From Labrys monachus (GTDB lineage Bacteria; Pseudomonadota; Alphaproteobacteria; Rhizobiales; Labraceae), in the NCBI RefSeq assembly GCF_030814655.1, contig NZ_JAUSVK010000001.1, positions 2,623,501-2,687,500 of the forward strand: a stretch of 64,000 nucleotides of DNA, given 5' to 3'. The notes under the pieces were generated by a model. The model was not told where the DNA came from. It saw nothing but the letters and a program-made list of their open reading frames with translations, and did not search any database. Shown here one piece after another: positions 1 to 64,000 of the stretch. Position numbers and translations under genes: made by a program. How positions within the stretch are numbered: the stretch's first letter is position 1; the number at the start of each line of letters is the position of its first letter.

Positions 1-162
1 GTCGACGTCGACCGGGCTGGCGATGGAGTCGTAGTCCTCCTTCATTTCCATCTGGCCGAGGTCGAGATTGTTGGCCCGCGCGGCCCGCGCCAGGAGGGAT
101 GCCGCGATGCCCGAGGTGAAAGCCGTCAGCAGATGTCGGCGTGAAATCGAGGGCATGGTCAT
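1..162 (-). CDS. N-terminal part of a Tat-exported protein (cut by window edge)
   Basis: Only the first 54 codons are present; the rest lies left of the window. The start region reads MTMPSISRRHLLTAF and continues into a small-residue hydrophobic stretch ending ARAARAN. This is a twin-arginine signal (SRRHLL) with an AxA-type cleavage site near residue 30, so the mature protein should be folded in the cytoplasm and exported to the periplasm. The mature part seen (NNLDLGQMEMKEDYDSIA) is too short to name a family. The ATG at 162 was chosen over the one at 156 because both precede the RR motif and neither has a clear ribosome site. Confidence 0.6.
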   Translation of the reverse strand, partial: MTMPSISRRHLLTAFTSGIAASLLARAARANNLDLGQMEMKEDYDSIASPVDVD

Positions 163-328
163 GATCCGCCTTTTGAGGACATCCCGACAAAGCGGCGGAC
201 CAGATGACACCTCGATCGGCGCATGCCGGCCGCCCGCCGGACAAGCCATCATTGCTCGCGGCGAAAAGCGGCGAAATCACGCAGGCTCGGCAGGATGGAC
301 AGGCTCCTCACCGGGAATTGAAGCCGTG

Positions 329-757
329 TCATCGGATGTGAGGATGAGCCGGGCGAGACGGGCAAGCCCGCGACGAGTTCGATGGAATCGGGCCGGGGAT
401 CTTCGACAGGTCGAGGGGGCCGAACTCTTCTTCGAACTTGGAGCGCCAGTCTTCTTCCGACATCACGCCGGCCGTGGCCCAGACATCAAGCGCGTCCACC
501 GACACCCAAGGCCCGTTGGGCTTCAACATGGCGAACGCCGAGGAAGTGTTGAACAACACCGCCGGCCGCCAATCCCAATCGCAGAATGTCATCGAAGGCA
601 CCTCCAGCCAAAATGGAAGCAATGGTCGCCCGAATAGAAATTCTTCAGCGCGAGCTATAGTGGCATATCTAGCCGCAGCCCGTGGCGACTCGTAAATCGT
701 GATCTCGCCGCCGCGTACGCCGCGTCCCGTATAAGCTACTGAAAAGTAATCGTATTT
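329..757 (-). pseudogene. Headless reading frame directly downstream of tRNA-Gly
   Basis: An uninterrupted frame runs on the minus strand from the 3' end of tRNA-Gly to a stop at 329, about 143 codons. Its first residues are KYDYFSVAYTGRGVRGG, and it includes SMTFCDWDWRPAVLFNTS and SEEDWRSKFEEEFGPLDLS. The composition looks like a true protein, but no ATG or GTG start precedes the coding-looking part. The first usable start is a TTG at 622, well inside it. I read it as the C-terminal part of a gene whose 5' end was lost at the tRNA junction, possibly an integration or excision scar. I do not recognise the family. A shorter protein from TTG 622 (97 residues) remains possible. Confidence 0.4.
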
Positions 758-758
758 T

Positions 759-833
759 TGGAGCGGGCGATGGGAATCGAACCCACGACATTCAGCTTGG
801 GAAGCTGACGTTCTACCTCTGAACTACGCCCGC
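759..833 (-). tRNA. tRNA-Gly(CCC)
   Basis: The minus strand folds as a complete cloverleaf. The acceptor stem GCGGGCG pairs with CGCCCGC, followed by discriminator T and an encoded CCA (759-761). The D-arm includes TAGTTCAGAGGTAGAA. The anticodon stem TCAGC/GCTGA holds the loop TTCCCAA with anticodon CCC, and the T-arm contains GGTTCGATTCC. A reading frame without a start abuts its 3' end, which is the usual integration face of a tRNA gene. Confidence 0.95.
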
Positions 834-948
834 GCGAGGCCTCGGCCCGCAACCATGCTTCCTGGCATCGTCCAGGAAAGACGGTCCCTCCTTCTATCTT
901 ATTTGTTCGGGCGCAATCAAGGCCGTCCGCGGGGCGGCGGGACATTTC

Positions 949-2526
949 CTATGAGCCGGTCTCGCGCAGGGGCGCGAGCGGGCCGGGGGCGGCCGGGCGG
1001 GAGGAGACCAGCTTGGGGCCGGGGGAAGGGCCCGTCATGCCGGGACGGGCCGGCAAGGCGCGGTGGCGCGCGTCGACGAGCGCCTGGAAATGGGCCAGCA
1101 GCGTGCGGTAGAGCGCTTCGCCCACCGCCGCGTCCTCGAGGCCGATGTCGATGTTCGGATTGTCGTTGATCTCGATGACGACGACGCCGGACCGCGTCTG
1201 CTTGAGATCGACGCCATAGAGGCCGTTGCCGATCAGGCGCGCGGCCCGCACCGCGGGGCCGATCACCTCGGCGGGCACCTCTTCCACCGCGACGGCTTGC
1301 GTCCTGCCCTCCACATGCCCGCCGGCCCCGTCGTGCTGGATGATCTGCCAGTGGCCCTCGCTCATGTGATATTTGGCCGCGAAGATCACCTCGCCCGCCA
1401 GGACGCCGATGCGCCAGTCGAACGGCGTATAGATGAATTCCTGCACGAGGATGATTTCCGAATGCTTCAGCATCATCCGCGCCATGTGCTCGAATTCAGC
1501 CCAGCTCTCCGCCTTTTTGACGCCGAGGCTGAAGGCGCCGTCGGGCACCTTGAGCACCACGGGATAGGCCAGGCCGCCCTCGAAGCGCGCCAGCGTCCGC
1601 CTGGTCACGAACAGCGTCTTCGGCGTGGCGACCTGGTTGCCGAGGAGGATTTCGGACAGGAAGGCCTTGTTGGTGCAGCGCAGGATCGAATCGGGGTCGT
1701 CGATCACCGGCATGCCTTCGTTCGCCGCCTTCCTGGCGAAGCGGAACGTATGATGGGCGATCGCCGTGGTCTCGCGGATGAACAGCGCGTCGAACTGGGT
1801 GAGACGCGAGAAGTCCTTCTTCTCGATGAGCTCGACGGCGATGTCCATGCCCTGGCCGATGCGGCCGATCGCCTGCAGCGTCTGCAGGTTCGACGGCGGC
1901 ATCGGGTCCGCGGGATCGTGCAGGATGGCGAGGTCCATGCGCGGGCCGCTGGCGGCCGGCGTCGCCCGCCAGGGCCGGCGCGAGAACCTGCCGAGGCCGT
2001 CGAGGAAGACGGCATCGCGGCTCACGTCGATGTCGCGCGGGTCGAGCGGCCGGAGGTTGGCGACCTTCCAGCCCTCGCCGCCGTCGAGCCGCTCGAGGTC
2101 GATGGCGAGCAGGGGACAACGGAACGTCTCGAAGCCGCGGGTCGCCAACTCCGCCAGCTCGGCGTCGCCGGCCTGGCCGAAATAGACCTGGACGCTCATG
2201 GCGTCGACCGAGCGCGGCACCGCGCCGAGCGGCCCGAGCGCGCGGCCGAGGCTCGCCAGCTTCGGCGCGCATGCCGATTTCTGCTGCATGCCGGTGATGG
2301 TCTCGACGCTCGGGGTCACCCGGTCGCCGCGGGCTTCGGCGAGGAGCGAGACATAATAGCCGATGCTGAGATAGTCGTAGCCGCGGCACAGATTGACGAT
2401 CCTGCGCGGGCGGTGGAAAGGGCCCTTTCCTTCCGCGATGAAGTCCTGGGCGGTCATCACCCGTTTGTCGGGGTCGGGCCAGCGGAAATCGCTGCGCTTT
2501 TCGACGATGATCACTTGGCTTGACAT
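949..2526 (-). CDS. RimK-like ATP-grasp amide ligase with N-terminal RLAN-type domain
   Basis: This 525-residue protein has a RimK-like N-terminal region (about 1-180, starting MSSQVIIVEKRSDFRWP) and an ATP-grasp fold in the C-terminal half. Visible ATP-grasp elements are the TNKAFLSEIL segment, VVLKVPDGAFSLGV (the phosphate-binding loop type) and the metal site EINDNPN at about residues 452-458. Known relatives ligate glutamate or other amino acids to a protein or peptide carboxylate with ATP; the substrate here is unknown. The C-terminal 35 residues are Pro-rich and probably disordered. The start codon overlaps the upstream GNAT gene by 16 nt, indicating translational coupling. In many proteobacteria such ligases pair with a GNAT plus C39-peptidase protein, and here only the GNAT part is present. 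Confidence 0.85.
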   Translation of the reverse strand: MSSQVIIVEKRSDFRWPDPDKRVMTAQDFIAEGKGPFHRPRRIVNLCRGYDYLSIGYYVSLLAEARGDRVTPSVETITGMQQKSACAPKLASLGRALGPLGAVPRSVDAMSVQVYFGQAGDAELAELATRGFETFRCPLLAIDLERLDGGEGWKVANLRPLDPRDIDVSRDAVFLDGLGRFSRRPWRATPAASGPRMDLAILHDPADPMPPSNLQTLQAIGRIGQGMDIAVELIEKKDFSRLTQFDALFIRETTAIAHHTFRFARKAANEGMPVIDDPDSILRCTNKAFLSEILLGNQVATPKTLFVTRRTLARFEGGLAYPVVLKVPDGAFSLGVKKAESWAEFEHMARMMLKHSEIILVQEFIYTPFDWRIGVLAGEVIFAAKYHMSEGHWQIIQHDGAGGHVEGRTQAVAVEEVPAEVIGPAVRAARLIGNGLYGVDLKQTRSGVVVIEINDNPNIDIGLEDAAVGEALYRTLLAHFQALVDARHRALPARPGMTGPSPGPKLVSSRPAAPGPLAPLRETGS

Positions 2527-3020
2527 GGCCTGCTTTCATGAGGGGGCGCCGGGTCGTCCCGGTGGGGCGGGGATACCGGACGTCGGTAGCGGATGGCCTC
2601 CGCGCCATCCTGGTAATAGCCGGCGACCCGCTTGAACGGCCGGAACCCCGACCGCTCGAACAGCCGCTGCGCCGGCAGGTTGTCGAAGCGGGTCTCGAGG
2701 CGGAGTTCGGTGGCGCCCGCCCGGCCCGCCCGATGCGCGGCATCCTCGATCAGCAACCGGGCGATGCCCTGCCGCCTGGCCTGACGGGAGACGGCGATCG
2801 AATAGAGCCTGGCGACGCGGGTACGGGCGTTCCGAAGCACGACCGAGCAGCCGATGACCGCGGGGCCCTCGGCGACCACGGTCACGGCAGCCGCCGGGCT
2901 GGCGAGCAGTTCGAGCCAGCTGCGCCGGGCGATCCTGTCCGTGGCGAAGGCGGCGGTTTCGAGGTCCATCAGGGACGGGAGGTCGTCTCGGGTCGCTTGG
3001 CGCAGTCGAAGGCTTGTCAT
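2511..3020 (-). CDS. GNAT family N-acetyltransferase
   Basis: This 169-residue GNAT enzyme would transfer acetyl from acetyl-CoA to an amine. The acetyl-CoA site motif A is visible as RQARRQGIARLLIEDA, preceded by beta-4 (RLYSIAVS) and followed by ELRLETRFDNLPAQRLFERSGF, the usual motif B with an NxxAxxLFExxGF signature. The N-terminus (MTSLRLRQATRDDLPSLMDL) is typical of RimI-type acetyltransferases. The end overlaps the RimK-like ligase by 16 nt, so the two are one transcription unit and probably act on the same target. The fused peptidase C39 domain of some relatives is absent. Confidence 0.85.
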   Translation of the reverse strand: MTSLRLRQATRDDLPSLMDLETAAFATDRIARRSWLELLASPAAAVTVVAEGPAVIGCSVVLRNARTRVARLYSIAVSRQARRQGIARLLIEDAAHRAGRAGATELRLETRFDNLPAQRLFERSGFRPFKRVAGYYQDGAEAIRYRRPVSPPHRDDPAPPHESRPCQAK

Positions 3021-3220
3021 GAACCGAACGCATGTCCGCTGGAGACACTCGAAAAATAGGCCTTTGCCGCAGGGGCCACAAATCAGGAAAAAATAAGGGC
3101 TGCGGCTTGCATCCGCCGGGCGGCGGCGGGGTGTGCGTTGAAATCATTCGTTTTTTTCCTGCCCGGGACGGATCCGAAGGCGTCAGGCCCTCGTCAAATC
3201 GACGAATGGAGGCGTTCGCC

Positions 3221-4450
3221 ATGGCGGGGATCGCCGGTCCCGTGCGAGGATGCGGCCCTGCGTCCGATTCATCCCGTCCCGCCGGTCCGGATCCCATGGC
3301 TCGAAATCAACCCCACAGCCTCGCCGTCGGCGGCCTGGCCGCTCTCGCCGCCGCGCTCGGCATCGGGCGCTTCGTCTACACGCCCATCCTTCCCGGCATG
3401 ATGGCCGATCTCGGCTTCACGGCCGGGCAGGCCGGGTTGATCGCCTCGGCCAATTATGCCGGCTATCTCCTCGGCGCGGTGGCGGCGGCGGCACCCATGC
3501 CGCTGTCCCGCCGCCTCACGCTCGCCGTCATGCTGGTCGCGAGCACCCTGACCACGCTCGGCATGGCGGGCCTGTCCTCGCTGTGGGCGATGGCGGCGAT
3601 GCGGTTCGCCGGCGGGTTCGCCAGCGCCTGGGTCATGGTGGTGGCGAGCGGCCTCGTGCTGCGGCGCAGCGGCGAGGGGCAGGGGGCTTCCCGGCCGGGC
3701 CTTTATTTCGCGGGCGTCGGCGTCGGCATCGTGCTGTCGGCGCTTCTCGTCGCCATCGTCCAGGGTGCCGGCCTCGACTGGCGGACGGAATGGCTGATCT
3801 GCGGCCTCGTCTGCGTGCTGCTCACCGGCATGGCGATCGCCAAGATCGGCGCCGAGCCGGCGGCGGGCGGGGCGCGGACCGCGCCGCTTCCCGGCCCGCA
3901 TCCCGGCGGGGGCGTGGGGCTCCTGCTCGCGGGGTACGGCCTGTTCGGCCTCGGCTATGTCGTGACCGCGACCTTCCTCGTCGCGATCATCCGGGCCGAT
4001 GCCTCGCTGCGCGCGGTGGAGCCGGTCGCCTGGCTCGTCGTCGGCATCTGCGCCATGTTCTCGGTCCCCGTCTGGCTGAAGGCGGCGGCGCGCTGGGGAA
4101 CGCTGCGAGCGTTCGCCATGGCCTGCCTGGTCGAGGCGGCCGGCGTCGCCGCTTCGGCCGCCATGGCCACGGCGGCGGGCATGCTGCTCGCCGCGGCCCT
4201 GCTGGGTGCCACCTTCATGGGGATCACTGCCCTCGGCCTGCTCGCGGCGCGCGAGCGCGCCCGCGGCGATCCGCAACCCTTGCTCGCGCTGATGACGGCG
4301 GTGTTCGGCGTCGGCCAGATCGTGGGGCCGTATTCGGCGGGCCTCCTGCATGACCGCACCGGCGACTTCAGGCTGGCCTCCGGCGGTGCGGCTCTCGCCC
4401 TCGTCCTCGCCGCAATCCTCGGGTTCGCCGCCTGGGCGCGCGGGCGCTAG
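3221..4450 (+). CDS. YbfB/YjiJ-type MFS transporter
   Basis: This is a multi-spanning membrane protein of the major facilitator superfamily, with about twelve hydrophobic segments. The first helix contains the family hallmark GIGRFVYTPILPGM, which places it in the YbfB/YjiJ (DUF1228-like) group of predicted exporters whose substrate is unknown. Two starts are possible. ATG 3221 has a clear GGAGG at 3208-3212 with 8-nt spacing but adds a 25-residue hydrophilic leader. ATG 3296 gives MARNQPHSLAVGG, closer to the usual family length (384 residues). I chose 3221 on the ribosome site. It stands alone on the plus strand, divergent from the GNAT/RimK pair. Confidence 0.85.
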   Translation: MAGIAGPVRGCGPASDSSRPAGPDPMARNQPHSLAVGGLAALAAALGIGRFVYTPILPGMMADLGFTAGQAGLIASANYAGYLLGAVAAAAPMPLSRRLTLAVMLVASTLTTLGMAGLSSLWAMAAMRFAGGFASAWVMVVASGLVLRRSGEGQGASRPGLYFAGVGVGIVLSALLVAIVQGAGLDWRTEWLICGLVCVLLTGMAIAKIGAEPAAGGARTAPLPGPHPGGGVGLLLAGYGLFGLGYVVTATFLVAIIRADASLRAVEPVAWLVVGICAMFSVPVWLKAAARWGTLRAFAMACLVEAAGVAASAAMATAAGMLLAAALLGATFMGITALGLLAARERARGDPQPLLALMTAVFGVGQIVGPYSAGLLHDRTGDFRLASGGAALALVLAAILGFAAWARGR

Positions 4451-4633
4451 CGGCCTTCCCGTTTGACGTAGGCCCCTCTACGGGCATAAATCCAGCCGGG
4501 ACAAGCGCAGTCGCCCCGGCGGCGCCGCGCGGCTGAAGACGCAGTCCGTGCTGGCGTCTTCACGCAGGATCCGTGCCGCTGTTCTCTTCGAATGCAGGCG
4601 GGCCCGGCAAGGGCCACAGGAGGCGAGGCTCAG

Positions 4634-5026
4634 ATGTACCGAAGCATTACCCGGCATATCCAGGTGACGGTCCAGCCGCAATTCCTGCCCGAAGAATCCC
4701 GCCCGGACGAGGGCCGCTATTTCTGGGCCTATACGATCGAGATCGTCAATCGCGGCCCGCAGACCGTGCAGCTGCGTTCGCGCAAATGGGAGATCACCGA
4801 CGAGCGCGGCCGCCGCGAGGAGGTGCGGGGCGCGGGCGTCGTCGGCGAGCAGCCGGTCCTCGATCCGGGCGAGCGGTTCGAATACACCTCCGGCTGCCCG
4901 CTCTCCACGCCGTCCGGCGTGATGGTGGGGACCTATCAGATGGTCAGCGATTCCGGCGAGGCCTTCGATGTCGACATTCCCGCCTTCTCGCTGGACAGTC
5001 CGCATGTGAGACGGGTCGTCAATTGA
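4634..5026 (+). CDS. apaG: ApaG family protein
   Basis: The 130-residue product is a single-domain ApaG (DUF525) protein with a fibronectin-III-like fold. Recognisable parts are QFLPEESRPDEGRYFWAYTI, NRGPQTVQLRSRKWEITD, and the glycine/proline-rich turn PGERFEYTSGCPLSTPSGVM. ApaG proteins bind small anionic ligands and are linked to Co/Mg tolerance in enterobacteria; the exact role is unsettled. ATG 4634 is preceded by AGGAGG (4618-4623). It lies upstream of argD on the same strand, separated by a terminator-like hairpin. Confidence 0.93.
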   Translation: MYRSITRHIQVTVQPQFLPEESRPDEGRYFWAYTIEIVNRGPQTVQLRSRKWEITDERGRREEVRGAGVVGEQPVLDPGERFEYTSGCPLSTPSGVMVGTYQMVSDSGEAFDVDIPAFSLDSPHVRRVVN

Positions 5027-5201
5027 ACGCGCCGGTGGATGCCGCAGGCCGGCGCCCGGGAGGCGATCCGCCCTCTCCTTCCGGCCTGGGCGGCCAGGCC
5101 ATCCCGCCGGCGCCCGGGTCTTGTTCGTCCGCAATGTTCCGCTCGCGTGCACGCTGCCATTGACAGCGGCGGCGTCACGCCTAATATAAATTTCGCAAAC
5201 A

Positions 5202-5231
5202 GCCGCCCCGTGGGGCGGCGTTTTGATTTTT
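5202..5231 (+). terminator. Rho-independent terminator after apaG
   Basis: GCCGCCCC-gt-GGGGCGGC forms an 8-bp GC stem (5202-5219) followed by TTTTGATTTTT. It lies 176 bp after the apaG stop and before argD. The remainder of the 336-bp gap (5027-5362) shows no convincing gene and should hold the argD promoter. Confidence 0.75.
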
Positions 5232-5362
5232 GGGCCATCGTGGCGAGCTCAAGGCGGCGCGTAAGCGTCTGCCGAACGCAATCCATCCGGCCTGTCATCT
5301 TTCCTTTCCCAGGACTGCAATACAACATCGACATCGATATCGCCGAACCGAAAGCAACGCCC

Positions 5363-6592
5363 GTGACCCTTTCCACCAAATCCGTCTCGCCTCATGATCC
5401 CGCTCATTCGGCCATCCTGCCGACCTATGCCCGCGCGGACGTGACCTTCGAGCGAGGCGAGGGCATGTGGCTGATCGCGTCCAACGGCGATCGCTATCTC
5501 GATTTCGGCGCCGGCATCGCCGTCAATTCACTCGGCCACGCCCATCCGCACCTCGTCGCGGCCCTGACCGGCCAGGCGCAGAAGCTCTGGCACACCTCCA
5601 ACCTGTTCCAGATGCCGGACGGCGAGCGCTTCGCGCAGCGCCTGGTGGAGGCGACCTTCGCCGACCGCGTCTTCTTCACCAATTCCGGTGCGGAAGCGAT
5701 GGAATGCGCCATCAAGATGGCGCGCAAATACCATTCGGCCAACGGCCAGCCCGAACGCTACCGCGTCCTCACCTTCGAAGGCGCGTTCCACGGCCGCACG
5801 CTCGCCACCATCGCCGCCGGCGGCCAGGCCAAATATCTCGACGGCTTCGGCCCGAAGGTCGACGGCTTCGACCAGATCGCCTTCGGCGACCATGAGGCGC
5901 TCGACCGCGCGATCACGCCCGAGACCGGTGCCATCCTCATCGAGCCGATTCAGGGCGAGGGCGGTATCCGCGGCGTGCCGGCCGTGTGCCTCAGGGGGCT
6001 GCGCCAGCTTTGCGACGACAAGGGCATCCTGCTGATCTTCGACGAAGTCCAGACCGGCGTCGGACGTACGGGCAAGCTCTTCGCGCATGAATGGGCGGGC
6101 GTGACGCCCGACATCATGGCGACCGCCAAGGGCATCGGCGGCGGGTTTCCGCTCGGCGTCTGCTTCGCCACCGAGGAAGCGGGCAAGGGCATGACCTATG
6201 GCGTGCACGGCACCACCTTCGGCGGCAACCAGCTGGCGATGGCCGTGGGCAATGCGGTGCTCGACGTGGTCCTGGAGGACGGTTTCCTAGATCACGTGCG
6301 GCAGGTCGGGCTGCTGCTGCGCCAGCGCCTCGCCGAGCTGCAGGACCGTTTCCCCGACCTGATCGAGGAAGTCCGCGGCCAGGGATTGATGCTGGGCCTG
6401 CGCACCCGCATCCCGCCCGGCGAATTCGCCGCCGCCCTGCGCGCCGAGAAGCTGGTGACGATCCCGGCCGGTGACAGCGTCGTGCGCCTGCTGCCGCCGC
6501 TCATCGTTTCCGAGGAGGAAGTGCTCGAAGGTATCCGCCGTATCGAGGCTGCATGCGTCGCTCTCTCCAGCAAGCCGAAGACCGTCGGATAA
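5363..6592 (+). CDS. argD: Acetylornithine aminotransferase
   Basis: This is a class-III PLP aminotransferase of about 409 residues. It interconverts N-acetyl-L-glutamate semialdehyde and N-acetylornithine in arginine synthesis, and often also serves as succinyldiaminopimelate transaminase. Seen motifs are [18 protein letters not shown] at the N-terminus, [34 protein letters not shown] (the PLP-ring aspartate region), and [11 protein letters not shown] with the Schiff-base lysine. The GTG at 5363 ([10 protein letters not shown]) was preferred because homologues begin just before [14 protein letters not shown]; the longer upstream frame is mostly untranslated leader. argF follows after 5 nt. 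Confidence 0.95.
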
Positions 6593-6597
6593 GCCTG

Positions 6598-7530
6598 ATG
6601 CCGAAGCATTTTCTCGATCTTTCCGATATCCCCGCCTCCGGATTGCGGGAGGTCCTCGATCTGGCGGCCGCCATCAAGGCCAAGCGCGTCAAGGGCCAGC
6701 TCGCGGCCGAACGTCCGCTCGCCGGCAAGACGCTGGCCATGGTGTTCGAGCGCCCCTCGACCCGGACCCGCGTGTCCTTCGACGTCGGCATGCGCGAGCT
6801 CGGCGGCGAGACCCTGATGCTGACGGGCGCGGAGATGCAGCTCGGGCGCGGCGAGACCATCGCCGACACCGCCCGGGTGCTGTCGCGCTATGTCGATGCC
6901 ATCATGATCCGCATGCTCGACCACGACGCGGTGCGCGACCTCGCGCTCAACGCGTCGATTCCGGTGATCAACGGGCTGACGAAGTTCTCCCATCCCTGCC
7001 AGATCATGGCGGACATCCTCACCTATGAGGAGCATCGCGGCCCGATCAAGGGCAGGACGGTGACGTGGACGGGCGACGCCAACAACGTGCTGGCCTCCTG
7101 GATCGAGGCGGCGCAGCGCTTCGACTTCACCATGCGCGTGGCGACGCCGCCCGAACTGTCGCTGCGGCCCGAAATCGTCGCATGGGCGAAGGCCAACGGC
7201 GCTCGGCTCGAGACCGGGCACGACCCGCATGAAATGGCCGACGGCGCCGATTGCATCGTCACCGATTGCTGGGTCTCCATGGGCGACGACGAGGGCCATC
7301 GGCACAATCTGCTGCGACCCTTCCAGGTCGACCGCAAGCTCATGGACGCGGCCAAGCCCGACGCCCTCTTCATGCACTGCCTGCCCGCCCATCGCGGCGA
7401 GGAGGTCACCGACGAGGTGATCGACGGCCCGCAATCGGTGGTGTTCGACGAAGCCGAGAACCGGCTGCATGCGCAGAAGGGCATCCTCGCCTGGTGCTTC
7501 GGCCAGTCCGCCGGCCGGAACGCAGCATGA
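6598..7530 (+). CDS. argF: Ornithine carbamoyltransferase
   Basis: This 310-residue enzyme joins carbamoyl phosphate and ornithine to citrulline. The carbamoyl-phosphate loop is [15 protein letters not shown], the second phosphate site HPCQIMAD is present, and the ornithine/catalytic segment [11 protein letters not shown] is intact. The start lies 5 nt after argD and the stop overlaps the hslO start as ATGA, so argD-argF-hslO are co-translated. The order is common in Hyphomicrobiales. All family residues I checked are present. Confidence 0.96.
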
Positions 7531-8510
7531 TGGAGCCTCATCTGATGGAGGATGACCACATCCTCCCGTTCCAGGCCGAAGGCCTCGACGTGCGCGGGCG
7601 GGTCGTGCGCCTGGGGCCGGCCATCGACACCATCCTGCGCCGGCACGATTATCCGGCGCCGGTCTCGCGCGCGCTCGGCGAAGCCGCGGCGCTCACGCTC
7701 CTGCTCGGCACGACGCTGAAATTCGACGGCCGCTTCATCCTGCAGACCCGGACGGACGGCCCGGTGCGGATGATCGTCGTCGATTTCCAGGCGCCGGACA
7801 GGGTGCGGGCCTGCGCGACCTTCGACCGCGCGGCCGTGGACGAGGCGATCGCCGCCGGCCGGAGCAGCACGATCGACCTGCTCGGCCAGGGCCATCTGGC
7901 GATGACCATCGACCAGGGCCCCGACATGGCGCGCTACCAGGGCATCGTCGCCCTCGAAGGCGAGAGCCTGGAGGCCGCGGCGGACCAGTATTTCCGCCAG
8001 TCGGAGCAGATCCCGACGCGCGTGCGCCTCGCCGTGGCCGAGAATTACGTTGCCGGCAAGGGCCAGAGCTGGCGTGCCGGCGGCATGATGATCCAGTTCC
8101 TGCCGTCCTCGCCCGATCGCATGCGCATGGCGGACCTGCCGCCCGGCGACGCCCCCGAGGGAGCGGAGATCCTGCAGCAGGACGGCACCCTGGAGGACGA
8201 CGCCTGGGTCGAGGCCAAGCTGCTGATGGGCACGGTGGAGGACCACGAACTCACCGACCCGACGGTGCCGGCCGAGGAGCTGCTCTACCGGCTCTTCCAC
8301 GAACGGGGCGTCCGCGTGTTCGAAAGTTCGCCGGTGATCGAGAAATGCCGCTGCTCGCGCGAGGCGGTGACGAGCATGCTGCGCAATTTCTCGCAGCAGG
8401 ATCGGCGCGACATGGTCGCCGACGACGGCTCGATCACCGTCACCTGCGAGTTCTGCAACACCCGCTACGAATTCGACAAGGCCGAGGCCGACGAACTGGC
8501 GAAGGCATAG
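7527..8510 (+). CDS. hslO: Redox-regulated chaperonin Hsp33
   Basis: This 327-residue cytoplasmic holdase is activated by oxidation. The zinc/redox switch is at the C-terminus as CRCSREAV and [10 protein letters not shown], the classical CxC...CxxC tetrad. The N-terminal domain includes [19 protein letters not shown] and [16 protein letters not shown]. The ATGA overlap with argF suggests coupling to arginine genes, a recurrent linkage in this order. A GC-rich hairpin without a T-run (8520-8540) follows. Confidence 0.95.
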
Positions 8511-8580
8511 ACGGCGGACGCGCGGGCCGTCGGCCCGCGCTCCCCGCATCCGGTCACGGTCGTTCCACATCGAGAAGCTC

Positions 8581-9744
8581 ATGGCCCCGCAGCGTTTTAC
8601 GCCCCTCGAAATGACCGCGAAGCTCGTCTCCTTCGACACCGTGAGCGCGCGCTCCAATATTCCCCTCATCGACTTCGTCGCCGGCTATCTCGCCGCCCAC
8701 GGCGTCGAGAGCCTTCGCCTGCCGAACGAGGCCGGCGACAAGGAGGCCCTGTTCGCCACCATCGGACCGGTGGACCGCGGCGGCGTCTGCCTTTCCGGCC
8801 ATGTCGACGTCGTGCCGGTGGAGGGGCAGGACTGGTCCTCGCCGCCCTTCGAAGCCCGTGTCGCCGACGGCAGGCTCTACGGCCGCGGCAGCTGCGACAT
8901 GAAGGGCTTCGTGGCGACCGCCCTCGCGCTGGTCCCGGACTTCCTGGCCGCGTCGCTGAAGGCGCCGATCCATCTGTGCCTCTCCTATGACGAGGAGATC
9001 ACCTGTTACGGCAGCCTCGACATGATCCGCCGTTTCGGGCGGGACATGCCGATGCCCATCGCCTGCATCGTCGGAGAGCCGACGCTGATGCAGGTCGTCG
9101 ACGCGCAGAAATCCCTGTCGAGCTACGTCACCCGCGTGGCAGGCCGCCCGGCGCATTCGGCCATGCCGGCCTTGGGAGCCAACGCCCTGCACGCGGCGGC
9201 GCGGATCGTCGTCGAGCTCGACGACATCGCCGACGAATTGCGTGCGGCTGGCGATCCGTCGGGCCGCTTCGATCCGGGCTACTCCACCGTGCAGGCCGGC
9301 CTGTTCAGCGCCGGCAGGGCGATCAATATCGTGCCGGACGAAGCCCGCATCGTCTGGGAGTGCCGCGGGGTGCCGGCGCTGGCGCTCGAGGCGATCCCTG
9401 ATCGCATCCGCGCCTTCAGCCGCGACGTCGTGCTGCCCCGCCTGACGCGGACGGCGCCCGATGCCGCGATCACCACCGAGCTGCAGATCCGCGTGCCCGC
9501 GCTCGCGCCGGATCCGGGCTCGCCCGCCGAGACGCTCGCGCTGCGCCTCGCAGGCCGCAACCGAACCATGGCGGTCTCCTACGGCACCGAGGCCGGGCAT
9601 TTCCAGGAGGCCGGCGTGCCGACGGTGATCTGCGGCCCCGGCTCGATCGAGCAGGCGCATCGCGCCGATGAATGGATCGCGCTGTCCGAGCTCGACGCAT
9701 GCGCCGGCTTCCTGCAGCGCCTGGCCGGCGAGCTGGCCGCCTGA
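8581..9744 (+). CDS. argE: Acetylornithine deacetylase
   Basis: This is a 387-residue M20-family metallohydrolase that removes acetate from N-acetylornithine to give ornithine for ArgF. Metal-site motifs are SGHVDVVPV (His and Asp), GRGSCDMKGFVA (bridging Asp), and SYDEEITCYGS (catalytic Glu pair). The dimerisation domain begins around GRPAHSAMPALGANA. A late His is in GTEAGHFQEAGVP. It sits 70 bp after hslO on the same strand and completes the acetyl cycle together with argD and argF. Some M20 relatives act on other acylated amino acids, but the context supports ArgE. Confidence 0.9.
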   Translation: MAPQRFTPLEMTAKLVSFDTVSARSNIPLIDFVAGYLAAHGVESLRLPNEAGDKEALFATIGPVDRGGVCLSGHVDVVPVEGQDWSSPPFEARVADGRLYGRGSCDMKGFVATALALVPDFLAASLKAPIHLCLSYDEEITCYGSLDMIRRFGRDMPMPIACIVGEPTLMQVVDAQKSLSSYVTRVAGRPAHSAMPALGANALHAAARIVVELDDIADELRAAGDPSGRFDPGYSTVQAGLFSAGRAINIVPDEARIVWECRGVPALALEAIPDRIRAFSRDVVLPRLTRTAPDAAITTELQIRVPALAPDPGSPAETLALRLAGRNRTMAVSYGTEAGHFQEAGVPTVICGPGSIEQAHRADEWIALSELDACAGFLQRLAGELAA

Positions 9745-9806
9745 GGCCGATCGGCCGGAGGCTCATTCGCGCCCGATGCCGGTCGGACATTCCGAGGAGA
9801 CGATCC

Positions 9807-10406
9807 ATGTTCTACGAGCCGCGCAAGGGCGACCACGGCCTGCCGCACGATCCCTTCAAGGCGCTGGTGGCGCCGCGGCCGATCGGCTGGATCACGACGC
9901 GGTCGCTGCAGGGGGCCGTCAATCTCGCGCCGTTTTCCTTCTTCAACGCCTTCCAGGCGCGGCCGCATCTCGTCGGCTTCGCGGCGGGCGGGCGCAAGGA
10001 CAGCGTCGTCTTCGCCGAGGAAAGCCGCGAATTCGTGTGCAATCTCGTCACCGAGGACCTCGCGGTGCCGATGAACGCCACCTCGGCGAGACTGCCGCGC
10101 GGAGAGAACGAGATGGAGCATGCCGGCCTGGAGGCTGCGCCCTCGCGTCTCGTGGCGCCGCCGCGCGTGGCACGTGCCGCCGCGGCGCTCGAATGCCGCT
10201 GGACGCAGACAATCCACCTCCAGGATGCGCAGGGTGAGCCGAGCGATGCCTGGCTCGTCTGCGGGGAGGTCGTCGGCATCTATATCGACGACCGTTTCGT
10301 GGTCGACGGCCGCGTCGATACGGCAGCGATGCGGGTGATGGCGCGTCTGGGCTATCAGGACTATTCCGTGGTGGAGCGCACCTTCCAACTGCGCCGGCCG
10401 GAATAG
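9807..10406 (+). CDS. Flavin reductase-like FMN-binding protein
   Basis: This 199-residue protein is of the flavin reductase-like (FMN-binding split barrel) family. The N-terminal motif FKALVAPRPIGWITTRS, followed by NLAPFSFFNAF, is the flavin-phosphate contact region of this group. Members reduce flavins with NAD(P)H or bind FMN in small oxidoreductase systems; the partner is not visible here. ATG 9807 has GAGGAGA at 9794-9800. It follows argE by 62 bp and may share its transcript. Confidence 0.85.
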   Translation: MFYEPRKGDHGLPHDPFKALVAPRPIGWITTRSLQGAVNLAPFSFFNAFQARPHLVGFAAGGRKDSVVFAEESREFVCNLVTEDLAVPMNATSARLPRGENEMEHAGLEAAPSRLVAPPRVARAAAALECRWTQTIHLQDAQGEPSDAWLVCGEVVGIYIDDRFVVDGRVDTAAMRVMARLGYQDYSVVERTFQLRRPE

Positions 10407-10544
10407 TCCGCCTCTGCGCGCCGGTGCTTTTTTCGTCAGGGCATTTGCCAAAACCCCACTTTTGGAACCTATTGTCGGGTGCCTGAATCCTCCCGGGATT
10501 CAGGCAATGCGCTGCATTGTCTCAATCGTTCAGATGGAGGAATC

Positions 10545-10970
10545 ATGCTTCAGGAATTCAAGGAATTCGCCCTCAAGGGCAATGTCGTCGATCTCGCCAT
10601 CGGTGTGATCATCGGTGCGGCCTTCGGCAAGATCGTCACCTCGCTCGTCGAGGACGTCATCATGCCGATCGTCAGCGCGCTGACGCCGGGCGGCCTCGAT
10701 TTCTCCAATGTCTACTTCATGCTGCGCGGAACCGCGCCGGCCGGCGCCTCTCTCGCCGATGCCCGCAAGGTCGGCGTGCCCTTCGCCATCGGCAGCTTCA
10801 TCACGGTGGTGATCGGCTTCCTCATCATCGCCTTCGTGCTGTTCCTCGCCGTCAAGCTGATCAACACGCTCCGCCGCCAGCAGCCGCCGAAGGAGTCGGC
10901 GAAGCCGGAGGCTCCGGCCGACGTGAAGCTCCTGACGGAGATCCGCGACCTGCTGGCCGCCCGGCAATAG
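10545..10970 (+). CDS. mscL: Large-conductance mechanosensitive channel
   Basis: This 141-residue MscL is a pentameric inner-membrane channel that opens under hypo-osmotic stress. The signature N-terminus [20 protein letters not shown] forms the S1 helix and TM1. The second helix is [19 protein letters not shown] and the cytoplasmic helix is [13 protein letters not shown]. Length and layout match the family. ATG 10545 is preceded by ATGGAGGAATC. Confidence 0.96.
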
Positions 10971-11010
10971 GGCCGCGGCCGAGTCGCACTTCACGGAGAA
11001 GCGCTCGTCC

Positions 11011-11042
11011 TGGGAACGCGGGCGTCCCGCCCGCGCGCTCCA
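11011..11042. repeat. Palindromic intergenic repeat (GCGGGCG-type)
   Basis: GCGGGCG-tcc-CGCCCGC (11018-11034) lies within TGGGAACGCGGGCGTCCCGC. The same core, a G(A/G)(A/G)CGCGGGCGTC arm, recurs at 62364-62456. It looks like a REP-type dispersed element rather than a terminator because no T-run follows. Confidence 0.5.
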
Positions 11043-11150
11043 TTCGTGCGGGCGATGCGATCCATTCCAACAATTGATTTCGGTCCCGCCTGCCATGGCC
11101 TATGCTTGTCGGCCGGCCGTGTAGGCCGAAATCCCGCAAGGAACGATGCC

Positions 11151-12356
11151 GTGACCGCCGCCGCTGCCGAGAAGATCCCGCCCGCAATGCCGTCCTTTCT
11201 CGACGGCCTTCGTCCGGAGGCGCTCGGCGCGCCGGAAAGCGGCATCGTCGAGGTGATGAATTACGGGCGCACGCGCGAGGGCATGATCCCGCTCTGGGCG
11301 GGGGAGGGCGACGTGCCGACGCCGGCCTTCATAACCGAGGCCGCGACGCGTTCCCTCGCCGCCGGCGAAACCTTCTACACCTGGCAGCGCGGCATTCCGG
11401 ACCTCCGCGAGGCGCTCGCCCGCTATCACACCAATCTGTTCGGCAAACCGTTCGAGCCGGGTCGCTTCTTCGTCACGCAATCGGGGATGCATGCGCTGCA
11501 GACCTGTGTGCGCATGGTCGCCGGCAAAGGCGACGAGGTGATCGTGCCGAGCCCGGTCTGGCCGAATTTCCCGGCCGCCATCGGCGTCGCCGGCGCGACG
11601 CCGGTGATGGTGCCGCAGATCTACACGGATGCGGGCTGGCAGCTCGACCGCCAGCGCATCGCCGATGCGGTGACGCCCCGCACCAGGGGCATCTTCATCA
11701 ATTCCCCTTCCAACCCCACAGGGTGGGTGGCCACGCCGGACGATCTCGCCTTCGTGCTCGATCTCGCCCGCCGCCACGGCCTGTGGATCTTCGCGGACGA
11801 GATCTACACCCGCTTCCATTATGCCGGCGGCCGGGCGCCGTCCTTCCGCGACATCCGCACGCCCGAAGACCGCATCTTCTTCACCGATACCTTCTCCAAG
11901 AACTGGTCCATGACCGGCTGGCGCATGGGCTGGATCGAGGCGCCGCCCGAACTCGGGCAGACCATCGAGAACCTCGTGCAATATTCGACCTCGGGCGTCG
12001 CGGCCTTCATGCAGCGCGCCGGCATCGCCGCACTCGACCGGGGCGAGAGCTTCGTGCAGCACCAGATCGCCCGGGCGCGCCAGGGGCGCGACATCGTCGT
12101 CGACGGGCTGGGCGCCACCGGCAAGGTCCGGTTCGCGCCGGTGAACGGCGCCTTCTACCTGTTCTTCACCGTCGAGGGCCGGCCGGATGTGCGCCGCCTC
12201 GGCCTGGAGATCGTCGATGACGCCAATGTCGGCCTCGCCCCCGGCACGGCGTTCGGCCCCGGTGGCGAAGGCTTCATGCGCCTGTGCTTCCTGCGCAGCC
12301 CCGAGCAGCTGCAGGTCGCGACGCAGCGGCTGGTGGACTGGCTCGGCCGGATCTGA
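11151..12356 (+). CDS. Class I/II PLP aminotransferase
   Basis: This fold-type-I aminotransferase of about 401 residues resembles AspC/arylsulfatase-linked aminotransferases. The conserved pieces are the N-terminal substrate loop WAGEGDVPTPAFI, NSPSNPTGW (aspartate-aminotransferase motif), FADEIYTRFHYAG (PLP Asp and Tyr) and TDTFSKNWSMTGWRMGW with the Schiff-base lysine. The amino-acid substrate cannot be deduced. I chose GTG 11151 because AAGGA lies 8 nt upstream; ATG 11187 (MPSFLDGLRP) is an alternative. It is convergent with the NiCoT transporter. Confidence 0.85.
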   Translation: MTAAAAEKIPPAMPSFLDGLRPEALGAPESGIVEVMNYGRTREGMIPLWAGEGDVPTPAFITEAATRSLAAGETFYTWQRGIPDLREALARYHTNLFGKPFEPGRFFVTQSGMHALQTCVRMVAGKGDEVIVPSPVWPNFPAAIGVAGATPVMVPQIYTDAGWQLDRQRIADAVTPRTRGIFINSPSNPTGWVATPDDLAFVLDLARRHGLWIFADEIYTRFHYAGGRAPSFRDIRTPEDRIFFTDTFSKNWSMTGWRMGWIEAPPELGQTIENLVQYSTSGVAAFMQRAGIAALDRGESFVQHQIARARQGRDIVVDGLGATGKVRFAPVNGAFYLFFTVEGRPDVRRLGLEIVDDANVGLAPGTAFGPGGEGFMRLCFLRSPEQLQVATQRLVDWLGRI

Positions 12357-12358
12357 CG

Positions 12359-12379
12359 CCGACGCCGCGCCGGCGTCGG
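12359..12379. terminator. Hairpin between convergent genes
   Basis: CCGACGCCG-cgc-CGGCGTCGG is a perfect 9-bp stem in the 34-bp gap between the aminotransferase stop and the NiCoT stop. It has no T-run, so it is at best a weak bidirectional terminator. Confidence 0.35.
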
Positions 12380-12390
12380 ACCCGGCGGCC

Positions 12391-13452
12391 TCAGGCCCGC
12401 GTGGTGTTCATGTCGAAATCGTCCAGCCGCTTGGCCTTGTAGACGATATAGGAGATCACCCAGGCGGCGATGAAGATGGCGATGATGGCGAAGCCGAGAT
12501 TGTTGAAATTGTCGTTCAGCGCGGCGATGAAGTCCCAGAACGCGCCGGTCAGGGCGAATCGGTCGCCGATCAGCCCCAGCGTCTCGATGCCGCCGATCAG
12601 CACGGCGACGACGACGGAGACCAGCGTGATCGTCATGTTGTAGTAGAGCTTGCGCATCGGCTTGACGAAGGCCCAGTCATAGGCGCCGAGCATCATCACG
12701 CCGTCCGTGGTGTCGACCAGCGACATGCCGGCCGCGAACAGCACCGGGAACACCATGATCGCCTCGAACGGCACGCCCTTGGCGGCCTGGGTCGCGGTGA
12801 CGCCGAAGGTCGCGACCTCGGTCGCCGTGTCGAAGCCGAGGCCGAACAGGAAGCCGACCGGCAGCATGTGCCAGCTCCTGGAGACGAGCCGGAACACCGG
12901 CCGGAAGATGCGGGCGAGGAAGCCGCGATTGTTGAGCAGGATGTCGAGATCCTCCTCGACATAGGCGCCGCCGATGCGCACATGGCGGTAGCTCCTGTAG
13001 ATCGACAGGAAGATCATGATGTTCATGGCCGCGATCACGAACAGGAACAGGGCGGAGACGCCGGTGCTGATCGTGCCGCCGATGTCCTGCAGGCTCCGGA
13101 AGCCGCCGAGCAGGGTCGCCGCCCCGGCGACGGCGGCCGCGACGATGACGATGACGAGCGAATGGCCGATGGCGAAGAAGAAGCCGACGGCGACGGGCCG
13201 CCGCCGCTCCTGCATCAGCTTGCGCGTGACGTTGTCGATGGCGGCGATATGGTCGGCATCGACCGCGTGGCGCAGGCCGAGCCCGTAGACCACGAGCGCG
13301 ATGCCGAGCAGCGCCGGGTTGCCGTGGAAGGCCATGAGCGCCCACAGCCAGCCCCCGAGATTGAGGATGGCGAGCACGACATAGATGGCGATGAGCCGCC
13401 CTTTGAAATCGGGCGTGCTTTCGGTGAAGAAGCGTCGAATCGGGATTGGCAT
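12391..13452 (-). CDS. NiCoT family cobalt/nickel transporter
   Basis: This 353-residue inner-membrane permease has about eight TM segments. The metal-recognition signature RHAVDADHI sits in TM2, and the other NiCoT signatures LGFDTATEVA and GMSLVDTTDGVMM are present. NiCoT proteins import Co2+ or Ni2+. The cobalamin riboswitch directly upstream argues that this one supplies cobalt for B12. The long cytoplasmic loop after TM4 carries YVEEDLDILLNNRG. ATG 13452 (MPIPIRRFFTE) was preferred; ATG 13479 adds nine residues. Longer in-frame starts lie inside the riboswitch and are not credible. Confidence 0.9.
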   Translation of the reverse strand: MPIPIRRFFTESTPDFKGRLIAIYVVLAILNLGGWLWALMAFHGNPALLGIALVVYGLGLRHAVDADHIAAIDNVTRKLMQERRRPVAVGFFFAIGHSLVIVIVAAAVAGAATLLGGFRSLQDIGGTISTGVSALFLFVIAAMNIMIFLSIYRSYRHVRIGGAYVEEDLDILLNNRGFLARIFRPVFRLVSRSWHMLPVGFLFGLGFDTATEVATFGVTATQAAKGVPFEAIMVFPVLFAAGMSLVDTTDGVMMLGAYDWAFVKPMRKLYYNMTITLVSVVVAVLIGGIETLGLIGDRFALTGAFWDFIAALNDNFNNLGFAIIAIFIAAWVISYIVYKAKRLDDFDMNTTRA

Positions 13453-13560
13453 GGAGGATTTCTGCTTTTGACGTCTCATGTCATTGCAGCGACCGGCTTG
13501 CCCCGAGGGGGACCGATACATCGGGACACCCCGCCCGATGTTCCTGCTTTGACGTCCGGC

Positions 13561-13732
13561 GATGGCAGGTTTCCTGGCTCGCGGGTCGGCGCCGTTCTCC
13601 GGCCTTCCCAGGTCCATGCGGGTCCCAGTGGCGATGTGGAGGCGGCTCGTCGCTGACAGTTGCGGGGGCAGCCGCGGCCTTGGGCCACTGCCCGCACCGC
13701 GTTCCCTTTTGATCCCCGGAGGGAACCATCAG
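13561..13732 (-). promoter_or_regulatory. Cobalamin (B12) riboswitch
   Basis: Read on the minus strand, the element shows the conserved B12-box GCTGCCCCCGCAACTGT. GCCACTGGGA and CTGGGAAGGC follow, and then GCGAGCCAGGAAACCTGCC near the 3' end. The upstream stem GGTTCCCTCCGG/AAAAGGGAAC and CGGTG are also present. The spacing fits an adenosylcobalamin aptamer. It lies about 110 nt upstream of the NiCoT start, so B12 should repress transporter synthesis. Confidence 0.93.
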
Positions 13733-13811
13733 GGGACAGCTAGCCGTGCCCGCCCGTCGCCGTCAAGACTGGCCTGCGACAAAGCCCGGGCGGAGGCCTC
13801 GGCCGCCAGGC

Positions 13812-15038
13812 CTATGGCGTCGAGCCGAGGCGGTAGAGGCCGGCCTTGGCCACTTTGCTCGCGGGATCGAGCTCGAGGGCCTTCCGGAAGTCGCCGATCG
13901 CAGCATCACGCTGGCCGCGCCGCTCCTGCACCTTGGCGCGCAGGGCGTAATAGTCGGGGACGGTGTCCTGGGCGGCGATGGCCGCATCGGCGTCCGCCAA
14001 GGCGAGGTCGTACTGGTCGGCGGCAAGATGGGTCTTGGCCCGCTCCACCAGCGTATCGGCCTTGCTGGCCGGCAGCGACAAGGCTTTGTTCATGTCGTCG
14101 AGCGAACTGTCGTAATCGCCGAGCTCGCGCCAGGCGATGCCGCGGGAGACATAGGCCTGCGCGAGATCGGGCAGTTCGCGGATGGCCTCGTCGTAATCGG
14201 CCATGGCCTCGTCATAGCGATGGAGCGCGGCGTAGAGCTGTCCCCGCTCCAGCCGGGCGGCCGGGAAGTCCGTCTCCAGCGCCAGCGCCCTCGAATAGTC
14301 CGACAGCGCGCCCTCGGTGTCGCCGAGCTGCCAGCGCACATAGCCGCGGCTGAAATAGGCGGAGTCGAATTCGGGATCGAGATCGATCGCGGCCTGCAGG
14401 TCTTCCTGGGCTCGCACATAGTCCTTCATCTCGATCAGCGAGCGGGCGCGGCCGTAGAAGGCGTTCTTGTAGGTCTTGTCGACGCGGATGGCCTGGGTGT
14501 AGTCCTCGACCGCGGCGATATGGTCCTCGAGCGCCCGCTCGGCGTCACCCCGGCCCTTATAGGCCTCCTGGTCGCGGGGATCGAGGGCGAGCGCTGCGTC
14601 GAAATCCTTGGTGGCTTCCTCGTTGCGGTTGAGCTGGATCAAAGCGAAGCCGCGATTGACCAAAGCGAGCGATGCGTGTCGGTTGGAGGCGATGGCGCTG
14701 GCGTAATCGTCGAGCGCCGCCTGGTCGCGGCCGAGGCGCAGATAGGCGTCGGCCCGGGCGGTCAGGGTGGCCATGTCGCGCGGGCGCAATTGCAGGGCGG
14801 CGGTGTAATCCTCGACCGCATGGCCGTCATCGCCCTTGTCGGCATAGGCGAGCCCGCGACGGTAGAGCACGATCGCTTTGGTGGATTTGGAAAGCGGCCT
14901 GTCCAGAAGCTGGGTGCAGGCGGGGATGCGCTGCTCCGCCGCCCCTCGCGAGCAGTCCTTGTCGGCCGTGTCGGCAAAGGCGGGCGAGGCGAGCGCCAGC
15001 GCCGTCAAAAGGATGGAAAAACGACGAAAAACGATCAT
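13812..15038 (-). CDS. Periplasmic TPR-repeat protein
   Basis: This 408-residue protein has a Sec signal peptide (MIVFRRFSILLTALALASPAFA) and is then almost wholly tetratricopeptide repeats. Canonical repeat elements include AIVLYRRGLAYADKGDDGHA, YYALRAKVQERRGQRDAA and several W/Y-G-L-A-Y-F-A-P positions spaced by 34 residues. About nine repeats are visible. A Cys pair (DCSRGAAEQRIPAC) just after the signal may form a disulfide. TPR proteins scaffold complexes; no specific partner is indicated. It is transcribed divergently from the cold-shock gene. Confidence 0.85.
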   Translation of the reverse strand: MIVFRRFSILLTALALASPAFADTADKDCSRGAAEQRIPACTQLLDRPLSKSTKAIVLYRRGLAYADKGDDGHAVEDYTAALQLRPRDMATLTARADAYLRLGRDQAALDDYASAIASNRHASLALVNRGFALIQLNRNEEATKDFDAALALDPRDQEAYKGRGDAERALEDHIAAVEDYTQAIRVDKTYKNAFYGRARSLIEMKDYVRAQEDLQAAIDLDPEFDSAYFSRGYVRWQLGDTEGALSDYSRALALETDFPAARLERGQLYAALHRYDEAMADYDEAIRELPDLAQAYVSRGIAWRELGDYDSSLDDMNKALSLPASKADTLVERAKTHLAADQYDLALADADAAIAAQDTVPDYYALRAKVQERRGQRDAAIGDFRKALELDPASKVAKAGLYRLGSTP

Positions 15039-15350
15039 TCCGAATCCGGGTCAGGCATATCGGGGAGGCGGCGACACGGCGGTCGGCGCTCGCATCCATA
15101 GAGCAAGCGGGAGCCGCAAGGAATGGCGGATTGACGATGGATGCACGGCAAAACTGTGATTTCGCAAGCTCTTGTGAGGGCAGACGAATTTGTGGTATCG
15201 ATTTTGGGTCGATTTGGCCGGAAGACTGGGCCGGTTCGCCTTTGCTTTGCGGGGCGCTCGTTCAGGACACCCTCTCCAAATTTCGCAGAACCGGGCGAAC
15301 ACGGCACGCCGTGGGTCGTCCATGCTTTGGAACGAAGTAAAGGACTACCT
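15039..15350. other. 312-bp intergenic region with divergent promoters and cspA leader
   Basis: No gene is evident. It separates the TPR gene (minus) from the cold-shock gene (plus). Csp genes commonly have long structured 5' leaders, and the region 15180-15350 is a plausible one, with GTAAAGGACTACCT as the ribosome site just before ATG 15351. Confidence 0.5.
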
Positions 15351-15560
15351 ATGAGCACGGGAACCGTGAAGTGGTTCAATACCCAGAAGGGCTACGGCTT
15401 CATTCAGCCGGACGACGGTGGCCGCGACGTGTTCGTGCATATCACCGCAGTGGAACGCGCCGGCATGCCGGAATTGCGTGAAGGGCAGAAGATCGGCTAC
15501 GAGATCCTCACGGATCGCAAGACGGGCAAGGCCGCCGCCGGCAATCTCAAGCCTGTCTAG
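15351..15560 (+). CDS. Cold-shock family protein (CspA-like)
   Basis: The 69-residue product is a single cold-shock OB-fold. RNP1 is GYGFIQPDD and RNP2 is VFVHITAV, with the N-terminal GTVKWFNTQKG. It binds single-stranded RNA/DNA and melts structures. The C-terminus GYEILTDRKTGKAAAGNLKPV is typical of alphaproteobacterial members. AAAGGA lies upstream and a strong terminator follows, so it is monocistronic. Confidence 0.95.
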   Translation: MSTGTVKWFNTQKGYGFIQPDDGGRDVFVHITAVERAGMPELREGQKIGYEILTDRKTGKAAAGNLKPV

Positions 15561-15586
15561 GCTTGCGATATCGCTATCCGCCTCAG

Positions 15587-15610
15587 GGCGCGCTCCGGCG
15601 CGCCTTTTTT
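15587..15610 (+). terminator. Rho-independent terminator of the csp gene
   Basis: GGCGCGC-tccg-GCGCGCC forms a perfect 7-bp stem (15587-15604) followed by six T, 26 bp after the stop codon. Confidence 0.92.
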
Positions 15611-15806
15611 AATGGCCGAGGGCGGGCCGGATCAGCCTGTCCTTCCCGCCCGGATTCCTTTCACGAAAAGCTGAAGAAGCTTACAATTTGCTCATTTGCC
15701 GCCATGAAACCGGCGTGACAGGGTTGTGTTAATCCATTCTCCACAAGGTTGAAGGCAAGTGGCGGGATCGCCGCTTGCTGCACTGCCCTTCTCGAAAGGC
15801 CGCTTC

Positions 15807-17906
15807 ATGATCCGAATTCTCGCGGGCCTCGTCGGCCTCGCCACCCTTGGTTTTGCTGCAGGAGCAGCGATGGGGCCGGTGCCGTTCTACTTGCCCGTCG
15901 CCGCGTTGATCCTGGCGGCCGTCCTCTTCGCGTCCGCAAGGATTCCGACGGTCATCCGGTTCCTGATCGGTCTGTTCGCGGTCTCGTTTCTGCTGCTGGG
16001 CGTGGTAACGGCCGCCCATGAGGCCGGACTGACGCCACCTGCCATGGAAGCCTTCCTGCCGCCACCGCAGGCCGCCATCGTGGCCGCCCTGCTGGCGCTG
16101 ATCAACTACATCATCTGCTACATACCGGTCGTACGGCGCATCATCGACATGGTGAACCCCTTCTTCGAGTCGGATGATCCGGATCGTCTCGAGCTAGGGT
16201 ATTTCGGCGACTGGAATGTAAGAGACCGTACACTCGGTCTCGGCTTGCTTGGCATCATCATCATCCTCAATGTGATCCAAGTCTATATGTTGGTCCTGTT
16301 CAATTTCTGGAACAACAGATTCTATACGGCACTGCAGGACAAGAACGCGGTATCATTCTGGTACGAGCTCGGTTTCTTCACGGCGCTCGCCACCTTGTGG
16401 ATCATCCGGGGCATGTGCGAGTCCTACCTAACGTCCATCCTGAAGCTGCATTGGCGGCAATGGCTGTCGCGCCGCTACATCAGCCAATGGCTCTCGGACA
16501 AGGTGCATTACAGGCTGGCGCTCGCCCATGACCGGGCCGACAATCCGGACCAGCGTATTTCGGAAGATATCAATAGCTTTACTGACCAATCATTTGATAT
16601 TTATATTAATATATTTGTAACTTCTCTGAATTTCTATGCATTTGTGCAGATATTATGGAGTATATCGGCTCAATTCCCCTATAAGATATACGGCTTTGAT
16701 CTAAGCAACATTCCTGGATATCTGGTTTGGATGGTGCTTGTTTTTGCCGTCGTCGTGACATACCTGACGCATCTCGTCGGCCGTCCCTTGGTAGCCATCT
16801 CTTTCCGGAAGCAGAAGGTCGAGGCCGATTTTCGTTACAATCTCGTGCGGGTGCGGGAGAACGCCGAGCAGATCGCTCTGCTGCAGGGCGAGCCGGTGGA
16901 ACAGATCGGATTGATGGATCGCTTCAAGGCGGTCTTCTCGACGACGCTGGCCCTCATCATTCGCCAGCTGAAACTGACCGGGGTGACCCTGGCCTATGCC
17001 CAGGTCAACGTCGTGCTGCCCTTCGTCCTGCTCGCGCCGGCCTATTTCGCCACCGCTGATATGAAGCTCGGCGCGATGACGCAGGCGGGCGACGCCTTCG
17101 GAAACGTCCAGGGCGCGTTCTCCCTGTTCATCACGATGTATGGCACGCTCGCGGCTTTCAAGGCTGTCGTCAACCGTCTTACGAGCTTCGATACCGCCAT
17201 CGAACGCGCCAACGAGGCCAAGGAAAAGGGCGTCAAGCTTGCGACCTCGGCCGGCGCGCGGAACATCGAAGGCGTCGATGTCGACGTCGACCTACCAGGT
17301 TCCATCGGTCTCCTGCACAAGATCTCCTTCGCTCTGCGCAAGGGCGAGCGCACGCTGGTGACCGGTGGATCCGGATCGGGCAAGACCACCCTGTTCCGTT
17401 CGATCGCCGGCATCTGGCCCTATGGCAAGGGCAGGATCACCCTGCCGCAGGGCGAGGATGTCATGCTGCTGCCGCAGCAGCCCTATTTCCCGATCGGCAC
17501 GTTGCGGGCGACGCTCGCATATCCTTCGGAGGAGAAGGCCTTCGCCGACGACATGCTGATCGAGGCGCTGACCCGGGCCGGCCTCGGCCATCTCGCCGGC
17601 CGCCTTGACGAGCACGACAACTGGTCGCATGTCCTGTCGGGAGGCGAGAAGCAGCGGGTCGCCGTGGTCCGGGCGATCCTGCGCAAGCCGGTCTGGCTGC
17701 TGCTCGACGAGGCGACGTCGGCGATGGACGAAGACAGCGAGGCCGATATCTACCGCCTGCTGCGCGAGGCGCTGCCCGGCACCACGATCGTTTCGATCGG
17801 GCATCGCTCGTCGCTGGCGGCGCTGCACGACCGCCGCCTCGCTTTGGTCAAGGACGACAAGGGAACCCGCATGGAGGAAGCGCCGCTCGCGGCGTTCGGC
17901 ACCTGA
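15807..17906 (+). CDS. ABC transporter, fused permease and ATPase (YddA/ABCD-like)
   Basis: This 699-residue half-transporter belongs to the SbmA/BacA-like type with a fused nucleotide-binding domain. About four extra hydrophobic segments precede residue 120. The SbmA-like TM core runs about 140-470, including NFWNNRFYTALQ, EDINSFTDQ and the EAA-like loop RENAEQIALLQGE. The ATPase has Walker A GGSGSGKTT near residue 520, signature LSGGEKQRVA, Walker B WLLLDEATSAMDE and switch His GHRSS. Substrates of this group are peptides, acyl-CoA or cobalamin in different members, and none is indicated here. The stretch 16560-16730 is clearly AT-rich within an otherwise GC-rich gene. AAAGG precedes ATG 15807. 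Confidence 0.85.
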   Translation: MIRILAGLVGLATLGFAAGAAMGPVPFYLPVAALILAAVLFASARIPTVIRFLIGLFAVSFLLLGVVTAAHEAGLTPPAMEAFLPPPQAAIVAALLALINYIICYIPVVRRIIDMVNPFFESDDPDRLELGYFGDWNVRDRTLGLGLLGIIIILNVIQVYMLVLFNFWNNRFYTALQDKNAVSFWYELGFFTALATLWIIRGMCESYLTSILKLHWRQWLSRRYISQWLSDKVHYRLALAHDRADNPDQRISEDINSFTDQSFDIYINIFVTSLNFYAFVQILWSISAQFPYKIYGFDLSNIPGYLVWMVLVFAVVVTYLTHLVGRPLVAISFRKQKVEADFRYNLVRVRENAEQIALLQGEPVEQIGLMDRFKAVFSTTLALIIRQLKLTGVTLAYAQVNVVLPFVLLAPAYFATADMKLGAMTQAGDAFGNVQGAFSLFITMYGTLAAFKAVVNRLTSFDTAIERANEAKEKGVKLATSAGARNIEGVDVDVDLPGSIGLLHKISFALRKGERTLVTGGSGSGKTTLFRSIAGIWPYGKGRITLPQGEDVMLLPQQPYFPIGTLRATLAYPSEEKAFADDMLIEALTRAGLGHLAGRLDEHDNWSHVLSGGEKQRVAVVRAILRKPVWLLLDEATSAMDEDSEADIYRLLREALPGTTIVSIGHRSSLAALHDRRLALVKDDKGTRMEEAPLAAFGT

Positions 17907-18156
17907 CAGGGCCCGTGCGTCGAGGTTCTGCGGCTCGTTTCCTGGGGAAGCCGGGCCGCAGGCGGCTCTACGGCGCCTCTCATTGGACGAGAAGGGAAAG
18001 AGGCGGGTCGGGGGACCCGCCCACCGGGATGTCGATCTGCGGACCGGCATTTTCTCGCCGTCTTTCGCACGGCCTGCCGGACGATCCGCCGATCTTCGAG
18101 CACGCAAAACAAGGCCGGTCGCGAGACCGGCCTTTGTCACGCCATGCGCTGCGGGA

Positions 18157-18621
18157 TCACGCCGCGGCTTCGAAGACCATGGTGCCGAACGGGCCCTTGA
18201 AGATGAGCTGGCGGCCGTCATAGGTCCAGTCCGTCGCGGTGCGCAGCACGAACAGGAAGACCTGCTCGTTATGCATCAGGCGATCCTCGCATTTGCGCTT
18301 GCTGATCGCCACCGGCCCGATGGCCAGATGCTGGTCCTGGCGCGGCACGATGGTGGCCGACCAGTTGTTGCAGGCCGAAAAGCCGATGCCGCGATTGCTG
18401 TCCGAGATCAGGACCGTCGGCCGGTCGCCATTGAACTTCTGGTCCTTGTAGGACACCGCGGCGAAGGTGCGGTTGAAGGGGAAGGGCAGCGACGTCTTGT
18501 TGTCGAGGGGCTTGGGAATCGCGGGCGGGACATTGTTGGGAGGTACCGAGGCAAACATCGAGCAGCCCGCCAGGGTGAATGCCGACAGGGCGGCACATGC
18601 AAGAGAACGCAGAACGCGCAT
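18157..18621 (-). CDS. META-domain (HslJ-like) lipoprotein
   Basis: This 154-residue predicted lipoprotein starts MRVLRSLACAALSAFTLAGCSMF, where TLAGC is the lipobox (Cys 20). The mature part resembles META/HslJ-type domains: FSACNNWSATIVPRQDQHLAIGPVA with a Cys, then KCEDRLMHNEQVFLFVLRTATDWTYDGRQLIFKG. Its function is unknown; relatives are envelope or stress associated. ATG 18621 is preceded by GGAGG. It sits alone in a minus-strand stretch. Confidence 0.75.
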   Translation of the reverse strand: MRVLRSLACAALSAFTLAGCSMFASVPPNNVPPAIPKPLDNKTSLPFPFNRTFAAVSYKDQKFNGDRPTVLISDSNRGIGFSACNNWSATIVPRQDQHLAIGPVAISKRKCEDRLMHNEQVFLFVLRTATDWTYDGRQLIFKGPFGTMVFEAAA

Positions 18622-18804
18622 CAAAACCTCCGGTTGGTCGCTGCGCACGATAGGGCGGAACGATAATTTCGCAACGTGCGCTTATACCGTGACGAATCGC
18701 CAAGAAAAAGGCTTTCCCCCGCAGCCGCCGCCCTCCCGGCCACTTTTAATGCTGCGCGGGCCGGCTGGCGGGTCGGGGCCGCCGGTGCCGGCCGGTTTTC
18801 CGCC

Positions 18805-19338
18805 TCAGCCGCCGCCGAGCCGCGCCGCGATGCGGTCGATCAGGCCCTCGCGCAAGGCGCGATAGGCGTCCAGCTTCTGGTCGCGATGGCCTGCGACGAG
18901 GCTGGGATCGGGCGTCGGCCAATATTCGACCTCGCAGGCCAGCGTCCGCGTCAATTCGAGCGCCCGGTGATGGGCCTCGGGGGCGAGCGTGAGGATAAGG
19001 TCGAAATTCAGGCCTTCCAGTTCTTCCAGTTCCTCGAAGCTGTGCGGGCGGTGCCGTCCCATCGAAATCCCGATCTCCTCGAGCACGCCGGCGACGAAGG
19101 GGTCGGGCTCGCCGGGGCGCACCCCGGCCGAAGCGAAGAAGATCGAGCGGCCGAAGTAATAGCGCCCGATCGCTTCTGCCATGGGTGAGCGGATGACGTT
19201 GTGCCCGCAGGCGAACAGCACCGATTGCGGGCGCCGTATCCGCGGCTCCGCCAAAGGGGGTGTCTCCGCCGGCGGCCGCGTCGGCGCCGGGGAGCCGGGG
19301 GCCGGCCATGGCGGCGGCGGGGCGGACGGGCTGGGCAA
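18805..19338 (-). CDS. Low-molecular-weight phosphotyrosine phosphatase family protein
   Basis: The 177-residue protein has a Pro-rich leader of about 35 residues, then an LMW-PTPase/ArsC-type fold. The P-loop is CGHNVIRSPMAEA (C-x5-R-S), and the general-acid aspartate is likely in YWPTPDPS. It should cleave phosphomonoesters such as phosphotyrosine. The gene begins 3 bp after the UPF0262 gene, in the conserved alphaproteobacterial order DUF2948-hisD-UPF0262-phosphatase. The leader may mean the true start is internal. Confidence 0.8.
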   Translation of the reverse strand: MPSPSAPPPPWPAPGSPAPTRPPAETPPLAEPRIRRPQSVLFACGHNVIRSPMAEAIGRYYFGRSIFFASAGVRPGEPDPFVAGVLEEIGISMGRHRPHSFEELEELEGLNFDLILTLAPEAHHRALELTRTLACEVEYWPTPDPSLVAGHRDQKLDAYRALREGLIDRIAARLGGG

Positions 19339-19341
19339 GGA

Positions 19342-19824
19342 TCAGCCCTTCCAGTACAGGGCCGAGACGAGGGTGAAGAGCCGCCGCGCCGTGGCGAGGT
19401 CGAGCGCGATCTTGCCGGCCAGCCGCTCGCGGAGCATCTCAGAGCCTTCATTGTGCAGGCTGCGGCGCGCGAGGTCGATGGTCTCGATGCGGGACGGCGT
19501 GGCGGTGCGGATCGCGTCGTAATAGCTGTCGCAGATGGTGAAATAATCGCGCACCACCCGGCGCAGGGGGATCAGCGAGAGCACGTGCGCCACCACCGGC
19601 TCGCCGTCCGCCTTGCGGATGTCGAGGACGAGCCGGCCCCCCCGCTGCGAAATATGGAGGGCATAGGGGCCGCAATCGTGGCCGACCGGCGCGAAGACGT
19701 TCGCCTCGATCAGGTCATAGGCGGCGACGGCCCGTTCATGCTCCTGGTCGGCCGTGCCGCGGCCGATGCTGTGCTTGTCGAGATGCACTGCGATCAACCG
19801 GCAATGGGGCCCGAATTCGTCCAT
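19342..19824 (-). CDS. UPF0262 family protein
   Basis: The 160-residue protein is found almost only in Alphaproteobacteria next to hisD. Recognisable parts are [50 protein letters not shown] and [16 protein letters not shown]. No biochemical role is established. ATG 19824 fits the family N-terminus ([10 protein letters not shown]); a longer start at 19872 would overlap hisD. The gene lies 10 bp downstream of the hisD stop and is surely co-transcribed. Confidence 0.9.
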
Positions 19825-19834
19825 GGAGGCTGGT

Positions 19835-21130
19835 CTACACGCTATTGCTCCGGATCGAAACCGATCGCGCATGGGCGGCGAGGCCTTCCGCCTCGCCGAG
19901 CGCGATGGCAGCGGGGCCGAGCGCGGCGAGCTGCTCCGGGCCGCAGCGCAGGATCGAGGTGCGCTTCATGAAGTCGAGCACGCCGAGGCCGGACGAGAAT
20001 CGGGCCGAACGGGCCGTCGGCAGCACATGGTTGGAGCCGCCGACATAGTCGCCGATCGCCTCCGGCGTATGGCCGCCGAGGAAGATGGCACCCGCATTGC
20101 GGATGCGCGCGGCCATGGCGTCGGCATCGCGGGTGATGATCTCGAGATGCTCGGCGGCCAGCCGGTCGGCAAGGGCCGGCGCCTCGTCCAGCGAGGCCAG
20201 GGTGATGACGGCGCCGAAATCGCGCCAGCTCGCACCGGCGATGTCGGCGCGCGGCAGGGTTTCGAGCTGGCGGGCGAGGCTGCGCTCGACTGCGTCGGCG
20301 AGATCGGGGCTGTCGGTGATCAGGATCGACTGCGAGGCGGTGTCGTGCTCGGCCTGCGCGAGGAGATCGGCGGCGATCCAGTCCGGATTGGCGCTGTCGT
20401 CGGCGATGACGAGCACCTCGGAAGGCCCGGCGATCATGTCGATGCCGACATGGCCGAACACCCGCCGCTTGGCCGCCGCGACATAGGCGTTGCCGGGGCC
20501 GGTGATCTTGGCGACGGGCGCGATGGTCGCCGTGCCATAGGCGAGGGCGGCGATCGCCTGCGCCCCGCCGATGCGATAGACCTCGTCGACGCCGGCGAGC
20601 TTCGCCGCGGCCAGCACCAGCGGGTTGAGCGCGCCGCCGGGGCTGGGCACCGCGACGACGAGGCGCGGGCAGCCCGCCACCTTGGCGGGGATGGCGTTCA
20701 TCAGCACCGAGGAGGGATAGGCGGCCGTGCCGCCGGGCACATAGAGGCCCACCGCCTCGATCGCCGTCCAGCGCCATCCCAGTTCGACGCCGGCATGGTC
20801 GGTGAAGCGCAGGTCGGACGGCCTCTGCCGCTCATGGAAGGCACGGATGCGCTGGGCCGCCAGCTCCAGCGCGGCGAGGGCCCTGGGATCGCACAGCGCC
20901 TCGGCCGTGGCGATCTCGTCGGCGCCGATCCTGAGCGTTTCCGCGCTCAGCGTCAGCCGGTCGAAACGGGCGGTGTAGTCGATCAGCGCCGCGTCGCCGC
21001 GGGCGACCACCGCCTCGATGATGCCGCGCACGACGGTGTCGACGTCTTCGGAGATCTCACGCTTGGCGGCAAGGAGGGCGGCGAACGCGGCGGCGAAATC
21101 GGCCTGCGTGCTGGTGAGCCGGACCGGCAT
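19835..21130 (-). CDS. hisD: Histidinol dehydrogenase
   Basis: This 431-residue zinc enzyme oxidises L-histidinol to histidine in two NAD+-dependent steps, the last steps of histidine synthesis. The family core is visible: [51 protein letters not shown] followed by AQAEHD, and the C-terminal GGSNHVLPT. Length is normal. It is preceded by the DUF2948 gene (30 bp gap) and followed by UPF0262. The usual neighbour murA is not here but lies about 15 kb away. Confidence 0.96.
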
Positions 21131-21160
21131 GACATTCCTCTCGAGGGCGGCGGCCTGGGG

Positions 21161-21598
21161 TCAGGCGCGGGCGGGCGGGGGAGAGCCGCAAGGCCAGGCG
21201 GGACCGAGATCGGACATCGCGGCTTCCAGGCATTCGACCTTGAGACGGATGGCACCGCCGTCGTCAAAATGCAACGTCACGATGCCGGCCGGATCCTCGC
21301 TCTTCTCGAAGCCGATGGAGAGCAGCACGGCCTGCGTCGGGGCGTGCTGGTCGAAACGGAGGCGCTGGACATGCAGCACGCGCTCGAAATGCAGGCCCGA
21401 CCGGCGCCGGATGCGCTCGCCGCTCTGGGCGCCGCACCAGTCGAAGCGGTCGACCACCAAGGCGAAGCGCTTTTCCGCCGGAAGCCAGGCCATGTCCGCC
21501 GGCAGGACCGCAGCATCCTGCAGATGCGTGGAGATGACCGCCAGGTCCTCCTCGTCGAAAGCGAGCAGCTTGAGTTCTTCGGGCATCAGCATGCCCAT
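21161..21598 (-). CDS. DUF2948 family protein
   Basis: The 145-residue uncharacterised protein is typical of Rhizobiales, where it commonly sits between murA and hisD. Family segments are KLLAFDEEDLAVISTHLQDA, PAEKRFALVVDRFDWC and the C-terminal DDGGAIRLKVECLEA. No enzymatic motif or membrane segment is visible. It heads the hisD operon here. Start MGMLMPEELK; the second Met (five residues in) is equally possible. Confidence 0.85.
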   Translation of the reverse strand: MGMLMPEELKLLAFDEEDLAVISTHLQDAAVLPADMAWLPAEKRFALVVDRFDWCGAQSGERIRRRSGLHFERVLHVQRLRFDQHAPTQAVLLSIGFEKSEDPAGIVTLHFDDGGAIRLKVECLEAAMSDLGPAWPCGSPPPARA

Positions 21599-21694
21599 GA
21601 TTTAGGACGACACCGAACGGTCAACAAGAGGCGCCGTGTCCGAAGCAAGGGATAAGGGAGGGAAACTTCGCGGAACAGGCGATATCGGCACGCG

Positions 21695-22204
21695 TCAGGC
21701 GCTTGGCGGCGGATGCAGCCGGGTGTCGAGCGCAAAGGCCTCCTGCGTTCTCATGCGATAGGATCCGGCGGCCAGCGACGCGATGAAGATCAGGTTCCAG
21801 CTGTGCGTCGACACCGCGCTCGGGATCAGGACGAATTTGTGCCGATTGAGCAGATCGTTGCCGAAAGCCTGCTGCCCCGCTCCCGGAAGCCCGGGCCTCA
21901 GCCAATTTGGATTGGGAACATCCGAGGGATCGACGATATGGACGCTCGGCGTGTCGGTGATCGTCATCGACGTCAGGGTGTGCCGGACCATGTCCAGGGC
22001 CTTGAAGCCCTTGTGCACGGCGACCTCCAGGATCGCGGTTGCGGGATCGACGCTGCAATAGACGACACGCTGACCGGCGCTGTTCCAGCGCCCGCCCGCC
22101 CGATAGGCACCTTCGCCGCTGTCCCACGTCGGGGCGAATGTCGATTGATCCAGGCGCCAGGCAACGAGGTCGGTGCCGCCGAGAGCGGCGGGAAGAGGCG
22201 TCAT
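21695..22204 (-). CDS. RES-domain toxin
   Basis: The 169-residue RES-family protein belongs to a group that includes NAD+-phosphorylase toxins (MbcT/RES). Conserved polar residues of the fold are in WRLDQSTFAPTWDSGEG, GGRWNSAGQRVVYCS and ATAILEVAVHKG. The domain's R, E and S motif positions can be picked out. The start overlaps the antitoxin stop as ATGA, the usual Xre-RES arrangement. Activity should deplete NAD+ when the antitoxin is lost. Confidence 0.88.
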   Translation of the reverse strand: MTPLPAALGGTDLVAWRLDQSTFAPTWDSGEGAYRAGGRWNSAGQRVVYCSVDPATAILEVAVHKGFKALDMVRHTLTSMTITDTPSVHIVDPSDVPNPNWLRPGLPGAGQQAFGNDLLNRHKFVLIPSAVSTHSWNLIFIASLAAGSYRMRTQEAFALDTRLHPPPSA

Positions 22205-22656
22205 GCGTAAACGCCATATTCGAGACGTTCGAGATAGTTCTCGACCATCTCCACGCCCGCCGGCGTGGACAGGAGGTCGATCGGACGCCGCTGGTTCAGC
22301 CCGATGGCCGGCTGCTCGAGCCACTGTTCCGCGTCTGTCTGCGAACCGAGAAGGGCCGTCGCCCTGGCGAGGATTTCCGCGAATTTCCAAGTCCTGCCAC
22401 TTTGTTCCAGGCTCAGGACCCTCGATGGAGCATCCCTGCGCCGCTGGAAGGTACGAAGGCTCATGCCCACCGCCTTCTCCAGCGATGCCGTCCTGGGCAG
22501 GATGCGGAGATTCTCGATCAAATGGGTCAAGGCGTGTCCGGGCAGGCCTTCGAGCAGCATTTCGTGAGCGTCGAGCGGTTCATTCATGGCCCGTGCGAAG
22601 ACACGGCTGCCGCCGAGCAATTCCACGACGCGGTGAAGCTGGTCAGGCTCGTTCAT
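22201..22656 (-). CDS. Xre/MbcA/ParS-type antitoxin (DUF2384)
   Basis: The 151-residue antitoxin of a RES toxin has an N-terminal HTH part (SLEKAVGMSLRTFQRRRDAP) and a C-terminal DUF2384 part (AEQWLEQPAIGLNQRRPIDL with LLSTPAGVEMVENYLERLEYG). The conserved GLN...P-DLL-T-G pattern identifies the family, and the extreme C-terminus normally plugs the toxin's active site. The start could be ATG 22656 or GTG 22668. A perfect 11-bp inverted repeat lies 29 bp upstream and probably mediates autoregulation. Confidence 0.88.
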   Translation of the reverse strand: MNEPDQLHRVVELLGGSRVFARAMNEPLDAHEMLLEGLPGHALTHLIENLRILPRTASLEKAVGMSLRTFQRRRDAPSRVLSLEQSGRTWKFAEILARATALLGSQTDAEQWLEQPAIGLNQRRPIDLLSTPAGVEMVENYLERLEYGVYA

Positions 22657-22684
22657 GCTCGTCTTCACCCATCGAGGACGGGAT

Positions 22685-22717
22685 CGTCACCTGTCGCCTT
22701 ATATATGACAGGTGACG
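22685..22717 (-). promoter_or_regulatory. Palindromic operator and promoter of the RES/Xre operon
   Basis: CGTCACCTGTC (22685-22695) and GACAGGTGACG (22707-22717) form a perfect inverted repeat separated by 11 bp. The spacer is AT-rich and reads ATATATAAGGC on the minus strand, a possible -10 element. Two half-sites one turn apart fit a dimeric HTH antitoxin. Confidence 0.7.
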
Positions 22718-22869
22718 CGAAGGTGCAAGAGCGACCGGTGCCCTGTCTCCCCCGTCGCAGTCCCCCCCCCACGCCTGGCGCGGCGATCCCCGGCGAAACC
22801 GGGTTGCCTTGGGCGGGCGACGGGGTATGACTGGAAGGGCTTTCCCATTCCGCATCGTCCGAGACTTTC

Positions 22870-24543
22870 ATGACACAATCCACTTCCCGCAATGGCGGCC
22901 GCCTGATCGTCGACGCGCTGGTGGCGCAGGGCGCCGGCCACGTGTTCTGCGTTCCCGGCGAGAGCTACCTCGCGGTGCTCGACGCCCTGCACGATGCGCC
23001 GATCGACGTCACCGTCTGCCGCCAGGAGGGCGGGGCGGCGATGATGGCGGAAGCGGCGGGCAAGCTGACGGGCCGGCCCGGCATCGCCATGGTCACGCGC
23101 GGGCCTGGCGCCACCAACGCCTCGCACGGTATCCACATCGCCATGCAGGATTCCACGCCGATGATCCTGTTCATCGGGCAGGTGGAGCGCGGCATGCGCG
23201 AGCGCGAGGCGTTCCAGGAAGTGGACTACAAGGCCTTCTTCGGCTCCATGGCCAAATGGGTGGTGGAGATCGACAAGGCGGAGCGCATTCCCGAATTGGT
23301 CGCCCGGGCCTTCCGCGTCGCCATGCAGGGCCGCCCGGGCCCCGTCGTCATCGCCCTTCCCGAGGACGTCCTGATGGAGGAGGCCGAGGTCGCCGATGCG
23401 GCCCTGGTCGAACCGGCGCTGACCTGGCCCGGCAATGCCGACATGATGCGGCTGCAATCCCTGCTCTGGGCCGCCAGGAAGCCCTTCGTCATCGTCGGGG
23501 GCTCGGGCTGGTCGGAGAGGGCGGTGGCGAGCCTGACGCGCTTCGCCGAGCGCTTCGACCTGCCGGTCGGCACCTCCTTCCGCCGGCAGATGCTGTTTCC
23601 TGCCGACCACCCCAATTATGCCGGCGATGTCGGCATCGGCCCCAATCCGAAGCTGGCGCAGCGCATCAAGGACGCCGATCTCCTCATCCTCGCGGGCGGG
23701 CGGCTGTCGGAAATGCCGTCCTCGTCCTACACCCTGATCGATGTGCCCACGCCGCGCCAGGCCCTGGTGCATGTCCATGCCGGCGCGGAGGAACTCGGCC
23801 GCGTCTACCAGCCGGCGCTGGCGATCCATGCCTCGCCCCAGGCCTTCGCCTCCGCCCTCGAAGGGCTGCAGCCGCCCAACAGCCTGCCCTGGTCCGGCGA
23901 GACCCGCGAGGCCAACCGGGATTTCCACGCCTGGACGGACGAGCCGAAGGCCCTGCCGGGCTCCTTCCAATATGGCGAGGCGCTGCTCTGGCTGCGCGAG
24001 CGCCTGCCCGAGGACGCGGTGATCTGCAACGGCGCCGGCAATTATGCCATCTGGGTGCAGCGCTATCTGCGCTTCCGCCGCTTCGGCACGCAGCTCGCCC
24101 CGACATCGGGCTCGATGGGCTACGGCGTGCCCGCCGCCGTCGCCGCCAAGGCGCTCGACCGCGACAGGATGGTGGTGTGCTTCGCCGGGGACGGCTGTTT
24201 CATGATGAACGGGCAGGAATTCGCCACCGCCGTGCAGTACGACCTGCCCATCGTGGTGATCGTCGTCGACAACGGCATGTACGGCACCATCCGCATGCAT
24301 CAGGAGCGCGAATTTCCCGGCCGGGTTTCCGCCACGCAGCTCCGCAATCCCGATTTCGCCGCCTACGCCGTCGCTTTCGGCGGCCATGGCGAGCGGGTGG
24401 AGACGGCGGCGGCGTTCGGGCCGGCGTTCGAGCGGGCGGTGGCGTCCGGCAAGCCTTCGATCCTGCATTGCCGGCTCGATGCGGAAGCGATCACGCCGAT
24501 GACGACGCTGGCGAAGATCCGCGAGCAGGCGCTGGCGAAATGA
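22870..24543 (+). CDS. Thiamine diphosphate-dependent enzyme (acetolactate-synthase-like)
   Basis: This 557-residue ThDP enzyme has the three-domain layout of acetolactate synthase/pyruvate oxidase. The catalytic Glu lies in VTVCRQEGGAAMMAE. The activation segment VTRGPGATNASHGI and the central domain (about 190-330) follow. The diphosphate/Mg motif is FAGDGCFMMNGQEFATAVQYD, followed by IVVIVVDNGMYGTIRMHQE. The FAD-contact regions are degenerate, so it could be a flavin-free lyase or decarboxylase. It starts an operon with a cytochrome c and an unknown gene, each overlapping by ATGA. Confidence 0.85.
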   Translation: MTQSTSRNGGRLIVDALVAQGAGHVFCVPGESYLAVLDALHDAPIDVTVCRQEGGAAMMAEAAGKLTGRPGIAMVTRGPGATNASHGIHIAMQDSTPMILFIGQVERGMREREAFQEVDYKAFFGSMAKWVVEIDKAERIPELVARAFRVAMQGRPGPVVIALPEDVLMEEAEVADAALVEPALTWPGNADMMRLQSLLWAARKPFVIVGGSGWSERAVASLTRFAERFDLPVGTSFRRQMLFPADHPNYAGDVGIGPNPKLAQRIKDADLLILAGGRLSEMPSSSYTLIDVPTPRQALVHVHAGAEELGRVYQPALAIHASPQAFASALEGLQPPNSLPWSGETREANRDFHAWTDEPKALPGSFQYGEALLWLRERLPEDAVICNGAGNYAIWVQRYLRFRRFGTQLAPTSGSMGYGVPAAVAAKALDRDRMVVCFAGDGCFMMNGQEFATAVQYDLPIVVIVVDNGMYGTIRMHQEREFPGRVSATQLRNPDFAAYAVAFGGHGERVETAAAFGPAFERAVASGKPSILHCRLDAEAITPMTTLAKIREQALAK

Positions 24544-24992
24544 GCGGGTTCTCCCGGGACCGCAGGCTTGCAGCCTGCTCCTTCCAACGCAAGGTGCGCT
24601 GGAAGCCCGCGGTCCCGGGAACGCTGCTTTTCCTCCTGCTCGCCGCTACCCCTGCGCAAGCGGGGGGCGACGCCGACAAGGGCAGGGCGGCCTTCGCCAA
24701 ATGCCGTTTCTGCCATCAGCTCGGCGAGGGAGCGAAGAATTCGGTCGGGCCCGTCCTGAACGGCGTCGTCGGGCGCCCCGCCGCCTCCCAGCCGGGCTAT
24801 GCCTATTCCGCAGCGATGAAGGCCTCCGGCAAGACATGGGACGACGCGGCGCTGCGGGCTTTCCTGGCCGCGCCGGCGGCGGTCGTGCCGCACACGAAGA
24901 TGACGTTCGCGGGCGTGCGCGACGCCGGAACGATCGACGATATCCTCGCCTATCTCATCCGGTTCGGCCCGGACGGGCGGGCCGTGCCATGA
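24540..24992 (+). CDS. Class I c-type cytochrome
   Basis: The 150-residue exported cytochrome c has a signal segment PGTLLFLLLAATPAQA, heme motif CRFCH, and downstream GPVLNGVVGRPA and TKMTFAGV containing the axial Met. It would carry one electron in the periplasm. ATG 24540 overlaps the ThDP enzyme stop. The first 25 residues before the signal peptide are encoded by a nested palindromic repeat, so a functional start may once have been further in. Partners are unknown; the operon suggests a link to the ThDP enzyme. Confidence 0.88.
   Translation: MSGFSRDRRLAACSFQRKVRWKPAVPGTLLFLLLAATPAQAGGDADKGRAAFAKCRFCHQLGEGAKNSVGPVLNGVVGRPAASQPGYAYSAAMKASGKTWDDAALRAFLAAPAAVVPHTKMTFAGVRDAGTIDDILAYLIRFGPDGRAVP
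24552..24620. repeat. Nested palindromic element inside the cytochrome 5' end
   Basis: Outer arms TCCCGGGACCGC (24552-24563) and GCGGTCCCGGGA (24609-24620) are perfect 12-bp inverted repeats. Between them lie GCAGGCT-tgc-AGCCTGC (24562-24578) and CTTCCA...TGGAAG. The element is translated as part of the pre-signal region of the cytochrome. Confidence 0.75.
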
Positions 24993-25570
24993 GGCAGCCG
25001 CTGCAGAACCGGGTGACGCCCTTCGGCGACATCGTCGCGAGCCCCGCACGCGGCACGCTGATGGGCAATCGCGGCGGCCGATTGCACGACGAGCGGCAGC
25101 GCCTCGGCGCCCGGCGCTGGACGTCCCGGCGCTGGATCTGCTGCGAGATCGCCGTCGCGGGCGTGCGCCGGACGGTGATGGGGCCGGATTCCTACACGGA
25201 ACTCTTCTTCCTCGACGAGGTGACGGCGCTGGCGGCGGGCCACCGGCCCTGCTTCGAATGCCGCCGGGCGGATGCGCGCGCCTTCGCCGCCGCCTTCCCC
25301 GGCGGGGCTGCGGGCGCCGACGCCATGGACCGCACCCTGCATGCCGAGCGCCTCGCGCGGCATGAGGCCGGAGCCGTCGCCGATCTGCCGGACGGCGCCG
25401 TCTGGGCCGATGGCGAGGCGGCCTTTGCCCGCCGCGACGGGCGGGTGCTGCGCTGGTCGTTCGAGGGCTGGCTCCCCGCGCCCGGCCGGGACGACCGGCC
25501 GGCGCGGCTGCTCACGCCGCCCTCGATCGTCGTCGCGCTGCGCAATGGCTACGCGCCGCGATGGCACTGA
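24989..25570 (+). CDS. Conserved protein of unknown function with CxxC
   Basis: The 193-residue soluble protein is of a family I know only as a conserved hypothetical in Proteobacteria. It starts MRQPLQNRVTPFGDIVASP and has a GNRGG turn, the conserved TELFFLDEVTALAAGHRPC, and CFECRR, a possible metal or redox Cys pair. The C-terminus has LLTPPSIVVALRNGYAP. No signal peptide is seen. The ATG overlaps the cytochrome stop by 4 nt, so the three genes 22870-25570 form one coupled unit. Catalytic function cannot be inferred. Confidence 0.75.
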   Translation: MRQPLQNRVTPFGDIVASPARGTLMGNRGGRLHDERQRLGARRWTSRRWICCEIAVAGVRRTVMGPDSYTELFFLDEVTALAAGHRPCFECRRADARAFAAAFPGGAAGADAMDRTLHAERLARHEAGAVADLPDGAVWADGEAAFARRDGRVLRWSFEGWLPAPGRDDRPARLLTPPSIVVALRNGYAPRWH

Positions 25571-25627
25571 CGGCTATCAGGAGGCCATATGCGCCAGAAT
25601 GAGGAAGAGGCGGTAATTCTGTCGTAT

Positions 25628-25704
25628 CCGGGCTTGTCCCGGGTATCCGGACCTCGTCCGGAGTGAGAGTTCGCGGCCCGGCTGGATTGCCGGGACAAGC
25701 CCGG
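25628..25704. repeat. Intergenic palindromic repeat (CCGGGCTTGTCCCGG family)
   Basis: CCGGGCTTGTCCCGG (25628-25642) and its exact reverse complement (25690-25704) flank a smaller hairpin (ATCCGGACCTCGTCCGGA). The sequence type is common between genes in alphaproteobacterial genomes. It lies between convergent genes. Confidence 0.7.
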
Positions 25705-25785
25705 CAATCACAAATCCTGAACCGTCACCGGCCAAGAAACGCCTTATCTCGCCGCATACGGATCATAGGCCCGCGGCTCTGGCCG

Positions 25786-26472
25786 TCAGTCCGCCAGCGC
25801 CGCCGAGATCCGCCTGTTGAGTTCGTCCGGGTTGACCAGCGCCAGCGCCCCGCGCGTCTTGGCGACCAGGCCCTCCTTCTCGAGGGCCGACAATTCGCGC
25901 GACACCGCCTCGCGCCGGCAGCCGATGCGGGCCGCCAAATCGTGGTGGAAGGGCGGCGGCGAGAGCACGCGCTGGCCGGGATGGCCGTTGCGGGGCTGCG
26001 AGAGGCGGATGATCTCGGCATAGAGCCGGTGCTTGGTCTGCAGGAAGGAATGTTCGGCCAGCTTGGTGTTGAGGAACCGCACCCGGCTCGCCAGCAGGGT
26101 GAGGATCTGGCGGCAGACCTGGGGGTTCTGCGTCACCAGCTCCATGAAGACGGGGCCCGATATGATGCACATCTGCGAACGGTTGAGGGCGGTGACGTTG
26201 GCCGAGCGCCCGATGCCGTCGATCGCCGACAATTCGCCGAAGAACTGTCCGGCGCCGAGCTCGCCGAGGATGACCTCCTTGCCGGTGATGGTGCGGTAGA
26301 GCACGCGCACCTTGCCCGAGATCAGGAAATAGACGTCGTTGGTGTTGTCGTCGTAATCGATCACCAATTCGTTTTCCTCGAACCGTGCCCAGCGGACCCG
26401 GCCGTCATAGGCCTTGATCGTCGCCTCGCTCAGCGACTGGAAGAGCGGGATCTGCGACAAGGTATTCGACAT
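25786..26472 (-). CDS. Crp/Fnr family transcriptional regulator
   Basis: The 228-residue regulator has a cyclic-nucleotide-binding-like beta barrel (about 15-130, with LGAGQFFGELSAIDG) and a C-terminal winged helix with recognition helix CRREAVSRELSALEKEGLV. The effector pocket has GELSAIDGIGRSANVTA, where CRP would have GE..-RSA, so cyclic nucleotide binding is possible. There is no N-terminal Cys cluster, so it is not an oxygen-sensing FnrL. The start MSNTLSQIPLF at 26472 has GGGGAAAAG upstream. It lies alone, divergent from the ddl-like gene. Confidence 0.88.
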   Translation of the reverse strand: MSNTLSQIPLFQSLSEATIKAYDGRVRWARFEENELVIDYDDNTNDVYFLISGKVRVLYRTITGKEVILGELGAGQFFGELSAIDGIGRSANVTALNRSQMCIISGPVFMELVTQNPQVCRQILTLLASRVRFLNTKLAEHSFLQTKHRLYAEIIRLSQPRNGHPGQRVLSPPPFHHDLAARIGCRREAVSRELSALEKEGLVAKTRGALALVNPDELNRRISAALAD

Positions 26473-26675
26473 TCTTTTCCCCATGCGGCTTCGGGCCACG
26501 CCCCCGGGCCCCAACTGACAATCATACGCCTGAAACCCGTCGCAGATCACCGATTTGCGGCCCGTGGGCGCAACGGTGGCCCGCGGCGGCGAGGCGTTCC
26601 CGCCGCATCAAGCGCAAACTGCGTCAACCCGGCGTGAATGTGCAAGGCTGTGTTTGCCTCGGTCCCTGCGGCATC

Positions 26676-26718
26676 CTAGAGCAAAGCGCGTCCAGGCGGA
26701 AACGTCGCTTTGCTCTAG
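26676..26718. repeat. Inverted repeat CTAGAGCAAAGCG
   Basis: CTAGAGCAAAGCG (26676-26688) and CGCTTTGCTCTAG (26706-26718) are perfect 13-bp arms about 100 bp upstream of the ddl-like gene. The sequence resembles a dispersed intergenic repeat of Rhizobiales rather than an operator. Confidence 0.6.
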
Positions 26719-26818
26719 CTCCTTGTTTTCAGACGCGTCTTTGCGTTTTGCCGATTCCGTCAAAACACAAAACGCTATAGTTTCCGTGGACGATTCGGAT
26801 TGTGCTCGGGGATACAGG

Positions 26819-28021
26819 ATGTCGAAAACGCGTATCGCGGTGCTGTTCGGGGGCCGCTCGCCCGAGCATGACGTCTCCGTCGTCTCCGGGCTGCAGGCGC
26901 TCAACGCGCTCGACAGTTCGAAATATGAAGGCTTCCCGGTCTATGTCGCCGCCGATGGCGCCTGGTTCATCGGCGATGCCTTGCGCAGCCGTGCCACCTA
27001 TATTCCCGACGACGAGGGCCGCAAGGCCCTGACGCGGGTCGACCTCGACCTTTCGGCGGGGCGCGGCCGACTGATGCCGCGCGGCAAGGGCGGCTGGTTC
27101 GCAAGAGCGCCGGCGCCGGTGGAATTCGACGTCGCCCTCCTGTCCTTCCACGGCAATATCGGCGAGGACGGCCAGATGCAGGGCGTGTTCGAGACGGCGA
27201 ACGTGCCCTATACCGGCATGCGCACCCTCGCCTCGGCGGTGCTGATGGACAAGGCCGTCACCAAGCGCGTGCTGGCGGGCCGCGGCATCGCCCTGCTGCC
27301 GGATGCCGTGATTCCGCGTCCCGCCACCGGCCTCGTGCCCGACAAGGCGGGCCTGGAAGCGGCGCTGAAGAACATCGCCTTCCCGGTCATCGTCAAGCCG
27401 GCCCATCTCGGCTCGTCCATCGGCGTGGCCAAGGCCGAGGATATCGACGCGGTCCGCGCCGTGCTCCCCAACATCTTCAAATTCGACACCACCGCCATCA
27501 TCGAGCCCTTCGTCGACAACCTCGTCGAATACAATGTCGCGGTGCGCCGGGAGGACGGCGCCATCGTCACCTCGGCGATCGAGCGGCCGAAGCGGACCGC
27601 CGAACTGCTCGATTTCAAGGAAAAATACCTGTCCGGCGGCGGCAAGAAGGGCGGCGGCAAGCAGCCCGGCGTCTCCAGCCAGGGCATGCTGTCGCTGACG
27701 CGCGATATCGATCCGGCCCTGCCGGCGGCGCTGGAGAACAATATCCGGCAATGGGCGAGCGAGGCTTTCGCCGCCGTGGGCGGCACGGGCGCGCCGCGCA
27801 TCGACTTCCTCTCCAACGAGAAGACGGGCGAGGTTTGGCTCAACGAGGTCAATCCCTGCCCGGGCTCCTTCGGCTATTTCCTGTGGGAAGCCGCGCGCAA
27901 GCCGGTCCTGTTCACCGCCTTGCTCGACCGGCTGATCGAGGAGGCGAAGCTCTGCCATCGCGCCGTGCAGCTGCCGAGCGATCCGACGCCGCCCGAGGCG
28001 CGGCTGTTCAGGCGCGGCTGA
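26819..28021 (+). CDS. D-alanine--D-alanine ligase family protein
   Basis: The 400-residue ATP-grasp ligase has Ddl hallmarks: LFGGRSPEHDVSVVSG at the N-terminus, HGNIGEDGQMQGVFE, PVIVKPAHLGSSIGV (ATP lid) and EVNPCPGSFGYFLWEA for the Mg site. Ddl joins two D-Ala for peptidoglycan. The omega-loop region (about residues 260-295) is unusual: it reads LLDFKEKYLSGGGKKGGGK instead of the short YDYEAKY loop of housekeeping Ddl, so a different acyl acceptor is possible. I leave the symbol blank for this reason. ATG 26819 has GGGGATACAGG upstream. Confidence 0.85.
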   Translation: MSKTRIAVLFGGRSPEHDVSVVSGLQALNALDSSKYEGFPVYVAADGAWFIGDALRSRATYIPDDEGRKALTRVDLDLSAGRGRLMPRGKGGWFARAPAPVEFDVALLSFHGNIGEDGQMQGVFETANVPYTGMRTLASAVLMDKAVTKRVLAGRGIALLPDAVIPRPATGLVPDKAGLEAALKNIAFPVIVKPAHLGSSIGVAKAEDIDAVRAVLPNIFKFDTTAIIEPFVDNLVEYNVAVRREDGAIVTSAIERPKRTAELLDFKEKYLSGGGKKGGGKQPGVSSQGMLSLTRDIDPALPAALENNIRQWASEAFAAVGGTGAPRIDFLSNEKTGEVWLNEVNPCPGSFGYFLWEAARKPVLFTALLDRLIEEAKLCHRAVQLPSDPTPPEARLFRRG

Positions 28022-28057
28022 GCCCGCGCCGGGAAGGGGGCTTCCCGGCGCGCTTCC

Positions 28058-29257
28058 TCAATGGCCTGCGATCACCGGCACCTTGGTCGCTGGCGGCGTG
28101 TTGCGGCTGCGCTGGGTGCGCACCACGCCGTCGATGATGGTCATGCCGATGCCCGGCAGGTCGCCGAGCTGGATGCTGTCCAGCAGGTCCTTGCCGGCCG
28201 AATGCTGCGCCTTGTCCATCAGCACGAAGTCGGCGGCGCGTCCCACCTCGATCAGGCCGCAATCGAGCGAGCGCATGCGGGCGGTGTTGCCGGTGGCGAA
28301 GCACAGGGCGATCTCGGCCGGCACGTCGCCGAGCGAGGACAGCATCGAGACCATGCGCATGATGCCGAGCGGTTGCACGCCGGAGCCGGCCGGGGCGTCG
28401 GTGCCGAGGATGATGCGCTCCAGCTGGTTCATTTCCCGCGCCACGCGCAGGGTGTAGAGCGCGGCGCGCTCATTGCCGTTGTGCACGAGTTCGAGGCCGC
28501 GACCGCATCCCTCGCAGATGCAGCGGATCTGGTCGGTCGGCAGCGCCGTATGGCCGCCATTGATATGGCCGACGACGTCGGTATCGGCTTCCAGCACCAC
28601 GTCCTTGTCGATCAGCCCCGACCCGGGGATGGACGGCCCGCCGGTATGGATGGTCGACTGGATGCCGTATTTGCGGGCCCAGGCCACCATCCGGCGGGCG
28701 GTGGCGCCGTCCTTGACGCCGCCGAGGCCGACCTCGCCGAGCAGCTTCACGCCCGCGGCGGCGAGGTCGCGGAAATCCTCCTCCACCATCTCCGGCTCGA
28801 TCACCGGCGCGCCGGCATGGACCTTCACGCCGCTCGGCCGGAAGGCGGAAAAGGTGCGCTGGGCATAGATCGCCATCGCCTTGAGGCCGACGACGTCGCG
28901 CGGCCGGCCGGGCGTGTGCACCTCGCCGGCCGAGATCATCGTGGTGACGCCGCCATGCAGGTTGGATTCGATCCAGCCGAGCTGGTTCTGGCGCGGCGTC
29001 CAGTCGCCGGCGACGGGGTGGACATGGCTGTCGATCAGGCCCGGGGTCACCGCGGTGCCGTTGGCGTCGATCACATTGTGGGCGCCGGCGAGGTCGAGGT
29101 CCTTCTCGCGGCCGATGGCGGCGATCCGGCCGCCGACCGAGACGATGGTGTCGGCGTCGAGGATGGGCCGGTCAATGTCGCCGCTCAGGACGAGGCCTAT
29201 GTTGCGGATGACGAGCTTTTCGTTTCCGCCGCCCGCCTTCGCCTCTTCATGCGCCAT
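28058..29257 (-). CDS. Enamidase-like amidohydrolase
   Basis: The 399-residue amidohydrolase is close in many segments to bacterial enamidase, which hydrolyses 1,4,5,6-tetrahydro-6-oxonicotinate to 2-formylglutarate in nicotinate fermentation. Shared features are the metal motif PGLIDSHVHPVAGDWTPRQ, HGGVTTMISAGEVHTPGRP, GVKVHAGAPV, HTGGPSIPGS, HINGGHTALP, GTDAPAGSGVQPLGI and the C-terminal RSRNTPPAT. No other nicotinate genes are nearby, so the substrate may be another cyclic enamide. AAAGGAGA precedes ATG 29257. A terminator lies upstream of it on the same strand. Confidence 0.8.
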   Translation of the reverse strand: MAHEEAKAGGGNEKLVIRNIGLVLSGDIDRPILDADTIVSVGGRIAAIGREKDLDLAGAHNVIDANGTAVTPGLIDSHVHPVAGDWTPRQNQLGWIESNLHGGVTTMISAGEVHTPGRPRDVVGLKAMAIYAQRTFSAFRPSGVKVHAGAPVIEPEMVEEDFRDLAAAGVKLLGEVGLGGVKDGATARRMVAWARKYGIQSTIHTGGPSIPGSGLIDKDVVLEADTDVVGHINGGHTALPTDQIRCICEGCGRGLELVHNGNERAALYTLRVAREMNQLERIILGTDAPAGSGVQPLGIMRMVSMLSSLGDVPAEIALCFATGNTARMRSLDCGLIEVGRAADFVLMDKAQHSAGKDLLDSIQLGDLPGIGMTIIDGVVRTQRSRNTPPATKVPVIAGH

Positions 29258-29330
29258 GTCCGTCTCCTTTGATTGGCTCTCTTTCGTTAGTCTACAAACA
29301 AATTCCGGGAGCTCAAGCAGGATGGCGCAC

Positions 29331-29357
29331 AAAGAAAAAGCCCTCCGCGAGGAGGGC
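29331..29357 (-). terminator. Rho-independent terminator after the CPA2 antiporter
   Basis: On the minus strand GCCCTCC-tcgc-GGAGGGC (29340-29357) is followed by TTTTTCTTT. It lies between the antiporter stop (29524) and the amidohydrolase start. Confidence 0.88.
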
Positions 29358-29523
29358 TTCAGGCTGCATGACGGGACCGTGCTCGCGACGGGCCTCCCTT
29401 TATTCCGAGGGCGTGCGCCATTGGTCTGATGAAAGCGAAAATCTACACGGATGACAAGGGTTTTGCAGGGGTGACCGGCAAATATTTCGCTGGATTCGGC
29501 GGCTCTCCCGGAGCGCTGCTCCG

Positions 29524-31368
29524 TCACCCGGCCTTTTCGCCTTCCTTCACCTTCTCGGCGGCGCGGATGGCATCATTGTTCAGCCGGATGCCGACGCTGT
29601 CCGGCCGCTCCAGCGGCTCCGGCTTCATCAGGCGCTTGCTGGTGATCAGGTCGATGCCGGCATAGATGCCGCCCTGCTGCTGGGCGACGATGCGCCGGGC
29701 GTCGCGGTCGCGGACATCCTCGATGATCTCCTCGGCTTCCTGATTGTCGACGCCGAGCGCCTCCAGCGTGAAGCGGCCGAGGCTGAGGGCGCTCTCGAAG
29801 GTCTCGCGCATGTGGAAGTCGACGCCGGCGTCGAGCAGAGCGAGGACGTGCTGGCGGTCATAGGCCCTGGCGAACACCTCGGTGAGCGGAAATTCCGCCT
29901 TGACCATCTCGACGATCTTCACCGCATCCGCCCGGTCGTCGATGGCCACGCAGATGACCCGTGCATCGGCCGCCCCCGCGGCCCGCAGCACGTCGAGCCT
30001 GGCGCCGTCGCCGAAATAGACCTTGCTGCCGAAGCGGGTGGCGACGTCGATCATCTCCACGTCCTTGTCGATGATGGTGGTCTCGACGCCCGATGTGCGC
30101 AGGATCTGGCTCACCACCTGGCCGAACCGGCCGAAGCCGACGACCAGCACCTTGCCGTGGGCGCCGTCGAAATTCTCGTCGATCGTCGGAGCGGGCGGCT
30201 CGATACGCTTCAGCGCCCGTTCCATCGCGGCGGCGGCGACCGGTCCGATCAGCATGGTGAAGGCGGCGAGCGCCCTGATGAAGTCGGACTGGCCGGCGGC
30301 GAGGAAGCCCGAGGCCGCGCCGAGGGGAATCAGCACGAAGGCGAACTCGCCCGCCGGCGAGAGAATCACGCCGGCGCGCATCGCATCGAAGGCCGGTGAG
30401 CCGGTGAGGCGGAAGACCGCTGCGACCAGCGCCGATTTGATGACGGCCAGGCCGAGGGCGAAGGCGAGCAGGAGCGGCCAGGAGCGGAGCACCAGGGCGC
30501 CGTCGATGGCCATGCCGACGCTCATGAAGAACAGGCCGAGCAGGAGGCCGCGGAAGGGCTCGATATCGGCCTCGAGCTCGTGGCGAAAATTCGATTCGGC
30601 CAGCAGAACGCCGGCAAGGAAGGCCCCGAGCGCCATCGACATGCCGGCCTGCTGCATCAGGAGCGCGGTGCCGAGCACCAGCAGGAGCGCGGCCGCCGTC
30701 ATCACCTCGCGCGCGCCGGTGGAGGCGAGGATGCGGAAGAAGGGATTGAGCAAATAGCGGCCGACCAGCACGACGGCGCCGATCGCGCCGATCATCGTGG
30801 CGGCGGTCGCGAGCCCGCTGCCGGAGGCGTGCGCAGGCGCGCTCTCCATCGCGAAGAGCGGCACCAGCGCCAGGATGGGAACCACCGAGATGTCCTGGAA
30901 CAGCAGCACGGCGAAGCTGCGCTGACCATAGGGCGCCTGCAGCTCGCCCCGTTCGTTGAGCACCTGCAGGGCAATGGCGGTCGCGGACAAAGCGAGCGAA
31001 ATGCCGGTGATGGCGGCGCCGGGAAGCGACAGGCCGGACGCTTTGGCGATGGCGCCGAGGACGAGGGCGCAGGCGACGAGCTGCAGGGCACCGAGGCCGA
31101 AGATATCGCGGCGCATGGCGAGCAGGCGCGAAACCTGCAGTTCGAGGCCGATCACGAAGAGGAGCAGGACGATGCCGAGCTCGCCGATGTGCTGGATCGA
31201 GCCGGTATCCGTGAACAATGCGAAGCCGGACGGCCCGATCGCCACCCCCGCCACGAGATAGCCCAGAATGGCACCGAGGCCGATGCGCTTGAACAGCGGC
31301 ACCGCGATGACCGCGGCGCCGAGAAACAGGAGGATGCTGGGAAGAAAGCTGGTGCTGGCGTGTTCCAT
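29524..31368 (-). CDS. CPA2 family monovalent cation:proton antiporter (KefB/C-like)
   Basis: The 614-residue protein has a twelve-helix Na+/H+ exchanger-like domain (about 1-385) and a C-terminal RCK/TrkA-N domain starting GKVLVVGFGRFGQVVSQILR, a Rossmann GxGxxG nucleotide site. The membrane domain shows LGYLVAGVAIGPSG, LFVIGLELQ and the family motif LLFQDISVVPILALVPL. Such systems efflux K+ in exchange for H+, gated by nucleotide or glutathione adducts. The C-terminal tail is charged. It is a single-gene unit with a terminator downstream. Confidence 0.9.
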   Translation of the reverse strand: MEHASTSFLPSILLFLGAAVIAVPLFKRIGLGAILGYLVAGVAIGPSGFALFTDTGSIQHIGELGIVLLLFVIGLELQVSRLLAMRRDIFGLGALQLVACALVLGAIAKASGLSLPGAAITGISLALSATAIALQVLNERGELQAPYGQRSFAVLLFQDISVVPILALVPLFAMESAPAHASGSGLATAATMIGAIGAVVLVGRYLLNPFFRILASTGAREVMTAAALLLVLGTALLMQQAGMSMALGAFLAGVLLAESNFRHELEADIEPFRGLLLGLFFMSVGMAIDGALVLRSWPLLLAFALGLAVIKSALVAAVFRLTGSPAFDAMRAGVILSPAGEFAFVLIPLGAASGFLAAGQSDFIRALAAFTMLIGPVAAAAMERALKRIEPPAPTIDENFDGAHGKVLVVGFGRFGQVVSQILRTSGVETTIIDKDVEMIDVATRFGSKVYFGDGARLDVLRAAGAADARVICVAIDDRADAVKIVEMVKAEFPLTEVFARAYDRQHVLALLDAGVDFHMRETFESALSLGRFTLEALGVDNQEAEEIIEDVRDRDARRIVAQQQGGIYAGIDLITSKRLMKPEPLERPDSVGIRLNNDAIRAAEKVKEGEKAG

Positions 31369-31433
31369 ACGCCTTCATGCAGCCTGGAGCGGCGGGAGGT
31401 CAATTCCTCAGCGCAGGACTCCTCTTGCGGGCA

Positions 31434-31521
31434 CGGACATCCTGTCGGCTCCTTCCCCAGTCAGGCGTCGAGGATCGGGATCGGCTTCGTTTCGGAGGAA
31501 GAAGAGCGGACAGGATGTCCG
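31434..31521. repeat. Inverted repeat CGGACATCCTGTC
   Basis: CGGACATCCTGTC (31434-31446) and GACAGGATGTCCG (31509-31521) are perfect 13-bp arms, with a CTCC-type flank beside each. The layout (outer arms, internal hairpins) matches the elements at 24552-24620 and 62370-62453, pointing to one dispersed family. Confidence 0.65.
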
Positions 31522-31527
31522 CGCTCC

Positions 31528-31558
31528 AAAGAAAAAGGGCGGTGCCTGCGCACCGCCC
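31528..31558 (-). terminator. Rho-independent terminator of groESL
   Basis: On the minus strand GGGCGGTGC-gcag-GCACCGCCC (31537-31558) is followed by TTTTTCTTT. It lies 26 bp after the groEL stop. Confidence 0.93.
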
Positions 31559-31583
31559 TTCATATCTGACCAGGAGGCCGGAC

Positions 31584-33257
<1,674 letters not shown>

Positions 33258-33265
33258 TCAGCCGC

Positions 33266-33553
33266 TTACGCGACGATGCCCATGATGTCGGATTCCTTCA
33301 TGATGAGGTAATCCTCACCATCGAGCTTGATCTCGGTGCCGGACCACTTGCCGAACAGCACGCGATCGCCTTCCTTCACGTCGAGGGGCGTCAGCTTGCC
33401 GGCCTCGTCGCGGCCGCCGGGACCAACGGCGACGACCTTGCCCTCCTGGGGCTTTTCCTTGGCCGTGTCGGGGATGATGATGCCGCCTTTGGTCTTTTCC
33501 TCGGCATCGACGCGCTGGACGACCACGCGGTCGTGGAGCGGACGGAACTTCAT
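33266..33553 (-). CDS. groES: Co-chaperonin GroES (Hsp10)
   Basis: The 95-residue co-chaperonin forms a heptameric lid on GroEL. The N-terminus [20 protein letters not shown] is typical. The mobile loop is [18 protein letters not shown], and the C-terminus ends [16 protein letters not shown]. First gene of the groESL operon; the CIRCE element lies 67 bp upstream. Confidence 0.98.
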
Positions 33554-33619
33554 GGCTTTCTTCCTCTTGTGCGACAGGCGCTTGATGCGCCGTCATTCCA
33601 CATCGAAGGGATTGGTCCG

Positions 33620-33646
33620 TTAGCACTCACCCGAGGGGAGTGCTAA
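33620..33646 (-). promoter_or_regulatory. CIRCE operator (HrcA binding site)
   Basis: TTAGCACTC (33620-33628), a 9-bp spacer and GAGTGCTAA (33638-33646) match the CIRCE consensus exactly. HrcA should repress groESL here at normal temperature. Confidence 0.97.
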
Positions 33647-33719
33647 CAGTGACCGCGATGTAGTCCGGCGCCTCCGTCCTGTCAAGATGCGGACGCGCGC
33701 GGCGTCCGGTTTTTGACGG

Positions 33720-34592
33720 TCATGCCGCGCGGGCCCTGCCGAATGTCGCCGCGATGCAGGCGGCCAGGATCAGGGCGGCGCCGGCCAGCGTCCATGCCGT
33801 CGGAATCTCGGCGAAGATGCAGTAACCGAAGAACATGGCCCAAATGAAGGCGGAATATTCCATGATGCCGAGCCGGCCCGCCGGCGCCCGCGCATAGGCC
33901 CAGGCCATGCACAGATTGCCGGCGGTCCCGAAGATCCCGGCCATGCCGATCATCAGCCAGTGGGAAAGGGAGACGGGCTGCCATTGCCAGGCGCTCGCCG
34001 GCATGACGAGGAGGAAGGCGAAGCCGTTGGACAGCAGGACGATCGTCATGATCGAATCCTGCGCGCTCTGCTGGCGCATCAGCACCATGGAGAGGGCGTA
34101 GAACAGCGCGCAGCCGAGGGCGGCGGCGATGCCCAGCAAGTCGAAATCGCGCCCCGCTCCGGTTTCGCCGCCATGCACGATGACGACGACGCCGGCAAAG
34201 CCGACGAGGATGCCGACGAGGGCGCGCGGCGCCACCGGTTCCTTCAGGATGAGCCGTCCCAGCAGCGCCATCAGGAGCGGCGACAGGAAGGTGAGGGTGA
34301 TGGCCTCCACCAGAGGAAGCCGGGCGATGGCGGTGAAGAAGCAGGCGGCCGTGCACAGGGCGATGACGGCGCGCAGGAAATTGCGGCGCAGGGCGGCCGG
34401 CTTCGGCCAGCCATCGCCGAACAGGAGATAGGCCAGCACCGCGAACAGCGTGCCCGAGCCGTAGCGCAGCGCCACCGCCTGGGTGAGGGGGTAGGCGGCG
34501 GTGATCACCTTCATCACCGCATCGAGGAAGGAAAAGAAGGTGACCCCGAGCCCGGCCATGAGGACCGGATGGAAGGAGGCCTCGGTCTTCAT
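33720..34592 (-). CDS. EamA/DMT family transporter
   Basis: The 290-residue membrane protein has ten hydrophobic segments arranged as two five-helix EamA repeats. The first starts near [20 protein letters not shown] and the second near [29 protein letters not shown] at the end of repeat one and [17 protein letters not shown] near the end are typical of the drug/metabolite transporter superfamily. Probably an exporter of small metabolites; the substrate is unknown. It is divergent from hemA across a 392-bp gap. Confidence 0.87.
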
Positions 34593-34682
34593 GGCGGGGT
34601 TTCCGTCTGCGTTGCGAGGGGGCTGGGCCCGCGACGCGGGCAGGTTCCGGACGATCGCGTCGCGCCCGATCTCGTTTCGACC

Positions 34683-34696
34683 TTGAGGCAAATCAA
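34683..34696. promoter_or_regulatory. FNR/FixK-type box upstream of hemA
   Basis: TTGAG-GCAA-ATCAA differs by one base from the anaerobox consensus TTGAT-N4-ATCAA. It lies about 290 bp upstream of the hemA start and 90 bp upstream of the divergent EamA gene. Rhizobial hemA genes are known targets of FixK/FnrN regulators. The rest of 34593-34984 shows no gene. Confidence 0.6.
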
Positions 34697-34984
34697 GCGG
34701 ATCGAGCCCTCGGCGCCATATCACTCGGCGGCATGGGGCGATTTGGCGTCTCGTTCATGCGCGGTCCGGCAGGATATATCGACCGCGGATGCGGGGATGT
34801 CGTCCTCTTCCTATACCGGGCGAACACGCCCGTCGATGCCGCAGGCGCCGATGCGGTGCCGGCGGGGACAGGCGCATCGGCAAGGCCGGATGCGCGCGAC
34901 CGCGACCAATCGCCGTCCGCCTTCCGCCGAAGGGTGCATCGCGCGCCGAACGGCGTTATGTGTGGGCCAGTCAGACACGGATCG

Positions 34985-36220
34985 ATGATGATGAATTATA
35001 CGGCAATTTTCGAGGACGCGGTCGAGATGCTGAGGCGCGAGAAGCGCTACCGCGTCTTTGCCGACATCGAACGGATCGCCGGACGCTTCCCCCATGCCCT
35101 GTGGCGCACGCCGGCCGGCATGCGCGAGATCGTGGTGTGGTGCTCGAACGACTATCTCGGCATGGGCCAGCACGAAGGCTCGATCGAGGCGATGATCTCG
35201 GCGGCGCGCAGGTTCGGCGTCGGCGCCGGCGGCACCCGCAACATATCCGGCAACAGCCACCAGGTGGTGACGCTGGAGGAAGAACTCGCCGACCTCCACG
35301 GCAAGGAGGCGGCCCTGGTCTTCACCTCGGGCTACGTCTCCAACCAGACCGGCATCGCCACCCTCGGCAGGCTGCTGCCGGATGCCCTCATCCTGTCCGA
35401 CCAGCTCAACCACAATTCGATGATCGAGGGCGTGCGCCAGTCCGGCCGCGAGAAGGCGATCTTCCGCCACAACGATCTCGACCACCTCGAGGACCTCCTG
35501 CGCAAGGCGGGCCGGGAGCGCGCCAAGCTGATCGCCTTCGAGAGCGTCTATTCCATGGACGGCGACATCGCGCCGATCGGCAGGATCTGCGATCTCGCCG
35601 AGCGCTACGGGGCGATGACCTATCTCGACGAGGTCCATGCCGTCGGCATGTACGGCCCGCGCGGCGGCGGTATCGCCGAGCGCGACGGCGAGATGGGGCG
35701 GGTCGACGTGATCGAGGGCACGCTCGCCAAGGCGTTCGGAGCCCTGGGCGGCTATGTCGCCGCCGCCGCGCCCGTCGTCGACGCCATCCGCTCGCATGCG
35801 CCGGGCTTCATCTTCACCTCGGCGCTGCCGCCGCCGGTGGCCGCCGCCGCGCAGGCTTCCGTCCGCCACCTCAAGACCTCGCAGGCCGAGCGCGACGCCC
35901 AGCAGGCCAACGCCGCCCGGACCAAGGCGGCGCTCATCGGCGCCGGCCTGCCCGTCGTGCTGTCGCAGACCCATATCGTGCCGGTGATCGTCGGCGACGC
36001 CGAACGCTGCAAGGCCGCGAGCGACATGCTGCTCGCCGAGCACGGCATCTATATCCAGCCGATCAACTACCCCACCGTGCCGCGCGGCACGGAGCGCCTG
36101 CGCATCACGCCGACGCCCTTCCATGGCGAGGCGCTGATCGCGGGGCTGACGGAGGCGCTGGTGGCGGTGTGGCGCAAGCTCGACCTGCCGTTCCAGCCGA
36201 TGGCGGCAGCGGCGGAGTAG
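34985..36220 (+). CDS. hemA: 5-aminolevulinate synthase
   Basis: The 411-residue PLP enzyme condenses glycine and succinyl-CoA to 5-aminolevulinate, the alphaproteobacterial entry to heme, bacteriochlorophyll and B12. Seen motifs are [12 protein letters not shown], the glycine-rich [33 protein letters not shown] with the PLP-ring Asp, and [14 protein letters not shown] with the Schiff-base Lys. The C-terminal [19 protein letters not shown] is typical. The start could be any of three consecutive Met codons (34985, 34988, 34991). It is convergent with murA. Confidence 0.97.
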
Positions 36221-36229
36221 CGCGCGGAG

Positions 36230-36301
36230 GGTCGATCACCGATCGACCTCTTTCCGCTCGTTACGCGCCGCGCTTCCAAGAAGGGCGATCGGTGATCGCC
36301 C
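36230..36301. terminator. Paired hairpins between convergent hemA and murA
   Basis: GGTCGATC-acc-GATCGACC (36230-36248) and GGGCGATC-ggt-GATCGCCC (36283-36301) are two related stem-loops in the 94-bp gap. They also pair with each other through CGATCGGTGATC. They probably act as a bidirectional terminator, though no long T-run is seen. Confidence 0.5.
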
Positions 36302-36314
36302 CTCCTTGTTGTCC

Positions 36315-37610
36315 TCAGCCCTCGCTCGAGATGCGCTCGATGATCGCGCCGCAGCCGGCCAGCTTGCGCTCCAGATTCTCGAAGCCGCGGTCGAGGTGAT
36401 AGATGCGGTTGACGGTGGTCTCGCCCTGGGCCGCCAGGCCCGCGATCACCAGCGATACCGAGGCGCGCAGGTCGGTCGCCATCACCGGGGCGCCCTTGAG
36501 GGTGGCGACGCCCTCGACGATTGCCGTCTGGCCGTCGAGATGGATGTGGGCGCCGAGGCGGGCGAGTTCCTGCACATGCATGAAGCGGTTCTCGAAGATC
36601 GTCTCGGTGATGCGCGAGCGGCCCTTCGCCTTGGTCATCAGGCCCATGAGCTGGGCCTGCAGGTCGGTCGGGAAGCCGGGGAAGGGCGCCGTCGTCACGG
36701 AGACCGGATCGATGCCGTGGCCGTTGCGGCGCACGCGGATGCCTTCATTGGTGGTGGTGATCTCGGCGCCGGCCTCGGCCAGCACGTCGAGCGCGGTCTG
36801 CAGGAGGGCGGGCTCGGCGCCTTCGAGCATGACGTCGCCGCCGGCCATCGCCACGCACATCGCATAGGTGCCGGTTTCGATCCGGTCGGAGATGACGCGA
36901 TGATGGGCCCCGTGCAGCCGGGAGACGCCCGTGATCTCGATGGTGGCGGTGCCGGCGCCCTTGATCTTGGCGCCCATCTTGAGGAGGCAGTCGGCGACGT
37001 CGACGATCTCGGGCTCGCGCGCCGCGTTGTGGATGACGGTGGTGCCCTGCGCCAGCGTCGCCGCCATCAGCGCGACATGGGTGCCGCCGACGGTCACTTT
37101 CGGGAAATCGATCTCGGCGCCCCTGAGGCCGCCCTTGGCTTCGGCGACGACATAGCCGTTGTCGATGTCGATGGTGGCGCCGAGGCGCTCCATCGCCATC
37201 AGCAGGAAGTCGACCGGGCGCGTGCCGATGGCGCAGCCGCCCGGCAGCGAGACGCGGGCCTTGCCCATGCGGGCGAGCAGCGGGCCGAGCACCCAGAAGC
37301 TGGCGCGCATGCGCGAGACGAGCTCATAGGGCGCGGTGGTGTCGACGATGGAGCGGGCGTCGAGGCGCACCGTCTGCCCCGTCAGCTCCACCTCGCCCGG
37401 GCGCTTGCCGGCGATGGTGACGTCGATGCCGTGATTGCCGAGGATTCGGGCCAGCAGCGACACGTCGGCGAGGCGCGGCACGTTGGTCAGCGTCAGCACG
37501 TCTTCGGAGAGCAGGCTCGCGATCATCAGGGGCAGTGCGGCATTCTTCGCGCCGGAAATCGGAATGACGCCGTGAAGCGGCGCGCCGCCGGTGATCTTGA
37601 TGCGATCCAT
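36315..37610 (-). CDS. murA: UDP-N-acetylglucosamine 1-carboxyvinyltransferase
   Basis: The 431-residue MurA transfers enolpyruvate from PEP to UDP-GlcNAc, the first committed step of peptidoglycan. The N-terminus has [18 protein letters not shown]. The catalytic loop Cys is in [14 protein letters not shown]...[13 protein letters not shown]. The C-terminal part shows [17 protein letters not shown] and [22 protein letters not shown] 37610 has AAGGAC upstream; the longer in-frame extension lacks family similarity. In many relatives murA heads the DUF2948-hisD operon, but here it is separated. Confidence 0.97.
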
Positions 37611-37795
37611 GTTCTGTCCTTCGATAGGGCTGCAGGCAAGTCGGGCGAGGGCCAGGTCACGCAAGCTCCGGCCGGCGAGGCCGGCCGATGGAATCGATCT
37701 GACCGGACTCCCGTGCCGGGTGACCAAAAGCCAAGGTTAACCGTCTTGAGTAAACGAACCGCAAAGGCCGGACAAGGGCGCAGCCGCGCCTGTGC

Positions 37796-37993
37796 TCAAC
37801 CAGTTTCCTTCTGTGGCATTTCGGTATCGCCCGTCACCTCGGCTTCCGATTCGGCCGCCGCCGCCGCCGGTCCCGGTTCCACCGCCGCGGACGCGCGCCC
37901 GCGGGCCTGCGACTTGCGGCGGCCGAGATTGGCCCGCAGCGCCTTGGCGAGCCGCTCGGCCCGCATCTGCGCCTCTTTGCTGGGATGCGTCAT
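37796..37993 (-). CDS. Small conserved Rhizobiales protein
   Basis: The 65-residue hydrophilic protein begins with a basic helix (PSKEAQMRAERLAKALRANL, then GRRKSQARGR) and ends in an Ala/Glu-rich acidic tail. Short proteins with this KEAQxRAERLxxALRxNLxxRKxQxR pattern are common and uncharacterised in Rhizobiales. It might bind nucleic acid through the basic helix. It lies between murA and tRNA-Thr. Confidence 0.6.
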   Translation of the reverse strand: MTHPSKEAQMRAERLAKALRANLGRRKSQARGRASAAVEPGPAAAAAESEAEVTGDTEMPQKETG

Positions 37994-38073
37994 GGCTGTT
38001 CTTGCAGGAGATCGCGCGATCCGGCTTGCACCGGCGCCTCCCTTGTGGCATCAGGACCCCGCGCAAGGCAAGC

Positions 38074-38148
<75 letters not shown>

Positions 38149-38209
38149 TTTTTTTGCGAGCAATCTCAATAACATGCTGTACTTGCTAGGGTTTCTGGGC
38201 CGCTTTTGG

Positions 38210-38229
38210 TACAGTGAGCTGGTACAGTG
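38210..38229 (+). repeat. Arm-type repeats GGTACAGTG near attL
   Basis: GGTACAGTG occurs at 38210-38218 and 38221-38229, about 57-75 bp inside attL. A third copy, within the shared 13-mer TTGGTACAGTGAG, lies about 60 bp inside attR (56796-56808). The symmetric placement suggests integrase or excisionase arm sites. Confidence 0.6.
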
Positions 38230-38232
38230 CGC

Positions 38233-39888
38233 ATGTCTCTTCCCCCTCCGAAACGTGATTCTCAAACAGGCCGTTGGAAGTTCCGCAAGGCGGTTCCGCT
38301 CGATCTACGAGAGCGAGTCGGCAAGCAGGAAATCATAAAATGGCTCGGGGCGGATGCTCCCAAAGCGCGTGAAGCCAACGGCGAACTGCATCTGTATTGG
38401 GACAAGCGCTTTGCCGCGCTACGCGGTGGGGCTGGAGATGACACCCTGTCTCCAAGGGACGCCGCCGTCCTATCCGGGGAATGGTACCGGTGGTTCGTCT
38501 CACAGAGGGAGCACGAGGGGGACACCTCCCCGGCTGGCTGGCTTCACACCTTGGACATGCTCGAGGACATACGGTCATCCGTGGTGTCTCGCGACGATGA
38601 AAGCGAAGTTGCGTACACGGAACAGGATGAATTCGCGCAACCCCAAAGAACTCCCTCTGCGGGCTTGCTAGAGCGTCGCGTCAATGCCTTCCTGGAAAGC
38701 CATGGACACGTCGAACGGTTCTTGGTGGAAACGGGCCGTGCCCTCTCAGACGAGTCGCTACGGGGCTTCCTGAGAACGATGCTCGGGGATTTCTACGCCG
38801 CCCATCGGATTCTCGCGAGGCGAGCCGGACGGGACTTCGGAAAAGACGAGCATGCCGAGAAGCTGCCGACACCTTCGTCAGCAACACCCACCTCGCCCCC
38901 GCGGCGTAAAGGCCTCGGTATTCTTGATGTTTGGGAGAAGTACGCATCGACCATTGCTCCTGCTGCTTCCACCGTTCGGCGTTGGGCACCAGCCATTAAG
39001 GCCTTCGACGCGTTCATTGAGGGTCGCGGAATGGAGACGGTCACGCCCGGCGATGCCACGTTGTTTGCAGACCACCGCGTCACTCAGGGCGTTTCAGCGA
39101 CCTCCGTTCACAAAGTGGAATTGGCAGGCGTGAAGCGAATGTTCAGCTTCGCACATAAACGCGATTGGCTTGCGGTGAACCCGTTGGCTGGCCTGCGGAG
39201 TGAGCGCAGGAGCAATGAGGACGAACGGGAGCGCGAGGGCCGAGACTTCCACCCTCCCGAATATCGGGCAATTCTCCGCGCTTCCCGCAACATCTACGCG
39301 GCTCCAGGCAGATTTGAAGTCGTCCGCCAGAACGCCACGCGCTGGGTGCCTTGGATATGCGCCTATTCGGGAGCCCGCCCCGGCGAGGCCATCCAGTTGC
39401 GCAAGGAGGACTTCGGCATTGAAGACGGCATCCCGTTCTTCCATATTCGCGGTAGCGCGGGCACGGTGAAGACAGGCAAGGGACGTAAGACGCCTATCCA
39501 TCGCCATCTCATCGCTCAGGGCCTGATAGACTTCGTCCACAGGGCCGCAGACGGCCACCTCTTTGTCTCGATCAAGGGGGAGGGCGAGAAGGCTGTAGCT
39601 CAGGCCATTGATACGGCACGCGGGCGCCTGGGCGAATGGGTGCGCAGCATTGGCGTGAACGACCCCGAGATATCTCCAAATCACGCATGGCGGCACACCT
39701 TCAAGACCATAGCTCACGACACGGGCATGTCTGAGAAAACGGCAGACGCTATCTGCGGGCATAGTCCGCCCACTCAAGGGCGCAAGTACGGCAAGGTCTC
39801 GCTGGCAGCCAAGGCTGCAGCGCTGGCAGCATTCCCCGAATTTGCTCTTGAGGAGGCCTCCGCAGCTCTCAGGGCAAAAGGCGGCTGA
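38233..39888 (+). CDS. int: Tyrosine site-specific integrase
   Basis: The 551-residue integrase is of the phage/island type. The N-terminal arm (MSLPPPKRDSQTGRWKFRKA) and core-binding domain (about 225-330, GILDVWEKYASTIAPAASTV) precede a C-terminal catalytic domain. This has box I GARPGEAIQLRKEDF (Arg), HAWRHTFKTIAHDTGM (His-x-x-Arg), GHSPPTQGRKYG (His and the nucleophile Tyr). It lies 80 bp downstream of tRNA-Thr and must catalyse integration there. ATG 38233 or GTG 38227 could be the start. Confidence 0.93.
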   Translation: MSLPPPKRDSQTGRWKFRKAVPLDLRERVGKQEIIKWLGADAPKAREANGELHLYWDKRFAALRGGAGDDTLSPRDAAVLSGEWYRWFVSQREHEGDTSPAGWLHTLDMLEDIRSSVVSRDDESEVAYTEQDEFAQPQRTPSAGLLERRVNAFLESHGHVERFLVETGRALSDESLRGFLRTMLGDFYAAHRILARRAGRDFGKDEHAEKLPTPSSATPTSPPRRKGLGILDVWEKYASTIAPAASTVRRWAPAIKAFDAFIEGRGMETVTPGDATLFADHRVTQGVSATSVHKVELAGVKRMFSFAHKRDWLAVNPLAGLRSERRSNEDEREREGRDFHPPEYRAILRASRNIYAAPGRFEVVRQNATRWVPWICAYSGARPGEAIQLRKEDFGIEDGIPFFHIRGSAGTVKTGKGRKTPIHRHLIAQGLIDFVHRAADGHLFVSIKGEGEKAVAQAIDTARGRLGEWVRSIGVNDPEISPNHAWRHTFKTIAHDTGMSEKTADAICGHSPPTQGRKYGKVSLAAKAAALAAFPEFALEEASAALRAKGG

Positions 39889-40102
39889 TTGCGCGCCCTA
39901 GAACACTTGCGGGACAGCCGGGGAGGGCACCGTCAGCCGGGCGTGAGAGCGAGAGAGAAAGAGATGTAGACACGCGCCGTCTGCTCATCTCTGGCCGTCG
40001 CCATAGGTGCCCGGGCGGACACGTCCATAACTGAAGGGGTCTAGTAGACATCATGCCACAGCTCAGCGCATGATTGCCTAGGTCTGGACAAGGAAAACCA
40101 AA

Positions 40103-40627
40103 TTGACGCCCGCAGACTACACCGCAATCGTGGTGGTTCCGACGGTTCGCGAATTTCTCTTGGCGCGGGTCAACGCACGGCTCGCTTACCTTAGTTGCGT
40201 CGCCTCGTACCACGTTATCGATTATTTGGCGGTTGCCGAGGGCCGCACCGGGCAGAACAAGACCTCTTCTATCATCGATAAGGTAATTAGCTATTGCGAC
40301 CCCGCCCTCCGTCTCGTCCAAGGGCTCTGCAATGGTACAAAGCACGCTGAGGCTGGCAAGGGACCGCAACCGGGCAAAGAGCAATTGGTAGGTCCATTTG
40401 CCTTCGGTCAAGGCGGATTCGGCGTGGGACGATTCAGCGGGCCGCCCGGCCTCGTCATCCCGCATAATGGTACCGCACTCTACATTGACGAGGCGGTCCA
40501 AAGCCTCCTCCTTGCGCTCGCGTCGCTATACCCCATCCATCTAGCCGCAGGCGCCTTTGCTTTTTTCGACGAACACATGCGGAATGGCCATCAAGCAGCT
40601 TGGGCTGGATTCAATGCCGGCCCATAG
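40103..40627 (+). CDS. Unknown helical protein with CNGTKH motif
   Basis: The 174-residue protein starts at TTG 40103 (AAGGA 8 bp upstream). The N-terminal half is helical: IVVVPTVREFLLARVNARLA then SCVASYHVIDYLA. CNGTKHAEAG follows at about residues 77-86. A D/N-x-x-K-H motif after two helices is reminiscent of HEPN-like or immunity proteins, but this is inference. The C-terminal half is glycine-rich. Just downstream is an N-terminal fragment of a paralogue. I cannot assign a function. Confidence 0.55.
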   Translation: MTPADYTAIVVVPTVREFLLARVNARLAYLSCVASYHVIDYLAVAEGRTGQNKTSSIIDKVISYCDPALRLVQGLCNGTKHAEAGKGPQPGKEQLVGPFAFGQGGFGVGRFSGPPGLVIPHNGTALYIDEAVQSLLLALASLYPIHLAAGAFAFFDEHMRNGHQAAWAGFNAGP

Positions 40628-40737
40628 CCACCGGATCCGCCACCCAGGCGAGGGGCGTGTCGCCGCCCGCAAGATGGGTCTTACATGGTCGCCTCCCCGG
40701 CTAGTCCGAGAGTCGAAGATAAATATCGAGAAACACA

Positions 40738-40836
40738 ATGAAAGATATGGCACGGTATCTCGAACTCATTGTCGATCCAACGTTTGCCGAATTTGAAAAG
40801 AATCCCAATTCAGTTCGAAACGCCGCCCGCATTTGA
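40738..40836 (+). pseudogene. Truncated paralogue of the preceding unknown protein
   Basis: A 32-residue frame starting MKDMARYLELIVDPTFAEFE resembles the N-terminus of the 40103 product (IVVVPTVREF...R-x-A). Both share I-V-x-P-T-x-x-E-F and an Arg nine residues later. It stops at TGA 40834-40836, before the Cys-rich helix. I read this as a decayed duplicate. The following 239 bp to 41075 hold no convincing gene. Confidence 0.45.
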
Positions 40837-41075
40837 TCAAATAACTCAACAATGCATCGTGCGACACTGTGCACGGGCAAGTCGAAGGTCGCTCGTCAAG
40901 GCGGCTGTTGACCATAGAGGCTGGCCCTGGGTGCGTGGCACGGAAGAAGAAAGACTTGCAAGGTTACCCCTGCAAGGCCGATGAACGGGTGTGACGATTT
41001 TTGGAGGCCGGGCGCGGACTTCTCCGCTGAGCCTGCCCTTGCGACAGAGAAGATGTTTTGCCGGGTTCGGCGCAC

Positions 41076-41891
41076 TCAATTCCAGAAGCCTATTTTCGTC
41101 AAGAACGCGTCGACACTGGCCTTCCATCCCAGGGCATACTGAATATAATTGTGGCCTTCCTTCCCATATGGCGGTACCTCCAAAAATTTTACGCTTCCGC
41201 CCGAAGTAACAAATGCGTCTCTTAGAGATTTTGCAACATCGATGTTTATAAAATGATCGTTTTCACTATAGATCCACAATTCGGGAACTTTGCTATTTTC
41301 TCCGTACTGCTTGAAGGCTGATACCAGTTCATCCTGACAATTGACATGGTCAGGTCGATCAGACCCATGGCCACCTGCAAAGCTGATTACACCAAGCACC
41401 TTTTCTTTTGTGGCGGCGGCGACGGATACCAACCCCCCGACGGAGTATCCCACCAAGACAATTCTCGAAGCATCTATCGTTGGATCCCCGCTAAGCGCGT
41501 GAATGGTGGCCGTGATGTTCTCGGCCCCCGCGAGCCCGACATCATAGAAGTCCGGGCGAGAACAATCCCTCTTATAGAATTCTACCGTCGGGCCATTATT
41601 TCCATAGCCGCGGCGGATGGGGACTGCTACGGCGGCGCCACTGTTGGCGAAGATGCGGGCAACATTTGCAAGCTCTCCCGGACCAAGCGTGCGGATAATT
41701 GACTTGTCGCGCGCCATGCCGTGGGACAGGATAACGAGAGGGAACGGCCCCTTCCCATCCGGTCGGTACAATGTGATTGGTATGCCGGTCCCATCGACGT
41801 CGGCCTGAAGAGTCGATACGGTTACGCCGCCAGCAAGCGCGGCACTCGTTCCTAGAATAAGAAAAGAGAGCAATATCAAAAGTTTGTACAT
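41076..41891 (-). CDS. Exported alpha/beta hydrolase (dienelactone-hydrolase-like)
   Basis: The 271-residue secreted or periplasmic hydrolase has a signal peptide MYKLLILLSFLILGTSAALA. The fold markers are the oxyanion segment LVILSHGMARD, nucleophile elbow VLVGYSVGGLVS (G-x-S-x-G), acid candidate in IYSENDHFIN, and His in KEGHNYIQYA. Cleaved substrate is unknown (ester, polyester or lactone). Codon use is AT-richer than the backbone, and it sits just downstream of a phage-helicase relic. A longer start at 41999 would remove the signal. Confidence 0.8.
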   Translation of the reverse strand: MYKLLILLSFLILGTSAALAGGVTVSTLQADVDGTGIPITLYRPDGKGPFPLVILSHGMARDKSIIRTLGPGELANVARIFANSGAAVAVPIRRGYGNNGPTVEFYKRDCSRPDFYDVGLAGAENITATIHALSGDPTIDASRIVLVGYSVGGLVSVAAATKEKVLGVISFAGGHGSDRPDHVNCQDELVSAFKQYGENSKVPELWIYSENDHFINIDVAKSLRDAFVTSGGSVKFLEVPPYGKEGHNYIQYALGWKASVDAFLTKIGFWN

Positions 41892-41994
41892 GACAGGTTC
41901 TTTGCCGTATACGCATGTAGGCCTTGCCATCACGGTCATATGGATTTTGCCCTCTGTCAACTTATCGGCAGTGCTCACTTGACAATCCCCTTCG

Positions 41995-42040
41995 CTCACC
42001 TCGCCGGTTATCCGACCCGCATAACGGTCCTCAGCACGCG
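41995..42040 (-). pseudogene. Third relic of phage helicase C-terminus
   Basis: The minus strand here encodes RYAGRITGEV in one frame and a preceding FRVLR in another. It corresponds to VLKDRYTGRATGEV of the better preserved copy at 43545-43830. The DNA aligns along about 45 bp with one base missing. Only this fragment remains. Confidence 0.5.
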
Positions 42041-42168
42041 GAAGTCGCCCCAGATGGGCAAGTCGAGGTGCCCACTGCGGTGGTGGCTAAAAGACGTAGA
42101 GGCCGCCCGGTGTTAAACAGTACCGCCTTGCGGGCGGTTGGTGCGGCCTCTCGCCATCGTGGGTTAGC

Positions 42169-42723
42169 CTATCCGGTTAGCAGCCTTGGTCTTAATACCG
42201 AGATAGGTGGACCCTGCATTGAGCCCGGCCCGGCAATCTGCAATCCGAGGTTCATGAAGTTAGGCTTCTGCCCCCGCGGAACCGAATTGATTTGGCTCAC
42301 GGCCTGATAGGCCTTGCCGCGCTTTTCGTCCTGTAGCTAGCTGGGCCGTAGACCAGTCGAGGTTCTCGTCAAGGCGGCCGTTGTAACGCCCTTCCTGGGC
42401 ATACATGTCCCTCAAGAGGCCATCCACGGTCGTCCCGCCGATACCGTTCTGGTCGGCCGCTACGGTGGTCGAGGCGCGGGCCGCACGGGCTTCCAGGGCC
42501 GTGTCGAACCTGTCGGCCGCCGTGGCGTCCTGCTGCTGGGCTTGCTGCCTGCCGAGGGCGCGGACGTTGTCTTCGTAGGCGGCCGTGCCGTTGCGGGCTT
42601 TGCCTCGTTGCGCCTGTTCATGGCGTCAGCCTCCTGAGATTGACTCATAAAGCTCGCGCCGGTCTGCGCTGCGGCTACCGCGAAGGAGCCGATAGCGAGC
42701 GTGATGTGGTCACAGATAGTCAT
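42169..42723 (-). pseudogene. T7 gp14-type internal virion protein, two frameshifts
   Basis: The frame begins MTICDHITLAIGSFAVAA (the MCDP-x-TLA-x-x-SFA signature of podophage internal core proteins) and continues to MNRRNEA. A +1/-1 shift then moves coding to the next frame, ARNGTAAYEDNVRALGRQ followed by DNA-coded LEARAARASTTVAADQNGI and VDGLLRDMYAQEGRYN. A second shift near 42339-42345 gives LQDEKRGKAYQAVSQINS and stop TAG at 42169-42171. In T7-like phages gp14 forms part of the DNA ejection channel. It is a clear pseudogene. Confidence 0.8.
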
Positions 42724-42935
42724 CTACCTTTTCAAATGTGATGGAAAGTTGGGGGGAGCAGTCCTCGGTTGCGGGCCTTCGTTTCGATGTCGAAGGCTAA
42801 GCAGCGCGTTCGCGCAGCCGCACCCGACCAGACCCTTCGCAGGGCCTCGGGTAAAAGCATGTGTCCTCTCGCTGGAGTGACTGGAATTGAAAAAGAAAAA
42901 ACCCCGCCGAAGCGGGGCCGTTGTTTATTTTTTGC
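42724..42935. repeat. Duplicated leader region, copy 1
   Basis: This block upstream of the gp14 relic is similar to 45745-45970. Shared stretches are GAGCAGTCCTCGG, CGCGCAGCCGCACC, GCAGGGCCTCGGGTAAAAGCA and an A-rich tract before a CCCCGC hairpin. It probably was the 5' leader and terminator region of the phage gene in both copies. Confidence 0.7.
42889..42917 (-). terminator. Rho-independent terminator upstream of the gp14 relic
   Basis: On the minus strand CCCCGC-ttcg-GCGGGG (42902-42917) is followed by TTTTTTCTTTTT. It would stop transcripts coming from the right before the gp14 relic. A degenerate equivalent is at 45909-45955. Confidence 0.7.
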
Positions 42936-43002
42936 TATTAGCTATATTAGGTTTCGAACCGGCTTTTTGTTAACAACTACGTTCGGGCAATGGAGTCTTT
43001 AG

Positions 43003-43548
43003 ATGTCGACGTGGAATGAATTTAAAGGCAAAATAATTGAAAGGAGAGATTCTTTTAGAACTGACCATCGCATAGCTCACGAATTCGCACTTCGTTTTAT
43101 TGCACACTTTAGACACAAGATCGAAGCACAGCCATCTTATATGGCACGCATGTCTGGACAAATGGTACAGCTACCATATGTTTATGATTTAAAAATAAAC
43201 GAAGGCGGAGTAGCCCAAGTAATTGAGGATTCGACGCATTCGATGGATTTTTTACACCTAAGTAGTGGCTGGTGGGATCTAGCGTTTGCTGTGAAAATAG
43301 GAGATTCATTTCCAGCTCAGTCTGGCGAGCTTGTTGTTGTTCGCTTTCAGTTTGTATTTGATGGAAACGAAGCCCTGATTGCGCTTCCTACTCCACTAAA
43401 ATCTCCTAAGGTCGACATACTGGCTGAAGATACTTGGCACCTGCTTTCGGATGCTGTTATCACTGCAATTTATTCGCTCATTCAAAACCCGATTGCGGGC
43501 AGGCAAAAACCAAATCCTGGGATGGGTCTTGCAAGCTTTGCGTTTTAG
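43003..43548 (+). CDS. Unknown AT-rich island cargo protein
   Basis: The 181-residue soluble protein begins MSTWNEFKGKIIERRDSFRT. It has mixed alpha/beta character with IAHEFALRFIAHFRHKIE, DSTHSMDFLHLSSGWWDLAF and QSGELVVVRFQFVFDGNEAL. No motif I can name. The gene is strikingly AT-rich against its flanks, a sign of recent transfer. Its stop TAG (43546-43548) overlaps the stop of the opposing helicase relic, so it is inserted exactly at the 3' end of that gene. Confidence 0.7.
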   Translation: MSTWNEFKGKIIERRDSFRTDHRIAHEFALRFIAHFRHKIEAQPSYMARMSGQMVQLPYVYDLKINEGGVAQVIEDSTHSMDFLHLSSGWWDLAFAVKIGDSFPAQSGELVVVRFQFVFDGNEALIALPTPLKSPKVDILAEDTWHLLSDAVITAIYSLIQNPIAGRQKPNPGMGLASFAF

Positions 43549-43830
43549 AAAGGACAGTCGGCGGCGACCCGGGTTGGGGTTTTGGTCGTGTCGGTGAAGC
43601 CGTGGGCGCCAGCTTCATCGGGGGGCTTCGGTCTCGAAGAGCGTACCCGTGTCGCGGTCGTATCCGAGGTAGATCACCTCTCCGGTTGCCCGGCCCGTGT
43701 AGCGGTCCTTCAGCACTCGAAAGACGGTGATCGAGCGCCACCGCTCGTCTTCGTGCTGCTGGTCTCTTTCGAGGCCGAACATGTAGTGACACCAAAAGCC
43801 GATGGCTGCGGTGCGTGAAATTGCATACAG
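43545..43830 (-). pseudogene. Phage DnaB/gp4-type helicase C-terminus, frameshifted
   Basis: The minus strand encodes CHYMFGLERDQQHEDERWRS then VFRVLKDRYTGRATGEVIYL and GYDRDTGTLFETEAP. These are the last motifs of T7-like primase-helicases (the VLK-DR-TG-x-TG...YD-x-x-TG-L signature). A run of six C at 43617-43622 shifts the frame, and the natural C-terminus DEAGAHGFTDTTKTP continues in the next frame to TAA at 43545-43547. Upstream of about 43830 the sequence no longer looks helicase-like. Confidence 0.75.
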
Positions 43831-44133
43831 GAAGCAGGACAGAAACCTTGATGCCAGCGTGGACTCGGCAGCGCGGCTTGCGAGCGCCTCCGAAGAGCCA
43901 GGAAGCCCATGTCGCGTGTCTGTTTCCCTTGAGGCCAACACCATGCCTCTCCTAGAAAACGCCTCTGGCATCATGGACAAGCGTTGGGGTTACGAGAGGC
44001 TGGGATATTCGCAGCGCTGACACGCCTACCGGGGCGCTTCGGCGACCGTCCATGTGGCGTCAGCCATTGCAAGCCTGACCCTTGGTGGAGTGGCTGGTTC
44101 TTCGATGCAGATGCGAACGTCACCTTGTCGGCG

Positions 44134-45237
44134 TCAATGCTGGCGACTCTTGGGCTGGGCTTTAGACGCAGCCGCCCCACGCCGCGAAGCGTTACGGCCC
44201 GGAGGCAACGACCCTTTCCGCTGAAACCATAACTGAACGACCTTACCCTCGACATAAGGCCTTCCGATTTCGATGAGGGCGGCGACGGCGAGGGCGACCA
44301 GGGTGCCAATAACGATAAATATGATGTCACGCGTCTCGCTGGCCGTAACGGATTGCCAGATGAATTTCACTTTAGGGGCCGCGAGACCAGAACTATTCGA
44401 CGTGTCCACTTTTGGAAGTGACACGACGCTGCCGAGCATCTCGGAACCTGTCACGAGATTGACGCTACGAACTTCATCGGCGTCCTCATCGTCGAAAGCC
44501 ACCTGGGAGGCCCCGATGAGATTCGTTGACGCTGACAATGGTTGCGAAGGTTGGTCCGGGAAGCCAAGATTCGACAACACTCGCGATTCATCTTCTGGAG
44601 CCGTGGCTAATTCCTCCGAAACCTGAAGCGAGCGTGTAGAAAATGTATCGTGAACGGATACATTTGGGGTGTCGCAGTCCACAAAATTAGGGGCTGGTCC
44701 GGTGAACTTTATCTCGTACGAATACGACGATTGATCATCAAAAATATTGGACTCTGGAATCCCCGCGCTTAATCGCTCGCTAAGTGAAGGCGAAACTAGT
44801 GATCCCGCTTTGCCGCGGACAAATTTTTCGCTAGAGACGGATTTATAACATTCCGGGGTCGTCCCTGCCGCAAAAGGTCCAATTCGTATTCGGGTTATGC
44901 TTGAATCGATTTGACGAAAGATGATGCGCATTCCATTTTCCACCGCGCGCAAATCGATCTGCGGTCCCGAAGTCCCTGGAGGCGCCTCAAACATGAAATT
45001 TAGCCCCTTTTGAGCGGGGCTTCGCTCCACATGCGTCACAAGCGACGTCAGCCAAAGTGTTGCTGCGACGCAACTCGCACAAATGATCGCCCAAGCGATG
45101 GTATCGACACGAATTCCGCGTGGTGGTTCGGCGTTGGCAACCTCGCTGGTCGACTTACCTTTTGTGATACGCCGCAGCGCGGCCTTCTGAGCCACACGCG
45201 TTGCAATGCGTTCGCGGGGACCTAGCTTCATGCCCAT
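44134..45237 (-). CDS. Unknown membrane-anchored protein with two TM segments
   Basis: The 367-residue protein has a basic N-terminal tail, TM1 at about 48-70 (TIAWAIICASCVAATLWLTS), a large extracytoplasmic domain (about 71-310), and TM2 (IIFIVIGTLVALAVAALIEI). A basic C-terminal tail ends QRKGSLPPGRNASRRG. The outer domain has one Cys pair (PECYK, VDCDTP). No family is recognised. It lies between the helicase relic and a gp14 fragment, in the same position as other cargo genes of the island. Start MGMKLGPRER; Met 3 is an alternative. Confidence 0.65.
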   Translation of the reverse strand: MGMKLGPRERIATRVAQKAALRRITKGKSTSEVANAEPPRGIRVDTIAWAIICASCVAATLWLTSLVTHVERSPAQKGLNFMFEAPPGTSGPQIDLRAVENGMRIIFRQIDSSITRIRIGPFAAGTTPECYKSVSSEKFVRGKAGSLVSPSLSERLSAGIPESNIFDDQSSYSYEIKFTGPAPNFVDCDTPNVSVHDTFSTRSLQVSEELATAPEDESRVLSNLGFPDQPSQPLSASTNLIGASQVAFDDEDADEVRSVNLVTGSEMLGSVVSLPKVDTSNSSGLAAPKVKFIWQSVTASETRDIIFIVIGTLVALAVAALIEIGRPYVEGKVVQLWFQRKGSLPPGRNASRRGAAASKAQPKSRQH

Positions 45238-45627
45238 TCTCCGGAAGCCCGCGCGCCATCTCTCCAGCGACGATAGTCGTCAACACCTTAGGATAGCAAG
45301 ATGTTGTCAACGGCCTGTTGGGCTTTGGTGTTTACCGCGACGAACATGCCAGCGGATGGCGGGGTGATTGACGATGGAAAGCACCGGCCAAGCAGCCTGG
45401 ACCGTTACGGGGCCTATTAATGGTGGTAGAGGGTGGGTAGGGGGCAGCCCGGAGGTGAAAGACCATGATCATCTTCCACCTCCAGTGTTCATCCCGAGAA
45501 GACTGACAGAGACCGGGAGCGGGAAAGAGGTTATTTCCTCAGCTACCGCCATCATCACGGCCTTTGCTTGGCCCGCTGCTGAGGCGGGACCCATCACAGC
45601 ATCGTGGAGAGGTAAGGCCCATGCCAT
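45238..45627. other. 390-bp intergenic region, no gene recognised
   Basis: Neither strand shows a convincing coding frame with a ribosome site. The right half lies just downstream of the truncated gp14 start and may be residual phage DNA. Confidence 0.5.
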
Positions 45628-45744
45628 TCAGGATGGTGAGAACGGCCACCATGATCTGGCTTTCGGTGTGCATGAGTGCGAGTCCTGCAGCGTTCCCGAC
45701 GCTACCGCGAAGGAGCCGATGGCAAGCATGATAGGGTCACACAT
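45628..45744 (-). pseudogene. Second gp14-type N-terminal fragment
   Basis: The frame starts MCDPIMLAIGSFAVAS, nearly the same as the start of the gp14 relic at 42723, and then diverges into unrelated residues before a stop at 45628. Only the first 15 or so codons are phage gp14. The upstream DNA is also duplicated (45745-45970 with 42724-42935). Confidence 0.7.
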
Positions 45745-45970
45745 AGTCAATTTCCTTTTCGATTTGGTAGGGAGTTGGGAGCAGTCCTCGGATGCGGCGC
45801 GTGTGCGCAGCCGCACCTGATCAGACCTTTGCAGGGCCTCGGGTAAAAGCAGGTGTCCTTCCGCCGGAGTAACTGGGGTGAAGCCAGAATGGCGTTGCCC
45901 TCAGAGGGAAAAAAGAAAAGGCCCCGCCAACGCTCCTGTGAAGACGGATTGAACGGGGCCGTTTGGGGTA
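45745..45970. repeat. Duplicated leader region, copy 2
   Basis: This matches 42724-42935 as described there. The terminator-like hairpin is present as GGCCCCG...CGGGGCC, but its loop has gained about 20 bp. The A-rich tract AAAAAAGAAAA (45909-45919) is kept. The stretch 45971-46141 has no gene. Confidence 0.7.
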
Positions 45971-46141
45971 GGTTATGGTGAGAGATGGAGGAGCGAAGGA
46001 GAATGCGCTGGGTCTGGCTACCTCGTTACATAAGTCAAACGCAAAAGTGACGCTTTTAATTGGGACTAATGCGAGCGGTGCAGCGAGGGCTAGCGTTTTG
46101 ACGTATGCCCGCATCTTGCGTTTTGCCTCCCGAGAGCCCTA

Positions 46142-46576
46142 TCACCCATGACGCCGAAGTGCCTGCGGCAGAGGTACCGGCGTCCAGCGACCGACGGCGC
46201 TTAGGGCGTAGTCATTTTTGCACCTCTTACTAATCTCGACATTTTCGTGATAAAAAAATGCCAGCTTCCACAAATTAAACCCGTCGCCCACGTGCTCGAA
46301 GCTTCCAATGTATCCGGCGTTTCCAGTATAATTTCCAAATTTGTCCAATGGTGTCATATTTCCGCAGACGATAATTCCGTCAGGGCCTCGCGCGGCTACC
46401 ATATAATTGATCATCGCATTGTCGGGACGCCCCGTCTTTGATTCAATGGCCTGTTTTACCATCACAACTTGTGCCGAGGTTAACGCCACGTGCTCATAAG
46501 CCTCGGGATGAGGCCGCATTGAAGCGCAGCCCGACAGCGCAAACGCCGCCATCGTCAATATCGTTAACCCGCGCAT
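46142..46576 (-). CDS. Small lipoprotein of unknown function
   Basis: The 144-residue predicted lipoprotein starts MRGLTILTMAAFALSGCASM, with lipobox ALSGC. The mature domain has YEHVALTSAQVVMVKQAIES, MINYMVAARGPDGIIVCGNM and NDYALSAVGRW. One further Cys pair is present (VCGN, KRCKN). No family is recognised. It lies just downstream of the helicase relic at 46679-47110, as island cargo. Confidence 0.65.
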   Translation of the reverse strand: MRGLTILTMAAFALSGCASMRPHPEAYEHVALTSAQVVMVKQAIESKTGRPDNAMINYMVAARGPDGIIVCGNMTPLDKFGNYTGNAGYIGSFEHVGDGFNLWKLAFFYHENVEISKRCKNDYALSAVGRWTPVPLPQALRRHG

Positions 46577-46678
46577 GCTTGCCACTCTCCTGTTCTCACA
46601 CGACGAAGGCGCGTCATGTTGGTGTGGTCAACTTTTATGCCCCGTCTTGTAAGACTATCCAGTGAAATTTCACGGGTC

Positions 46679-47110
46679 TTATTGGAGCGCGCCCCACCTG
46701 GCCGGATGACGTTGCGACACGTTCAAAAAGGGACGCTCGTCCGCCATGGCAGTCGTCTTGGTCGTATCGCTGAAGCCGTGCCCGCCAGCATCGTCGGGAG
46801 GCTGCGTCTCGTGGAGCGTGCCCGTGTCTTTGTCGTAGCCGAGGCAGACCGTCTCGCCGGTCGCCCGGCCCGTATAGCGGTCCTTCGGCACCCAAAGACG
46901 GTGATCGAACTCCAGCGCTCGTCTTCGTGCTGCCGGTCCCTTTCGAGGCCGAACATGTAGTGGCGTCGGAAGCCGATGGCTCGGCAGCCTTTGAAGTGAC
47001 GGATCATCGCCCGTCCACCTTCCTGGTGAGGTTCCCTTCGGACGTGGCCGAATGGGTAACGAGGTGGGTGAGGACGCAAAATCATCGGGCAACACTGGCC
47101 GAGAGTTCCA
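46679..47110 (-). pseudogene. Phage helicase C-terminus, second large relic
   Basis: One frame encodes REPHQEGGRAMIRHFKGCRA then IGFRRHYMFGLERDRQHEDE and WSSITVFG. After a frameshift near 46887 the next frame gives VPKDRYTGRATGETVCLGYD, KDTGTLHETQPPDDAG and GFSDTTKTTAMADERPF. These are the final motifs of T7-like primase-helicases (H-x-E-GG-R...HFKG-x-x-AI...YMFGLERD). The copy extends further N-terminal than the 43545 relic. Confidence 0.72.
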
Positions 47111-47300
47111 TCGTCCATTGCCCCTAGGGGTTGCCCCTAGCGAAGCAAATTGCTGCCGGCAGTCTTTGCGCGGGCTCTTATTGTTGATACACGTAGAGGC
47201 CGCGTTAAGCCAATCGGCTTCGATTCTCCAGCCAAGTTCGTCAAACTGGGCTAAATTACCAGAATACATGAATTCGTGGGAATCAATACGTAAAATTGAA

Positions 47301-47600
47301 ATGGGTCTACTTGTGAAAATACAATTTCTGTTTGTTGTCGTAGCGCTTGCACTTGGTTCTTGTGCTCCTACCCGCCCGAACATTCATGTGGACTCCAATG
47401 GCAATCCTAGGCAGGAAGACGTCGCGGCTGCATGTAGCTCCCATTTCTCACGACAGTCACCGCAATGGGAGCGCTGCATGCAGCGCGTGAGTCAATCGGC
47501 AGCAAACATTGCCCGCTGCATCAAGACTGTCCCGCTGCCGGGGCTACAACGGTGCGTGATGCAGAAGTCGCACCCGGCGTTGGGGGCCAACTTTCAATAA
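47301..47600 (+). CDS. Small Cys-rich lipoprotein
   Basis: The 99-residue product has a signal ending ALALGSCAPTRP (lipobox LGSC). The mature part contains five Cys after the lipid Cys (AACSSHF, ERCMQRV, ARCIKTV, QRCVMQK), suggesting disulfides. It is hydrophilic with no known domain. ATG 47301 fits the signal peptide; earlier starts would bury it. Confidence 0.6.
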   Translation: MGLLVKIQFLFVVVALALGSCAPTRPNIHVDSNGNPRQEDVAAACSSHFSRQSPQWERCMQRVSQSAANIARCIKTVPLPGLQRCVMQKSHPALGANFQ

Positions 47601-47713
47601 GATTTGCAACACCTTCTGTGAGGTAAATGGGGGTCTCCGGCTACGAACCCGCCTGAAGCGTAATGTGGAGCGATAGAAGATGGCGAAGTCCGAAGCGACC
47701 AAGCGCCTTTGTT

Positions 47714-48250
47714 CTAAAAATTTGACATTGGCGTCCACCGCGCGACTTGCCGAACCTCTTTTATAGGATGCATGTCCCGTCCCGCGCGTAATGCCGACAT
47801 CAGTTGAGCGTAGCGGTCTGGGTCCACCTCGCCGTTGTCAGACAGCGTAAGAATTGGCTGGTAGCTTTCATAATCTCCCGGGACGCCCCCTCTTCGATAT
47901 GGAGCCGTCATTTTTACTTCAGCCTCGCCGTTGCCATCGGCCGCGTAAGCGATAATCGCGTCCCGCTTAATTCCCCCTATGGTAGCGTAACCGTCAAAGC
48001 CAAACATCGCGCGCAGACAAGTACCCCGCGTTGTCCCGAACCATTGCGAAGCCGCCTCCGCGCCCTGCTCAAAGGTCGGAGCCTGAAAAATTTGAATATC
48101 CTCAGTCCTGCCGATCCAACTTTTCCGCTGCGATACGCCGAAAGGTATGAGCGTTTCACCGTCGCGACCCGCCATCGCAGAATGAGCTAGCCACTTGCCG
48201 GCAAATCGCATTAACTCCATCCAAGGGTCGCCAAGTTTAAAAAGCGCCAT
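47714..48250 (-). CDS. Unknown protein
   Basis: The 178-residue protein starts MALFKLGDPWMELMRFAGKW and contains FQAPTFEQGAEAASQWFGTT, MFGFDGYATIGGIKRDAII and PILTLSDNGEVDPDRYAQLM. It looks soluble and globular. I recognise no domain and no operon partner. It stands alone on the minus strand. Confidence 0.55.
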   Translation of the reverse strand: MALFKLGDPWMELMRFAGKWLAHSAMAGRDGETLIPFGVSQRKSWIGRTEDIQIFQAPTFEQGAEAASQWFGTTRGTCLRAMFGFDGYATIGGIKRDAIIAYAADGNGEAEVKMTAPYRRGGVPGDYESYQPILTLSDNGEVDPDRYAQLMSALRAGRDMHPIKEVRQVARWTPMSNF

Positions 48251-48642
48251 TTGCTATCTCACCAGTCAGCGATGTCCCCTTGGGCCGCCGCATCGTAAAA
48301 CTCCCGGTAAATATGCACCTCCACGTTGGAATTGTGCAACGCTCATTTCTCGCCATAGGGCCACGACTCCTGGTCTCCTCGCAGTTGAAGCACCGCCCGA
48401 CTTCGCAAGCTTCCGTCCCCGACCAGGCGATAGAAACCTAGGTCCTTTTGTTTTGATGACCGCGTCTGGACCTATCACGGTCATGGTAATGGCATCGGAA
48501 CGCTTGCGCGTCTGAGCGTTCCTCTCTCGTTTGATGACCATCTCGAAACGAGGCGCAATGCTTGGAAAGCGGTTGCGACACCAGCGGGAGGGGCGATAAG
48601 TCATTTTTCGACAGGTTATGGACTTGTGTAATAGACAAGCAC
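48251..48642. other. 392-bp region without a clear gene
   Basis: A minus-strand frame (48266-48604) contains MVIKRERNAQTRKRSDAITM followed by TVIGPDAVIKTKGPRFL. This has protein-like character but no start with a ribosome site, so it may be a remnant. Nothing else is seen. Confidence 0.4.
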
Positions 48643-49293
48643 TCAGAGTTGTCTCTCATATCGCGCTGGCGAGGGGGCGCCTTCCGCCCATGCGAAGTAC
48701 GCTACCTTCCCGTTACCTTCCTTCAGCAGCGCCCTCTTCCGAGCCTTGGCTTCGGTCCTTTGCTTGTCCCGAAGGGTCGTATAGCGGAAGACCATGGGCT
48801 GAGAGACACCAATGACAAGACCCATTTCAGCCTGAGAAAGTTGAGGGAAATGGTCACAGAGCCAATAGACCATTTCGATGATGGGCATGGTTTCACGCTT
48901 TCGCGTCACCACGAAATCGTGAAGGGCGGCTTTCGCCGCTGAGACCACGGGAGATGAAGCCTTGGTCTCGACACTGTTGAGGGCGTCCGCCCACCGCTCC
49001 TCGATCCATTCCCGGCCCATCGGGCCTATCACGTCGAAGGGGTACGGTCTTGCCTTGGTCGGCGGGTGACGTTTGCCGAAGTCGCGTTCAAGGAACCAGG
49101 GCGCGAAGTGGTGTCGCTGGGTACCGCCACCGCCAGCCATGGTGACAACATCAAGTTCGCGGAGAACCTCGCGGGCCTTCCTCGGGCCAACGCCGTGGCG
49201 CTCTCCCAGTTCAGAGATGGTCATCCATTCCCCGGCGTCGACCAGGATCATTTCCCCGGTCTTCCGGTCAAAGACCTCTTGCGTATAGAGCAT
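48643..49293 (-). CDS. Unknown protein with two predicted helix-turn-helix regions
   Basis: The 216-residue protein starts MLYTQEVFDRKTGEMILVD. An N-terminal HTH candidate is MTISELGERHGVGPRKAREV (about 26-45). A C-terminal HTH candidate is LSQAEMGLVIGVSQPMVFRY (about 155-174), with a basic tail KARKRALLKEGNG. This suggests a DNA-binding regulator or phage small-terminase-like protein. ATG 49293 lies 2 nt after the stop of the preceding gene, so the two are co-translated. Confidence 0.65.
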   Translation of the reverse strand: MLYTQEVFDRKTGEMILVDAGEWMTISELGERHGVGPRKAREVLRELDVVTMAGGGGTQRHHFAPWFLERDFGKRHPPTKARPYPFDVIGPMGREWIEERWADALNSVETKASSPVVSAAKAALHDFVVTRKRETMPIIEMVYWLCDHFPQLSQAEMGLVIGVSQPMVFRYTTLRDKQRTEAKARKRALLKEGNGKVAYFAWAEGAPSPARYERQL

Positions 49294-49295
49294 GC

Positions 49296-49967
49296 TCACT
49301 GCAGCCCCCGGAGTGCCGTTCGCACGTCCTCTTGAGCTTGCTGCGTGGCCTCGTTCTGGTCCCTCTCCAGCTTCGCCATCCAGACGCCGGCCGCCCCCAG
49401 CGCCGTGGCCAGCCATTGGGCGAGGCAGAGGACGATGCGGGGAGCGAGGTCTCGATAGACGCGCTTGGTCTTGCCCGTGGCATGGTTGTGGTAGCTGCCG
49501 ACGTTGACTTCGGAGAGGAGACGGACACGGCGCACCATCTGGAACTGGAAAGCCCTGTCATCCTTGAAGCGGCGACCCTCATTGCCCTCCATGACGTACA
49601 GGGCGAGCACGGTACGGACGATGTCCCGTGGCTCGATGCCACTATCGGCCAGCTTCACCACGGCTCGAGCCGCTTCCCGCTGGTATCGATATTGCGGTGT
49701 GCCGCGCTCAGCGAGGGCCTTGGCGTCGGCGAGAAGGACACGCCAGCGTGCATCGAGGGCGGGCCATAGGGGGCTCTCGCGGTTCCGGGCGATGCGCTGG
49801 TCCACCAGCTTGAGATATGGCCGAAGCTCGGATGCGGTGACGCCCTTCTGCGTGGGCGCGCCGTGGCGACGATAGGCGGTGCTGTGGGCATTGCAGAAGC
49901 GGCCGTGACCGTGGGCGTCGAGGGTGCAGCCGGGGACGGCGCAGAGGCGATGCGATAATCTAGTCAT
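49296..49967 (-). CDS. Unknown protein with N-terminal zinc-binding motif
   Basis: The 223-residue protein opens with MTRLSHRLCAVPGCTLDAHG then HGRFCNAHSTAYRRHG. The pattern C-x4-C-x10-C-x2-H could bind zinc and is common in short phage proteins near HNH nucleases. The rest is helical with a basic HNHATGKTKRVYRDLAP segment. The start ATG overlaps the 31-residue leader stop (ATGA) and the stop is 2 nt from the next gene, so it is the middle of a three-gene unit. Confidence 0.65.
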   Translation of the reverse strand: MTRLSHRLCAVPGCTLDAHGHGRFCNAHSTAYRRHGAPTQKGVTASELRPYLKLVDQRIARNRESPLWPALDARWRVLLADAKALAERGTPQYRYQREAARAVVKLADSGIEPRDIVRTVLALYVMEGNEGRRFKDDRAFQFQMVRRVRLLSEVNVGSYHNHATGKTKRVYRDLAPRIVLCLAQWLATALGAAGVWMAKLERDQNEATQQAQEDVRTALRGLQ

Positions 49968-50059
49968 GGTGAGATGCCCATGCCGAGGTACGCGGCACTT
50001 TCGTCATGAGTAAAGCCCATAGAAAGAATGGAGATGAGTTGTTCGGTAGCGATGGTCAC
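49964..50059 (-). CDS. 31-residue leader-type protein
   Basis: A short frame from GTG 50059 (AAGGAA at 8-nt spacing) encodes MTIATEQLISILSMGFTHDE and SAAYLGMGISP. Its stop overlaps the next start as ATGA. The peptide resembles part of a helix-turn-helix (SMGFTHDESAAYLGMG). It may serve translational coupling. Its small size keeps confidence moderate. Confidence 0.45.
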   Translation of the reverse strand: MTIATEQLISILSMGFTHDESAAYLGMGISP

Positions 50060-50762
50060 GTTCGATATTCCTTGATGCTGATAAACGGCAGCACGGCACG
50101 CAGCGCGAGTAGCCGAGCGATGGTCGCGATTTGGATTTGTGATTGCAGTGTGGGGGCAATTCGACCGCGTGGAGACGAATGCCGGACGCGGGGACACGCA
50201 AACAGATGGGCGCCCAAAAATTAGGCAAACCCATTTATCGGGCATGACAACCGCGATGGCCTGCCCAGGGAGTGTGCGTATCCTAGAGTGAGGGGCAATT
50301 GCGCGCGCCGGGCTGCCGCCAGCACCAGGAGTCGGATGCAACCCTCGCAGGCGCGCTCAGCGAGGACCAAACGGGGACGCCGTCTCTCTCATGACCACGT
50401 TGGAATTATCGGCGCTGAGAACGCCGTCATTGGAAACCGATTAGAGCACGATAGCTCGTCGCTGAGTGCCCGCGTTGAGGCGCCCTTCGGCGATACCGTT
50501 CGTGATTTGCTCAACTTAAAATGGCGTAATGTTTGCCGCCCACCTCTCATCGCGCTGGGCCGCTGGGGGAACCTTGGCCATCCGTCGGGGGGACGCGTGA
50601 TGGCTTGTTTGTTACGCCCGTCAGTAGTCAGTTTTTCGGAAATTGAGGCACGCCGACCTCGGTTCTCCGCTCCACAAGCGCTCTGTCGCCGTCTTAGTCT
50701 TGACGGCCAAAGTCAGTTGCTGAAACTACCGTCAAACAAATACGACTAGGGGTAGGAGCGCC
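50060..50762. other. 703-bp region without a convincing gene
   Basis: Frames on both strands are present but lack ribosome sites and natural composition. The promoter for the 50059 leader operon (minus) and perhaps for the 50769 gene (plus, GGAG at 50755-50758) should lie here. Confidence 0.45.
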
Positions 50763-50768
50763 GTGCGC

Positions 50769-51125
50769 ATGACACTGAATTATGGAAAGTACAGATATGT
50801 CCTGGATACGGTCGAGTCTATCTGCAAATCTAGCGCTGTCGACGAGTGTATAATTGGAATTACGGCGCAATCTGATCAGCGCCGTCGTGCTTATCGCGAT
50901 GCGAAGGTGCTCCAGTATCCCCACTTTGTAGTCCTCATTCAGGATCTAAAACGGGAAGATGCGCTCGGTATTGAAGAGTACCTGCAGGCGCAGATCAAGC
51001 AGCCAGCTGGGAAGGCGATATACAAGAAATATCATCCCGACAGGAGAGACGGCATGCATAGGCGAAGTGTCGGCGGCTCCGACAATTATACGGATGGGTA
51101 CACCGTTTATCTTACATGGCGTTAG
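50769..51125 (+). CDS. Unknown small protein, possibly nuclease-like
   Basis: The 118-residue protein starts MTLNYGKYRYVLDTVESICK. ECIIGITAQSDQRRRAYRDA followed by HFVVLIQDLKREDALGIEEY resembles the beta-helix layout of GIY-YIG-like domains (IGIT..., R, E), and the end SVGGSDNYTDGYTVYLTW is Gly/Tyr-rich. That relation is inference only. GGAG lies 10 nt before ATG 50769; GTG 50763 is possible. It is convergent with the resolvase. Confidence 0.55.
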   Translation: MTLNYGKYRYVLDTVESICKSSAVDECIIGITAQSDQRRRAYRDAKVLQYPHFVVLIQDLKREDALGIEEYLQAQIKQPAGKAIYKKYHPDRRDGMHRRSVGGSDNYTDGYTVYLTWR

Positions 51126-51145
51126 AAGGTCATGTCAGGGCTTCC

Positions 51146-51796
51146 TCACAGCCCCCAAGCGGCCAACGAATCTTCCGCCTTCGCGGGCTCCTCTCTCACC
51201 CTGATAACCGTCTGCCGCGTCAAACCGGCAGCCCTGGCAATCTCCGACGTGCCCGCTCCGCCTGCCAGCATATCCCGGACGGTCGTCAGTTGCTCCCGGC
51301 TGAAGCTCGGCTTGCGCCCAAGATATGCTCCCTTCTCACCTGCCTCCTGCTTGGCCCTGGCAGCTGCTATACCGGCCTTCTGGGCTTCCTTGGTAGCTTC
51401 CGCCTGGGCCTGCGAAAGGGCCGCCATGAAGCCGATGAGGGCATCCCTGACGGCTTGCTGCATGGGGTCTTTCGTAGCTCCGTCGAAGGTCAGTCCATTG
51501 ATAACCGTCCGGATGACAACTCCCCGACGCATGAACTCTCGGATAGTGTCGCAGACATCCTGATAGTTGCGGCCGAGACGGTCTACCCAGCGCACCACTA
51601 GGGTGTCGCCCGCACGGAGGATGTCGAACAGCCTGCGGCCCTGAGGGCGCTCCATGAGCGTAGTGGCAATACCGGATACGCCATCATCCGAAACAACCTC
51701 ATCGACCTTGAACCCTGCCTGTTCGGCTTGGGTGCGCTGGTGGGTGATGTTCTGTTCGGTGGTCGAGACGCGGGCGTAAAGGACGGTGCGAGACAT
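51146..51796 (-). CDS. Serine recombinase (resolvase family)
   Basis: The 216-residue small serine recombinase has the N-terminal catalytic motif YARVSTTEQN with the nucleophile Ser, followed by LVVRWVDRLGRNYQDV (Arg/Asp triad part). The E-helix with GFMAALSQAQAEATKEAQ leads to a C-terminal HTH (AGGAGTSEIARAAGLTRQTV). It resembles Tn3-type resolvases/invertases. It may resolve or invert segments within the island. ATG 51796 matches the family start MSRTVLYARVS. Confidence 0.93.
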   Translation of the reverse strand: MSRTVLYARVSTTEQNITHQRTQAEQAGFKVDEVVSDDGVSGIATTLMERPQGRRLFDILRAGDTLVVRWVDRLGRNYQDVCDTIREFMRRGVVIRTVINGLTFDGATKDPMQQAVRDALIGFMAALSQAQAEATKEAQKAGIAAARAKQEAGEKGAYLGRKPSFSREQLTTVRDMLAGGAGTSEIARAAGLTRQTVIRVREEPAKAEDSLAAWGL

Positions 51797-52049
51797 GGTG
51801 ACGAACATTCCAACTGATGTACGAAAGGGTACTGTCCGTAGAAATGCATGTCCGTAGATGGAAGTCAACCCTAGCGTACAACCCCTAACCCACACATCCG
51901 AGTGTCCGTTGCGGTATACCCCTGCGGACGAGCGTCTGGGTTGGGCTCCTCCCTTTCCCCGTGCTATGCTCCGTCAATACTACAGGCGGCTTGGGCGCCG
52001 ACATTCACGGACGACAGCACAACGCCTAGCCACGCCAACGGCGCTGACA

Positions 52050-52461
52050 CGGGCCAGCGGGCGCTCGCCTTCCTGGTGGTAGAGAAGGCAACCGACGAAG
52101 AGCGGCTTGCGCTTCAGGCGTGGGCCTCGCAATTGCTGGCGATACGAGACAGCGATAGGACGCGAGCAGGAAAGGCCAAGGCGGCGATAGCGCTCACCGC
52201 ATCGGCCAAGGTCGTGTGGCCTGCCACGCGCATTATAGCGGCGAAGGTAAAGGAAGTCGGCTGGGCAATCGGAGCCGCTCGGCTAGTGCTGGTCTCGTGG
52301 GCGCTGGGTTAGGCATCGCGCTTGATGGTGGTCAGAGCGCGGGAATTGCCGCCCTGGGCACAGCCATTGGGGTGCCGCTCTAGGTGGTGCTAGGGGCTGG
52401 CGCAGCGTTCGCGAACGGGCTTCTGGAGGAACTGAAGCGGCTCGGTAGCGACAGGGGATAG
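52050..52461 (+). pseudogene. Degraded Gly-rich membrane-like protein
   Basis: The frame encodes FLVVEKATDEERLALQAWAS and AKVVWPATRIIAAKVKEVGW. It then shifts to LVGAGLGIALDGGQSAGIAA and LGTAIGVPL, meets a TAG, and continues in frame as VVLGAGAAFANGLLEELKRL to TAG 52459-52461. One frameshift and one nonsense codon are therefore present. The original was probably a hydrophobic holin-like or structural protein. It precedes the DUF2293 relic. Confidence 0.5.
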
Positions 52462-52482
52462 CCTGGGGCGGAAGCTGTAACG

Positions 52483-52782
52483 ATGGCGAAGAAGGGCGGA
52501 ACATCGAAGCGCTTCACCATTGATGAGGTGCTACTGCACATGCGGCAGCGGCATTCCCATTGCCCTGAAGAGACCAAGGAAACGATTGCACGCCAAGTGG
52601 CCTGACGCCCATGGTAGACGAAAACCCCGATAGGGCGCGCCGTGGGGATTACCATCGACAGCCATGTCAGGCATAAGATGACCAACTATGAGAGCCTCTA
52701 CCAAATCAAGGGCCTGATCCGCGAAGAGGCGCATCTCATTATTCTTCCCGAGGTGCTCGGCATTCTTCGCTCATGGCAGTAG
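52483..52782 (+). pseudogene. DUF2293 family gene with two nonsense codons
   Basis: One frame spans 52483-52782. It starts MAKKGGTSKRFTIDEVLLHM, then CPEETKETIARQVA and a TGA, three codons, a TAG, and continues to IDSHVRHKMTNYESLYQIKG with REEAHLIILPEVLGILRSW. The pattern AHVRH-x-x-T-x-Y-x-x-L...R-x-E-A-R...V-x-x-x-L-x-x-W is the DUF2293 hallmark. Both nonsense codons are one G-to-A change from TGG. The function of the family is unknown. Confidence 0.72.
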
Positions 52783-53237
52783 CTACCCGCTAAAGGTTGG
52801 GGTGGTGGCGTCCCCTCGTCTTCGTCCTGCCTGAAGGCCACCTAGCAGCACGTCCGCGTCTGCCCGGCAAACCGTCCGCCGTGTCGCGCGGGTTACTGTC
52901 CATGATACCGCAGGTGGGGGCACGGGGGAACGCGCGTTCATCTCCGTCGAGGTCATGTCTCAGATTTTTCCGGCAAAACATTTCGACGCGCTAGAGGGCG
53001 GTCCTAACGTCTTCATACCCGAGCCCTTCCAGGGACTGTGGAGACGTGACGCTCAAGACGAAGGCTGCTACATACGTCAAGCTACCAGGCTTTCAGTGTT
53101 TGGCAGTCTATATTGGCAGGCAGGTGGTGGCCTTCTTCCTAGACCAGCGACAAAATCTAATATTTGGCGATTTTTTACTTCGCAAAAGATATAAGGTACG
53201 CTAAGTCCAATTTTTAAATAATCCGGCGGCTAATAAG
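52783..53237. other. 455-bp intergenic region before the 2TM operon
   Basis: No gene is convincing. Composition drops sharply to AT-rich after about 53100. The stretch TTTTTTACTTCGCAAAAG then ATATAAGG (53169-53196) is a plausible promoter for the 53238 operon. Confidence 0.4.
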
Positions 53238-53753
53238 ATGAATGACAATGGACACAGTGAACAGCAGCGCTATTGGAATCAACTCGTTCTTGTGAAGATA
53301 GTCGCTTGTTATGTACGGAGGTATAGAGATGAGCATTCACAGTGGATAAGATCGATAGGGTTGTTCAAGGCAGTTGCGACAAGTGCAACGATTGGTGCTT
53401 GGATTATATGGAAGGAGTATGCTATCGTATGGGGGGTGGTAGTCGGTGCAACACAAGTTCTAGATGCTGCTAAAGATTATCTTCCTCAGGTCAAGAATCG
53501 CCATCTAGCGAGTGAGTTCGTATCTTCGGTCGAGAAAATCCTAATCGACGCGGAGTTTGAATGGTATGAAATTTACGCTGGGAAGGTCCCTGCTCCTGAC
53601 ATCATGGAGAGATGGCGCAGACTGTCTAGGTTGCTACACGATCATGAGACCAAATGTTTTCCAGATGGCTTGCCGGTCAATGACAAACGCCAGTCCCTGG
53701 CGGAAGAGGATGCGGCTACCTATTTTAAAGTGCAATATTTAGTGGAGGGATAG
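53238..53753 (+). CDS. Two-TM protein heading a microprotein operon
   Basis: The 171-residue protein has two adjacent hydrophobic helices, about 43-58 (FKAVATSATIGAWIIW) and 61-78 (YAIVWGVVVGATQVLDAA). A long charged helical cytoplasmic C-terminus follows (EFVSSVEKILIDAEFEWYEI). The layout resembles SLATT-type or other 2TM effector proteins of defence loci, but this is inference. GGCGGCTAATAAG precedes the ATG. It is AT-rich, and three tiny genes follow with gaps of +3, -11 and -11 nt, so all four are co-translated. Confidence 0.7.
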   Translation: MNDNGHSEQQRYWNQLVLVKIVACYVRRYRDEHSQWIRSIGLFKAVATSATIGAWIIWKEYAIVWGVVVGATQVLDAAKDYLPQVKNRHLASEFVSSVEKILIDAEFEWYEIYAGKVPAPDIMERWRRLSRLLHDHETKCFPDGLPVNDKRQSLAEEDAATYFKVQYLVEG

Positions 53754-53756
53754 CAG

Positions 53757-53945
53757 ATGACAAAGAGGATTGAAGGCGCAGACCTTCATAAGGCAGCCCG
53801 ATGGGGGGAATTGCGAAGGAGCACCCTTGTCGGCTCGCCCAAACTTTCCATTCCTATGCCGTCCGGCGCGGCCTCTCCCCCTCCAATCCCTGATGATGTG
53901 AAACCAAAGGCAGCCGCAAGCGGGAAAGAAAACAATGACAAGTGA
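53757..53945 (+). CDS. PMP-motif microprotein 1
   Basis: This 62-residue hydrophilic protein starts MTKRIEGADLHKAARWGEL. It has the shared core KLSIPMPS at residues 29-36 and a disordered Pro/Ala/Lys tail ending KPKAAASGKENNDK. GGAGGG lies 11 nt upstream of the ATG, inside the 2TM gene end. The last 11 nt overlap microprotein 2. It has no known family. Confidence 0.6.
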   Translation: MTKRIEGADLHKAARWGELRRSTLVGSPKLSIPMPSGAASPPPIPDDVKPKAAASGKENNDK

Positions 53946-54117
53946 TAAGGAAAAGCCTCGCTATCTTGAGGAGAGCAGTACTTTGCTACAGGTAACGCGA
54001 GCAAACGTTCCGATGCCCAAACGCCCGACTGCGCCTCAACAGGCCGCTTCTCCGTCTAGCAGCAGCAAGCCTACCAGCGCTTCGGGTGAAAATAGAGGGG
54101 GAAATAGTGGCAAATAA
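53935..54117 (+). CDS. PMP-motif microprotein 2
   Basis: This 60-residue protein starts MTSDKEKPRYLEESSTLLQV, has core RANVPMPK at 22-29 and a Ser/Pro-rich tail ending KPTSASGENRGGNSGK. Its tail is similar to that of microprotein 1 (KP-x-x-ASG-x-EN), indicating duplication. GGGAAAG precedes the ATG. It overlaps its neighbours on both sides by 11 nt. Confidence 0.6.
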   Translation: MTSDKEKPRYLEESSTLLQVTRANVPMPKRPTAPQQAASPSSSSKPTSASGENRGGNSGK

Positions 54118-54283
54118 GGATACGGACACAAAGTGCTGGGTCGCTGCCGACAGCCAATTGATACCGGCACCGAGAATTAGCGTACCTATGCCCAAGCCAG
54201 TTGCTAGCGCCGGCCAAAATCAAACGAGCAGCACGCCAAGGGCTAAGCCAATCATCGACACCACTTCTAAGAAAACCACTTGA
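54107..54283 (+). CDS. PMP-motif microprotein 3
   Basis: This 58-residue protein from GTG 54107 (GGGGG 6 nt upstream) starts MANKDTDTKCWVAADSQL. It has core RISVPMPK at 23-30 and a Ser/Thr/Lys-rich tail ending DTTSKKTT. A longer GTG start at 54086 is possible but lacks a ribosome site. It is the third paralogue in a row. The following 370 bp (54284-54653) contain no recognised gene. Confidence 0.58.
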   Translation: MANKDTDTKCWVAADSQLIPAPRISVPMPKPVASAGQNQTSSTPRAKPIIDTTSKKTT

Positions 54284-54653
54284 CGTTGTTCTAAGCAGCC
54301 GTTCGGAAGGCAGCCTACTTGTTTTTGCACGTGTCCGGAAGTTTGGTACGGTGCCAATTGTTGGGCCGAGAATTTGCCTGTCAAAATCAATAGCATGCGG
54401 GCGGCTCTGCTGAACTCGCGGCGCTCTTGCGGCGTGGGCCATCCCGGCGGCACCGATCTAATATATGGACGCTTCACTCTGAGCGATTGTGAAGATTTAT
54501 ATCATTCCGCAAAGAAGACTTTCCGGAGGGCGTAGACCTTACCACCGGCAAGAAACGCCGCAGAAGGGAAAGAGCAAATTTAGCCTTCGATCCTTGCGGG
54601 TCGTCCACCATTTTAACGTCTGCAAGCTGATTTAGCCGAGAGTGCCAGCAACG

Positions 54654-55676
54654 ATGCAACAAGAAACTTGGCAACAACTCCTGTCGTTCGAGAGCCGTGA
54701 TCTTGTTTCGATGTGGTTCAAAAAGATTCATGGCCGTGAATTGAATGCACGCCGTGCAAAGGAGATTACTGCTGCGGCTGCACAGTCTCGTGAGTTCTTC
54801 AGAAATTCGAATTCTTCTGCCAATTCTGTCAAGCCGTTACTGACGTTTTACGGCGTCGCCAGTCTCGCACGAGCGCTAACGTTGCTTCTTAGACGAGATG
54901 GCGGCGAAGAGGGCCTTAGCAAGGGTCATGGACTTGAGACGGTTGACTGGAGCAATCAGCTTTCTGGCGAGCTATCTGTCGGTATAGCCGCCCTGTACGG
55001 GCTAAAGATTCGTACTTGTTCTGGGCTGTTTTCCGATTTCGCTGAGCATACACAAAGTCGCATTCCGATCCACGTCAACTCAAGCGCTGTGGATTGGAGA
55101 TTGAAGTACCCAAGAGTGGACATAGGGGACGAATTCTCATTTGGAGAAATCACACGACGCATGCCGGATCTTCGAAAGGAGCACGAAATTCTGGGAGAAA
55201 AACTTCTCTATTCTGACATAAACGATATGAATTACGAACCAAATAAAGGTATAAACATAAAGGTTCAAGCTAAAACCTTCAAAAATTTTCAGGATGAATA
55301 TTATTCCATGGGATATTCATTTCAAGAGGCTGGTAATATTATAATTATAGATAGCAATTCGGATCTGACAAATGAGAATATTCCTCAATTTCTCCATTCA
55401 TATCTACATAAGACGTTTGGAACAATTCCAAATCTATTTTTGGTGGCGCCCATGCCTAATGGCAAACGGTATTCCCAATTATGCATGATGTATATAATCG
55501 CATTTGTGCTTGGAATGCTGGTGAGGTATTTTCCAACGCACTGGGTATCACTTTCCCAAGGCAACAAGGGTGACGCGCTGTGGCCTACTATCAATCGTGC
55601 ACATCGTTGCATTGAGGAGTCTTTCCCCGAAATGGTGGCGGAGATGGTTGAAGATATACTATCTAATCCTTTATAG
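54654..55676 (+). CDS. YaaC-like protein
   Basis: The 340-residue protein resembles the YaaC family (B. subtilis YaaC), which has no established biochemical role. The N-terminal match is LNARRAKEITAAAAQSREFF followed by VKPLLTFYGVASLARALTLL and KGHGLETVDW. The middle carries an extended AT-rich region (NIKVQAKTFKNFQDEYYS), and the C-terminus has LFLVAPMPNGKRYSQLCMMY and hydrophobic helices. Start ATG 54654, or GTG 54642. Members occur near defence and mobile elements, so a defence role is conceivable but unproven. Confidence 0.65.
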   Translation: MQQETWQQLLSFESRDLVSMWFKKIHGRELNARRAKEITAAAAQSREFFRNSNSSANSVKPLLTFYGVASLARALTLLLRRDGGEEGLSKGHGLETVDWSNQLSGELSVGIAALYGLKIRTCSGLFSDFAEHTQSRIPIHVNSSAVDWRLKYPRVDIGDEFSFGEITRRMPDLRKEHEILGEKLLYSDINDMNYEPNKGINIKVQAKTFKNFQDEYYSMGYSFQEAGNIIIIDSNSDLTNENIPQFLHSYLHKTFGTIPNLFLVAPMPNGKRYSQLCMMYIIAFVLGMLVRYFPTHWVSLSQGNKGDALWPTINRAHRCIEESFPEMVAEMVEDILSNPL

Positions 55677-55693
55677 TGCAGATATTTGATTGC

Positions 55694-55721
55694 GGCTGCC
55701 GGCTGCCGGCTGCCGGCTGCC
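55694..55721. repeat. Tandem 7-bp repeat (GGCTGCC)x4
   Basis: Four perfect copies of GGCTGCC lie just after the YaaC-like gene. This is a short VNTR-type array, likely variable between strains. Confidence 0.9.
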
Positions 55722-55959
55722 GGTTGGCGAGTGGCTTTCGGCTATAGGGCGCACCTGCGCAAAGTTGGCGACGTCATTGAAATTCCCAACTTCATTAAGA
55801 GGTGCCTTTGGTCAACCGAAAATGGCAGGGGGAGTAAGGCGAAGCGTGCTATCCATCTCTCCTGCCTACTGTACCAGCTTCGCCTCCTCGCTGGTCTCAG
55901 CCGAGAATTGATTTGATGAGCCGTTGCCGCGCCATACGCTCTTGCCGGGGCCTTCCGCT

Positions 55960-56739
55960 TTACAATGTGATGCATACATTCACCTCATCGGTACGTTCGT
56001 TTACGCTGTACGAATTGAGGGCGTCAGGACTAGTCGGATTGCCATCTCGTTTGTTCTCTTCAACGTATTGGTTCTTGTCTCGCTGACGTCCAACTCGTTT
56101 TAGAGACCATTCTTCGCCAAGCGCATCGAAGCCACGTTGCAGGGTGGTATTCCCAATCACCTGTTGGCGGATTTTGGGTGGCTCCTGTTCTCTGCAACCT
56201 TGGCTACTGTTGTCGGCACAATCGCCGTGTCAACGTTTCAGCGCATCTTCAGCCAGGCCGTAAGGCACTTCCAGGTCAATCGATCCATTCCCCAGCTGCT
56301 CCTTCGCGGGTTCGCTAGGGGAGGCCTTTCCTACATCCGAGACGCCGTAACAATTCCCTCGGCACCCCATCTGGAGGACATGCGCAGCGGCTCGGAGATT
56401 TCGTCGTCGGTCATCATCCTAAACATTACCGCCCAGGCTCTGATCACCGTCGCGGTCTTTGCGGCTCTCTATGCCGGTTCGCTCAATCCGGCCTATCGAG
56501 TCACCGCCAGCACGCTGTCGTCCGTCATCAATGGCTTTGCGACGATTGCCCTGTTCGTGTTCATCGATCCGCACCTATCAATAATGACAGACGATGTTGT
56601 CGAAGGGCGGACCACCGAAGCTTCATTTCGCCGCGCAGTCGTCTGGCTTGCGGGAACGCGCGTTGCGGGAACCATCGTCGCTCAGGTGATCTTCGTCCCC
56701 GCTGCGATGCTTATCGCAGTTGTCGCAGGGCACCTTTAG
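55960..56739 (+). pseudogene. Amj-type lipid II flippase gene with in-frame amber codon
   Basis: The frame starts without a clear start codon (AYIHLIGTFVYAVRIEGVRT, ISFVLFNVLVLVSLTSNSF). It then meets TAG at 56101-56103 and continues in the same frame as RPFFAKRIEATLQGG and FSATLATVVGTIAVSTFQRI, with STLSSVINGFATIALFVFID PHLSIMTDDVVEG and a last hydrophobic helix. This follows the Amj (YdaH, DUF2837) pattern, an alternate lipid II flippase in B. subtilis. CAG-to-TAG would explain the stop. A 200-residue product from TTG 56137 could still be made. Confidence 0.65.
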
Positions 56740-56795
56740 GCCAAAATGGGGACCCACGAAGGGCCTCCAAAGCCTACTTGCGTTGGTCCAGAAGA

Positions 56796-56808
56796 TTGGT
56801 ACAGTGAG
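56796..56808 (+). repeat. Arm-type repeat near attR
   Basis: TTGGTACAGTGAG is identical to 38208-38220 beside attL. It lies about 60 bp inside attR and in the same orientation as the left copies. Confidence 0.55.
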
Positions 56809-56867
56809 AGCCGTCGCGGCTCAAAATTCTCAAGTAAAAACAATAGCATGTTCGCGGTGCTGCCGAT

Positions 56868-56895
56868 TTCAATCCTCTCTTGCAGCACCATTTTT
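56868..56895 (+). repeat. attR: right copy of the 28-bp repeat
   Basis: Identical to 38126-38153. Here it carries only the 3' tRNA part without a tRNA body, as expected for the distal attachment site of a tRNA-Thr island. Confidence 0.93.
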
Positions 56896-57136
56896 CCCTT
56901 AAAAATCAAATAGTTATGACGGCAGCACGACAGAGCGGCGGGTTGCCGTTTGGCCGGGGCAGCACCAGGGCAGCACCGATTTGGCCCGTCGTGGACAGGC
57001 CATCCGCTGCCCGACTCAGGCGGCATTGACAGCAGTTTGGCTTGATTCATTGTGGCATCTAAGGCCCGAGGCCGTGAGCACAATCGGCAAAACGGCGCCT
57101 TCGAACCGACGCTTTGACCGGCGGCCGTCCATAAAG

Positions 57137-57349
57137 ATGGGGGAACCGATGTTGAGCTTTTGGGAAGTCGCTGCCGCCAGCGCCGTCGGCTGCGGCGGGG
57201 CAATCATCGTCTTGGGAGGCGCCGTCGCCTGGTTCCTGATCCATTTCCACGGGCCCGCGCACCATCCAACCTTCAACGAGATCATAGACGCTGAGGAGGC
57301 TCGCGCGGAGCGCCTGGCTCAGCTCTTGGCGCCGTTGCTGCGCAGGTGA
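57137..57349 (+). CDS. Small single-TM membrane protein
   Basis: The 70-residue protein MGEPMLSFWEVAAASAVGCG has one TM helix (AIIVLGGAVAWFLIHF) and a charged C-terminus (EIIDAEEARAERLAQLLAPL). Its function is unknown. The second Met (57149) may be the true start. It lies just outside attR. The 240 bp to its left (56896-57136) hold no gene. Confidence 0.5.
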   Translation: MGEPMLSFWEVAAASAVGCGGAIIVLGGAVAWFLIHFHGPAHHPTFNEIIDAEEARAERLAQLLAPLLRR

Positions 57350-57495
57350 CAGCAGGCCGCCTCAGGCCGCTTAGGTCGCCCCTTAATTTTGTTTTCCGTT
57401 TTGTTGTGAGCCACCACGCACAAAGTGTATCATTGGTCGCAAGCGAAGGACGGCCTGCGAATGAGAGCTGCTGGTAGTGGCAAAGGATGATCTTT

Positions 57496-58287
57496 ATGCA
57501 ATTGAAATATAAAAACGCTCCGATCAATGAATTGATCATCGGGGCGTATTTTGATCAGCCGATACTCCAGCTTCATTCTGAGCACGTAGGTCTTTTTTGG
57601 GCTGAAGTGCGTAGCGATTTTCCAAAGATACAGCAGCAGCCCGAACTATCCCTTCCAATATCTGCACCAAATATCTCATTTCAGTTTGGTTTAACTAATG
57701 AGCCCTATCCTATGCCTCGTTTCTGGCTTTTGTCAGAAGACGAATCTATGTTAATTCAAATTCAGAAGAATGCCTTCATTGTTAATTGGCGCAAGGGGAG
57801 TGGGGAATATCCACATTATGGCGTTGTTAAATCTTTCTTTGATAAATATTTTTCTATTTACTTAGAATTCCTCAAGAGGGAACTGGCAATAGAGTCAGTA
57901 AATATCCAGATTTCTGAACTGACATATAGCAATTTGATTGAGAAAAATGAGTATTGGAAAAATAGCTTTGATACATCTCGATTGATATCTAGTATGTCAA
58001 TCCCGCATTTAGGTGTTAATGTCGAAGGTGCTCCAGACTTTAATTACGTGACAGCTTATAGATTGGACACGGACTTAACGTTGAACCTCTCCGTACGAAG
58101 TGGACGAAAAATTACAGATGCTAGTGTGCCAGTTCTAGTGTTCGAATTGCGTGCAATCGGCGCATTAGGAACAGCAACTAAAGTTACGGCCGATGGTTGG
58201 TATATTAAAGCGCACGAAATGATAGGCCAATGCTTTACGGCCATGACAAATCCCGATATTCAACGTGACCATTGGCAACCGGTGTGA
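57496..58287 (+). CDS. TIGR04255 family protein
   Basis: The 263-residue AT-rich gene resembles the sporadically distributed family TIGR04255. Typical pieces are YKNAPINELIIGAYFDQPIL, then MLIQIQKNAFIVNWRKGSGE and YPHYGVVKSFFDKYF, and a C-terminal beta-rich half ending near GWYIKAHEMIGQCFTAMTN. The fold is unknown; no catalytic motif is obvious. AAAGGA precedes ATG 57496 with 8-nt spacing. Two short genes follow at +6 and -8 nt, forming one unit. Composition differs strongly from the flanks. Confidence 0.8.
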   Translation: MQLKYKNAPINELIIGAYFDQPILQLHSEHVGLFWAEVRSDFPKIQQQPELSLPISAPNISFQFGLTNEPYPMPRFWLLSEDESMLIQIQKNAFIVNWRKGSGEYPHYGVVKSFFDKYFSIYLEFLKRELAIESVNIQISELTYSNLIEKNEYWKNSFDTSRLISSMSIPHLGVNVEGAPDFNYVTAYRLDTDLTLNLSVRSGRKITDASVPVLVFELRAIGALGTATKVTADGWYIKAHEMIGQCFTAMTNPDIQRDHWQPV

Positions 58288-58293
58288 TTCGGC

Positions 58294-58863
58294 ATGTTTA
58301 GCGACCTATCCTCGGCTACCGCCTTCGCCCCTCCTCCCGACGTTTCGCTATACGTGCCGACAGATAGTTTTGTCGACAGGGCGCCGCCTGCGCAAAGCCG
58401 CAGACAAGCTGTCGTGACACAAGCGAACACGACCGCTTCAACGGTGACGATCGATCAACTCGCCCCTTTCCAAACGAGGGAAAAATCGGCGATGGCCGCC
58501 CACGCGCGTAGGCAGCTTGAGCTTTTGAAGCGTATACAGTTTCTGCGAGTTGAGGCGGAAATTGATAGCGTTCCGTTCTCTGAGGCATCGCATTCTGAAT
58601 TTCTTGCTTTCATGCGATCTGTTCGGCCTACCGCCCGCCCGTCGCTCTTCTTAAACGACAATGGAAACCTCCGCGCTCTCTGGAAAAGCGAGCAACGTGA
58701 GCAAATAGGGTTGCAATTTTTGGGAGGTGGCCAAATTCAGTTTGTAATCTTTAAATATCAAAGGGAGCATCAGAATATACTGCGTCAGGCTGGCGTTGGC
58801 GCGCGGACTAATATACTCGCTATAATTCACGAAACTGGAGCCACGGAGCTCCTTCTTGGTTGA
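58294..58863 (+). CDS. Second gene of the TIGR04255 cassette, unknown
   Basis: The 189-residue protein has a disordered Pro/Ala/Ser-rich first half (PPPDVSLYVPTDSFVDRAPP) and a compact second half with LLKRIQFLRVEAEID, RPSLFLNDNGNLRALWKSEQ and LGGGQIQFVIFKY. The second half resembles short regulatory or beta-sheet partner proteins, but I cannot name it. It starts 6 nt after the TIGR04255 gene and overlaps the next by 8 nt. Confidence 0.7.
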   Translation: MFSDLSSATAFAPPPDVSLYVPTDSFVDRAPPAQSRRQAVVTQANTTASTVTIDQLAPFQTREKSAMAAHARRQLELLKRIQFLRVEAEIDSVPFSEASHSEFLAFMRSVRPTARPSLFLNDNGNLRALWKSEQREQIGLQFLGGGQIQFVIFKYQREHQNILRQAGVGARTNILAIIHETGATELLLG

Positions 58864-59341
58864 TAAACCTTTGCCGGAACCCGGAAAAGTCATGCCGGAA
58901 GCAGATCATGTGCTCAGGTATATCGCACCTAGGCACATACAAGACGGCATCGTGAACGGTGAAGGCTTTCTAGCGCGCCCAAGAGACAATAATGCTTCTT
59001 CTGTGAACTGGATGGAGTGGTTTGATGCTCCTACAGAGAACCAAGTTGCCAGTATTAGAGCGGTGGCGAGGTTAACTTATGCAAAGACAGGAAAGCTTGT
59101 AGCTCTCAACGTCGGCCATACCACGCGCTATATCAATGAGAACGCTCAACGGGCGGTAGTGTTATCTTTAGTTCACGCCCCGCTTGACGCAGAAGCACCG
59201 TGGCCGGCAGATCCGTCTCATGGTTTGATGCAAGGCGTTCCCGCAGAGGACACACCTGAAGCGGCCTTAGTGACAGACTTAATCGCCGAGTGCATTTTGC
59301 CGATGATCTATGACGCAGCGGTCGCGCCAGAAAAAGTGTAA
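58856..59341 (+). CDS. Third gene of the TIGR04255 cassette, unknown
   Basis: The 161-residue protein starts at TTG 58856 (GGAG at 58845-58848, 7-nt spacing) or ATG 58892 (GGAAAAG upstream). The conserved-looking core is EADHVLRYIAPRHI, FLARPRDNNASSVNWMEWFD and the C-terminus AALVTDLIAECILPMIYD. Proteins with D-H-V-x-R-Y...S-V-N-W-x-E-x-F recur as small partners in mobile loci. Function unknown. It is the end of a three-gene cassette. Confidence 0.7.
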   Translation: MVDKPLPEPGKVMPEADHVLRYIAPRHIQDGIVNGEGFLARPRDNNASSVNWMEWFDAPTENQVASIRAVARLTYAKTGKLVALNVGHTTRYINENAQRAVVLSLVHAPLDAEAPWPADPSHGLMQGVPAEDTPEAALVTDLIAECILPMIYDAAVAPEKV

Positions 59342-59416
59342 TTGGTGCGGGCTACGCGATTAGCGGCCTCGATCGCTCCAGGTTAGCTCGGCGCGGCCCG
59401 AGCGGGTCGGCCGCGG

Positions 59417-59641
59417 CTACAGCGTCACCCTGAATGTGATATCGGCGACCGTCTTGCGCAGCCGCACGCCCGGCCCCTCGCCGTTCTCGGGGACGAAGAT
59501 CACGCCGGCCGCCTCCATCACCGATCGCATTTTGTCCACACTGCTGACGCGCGCGTCCTGGCCCGCCTCGAAACGGTTGACGGTGTTGACGCCGACCGCC
59601 GCCTCGCGGGCCAGATCTTGCGTGCTCCAGCCCCAGTGCGG
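59417..59641 (-). pseudogene. XRE-family regulator, N-terminus lost
   Basis: The minus strand encodes WGWSTQDLAREAAVGVNTVN, RFEAGQDARVSSVDKMRSVM and a normal C-terminus VPENGEGPGVRLRKT to TAG at 59417-59419. The first 10-15 residues before the HTH are missing. The break coincides with tandem GGTATTACGGGG (59640-59663) at the edge of the RAYT element. It is likely inactive or a fusion remnant. Confidence 0.75.
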
Positions 59642-59654
59642 TATTACGGGGGGT

Positions 59655-60382
59655 ATTACGGGGACAGTTTACTTAATGAGTTTTGATTTCGGGCCACGTT
59701 TCCGCGGTCGCAGCGGCCGGCCTGTGCGGGCCTCCAAATCTGCGACCCAGGCGGCCGCTCCGAGCGGCCGTCCGGTGGACTCGGCGAGGCGAAGAGCGTT
59801 GGCCGCTGCCTCGTCCTCCTCGCTGCCGAGGAGATCAGCGAAGTGCGGGAAGCGGTCGAGCACCGGGGCGAGTTCGGTCAGGCCGTCGCTCTCGCCGCTG
59901 AGATGGGCGCGGACGCTCGACCAGGGCCACTCCTCGGCCTTGGCGACGAGTCGGGCGCGCACCGGGTTGAGGCTGACATAGCGTAGGGCATGCGCGAAGT
60001 GGTCCTCGTCCATCGCCACCGAGCCGAAGCGTCCCTGCCATAGGTGTCCGGTCCAGCGGTTGCGGGCGTTGATGCGCGCCGTGTAGCGGCGATGCACTTC
60101 GCCAAGCAAGGCCCGCAGGCCGCCAGCCGCGTCGGGGATGACGAGAAGATGCACATGATTGGGCATGAGACACCAGGCGACCACACGCGTGCCGGATTTC
60201 GGGGCGTAGAGGCGCAAGAGATCCACGTAGGCCCGATAGTCGTCATCGCCGAAGAACACTCTCTCGCGCCGATTGCCGCGCTGCGTGAGGTGATGAACGG
60301 CGTCGGGAACCACGAGACGAGCGATGCGACCCATACTATTATCATAGCTGGAATCGGCTAATTAGTAAACTGTCCCCGTAAT
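59655..60382 (-). mobile_element. REP-associated tyrosine transposase element
   Basis: The element is bounded by ATTACGGGGACAGTTTACTT (59655-59674, continuing AAT) and ATTAGTAAACTGTCCCCGTA (60361-60380, continuing AT). These are inverted repeats with one base missing. One transposase gene lies inside, and its stop codon lies inside the left repeat. Confidence 0.85.
59669..60334 (-). CDS. REP-associated tyrosine transposase (RAYT, Y1_Tnp)
   Basis: The 221-residue transposase of the IS200-like Y1 family starts MGRIARLVVPDAVHHLTQRG. The HUH motif is AWCLMPNHVHLLVIP (H-x-H), and the catalytic Tyr is in LGEVHRRYTARINARNRW. The C-terminal part has HALRYVSLNPVRARLVAK. RAYTs process single-stranded REP hairpins. 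The host genome holds several palindromic repeats, but the element's own ends (ACGGGGACAGTTTAC) are distinct from the others seen here. Confidence 0.93.
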   Translation of the reverse strand: MGRIARLVVPDAVHHLTQRGNRRERVFFGDDDYRAYVDLLRLYAPKSGTRVVAWCLMPNHVHLLVIPDAAGGLRALLGEVHRRYTARINARNRWTGHLWQGRFGSVAMDEDHFAHALRYVSLNPVRARLVAKAEEWPWSSVRAHLSGESDGLTELAPVLDRFPHFADLLGSEEDEAAANALRLAESTGRPLGAAAWVADLEARTGRPLRPRKRGPKSKLIK

Positions 60383-60451
60383 CGATGATGCCCCTCCAGG
60401 CCGAGCGCACAGGCATGGTCGAGCAGCTCGGCAACGCCGATGCGGCATGGC
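60383..60451 (-). pseudogene. Possible remnant of an ATP-dependent DNA ligase
   Basis: The minus strand encodes RIGVAELLDHACALGLEG immediately before the RAYT element end. The end of a typical LigD/LigC ligase reads ...ACALGLEGIVSKR, and the next bases would give GII after one base deletion. The fragment is too short for certainty. Confidence 0.25.
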
Positions 60452-60859
60452 TTATGCCTTGATCTCCTCGAACAACCGGCGGCGGAACGAAGCCTGCTTC
60501 TGCCGAATGCGTGTCATCTTGAAAACGCCGGACCAGCTGTTCGCGAGTGTCCAGGTGCCCTCTATGCGTGTGCTCCTATCCCAGATCGTGCCGGCATAGA
60601 AGATTTCTCGGCGATGCGGTCCCGATGCGCCCACATAGACCTTGGAAAAACGCACGGCGTCACCCGACCGTTCGCCGTCGAGATGTCCTTGTATTTTCCG
60701 CTCGCCGTGCGATGGAAGAGGGAAAACCTCGCTGGTCGTACCGGTAAGAATGCCATCGAATTCGATCAGACTGGCTTCGAAGGCCACCGGCTCGAGTGTT
60801 CTCGGATAATAATAAGTGCCAAGCCAGTCGCCGGTCAAAAGCTCGGACTCTTCCGTCAA
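60452..60859 (-). CDS. Unknown beta-rich protein
   Basis: The 135-residue soluble protein contains GDWLGTYYYPRTLEPVAFEA, SLIEFDGILTGTTSEVFPL and WDRSTRIEGTWTLANSWSGV with a basic C-terminus FRRRLFEEIKA. The repeated beta-strand character (GxW, GxL, GxH) suggests a lipocalin-like or DUF barrel, but I recognise no family. It is isolated on the minus strand. Confidence 0.6.
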   Translation of the reverse strand: MTEESELLTGDWLGTYYYPRTLEPVAFEASLIEFDGILTGTTSEVFPLPSHGERKIQGHLDGERSGDAVRFSKVYVGASGPHRREIFYAGTIWDRSTRIEGTWTLANSWSGVFKMTRIRQKQASFRRRLFEEIKA

Positions 60860-62515
60860 CGCTGACCTCCGGGATTGCCACGACGACCTGCTTTACTCCG
60901 CATGCCCCTTTGGCGTCGAGTACCACCCTCGCAATAATGGCAGCGTCTACCGGTGACCGGCCCGCCGCGGCGGCGAGGGCGGGTCGCGCGGATCGAGGCC
61001 TGTTTTCCACTTTCGCACGGCGGCGTTCTACCTTCGGTGACGAAACGTCAGGAATCGAAGAATTACATTGATATCAATATGTTGAATTGAAAATCCGGTC
61101 GCAGCGGCGAGCCGGTCGGCGCGTGGCATCCTCACGTCGCGGGCATTCGAGAGGTGGCCGAAGCGCTCCTCAGGCGTCAATTGTCCATCTCCGAACGGTC
61201 AGGATCGCATCGCCTCGAACAAAACATGTACAAAGCTTGACATCTGCCTTTCCGCATGGCCTACTTTTGCCTGGAATGAAGCGCGGCGGGGCCAAGGTTC
61301 GCGATACCGTCCCGTGCCTTCCACCCACTCCGGCCGATCCCGGTTCGCCTGCGGCGCGCCATCCGCATCGAGGCGCCCTCCCATTTTCGTCCTGGCTTGG
61401 AAACCAGGACGGGGCCGGCGCCGAGAGGGATCGCTGCAGACCGCCCCATTGCGTCTTCTTCAGGCGCAATGCCGGGACCGCCGACATCCGGTAGCGCCGG
61501 GTGTGCGATCACCCGGCCGTCAGGTCTGTACACGGGGCTTGATGAGGAACTTGCCGGGATCGGGCCGCCTTCGGGCCTGCCCTCGATCCCGCGCGAGACA
61601 GGAGAGGCGCCGGCCGTCCGCCGTATCGTCCGCAAGGACGGGAGGGTGGGCCTTCCAGGCCGGATCGCCTTGTCGGACGCCGGCGGCCGGCAAACCCGGC
61701 CCGCAGCGTCCGCGGCCGCAGCAGCACGGGGACCCGGCTGTTCGGCCGGCGGGGTGCGGCGAAGATATAAGCCGTCCGCCAAGGCCCCTGTCCCGCCGTT
61801 CCGTGGGTGAGGCTTGCGCATGCCGATCGGCTTCCCTGGCCCGGAAGCCGTGTCGGGATGCGTGGCCTGTCCGGCAGGACTGGTGATGGAGGGAACCGTG
61901 CCCTCCGGCGCCGGCGATGCCTCCCGTCCGGCAGTCCGGGTTTGGGCCGCAGGCCCGATCCGGATCGATGGGAAAGAGCCGAGCCCCGGCGCGTTGCCTG
62001 TTGGCGCGTCTGGCCCGGCGGGAAAGGGGCGACGGCGGCCTTGCACAACATGCCAGGCCACGATTCCTCACGACCACGATCCTATACCGCACCACGGCTG
62101 ACACGAGACCAGCCGTCGCCGCCCCGATCTTCCCCGTGCACAATCCGGCCCGCTCAGGGCGCGGCGACGAAGACGCATGTCTGCAGAGCCATCATCCGTC
62201 ATCCCGTGCGCACGGCACCCCGCAGGGGTGCGGTGCAGACACGGGACCGCGTGCAGGATGAGGTTCCTTCTGCGCGCGATCCCGGATCTGCGATGCGTCA
62301 CGGATGACAGCACCGCGTCCGGGATGACAAACCGCGTCGTCGCCGGTTTGGTGTTCTTCCCTGGGAGCGCGGGCGTCTCGTCCGCTCTTGCCACCCCCAA
62401 GTGCGACGTTTCAATCGGCGAGCGCGGCGTTTCCAGGGCGGGCGAGACGCCCGCGGTCCCAGGAGACACGAAGGGCCGCGTCTCATCCCGGCCGCTCCTG
62501 CCCCACCCAAGCGGG
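60860..62515. other. 1.66-kb region without a convincing gene
   Basis: GC-rich frames on both strands overlap heavily and lack ribosome sites or domain-like sequence. A minus-strand frame at 61028-61180 reads LTPEERFGHLSNARDVRMPR and RADRLAAATGFSIQHIDINV and could be a remnant, with no usable start. A perfect palindrome ATTGATATCAAT lies at 61067-61078. Palindromic repeats occur from about 62200 on. It may be decayed DNA or contain an unrecognised RNA. Confidence 0.4.
62370..62453. repeat. Inverted repeat CGGGCGTCTCG
   Basis: CGGGCGTCTCG (62370-62380) and CGAGACGCCCG (62443-62453) flank AGTGCGACGTTTCAATCGGC. With flanking GGGAGCG and GGTCCCAGG this resembles the elements at 11011-11042, 24552-24620 and 31434-31521. 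Next to it (62190-62335) are further GTCATCCCG...CGGGATGAC-type repeats. Confidence 0.65.
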
Positions 62516-62926
62516 TCATTCATCCGCCCCGGGCTGAAGCTGCGCCTTGATCGCAGCCTGGTCGATCACCGACCAGACGGCTTGGATCCTTCCGCCGCTG
62601 AACCGGTAGAAGACGTTCTCGGTGAAGGCGACACGCCTGCCGTTGACGGGCAGGCCGAACAATTCGCCTATGGGCGTGCAATCGAACAGAAGCCTGGCGC
62701 CGACGGAGGGCGGGTCGCAAACGAGGAAATCGATGGTGAACCGGAGGTCCGGAATGGCCGCGACGTCGCCTTCGAGCATGCCGCGATAGCCTGCGAGGCC
62801 GAGCGCTTCGCCGTTGCGCCGGGCATCGTCGGCAACATAATCGCCGAGGCGCGACCAGTCGCGTCTGTTCAGGCAGTCGATGTAGCCTCGATACTGCGCC
62901 AGCAAGTCTTCCTTCGTCATCGGCAT
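62516..62926 (-). CDS. SnoaL-like (NTF2 fold) protein
   Basis: The 136-residue alpha+beta cone protein starts MPMTKEDLLAQYRGYIDCLN. The SnoaL/ester-cyclase pattern RDWSRLGDYVADDARRNGE with YRGMLEGDVAAIPDLRFTID is clear, and the end GRIQAVWSVIDQAAI is typical. The substrate is unknown. It starts 6 nt after the SemiSWEET stop and is the second gene of a divergent HxlR-controlled unit. Confidence 0.85.
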   Translation of the reverse strand: MPMTKEDLLAQYRGYIDCLNRRDWSRLGDYVADDARRNGEALGLAGYRGMLEGDVAAIPDLRFTIDFLVCDPPSVGARLLFDCTPIGELFGLPVNGRRVAFTENVFYRFSGGRIQAVWSVIDQAAIKAQLQPGADE

Positions 62927-62932
62927 GATCCG

Positions 62933-63214
62933 CTATGGTTGCGTTCGCTTGTTGCAGGACAGGACGTTTTCCATCTTGATCGACAGGATGAGACCGGCGA
63001 GCGCGAAGGTGACGCCGTTGCCGAGCCAGATCGCCGGGGCGCCCCGCAGCACGCCGTAGAAGATCCAGAGGGCGGTGCCGGCCTCGATCATGAGCAGCGT
63101 GGACAGGCTGAAATCATTCGCCCTGCGGGTGCGCCACGTCTTCACCACCTGCGGCAGGTAGGCGAGCGTCGCCAGGCTGCTGGCGACGAGGCCGATATAT
63201 TCGATGCCGTCCAT
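62933..63214 (-). CDS. SemiSWEET transporter
   Basis: The 93-residue protein has three TM helices and the PQ motif (LAYLPQVVKTWRTRRANDFS). SemiSWEETs act as dimers to move sugars by facilitated diffusion. TM1 begins IEYIGLVASSLATLAYLP, and TM3 is IWLGNGVTFALAGLILSI. Length is normal. It begins the operon with the SnoaL-like gene and is divergent from hxlR. Confidence 0.9.
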   Translation of the reverse strand: MDGIEYIGLVASSLATLAYLPQVVKTWRTRRANDFSLSTLLMIEAGTALWIFYGVLRGAPAIWLGNGVTFALAGLILSIKMENVLSCNKRTQP

Positions 63215-63330
63215 GGCGTGCCTCCGGAGACGCGGGCCGTCACGGCCGCTCGCGAATTTGCGCTTTCAGGCCGGAACATAGCGGCGCAGGATGGACTTTG
63301 GCAGTACGCACAAACGGGACATGTAGGATC

Positions 63331-63693
63331 ATGGATGATAGTGCCGCCCGCCGATCGAGGCAGCGCAAGGCCGGCCGCACCGGCTGCGCGGTCGAAGCGA
63401 CGCTCTCCGTCATCGGGGGCGTTTGGAAGCCTGTCCTCGTCTTCCATCTGCTGAACGGCAAATTGCGCTTCAACGCCCTGTGCCGCGTCACGCCCTCGGC
63501 CACGCCGCGGATGATCACCTTGCAGCTGCGCGAGCTCGAGGCCGACGGGATCGTCAAGCGGACGGTGTTTCCCGAAGTTCCCCCGAAGGTGGAATATGAG
63601 CTGACGGAACTCGGCCAGTCGCTCGCGCCCGTGCTGCTGAGCATGCGCGATTGGGGGGAACGGCTCCAGCAGTCGGAGGCCGCAGAATCGTGA
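63331..63693 (+). CDS. HxlR-family transcriptional regulator
   Basis: The 120-residue winged-helix regulator has CAVEATLSVIGGVWKPVLVF (the Cys and W-K of the family), LNGKLRFNALCRVTPSATPR and MITLQLRELEADGIVKRTVF. HxlR/YodB types sense reactive aldehydes or quinones through the N-terminal Cys. It is divergent from the SemiSWEET/SnoaL pair with a 116-bp gap, so it probably controls them and itself. GTAGGATC precedes ATG 63331. Confidence 0.9.
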   Translation: MDDSAARRSRQRKAGRTGCAVEATLSVIGGVWKPVLVFHLLNGKLRFNALCRVTPSATPRMITLQLRELEADGIVKRTVFPEVPPKVEYELTELGQSLAPVLLSMRDWGERLQQSEAAES

Positions 63694-63882
63694 GCGCGCG
63701 GGAGAGGATCGCCGCTTCCCGGCGCCGGCAGGCCGCCCGGGTGACGGGGCGATTGGCGGCTTGATCGAAAGATTTCTGCCAAGTCAATGCATTAGTGTCG
63801 AGTATGAGGGCTTGTATCCGGAAGACATTTTGAGAGTCCATTTTGCAAGTCGGGTCTGGATAGCTGTCTGCGAGGGATAGTC

Positions 63883-64000
63883 ATGATCGCACGATCGTTG
63901 CTGCGAAAGATTTTCGAGGAGGTCGGCGGGCAGTCCAAGGATACGGCACTCGACGTCGAATTTGCGGATGGTTCGGTCTGCCGGACCACTCCGAGCCGAA
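63883..64000 (+). CDS. Start of a probable cyclopropane-fatty-acid-synthase-like gene (cut by window edge)
   Basis: Only 39 codons are present: MIARSLLRKIFEEVGGQSKD then TALDVEFADGSVCRTTPSR. The LLR-x-x-F...G...L-x-V-x-x-x-DG pattern resembles the N-terminal domain of CFA synthase/SAM methyltransferases. AGGGA lies 6 nt upstream of the ATG. The call is a guess limited by length. Confidence 0.4.
   Translation, partial: MIARSLLRKIFEEVGGQSKDTALDVEFADGSVCRTTPSR

Follow-up and report, generated by a model that had tools for sequence, protein, structure and literature searches.

The window, that is, the whole 64,000-nt stretch of Labrys monachus DNA that was analysed, contains an 18.7-kb island at a tRNA-Thr gene, and this island holds three helicase tails and gp14 remnants of T7-like phages. 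These were assigned to units 1, 2, and 3, and the features are as follows.

38074–38148, plus strand: tRNA-Thr (GGT), left island end
38123–38153, plus strand: left attachment-site copy, the tRNA 3′ end (30/31 identical to 56865–56895)
38227–39888, plus strand: island tyrosine integrase, 553 aa, DUF6538 type, unlike the T7-like phage integrase type
41076–41891, minus strand: c4, an alpha/beta hydrolase of 271 aa when counted from the ATG at 41891 (ORF from the GTG at 41999)
41996–42047, minus strand: helicase tail 3 (unit 3), fragment of ~52 nt, DNA match to tail 2
42169–42723, minus strand: gp14 copy A, whole length, frameshifted, profile match
42863–42881, minus strand: DNA-polymerase leader element of unit 2, exact
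42900–42919, minus strand: intrinsic-terminator-like hairpin of unit 2, from the pattern scan
43003–43548, plus strand: cargo c3, 181 aa, 43% G+C, unit 2 slot, stop overlapping the helicase stop
43545–43938, minus strand: helicase tail 2 (unit 2, younger), gp4 C-terminus profile, E 4e-32
44134–45237, minus strand: c2, 367-aa ORF between units 1 and 2, without family match
45701–45744, minus strand: beginning of gp14, copy B (unit 1), ~15 initial codons, recognised by its DNA match to copy A
45855–45873, minus strand: DNA-polymerase leader element of unit 1, 4 mismatches in 20
45920–45961, minus strand: terminator-like hairpin of unit 1, found by eye and fold, absent from the pattern scan
46142–46585, minus strand: cargo c1, lipoprotein-like, 147 aa, unit 1 slot, phrog_2320 profile match
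46727–47034, minus strand: helicase tail 1 (unit 1, older), profile match to T7-like gp4 C-termini, E 3.7e-18
56865–56895, plus strand: right attachment-site copy, pairing with 38123–38153

The tRNA-Thr integrase had been expected to be part of the T7-like phages, and this assignment was not supported: it is a 553-aa DUF6538 protein, whereas the integrases of four annotated T7-like phages have 337–358 aa, and that of LUZ100 matched it weakly (23% identity, E 1.5e-4). Relatives of the island integrase were present in three of the four other genomes of the genus, within a searched set of five genomes for genus and family. No phage-type integrase of their own was found with the remnants, and the T7-like scraps sit inside a separate tRNA-Thr island.

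The three minus-strand relics of a primase-helicase C-terminus reported in the preliminary description were borne out, tails 1 and 2 by profile and tail 3 by self-search and motif score. Tail 2, which has an internal deletion and a frameshift, was 83.8% identical to tail 1 over 229 nt (E 3e-64) and 79% identical to tail 3 over 53 nt (E 5e-5 when 19.5 kb was searched against itself); the motif encoded by tail 3 scored 49, the highest score at any unrelated place of the 64-kb window being 27. The repeats are hence real, the shared blocks being related at the sequence level. The T7-like primase-helicase was matched by 51 phage records and the T7-like internal virion protein gp14 by nine; the attribution to decayed T7-like phages is supported by profile matches for both proteins. 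The nearest named relatives are the Rhizobium phages RHEph01 and TRX32-1 (67% and 73% identity of the helicase tail, respectively), and metagenomic relatives reached 88% over 56 residues; the genome collection, scanned with the helicase of one such relative, gave 10 loci.

The two longer tails have decayed unequally. An age test on 185 sites, with near-copies among the relatives compared, counted 11–15 derived changes at codon positions 1 and 2 in tail 1 versus 0–1 in tail 2 under five of six settings (p 0.0002–0.002), and 6 versus 0 under the strictest (p 0.03). Invariant residues were broken at 5/23 positions in tail 1, two of the five (495 and 497) lying close to its frameshift, and at 0/24 in tail 2; third-position changes (9/24 polarised changes) did not separate the tails. 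The substitution counts showed that, to judge by these sequences, the death of unit 1 long preceded that of unit 2, which lends support to the repeated accretion of related podophages that had been suggested earlier. Most of the differences from the nearest phage that are common to both tails fell at third positions (19/26); therefore, their common ancestor was a functional phage. Owing to the unequal decay, it is unlikely that units 1 and 2 are copies of a single dead remnant. The near-equal spacing of the repeated blocks (2992–3027 and 3174–3176 nt) would suit an in-place duplication of such a remnant in which one copy later had its cargo replaced, but the c1 and c3 regions have nothing in common and are on opposite strands, and the stretches between the repeated blocks are without similarity. 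This origin, already disfavoured, seems improbable to us.

The leader DNA said to be duplicated ahead of gp14 is indeed present twice; it belongs, however, to the DNA polymerase rather than to gp14. It contains a 19-nt element, GTYACTCCNGMGAGAGGAC, of which units 1 and 2 carry two natural variants. When 2.9 million viral contigs were scanned for the pattern, 48 matched, all 48 at the junction between helicase and DNA polymerase in T7-like phages (46 contigs with both genes, one with the polymerase only, and one with the helicase only), and the element stood directly ahead of the polymerase start in 45/48. Among 113 loci, all 18 matches at up to 3 mismatches fell at the same junction. RHEph01 and TRX32-1 have the element, and it was not found in LUZ100, BB8, and Pasto with 4 mismatches allowed. 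As the element marks the polymerase start in the relatives, helicase–cargo–leader is the normal gene order. The polymerase coding part is gone from both units and the leader is kept; FDIET in unit 2 was not taken as evidence of polymerase coding sequence, being the fourth-best match in the window.

A Shine-Dalgarno-like GAGAGGA falls within the hairpin stem of the element, whose fold is itself unremarkable (equalled by 7.6% of 500 mononucleotide shuffles), and the longer leader was rejected as a structured RNA (z −0.7 and −0.1). A phage promoter was likewise set aside, as the annotated phage promoters of LUZ100 differ and each locus has the element once or at most twice. Covariation was considered for the hairpin and is not claimed: changes among the collected variants were confined to the loop, an unpaired base, and one C/U position, the collecting pattern having held all other hairpin positions fixed. 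Counts over the region were 6 promoter-like sites versus 5.2 expected and 11 terminator-like sites versus 9.4 expected.

The DNA polymerase lay downstream of the helicase in all 87 loci having both genes, and the gap between them ranged from an overlap to 5650 nt, with at least 250 nt in 47/87. The gene content between helicase and polymerase thus varies among the relatives, and the cargo of units 1 and 2, as placed by its flanks, sits in this variable slot. The moron-type exchange site proposed before stands in that a slot exists, but it lies between helicase and DNA polymerase and not between helicase and gp14. Minus-strand ORFs of at least 100 aa in the slots of six loci were discarded as parallels to c3, since they are possibly shadows of plus-strand genes.

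In relatives, gp14 was absent from the stretch taken around the element in 48/48 motif contigs; no helicase, polymerase, or element was seen around 18 gp14-bearing virus loci (up to 4–5 kb on each side) or seven gp14-like genome loci (about 1.5 kb on each side). The virus loci were obtained with the G005 protein (3) and with TRX32-1 as queries (15, seven of these by 31 residues only), and the gp14 relic itself as query found no relative in the viral contigs. The order helicase–cargo–gp14, which the preliminary description had suggested looking for, was sought and was absent from all virus stretches examined; one genome of the class has both genes, ~13 kb apart. Of two gp14-start relics described previously, both exist, but copy A is a whole gene, matched in three pieces in shifted frames by a profile made from phage proteins only (E 6.7e-20, 4.8e-7, and 3.3e-7), and copy B comprises ~15 codons that on their own were not significant with the phage gp14 profile (E 0.49). 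A third helicase/gp14 junction was not upheld: its sole trace is a 31-nt match at 40880–40910, downstream of the hydrolase, which had E 0.09 against copy A and, in protein, lay outside the top 8 gp14-like places. A reading of the last gp13 codons ahead of gp14 was suggestive only and was not retained.

The leader and gp14 start of copies A and B aligned at 186/215 bases with a score of 231; 200 mononucleotide shuffles averaged 17.7 and reached 36 at most. Both units aligned through the leader–gp14 joint with few gaps. Relative to known phages, the abnormal jump from leader to gp14 corresponds to a deletion of ~12–15 kb. This deletion scar, from the polymerase leader to gp14, was shown to be common to units 1 and 2, and it is either older than the split of the two units or copied. 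If two related prophages had independently suffered deletions with nearly identical ends, perhaps at some recombination-prone sequence, the unequal age would be accommodated without copying, but a few-gap alignment through the joint is rare from separate events and a flanking repeat was not identified; we regard this origin as very improbable.

More room has to be given to copying, which we consider a real possibility, although not the expected one. A complete younger prophage may have settled beside the old deleted remnant, and recombination via the shared flanks (helicase/leader on one side and gp14 on the other) would have removed its polymerase-to-gp13 stretch, so that unit 2 took over the scar of unit 1. 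This accounts for the occurrence of one scar in two remnants that differ in age, and the units lie ~3 kb apart in equal orientation. On the other hand, the leader and scar (186/215) are within error no more alike than the helicase tails (83.8%) predict, so that no recent copying is visible, and the 19-nt elements of the two units are two natural variants.

Outside helicase and gp14, 570 profile queries found no recognisable phage gene in the window (best E 0.005 among the matches listed), and no relic of a single-subunit phage RNA polymerase was detected there. In the organism's own genome, PF00940 gave no match, but neither did its controls; no related phage DNA polymerase was found, the sole match lying within a 1018-aa open frame that is presumably the host PolA. 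These searches bear on the idea that the scar arose once, in a deleted T7-like element transmissible with a helper phage, which diverged, swapped cargo genes, and entered the island at least twice. A common scar, different cargo, and unequal decay agree with it, as does tail 2, which bears the scar and is almost free of decay changes. Against it, no such element occurred in the collections searched, and the own genome yielded neither a related RNA polymerase (with the control reservation above) nor a phage DNA polymerase. We judge such a mobile lineage rather unlikely.

The cargo ORFs are free of internal stops, in contrast to the frameshifted or truncated helicase tails and gp14 copies. A different AT-rich gene had been noted beside each helicase tail; the genes do differ, but they are AT-rich only relative to the window (c3 43% G+C; hydrolase, c1, and c2 52–54%; window 63%). 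The overlap of the c3 stop with the helicase stop was confirmed. c2 and c4 are not cleanly within a slot, and unit 3 consists only of a helicase fragment beside the hydrolase. None of c1–c4 matched any phage record, c1 and c3 had no match in the viral contigs in a search reaching close relatives only, and no likeness was found between the cargo and slot ORFs of relatives (best E 0.073). The same cargo was thus not seen in a live phage, c1 having only the phrog_2320 profile match. Because the cargo is in no phage record and resembles no slot ORF of the relatives, its arrival with the phages is something that we infer. A defence role was dismissed after zero PADLOC matches for seven proteins, and the structure prediction of c3 was unusable (mean pLDDT 49).

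Here, we propose as the likely explanation that the region holds the remains of at least two and probably three temperate T7-like prophages, a graveyard set in a separate tRNA-Thr island, with c1 and c3 as slot cargo. Units 1 and 2 each retain the helicase 3′ end, a cargo gene, a terminator-like hairpin, and the DNA-polymerase leader. In live phages, c1 and c3 may have been accessory genes swapped via conserved flanks; in the decaying prophages, these genes and the flanks would have persisted longer than the remaining phage, perhaps because the genes were of use to the host. A bolder proposal, which we hold to be doubtful, is that the units are relics of a satellite-like transmissible lineage without DNA polymerase to gp13, and that the leader has a regulatory function, possibly that of an autogenous translational operator. 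Such a lineage would still have had its helicase, polymerase leader, and gp14, would have changed cargo at the helicase slot, and would have entered the same island repeatedly; the 19-nt leader can fold over the polymerase Shine-Dalgarno in many T7-like phages. A second example of such a phage satellite was absent from the collections searched.

Under the graveyard explanation, the region suggests what survives temperate T7-like phages, namely the helicase–polymerase slot and its passenger, and the presence of one scar on remnants that differ in age prompts the question of whether deleted T7-like elements can spread. The leader element, a by-product of the analysis, may matter more than the region itself, as it pinpoints the helicase/DNA-polymerase junction of T7-like phages and is a candidate regulatory site. 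To our knowledge, accessory-gene carriage by temperate T7-like phages is little described.

T7-like phages were long regarded as strictly lytic, according to PMC10134795. The gp14 family is common to the region and to the temperate T7-like Autographiviridae RHEph01, TRX32-1, LUZ100, and Pasto; compared with such phages, the region consists of scraps, with the polymerase-to-gp13 stretch missing and no phage-type integrase. The ‘Grounded’ defective prophages of PMC6379469 have broken phage genes next to intact passenger genes and are alike in this respect, passenger function and retention being putative here; the region differs in having two units with one scar and different age. The T4 gp43 DNA-polymerase translational operator is described in PMC3014915 as a hairpin ~40 bases upstream of the start codon. 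Both that operator and our element are conserved, hairpin-capable, and located at the translation start of a DNA polymerase; they differ in sequence and phage group, the Shine-Dalgarno-like GAGAGGA lies in the stem here, and the operator role of the element is putative.

Units 1 and 2, two decayed T7-like prophages each composed of a helicase tail (tails 1 and 2), a cargo gene, a leader and a gp14 start, were compared with each other and with phages. The preliminary description had claimed that their repeated blocks, together with a third helicase fragment (tail 3), are relatives and belong to phage families, and both claims were borne out. In the self-comparison of the DNA, tail 1 showed 83.8% identity to tail 2 across 229 nt, tail 3 was alignable with tail 2 over 53 nt, and the two leader/gp14-start blocks aligned over 211 nt. 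When all reading frames of the window were searched, the helicase profile recovered tail 2 (E 4e-32) and tail 1 (E 3.7e-18), and the gp14 profile recovered the frameshifted whole-length gp14 of unit 2 in three pieces (best E 6.7e-20); the gp14 start of unit 1 by itself was not significant (E 0.49). The helicase motif score of tail 3 was 49, the third best in the window, and the top unrelated place scored 27. Alignments, profile matches and motif score therefore indicated that the blocks are related. Both families are known in phages, as 51 phage records matched the helicase tail and nine matched gp14.

The nearest helicases were those of metagenomic virus contigs (88% over query residues 1–56), followed by those of Rhizobium phages TRX32-1 (73%) and RHEph01 (67%). 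The queries comprised five phage records plus two metagenomic phages, the latter each split into two pieces; they revealed no other convincing phage gene in the window, and a weak integrase match excepted, the hits were at E 1e-4 or worse. Among profiles made from 570 ORFs, only those for helicase and gp14 reached values below E 0.005 in the window.

A 19-nt sequence in the leader was shared with phages.

Leader element GTYACTCCNGMGAGAGGAC: window 42863–42881, minus strand; also at L083:9873, L100:12378, L018:11748 and others (L-numbers, fetched phage or virus loci)

The copy in unit 2 is exact, and the one in unit 1 has 4 mismatches in 20 positions, two of them variants that RHEph01 also carries. 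A 20-nt leader piece had an exact or near-exact match in four phage loci. A scan of 113 loci, amounting to 2.8 Mb with both strands counted and including several from the same phage, gave 18 hits at ≤3 mismatches and the same 18 at ≤4; in 15 loci the element lay directly 5' of the DNA-polymerase start, and in three cases it preceded a different gene located between helicase and polymerase. Copies ahead of other genes in this interval were also noted in L018 (copies at 10641 and 11748), at L106:11699 and L124:2456, and in L151, L162 and L168; in L018, slot genes are enclosed by two copies, as if a leader copy had travelled with the cargo. A pattern scan of a viral-contig collection found the element in 48 contigs with 30 distinct 33-nt contexts, 37 of which contigs were, by name, absent from the set gathered through helicase similarity. 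Helicase upstream and polymerase downstream were both present in 46, polymerase only in one and helicase only in one, and the next gene was polymerase in 45 and another gene in three. A hairpin is predicted for the element, with a single unpaired base and with a Shine-Dalgarno-like GAGAGGA as part of the structure, but this fold was not exceptional against shuffles. An Rfam search of one 181-base stretch of L083 yielded a single sub-threshold chance match, beside the element, and a literature text search with four sequence versions returned three papers, whose titles all concern human or medical topics. We regard the element as a candidate regulatory site.

In both units the gp14 start follows the element within about 150 nt, and this region matched in 186 of 215 columns between units, alignable throughout except for a 30-nt gap and small gaps. 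In intact relatives, the helicase is followed by DNA polymerase and gp14 lies far downstream, about 15 kb from the polymerase start in RHEph01 and about 12 kb in a metagenomic relative; in one class genome (G321), helicase and gp14 are about 13 kb apart. gp14 was found in none of the 48 contig stretches surrounding the element. Conversely, none of 18 gp14-bearing virus loci (seven being weak matches of 31 residues) had helicase, polymerase or element within flanks of up to 4–5 kb, and 17 had gp13; nor did any of seven gp14-like genome loci of about 3.3 kb each, in five of which gp14 was invisible to direct tblastn. Because relatives keep the polymerase leader and gp14 apart, the joint is best read as a deletion in the lineage of units 1 and 2.

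The two tails have decayed unequally. Across 185 aligned sites of the helicase, changes at first and second codon positions in which a single tail departed from the phage majority were counted at three thresholds, giving tail 1:tail 2 ratios of 13:1, 11:0 and 6:0 with 16 relatives and 15:1, 13:0 and 11:0 with the five nearest; the excess in tail 1 held in every setting (p 0.0002 to 0.03). Invariant residues were broken at 5 of 23 in tail 1, two of them near its frameshift, and 0 of 24 in tail 2. A one-outgroup count was concordant (14 versus 1), with 19 of 26 differences common to both tails at third positions. Third-position changes did not separate the tails, and both have a single small indel within the part they share. 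Since duplicates of a dead element arising in place should decay alike, the two units were probably alive until different times. Either a functional lineage already carried the deletion, or the younger remnant received a copy of it from the older one.

The preliminary description had also suggested, as one of two readings, a gene exchange site between helicase and gp14. The site is real, but its right border is polymerase: polymerase lay downstream of helicase in all 87 loci with both genes, and the interval, whose ORFs differ among loci, varied between a short overlap and 5650 nt, with 47 loci at ≥250 nt and 35 at ≥400 nt (measured up to the start of homology, many loci being near-copies of one phage). 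The cargo genes c1 (unit 1) and c3 (unit 2) fall inside it. The largest interval, 5.6 kb with many ORFs, belonged to a T7-like sequence from a Binatia assembly (L099:11608–17258). c1, c3, c2 (the ORF between the two units) and c4 (the hydrolase gene) had no match among phage records, nor c1 and c3 among viral contigs. c1 matched phrog_2320, a family of unknown function (E 1.7e-8), c3 was present in one of 385 class genomes, its own, and the hydrolase is of the alpha/beta type. Two further ORFs were observed.

47304–47600, plus strand: small lipoprotein-like ORF upstream of tail 1, a possible passenger gene; no PADLOC match
40103–40627, plus strand: 174-aa ORF beyond the hydrolase; weak phrog_33893 match (E 3.8e-4)

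As a type, the region is unremarkable: decayed prophages that carry passenger genes. Unusual are the one deletion scar common to remnants of unequal age and, as a by-product of the analysis, the sharply conserved polymerase leader element.

A second copy of the tRNA-Thr 3' end lies at 56865–56895 (30/31 identical), and the two copies delimit an island of about 18.7 kb, whose left end carries a 553-aa integrase. Relatives of this integrase are present in three of four other genomes of the genus, one of them a weak match. A serine-recombinase-like ORF was recognised by eye within the island (51146–51895, minus strand). In the phage annotation of LUZ100, a tRNA-Leu adjoins the phage's own integrase (PMC10134795). 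The prophages look as if they had settled in the island rather than built it, because its integrase, at 553 aa, differs in size from the annotated integrases of T7-like phages (337–358 aa).
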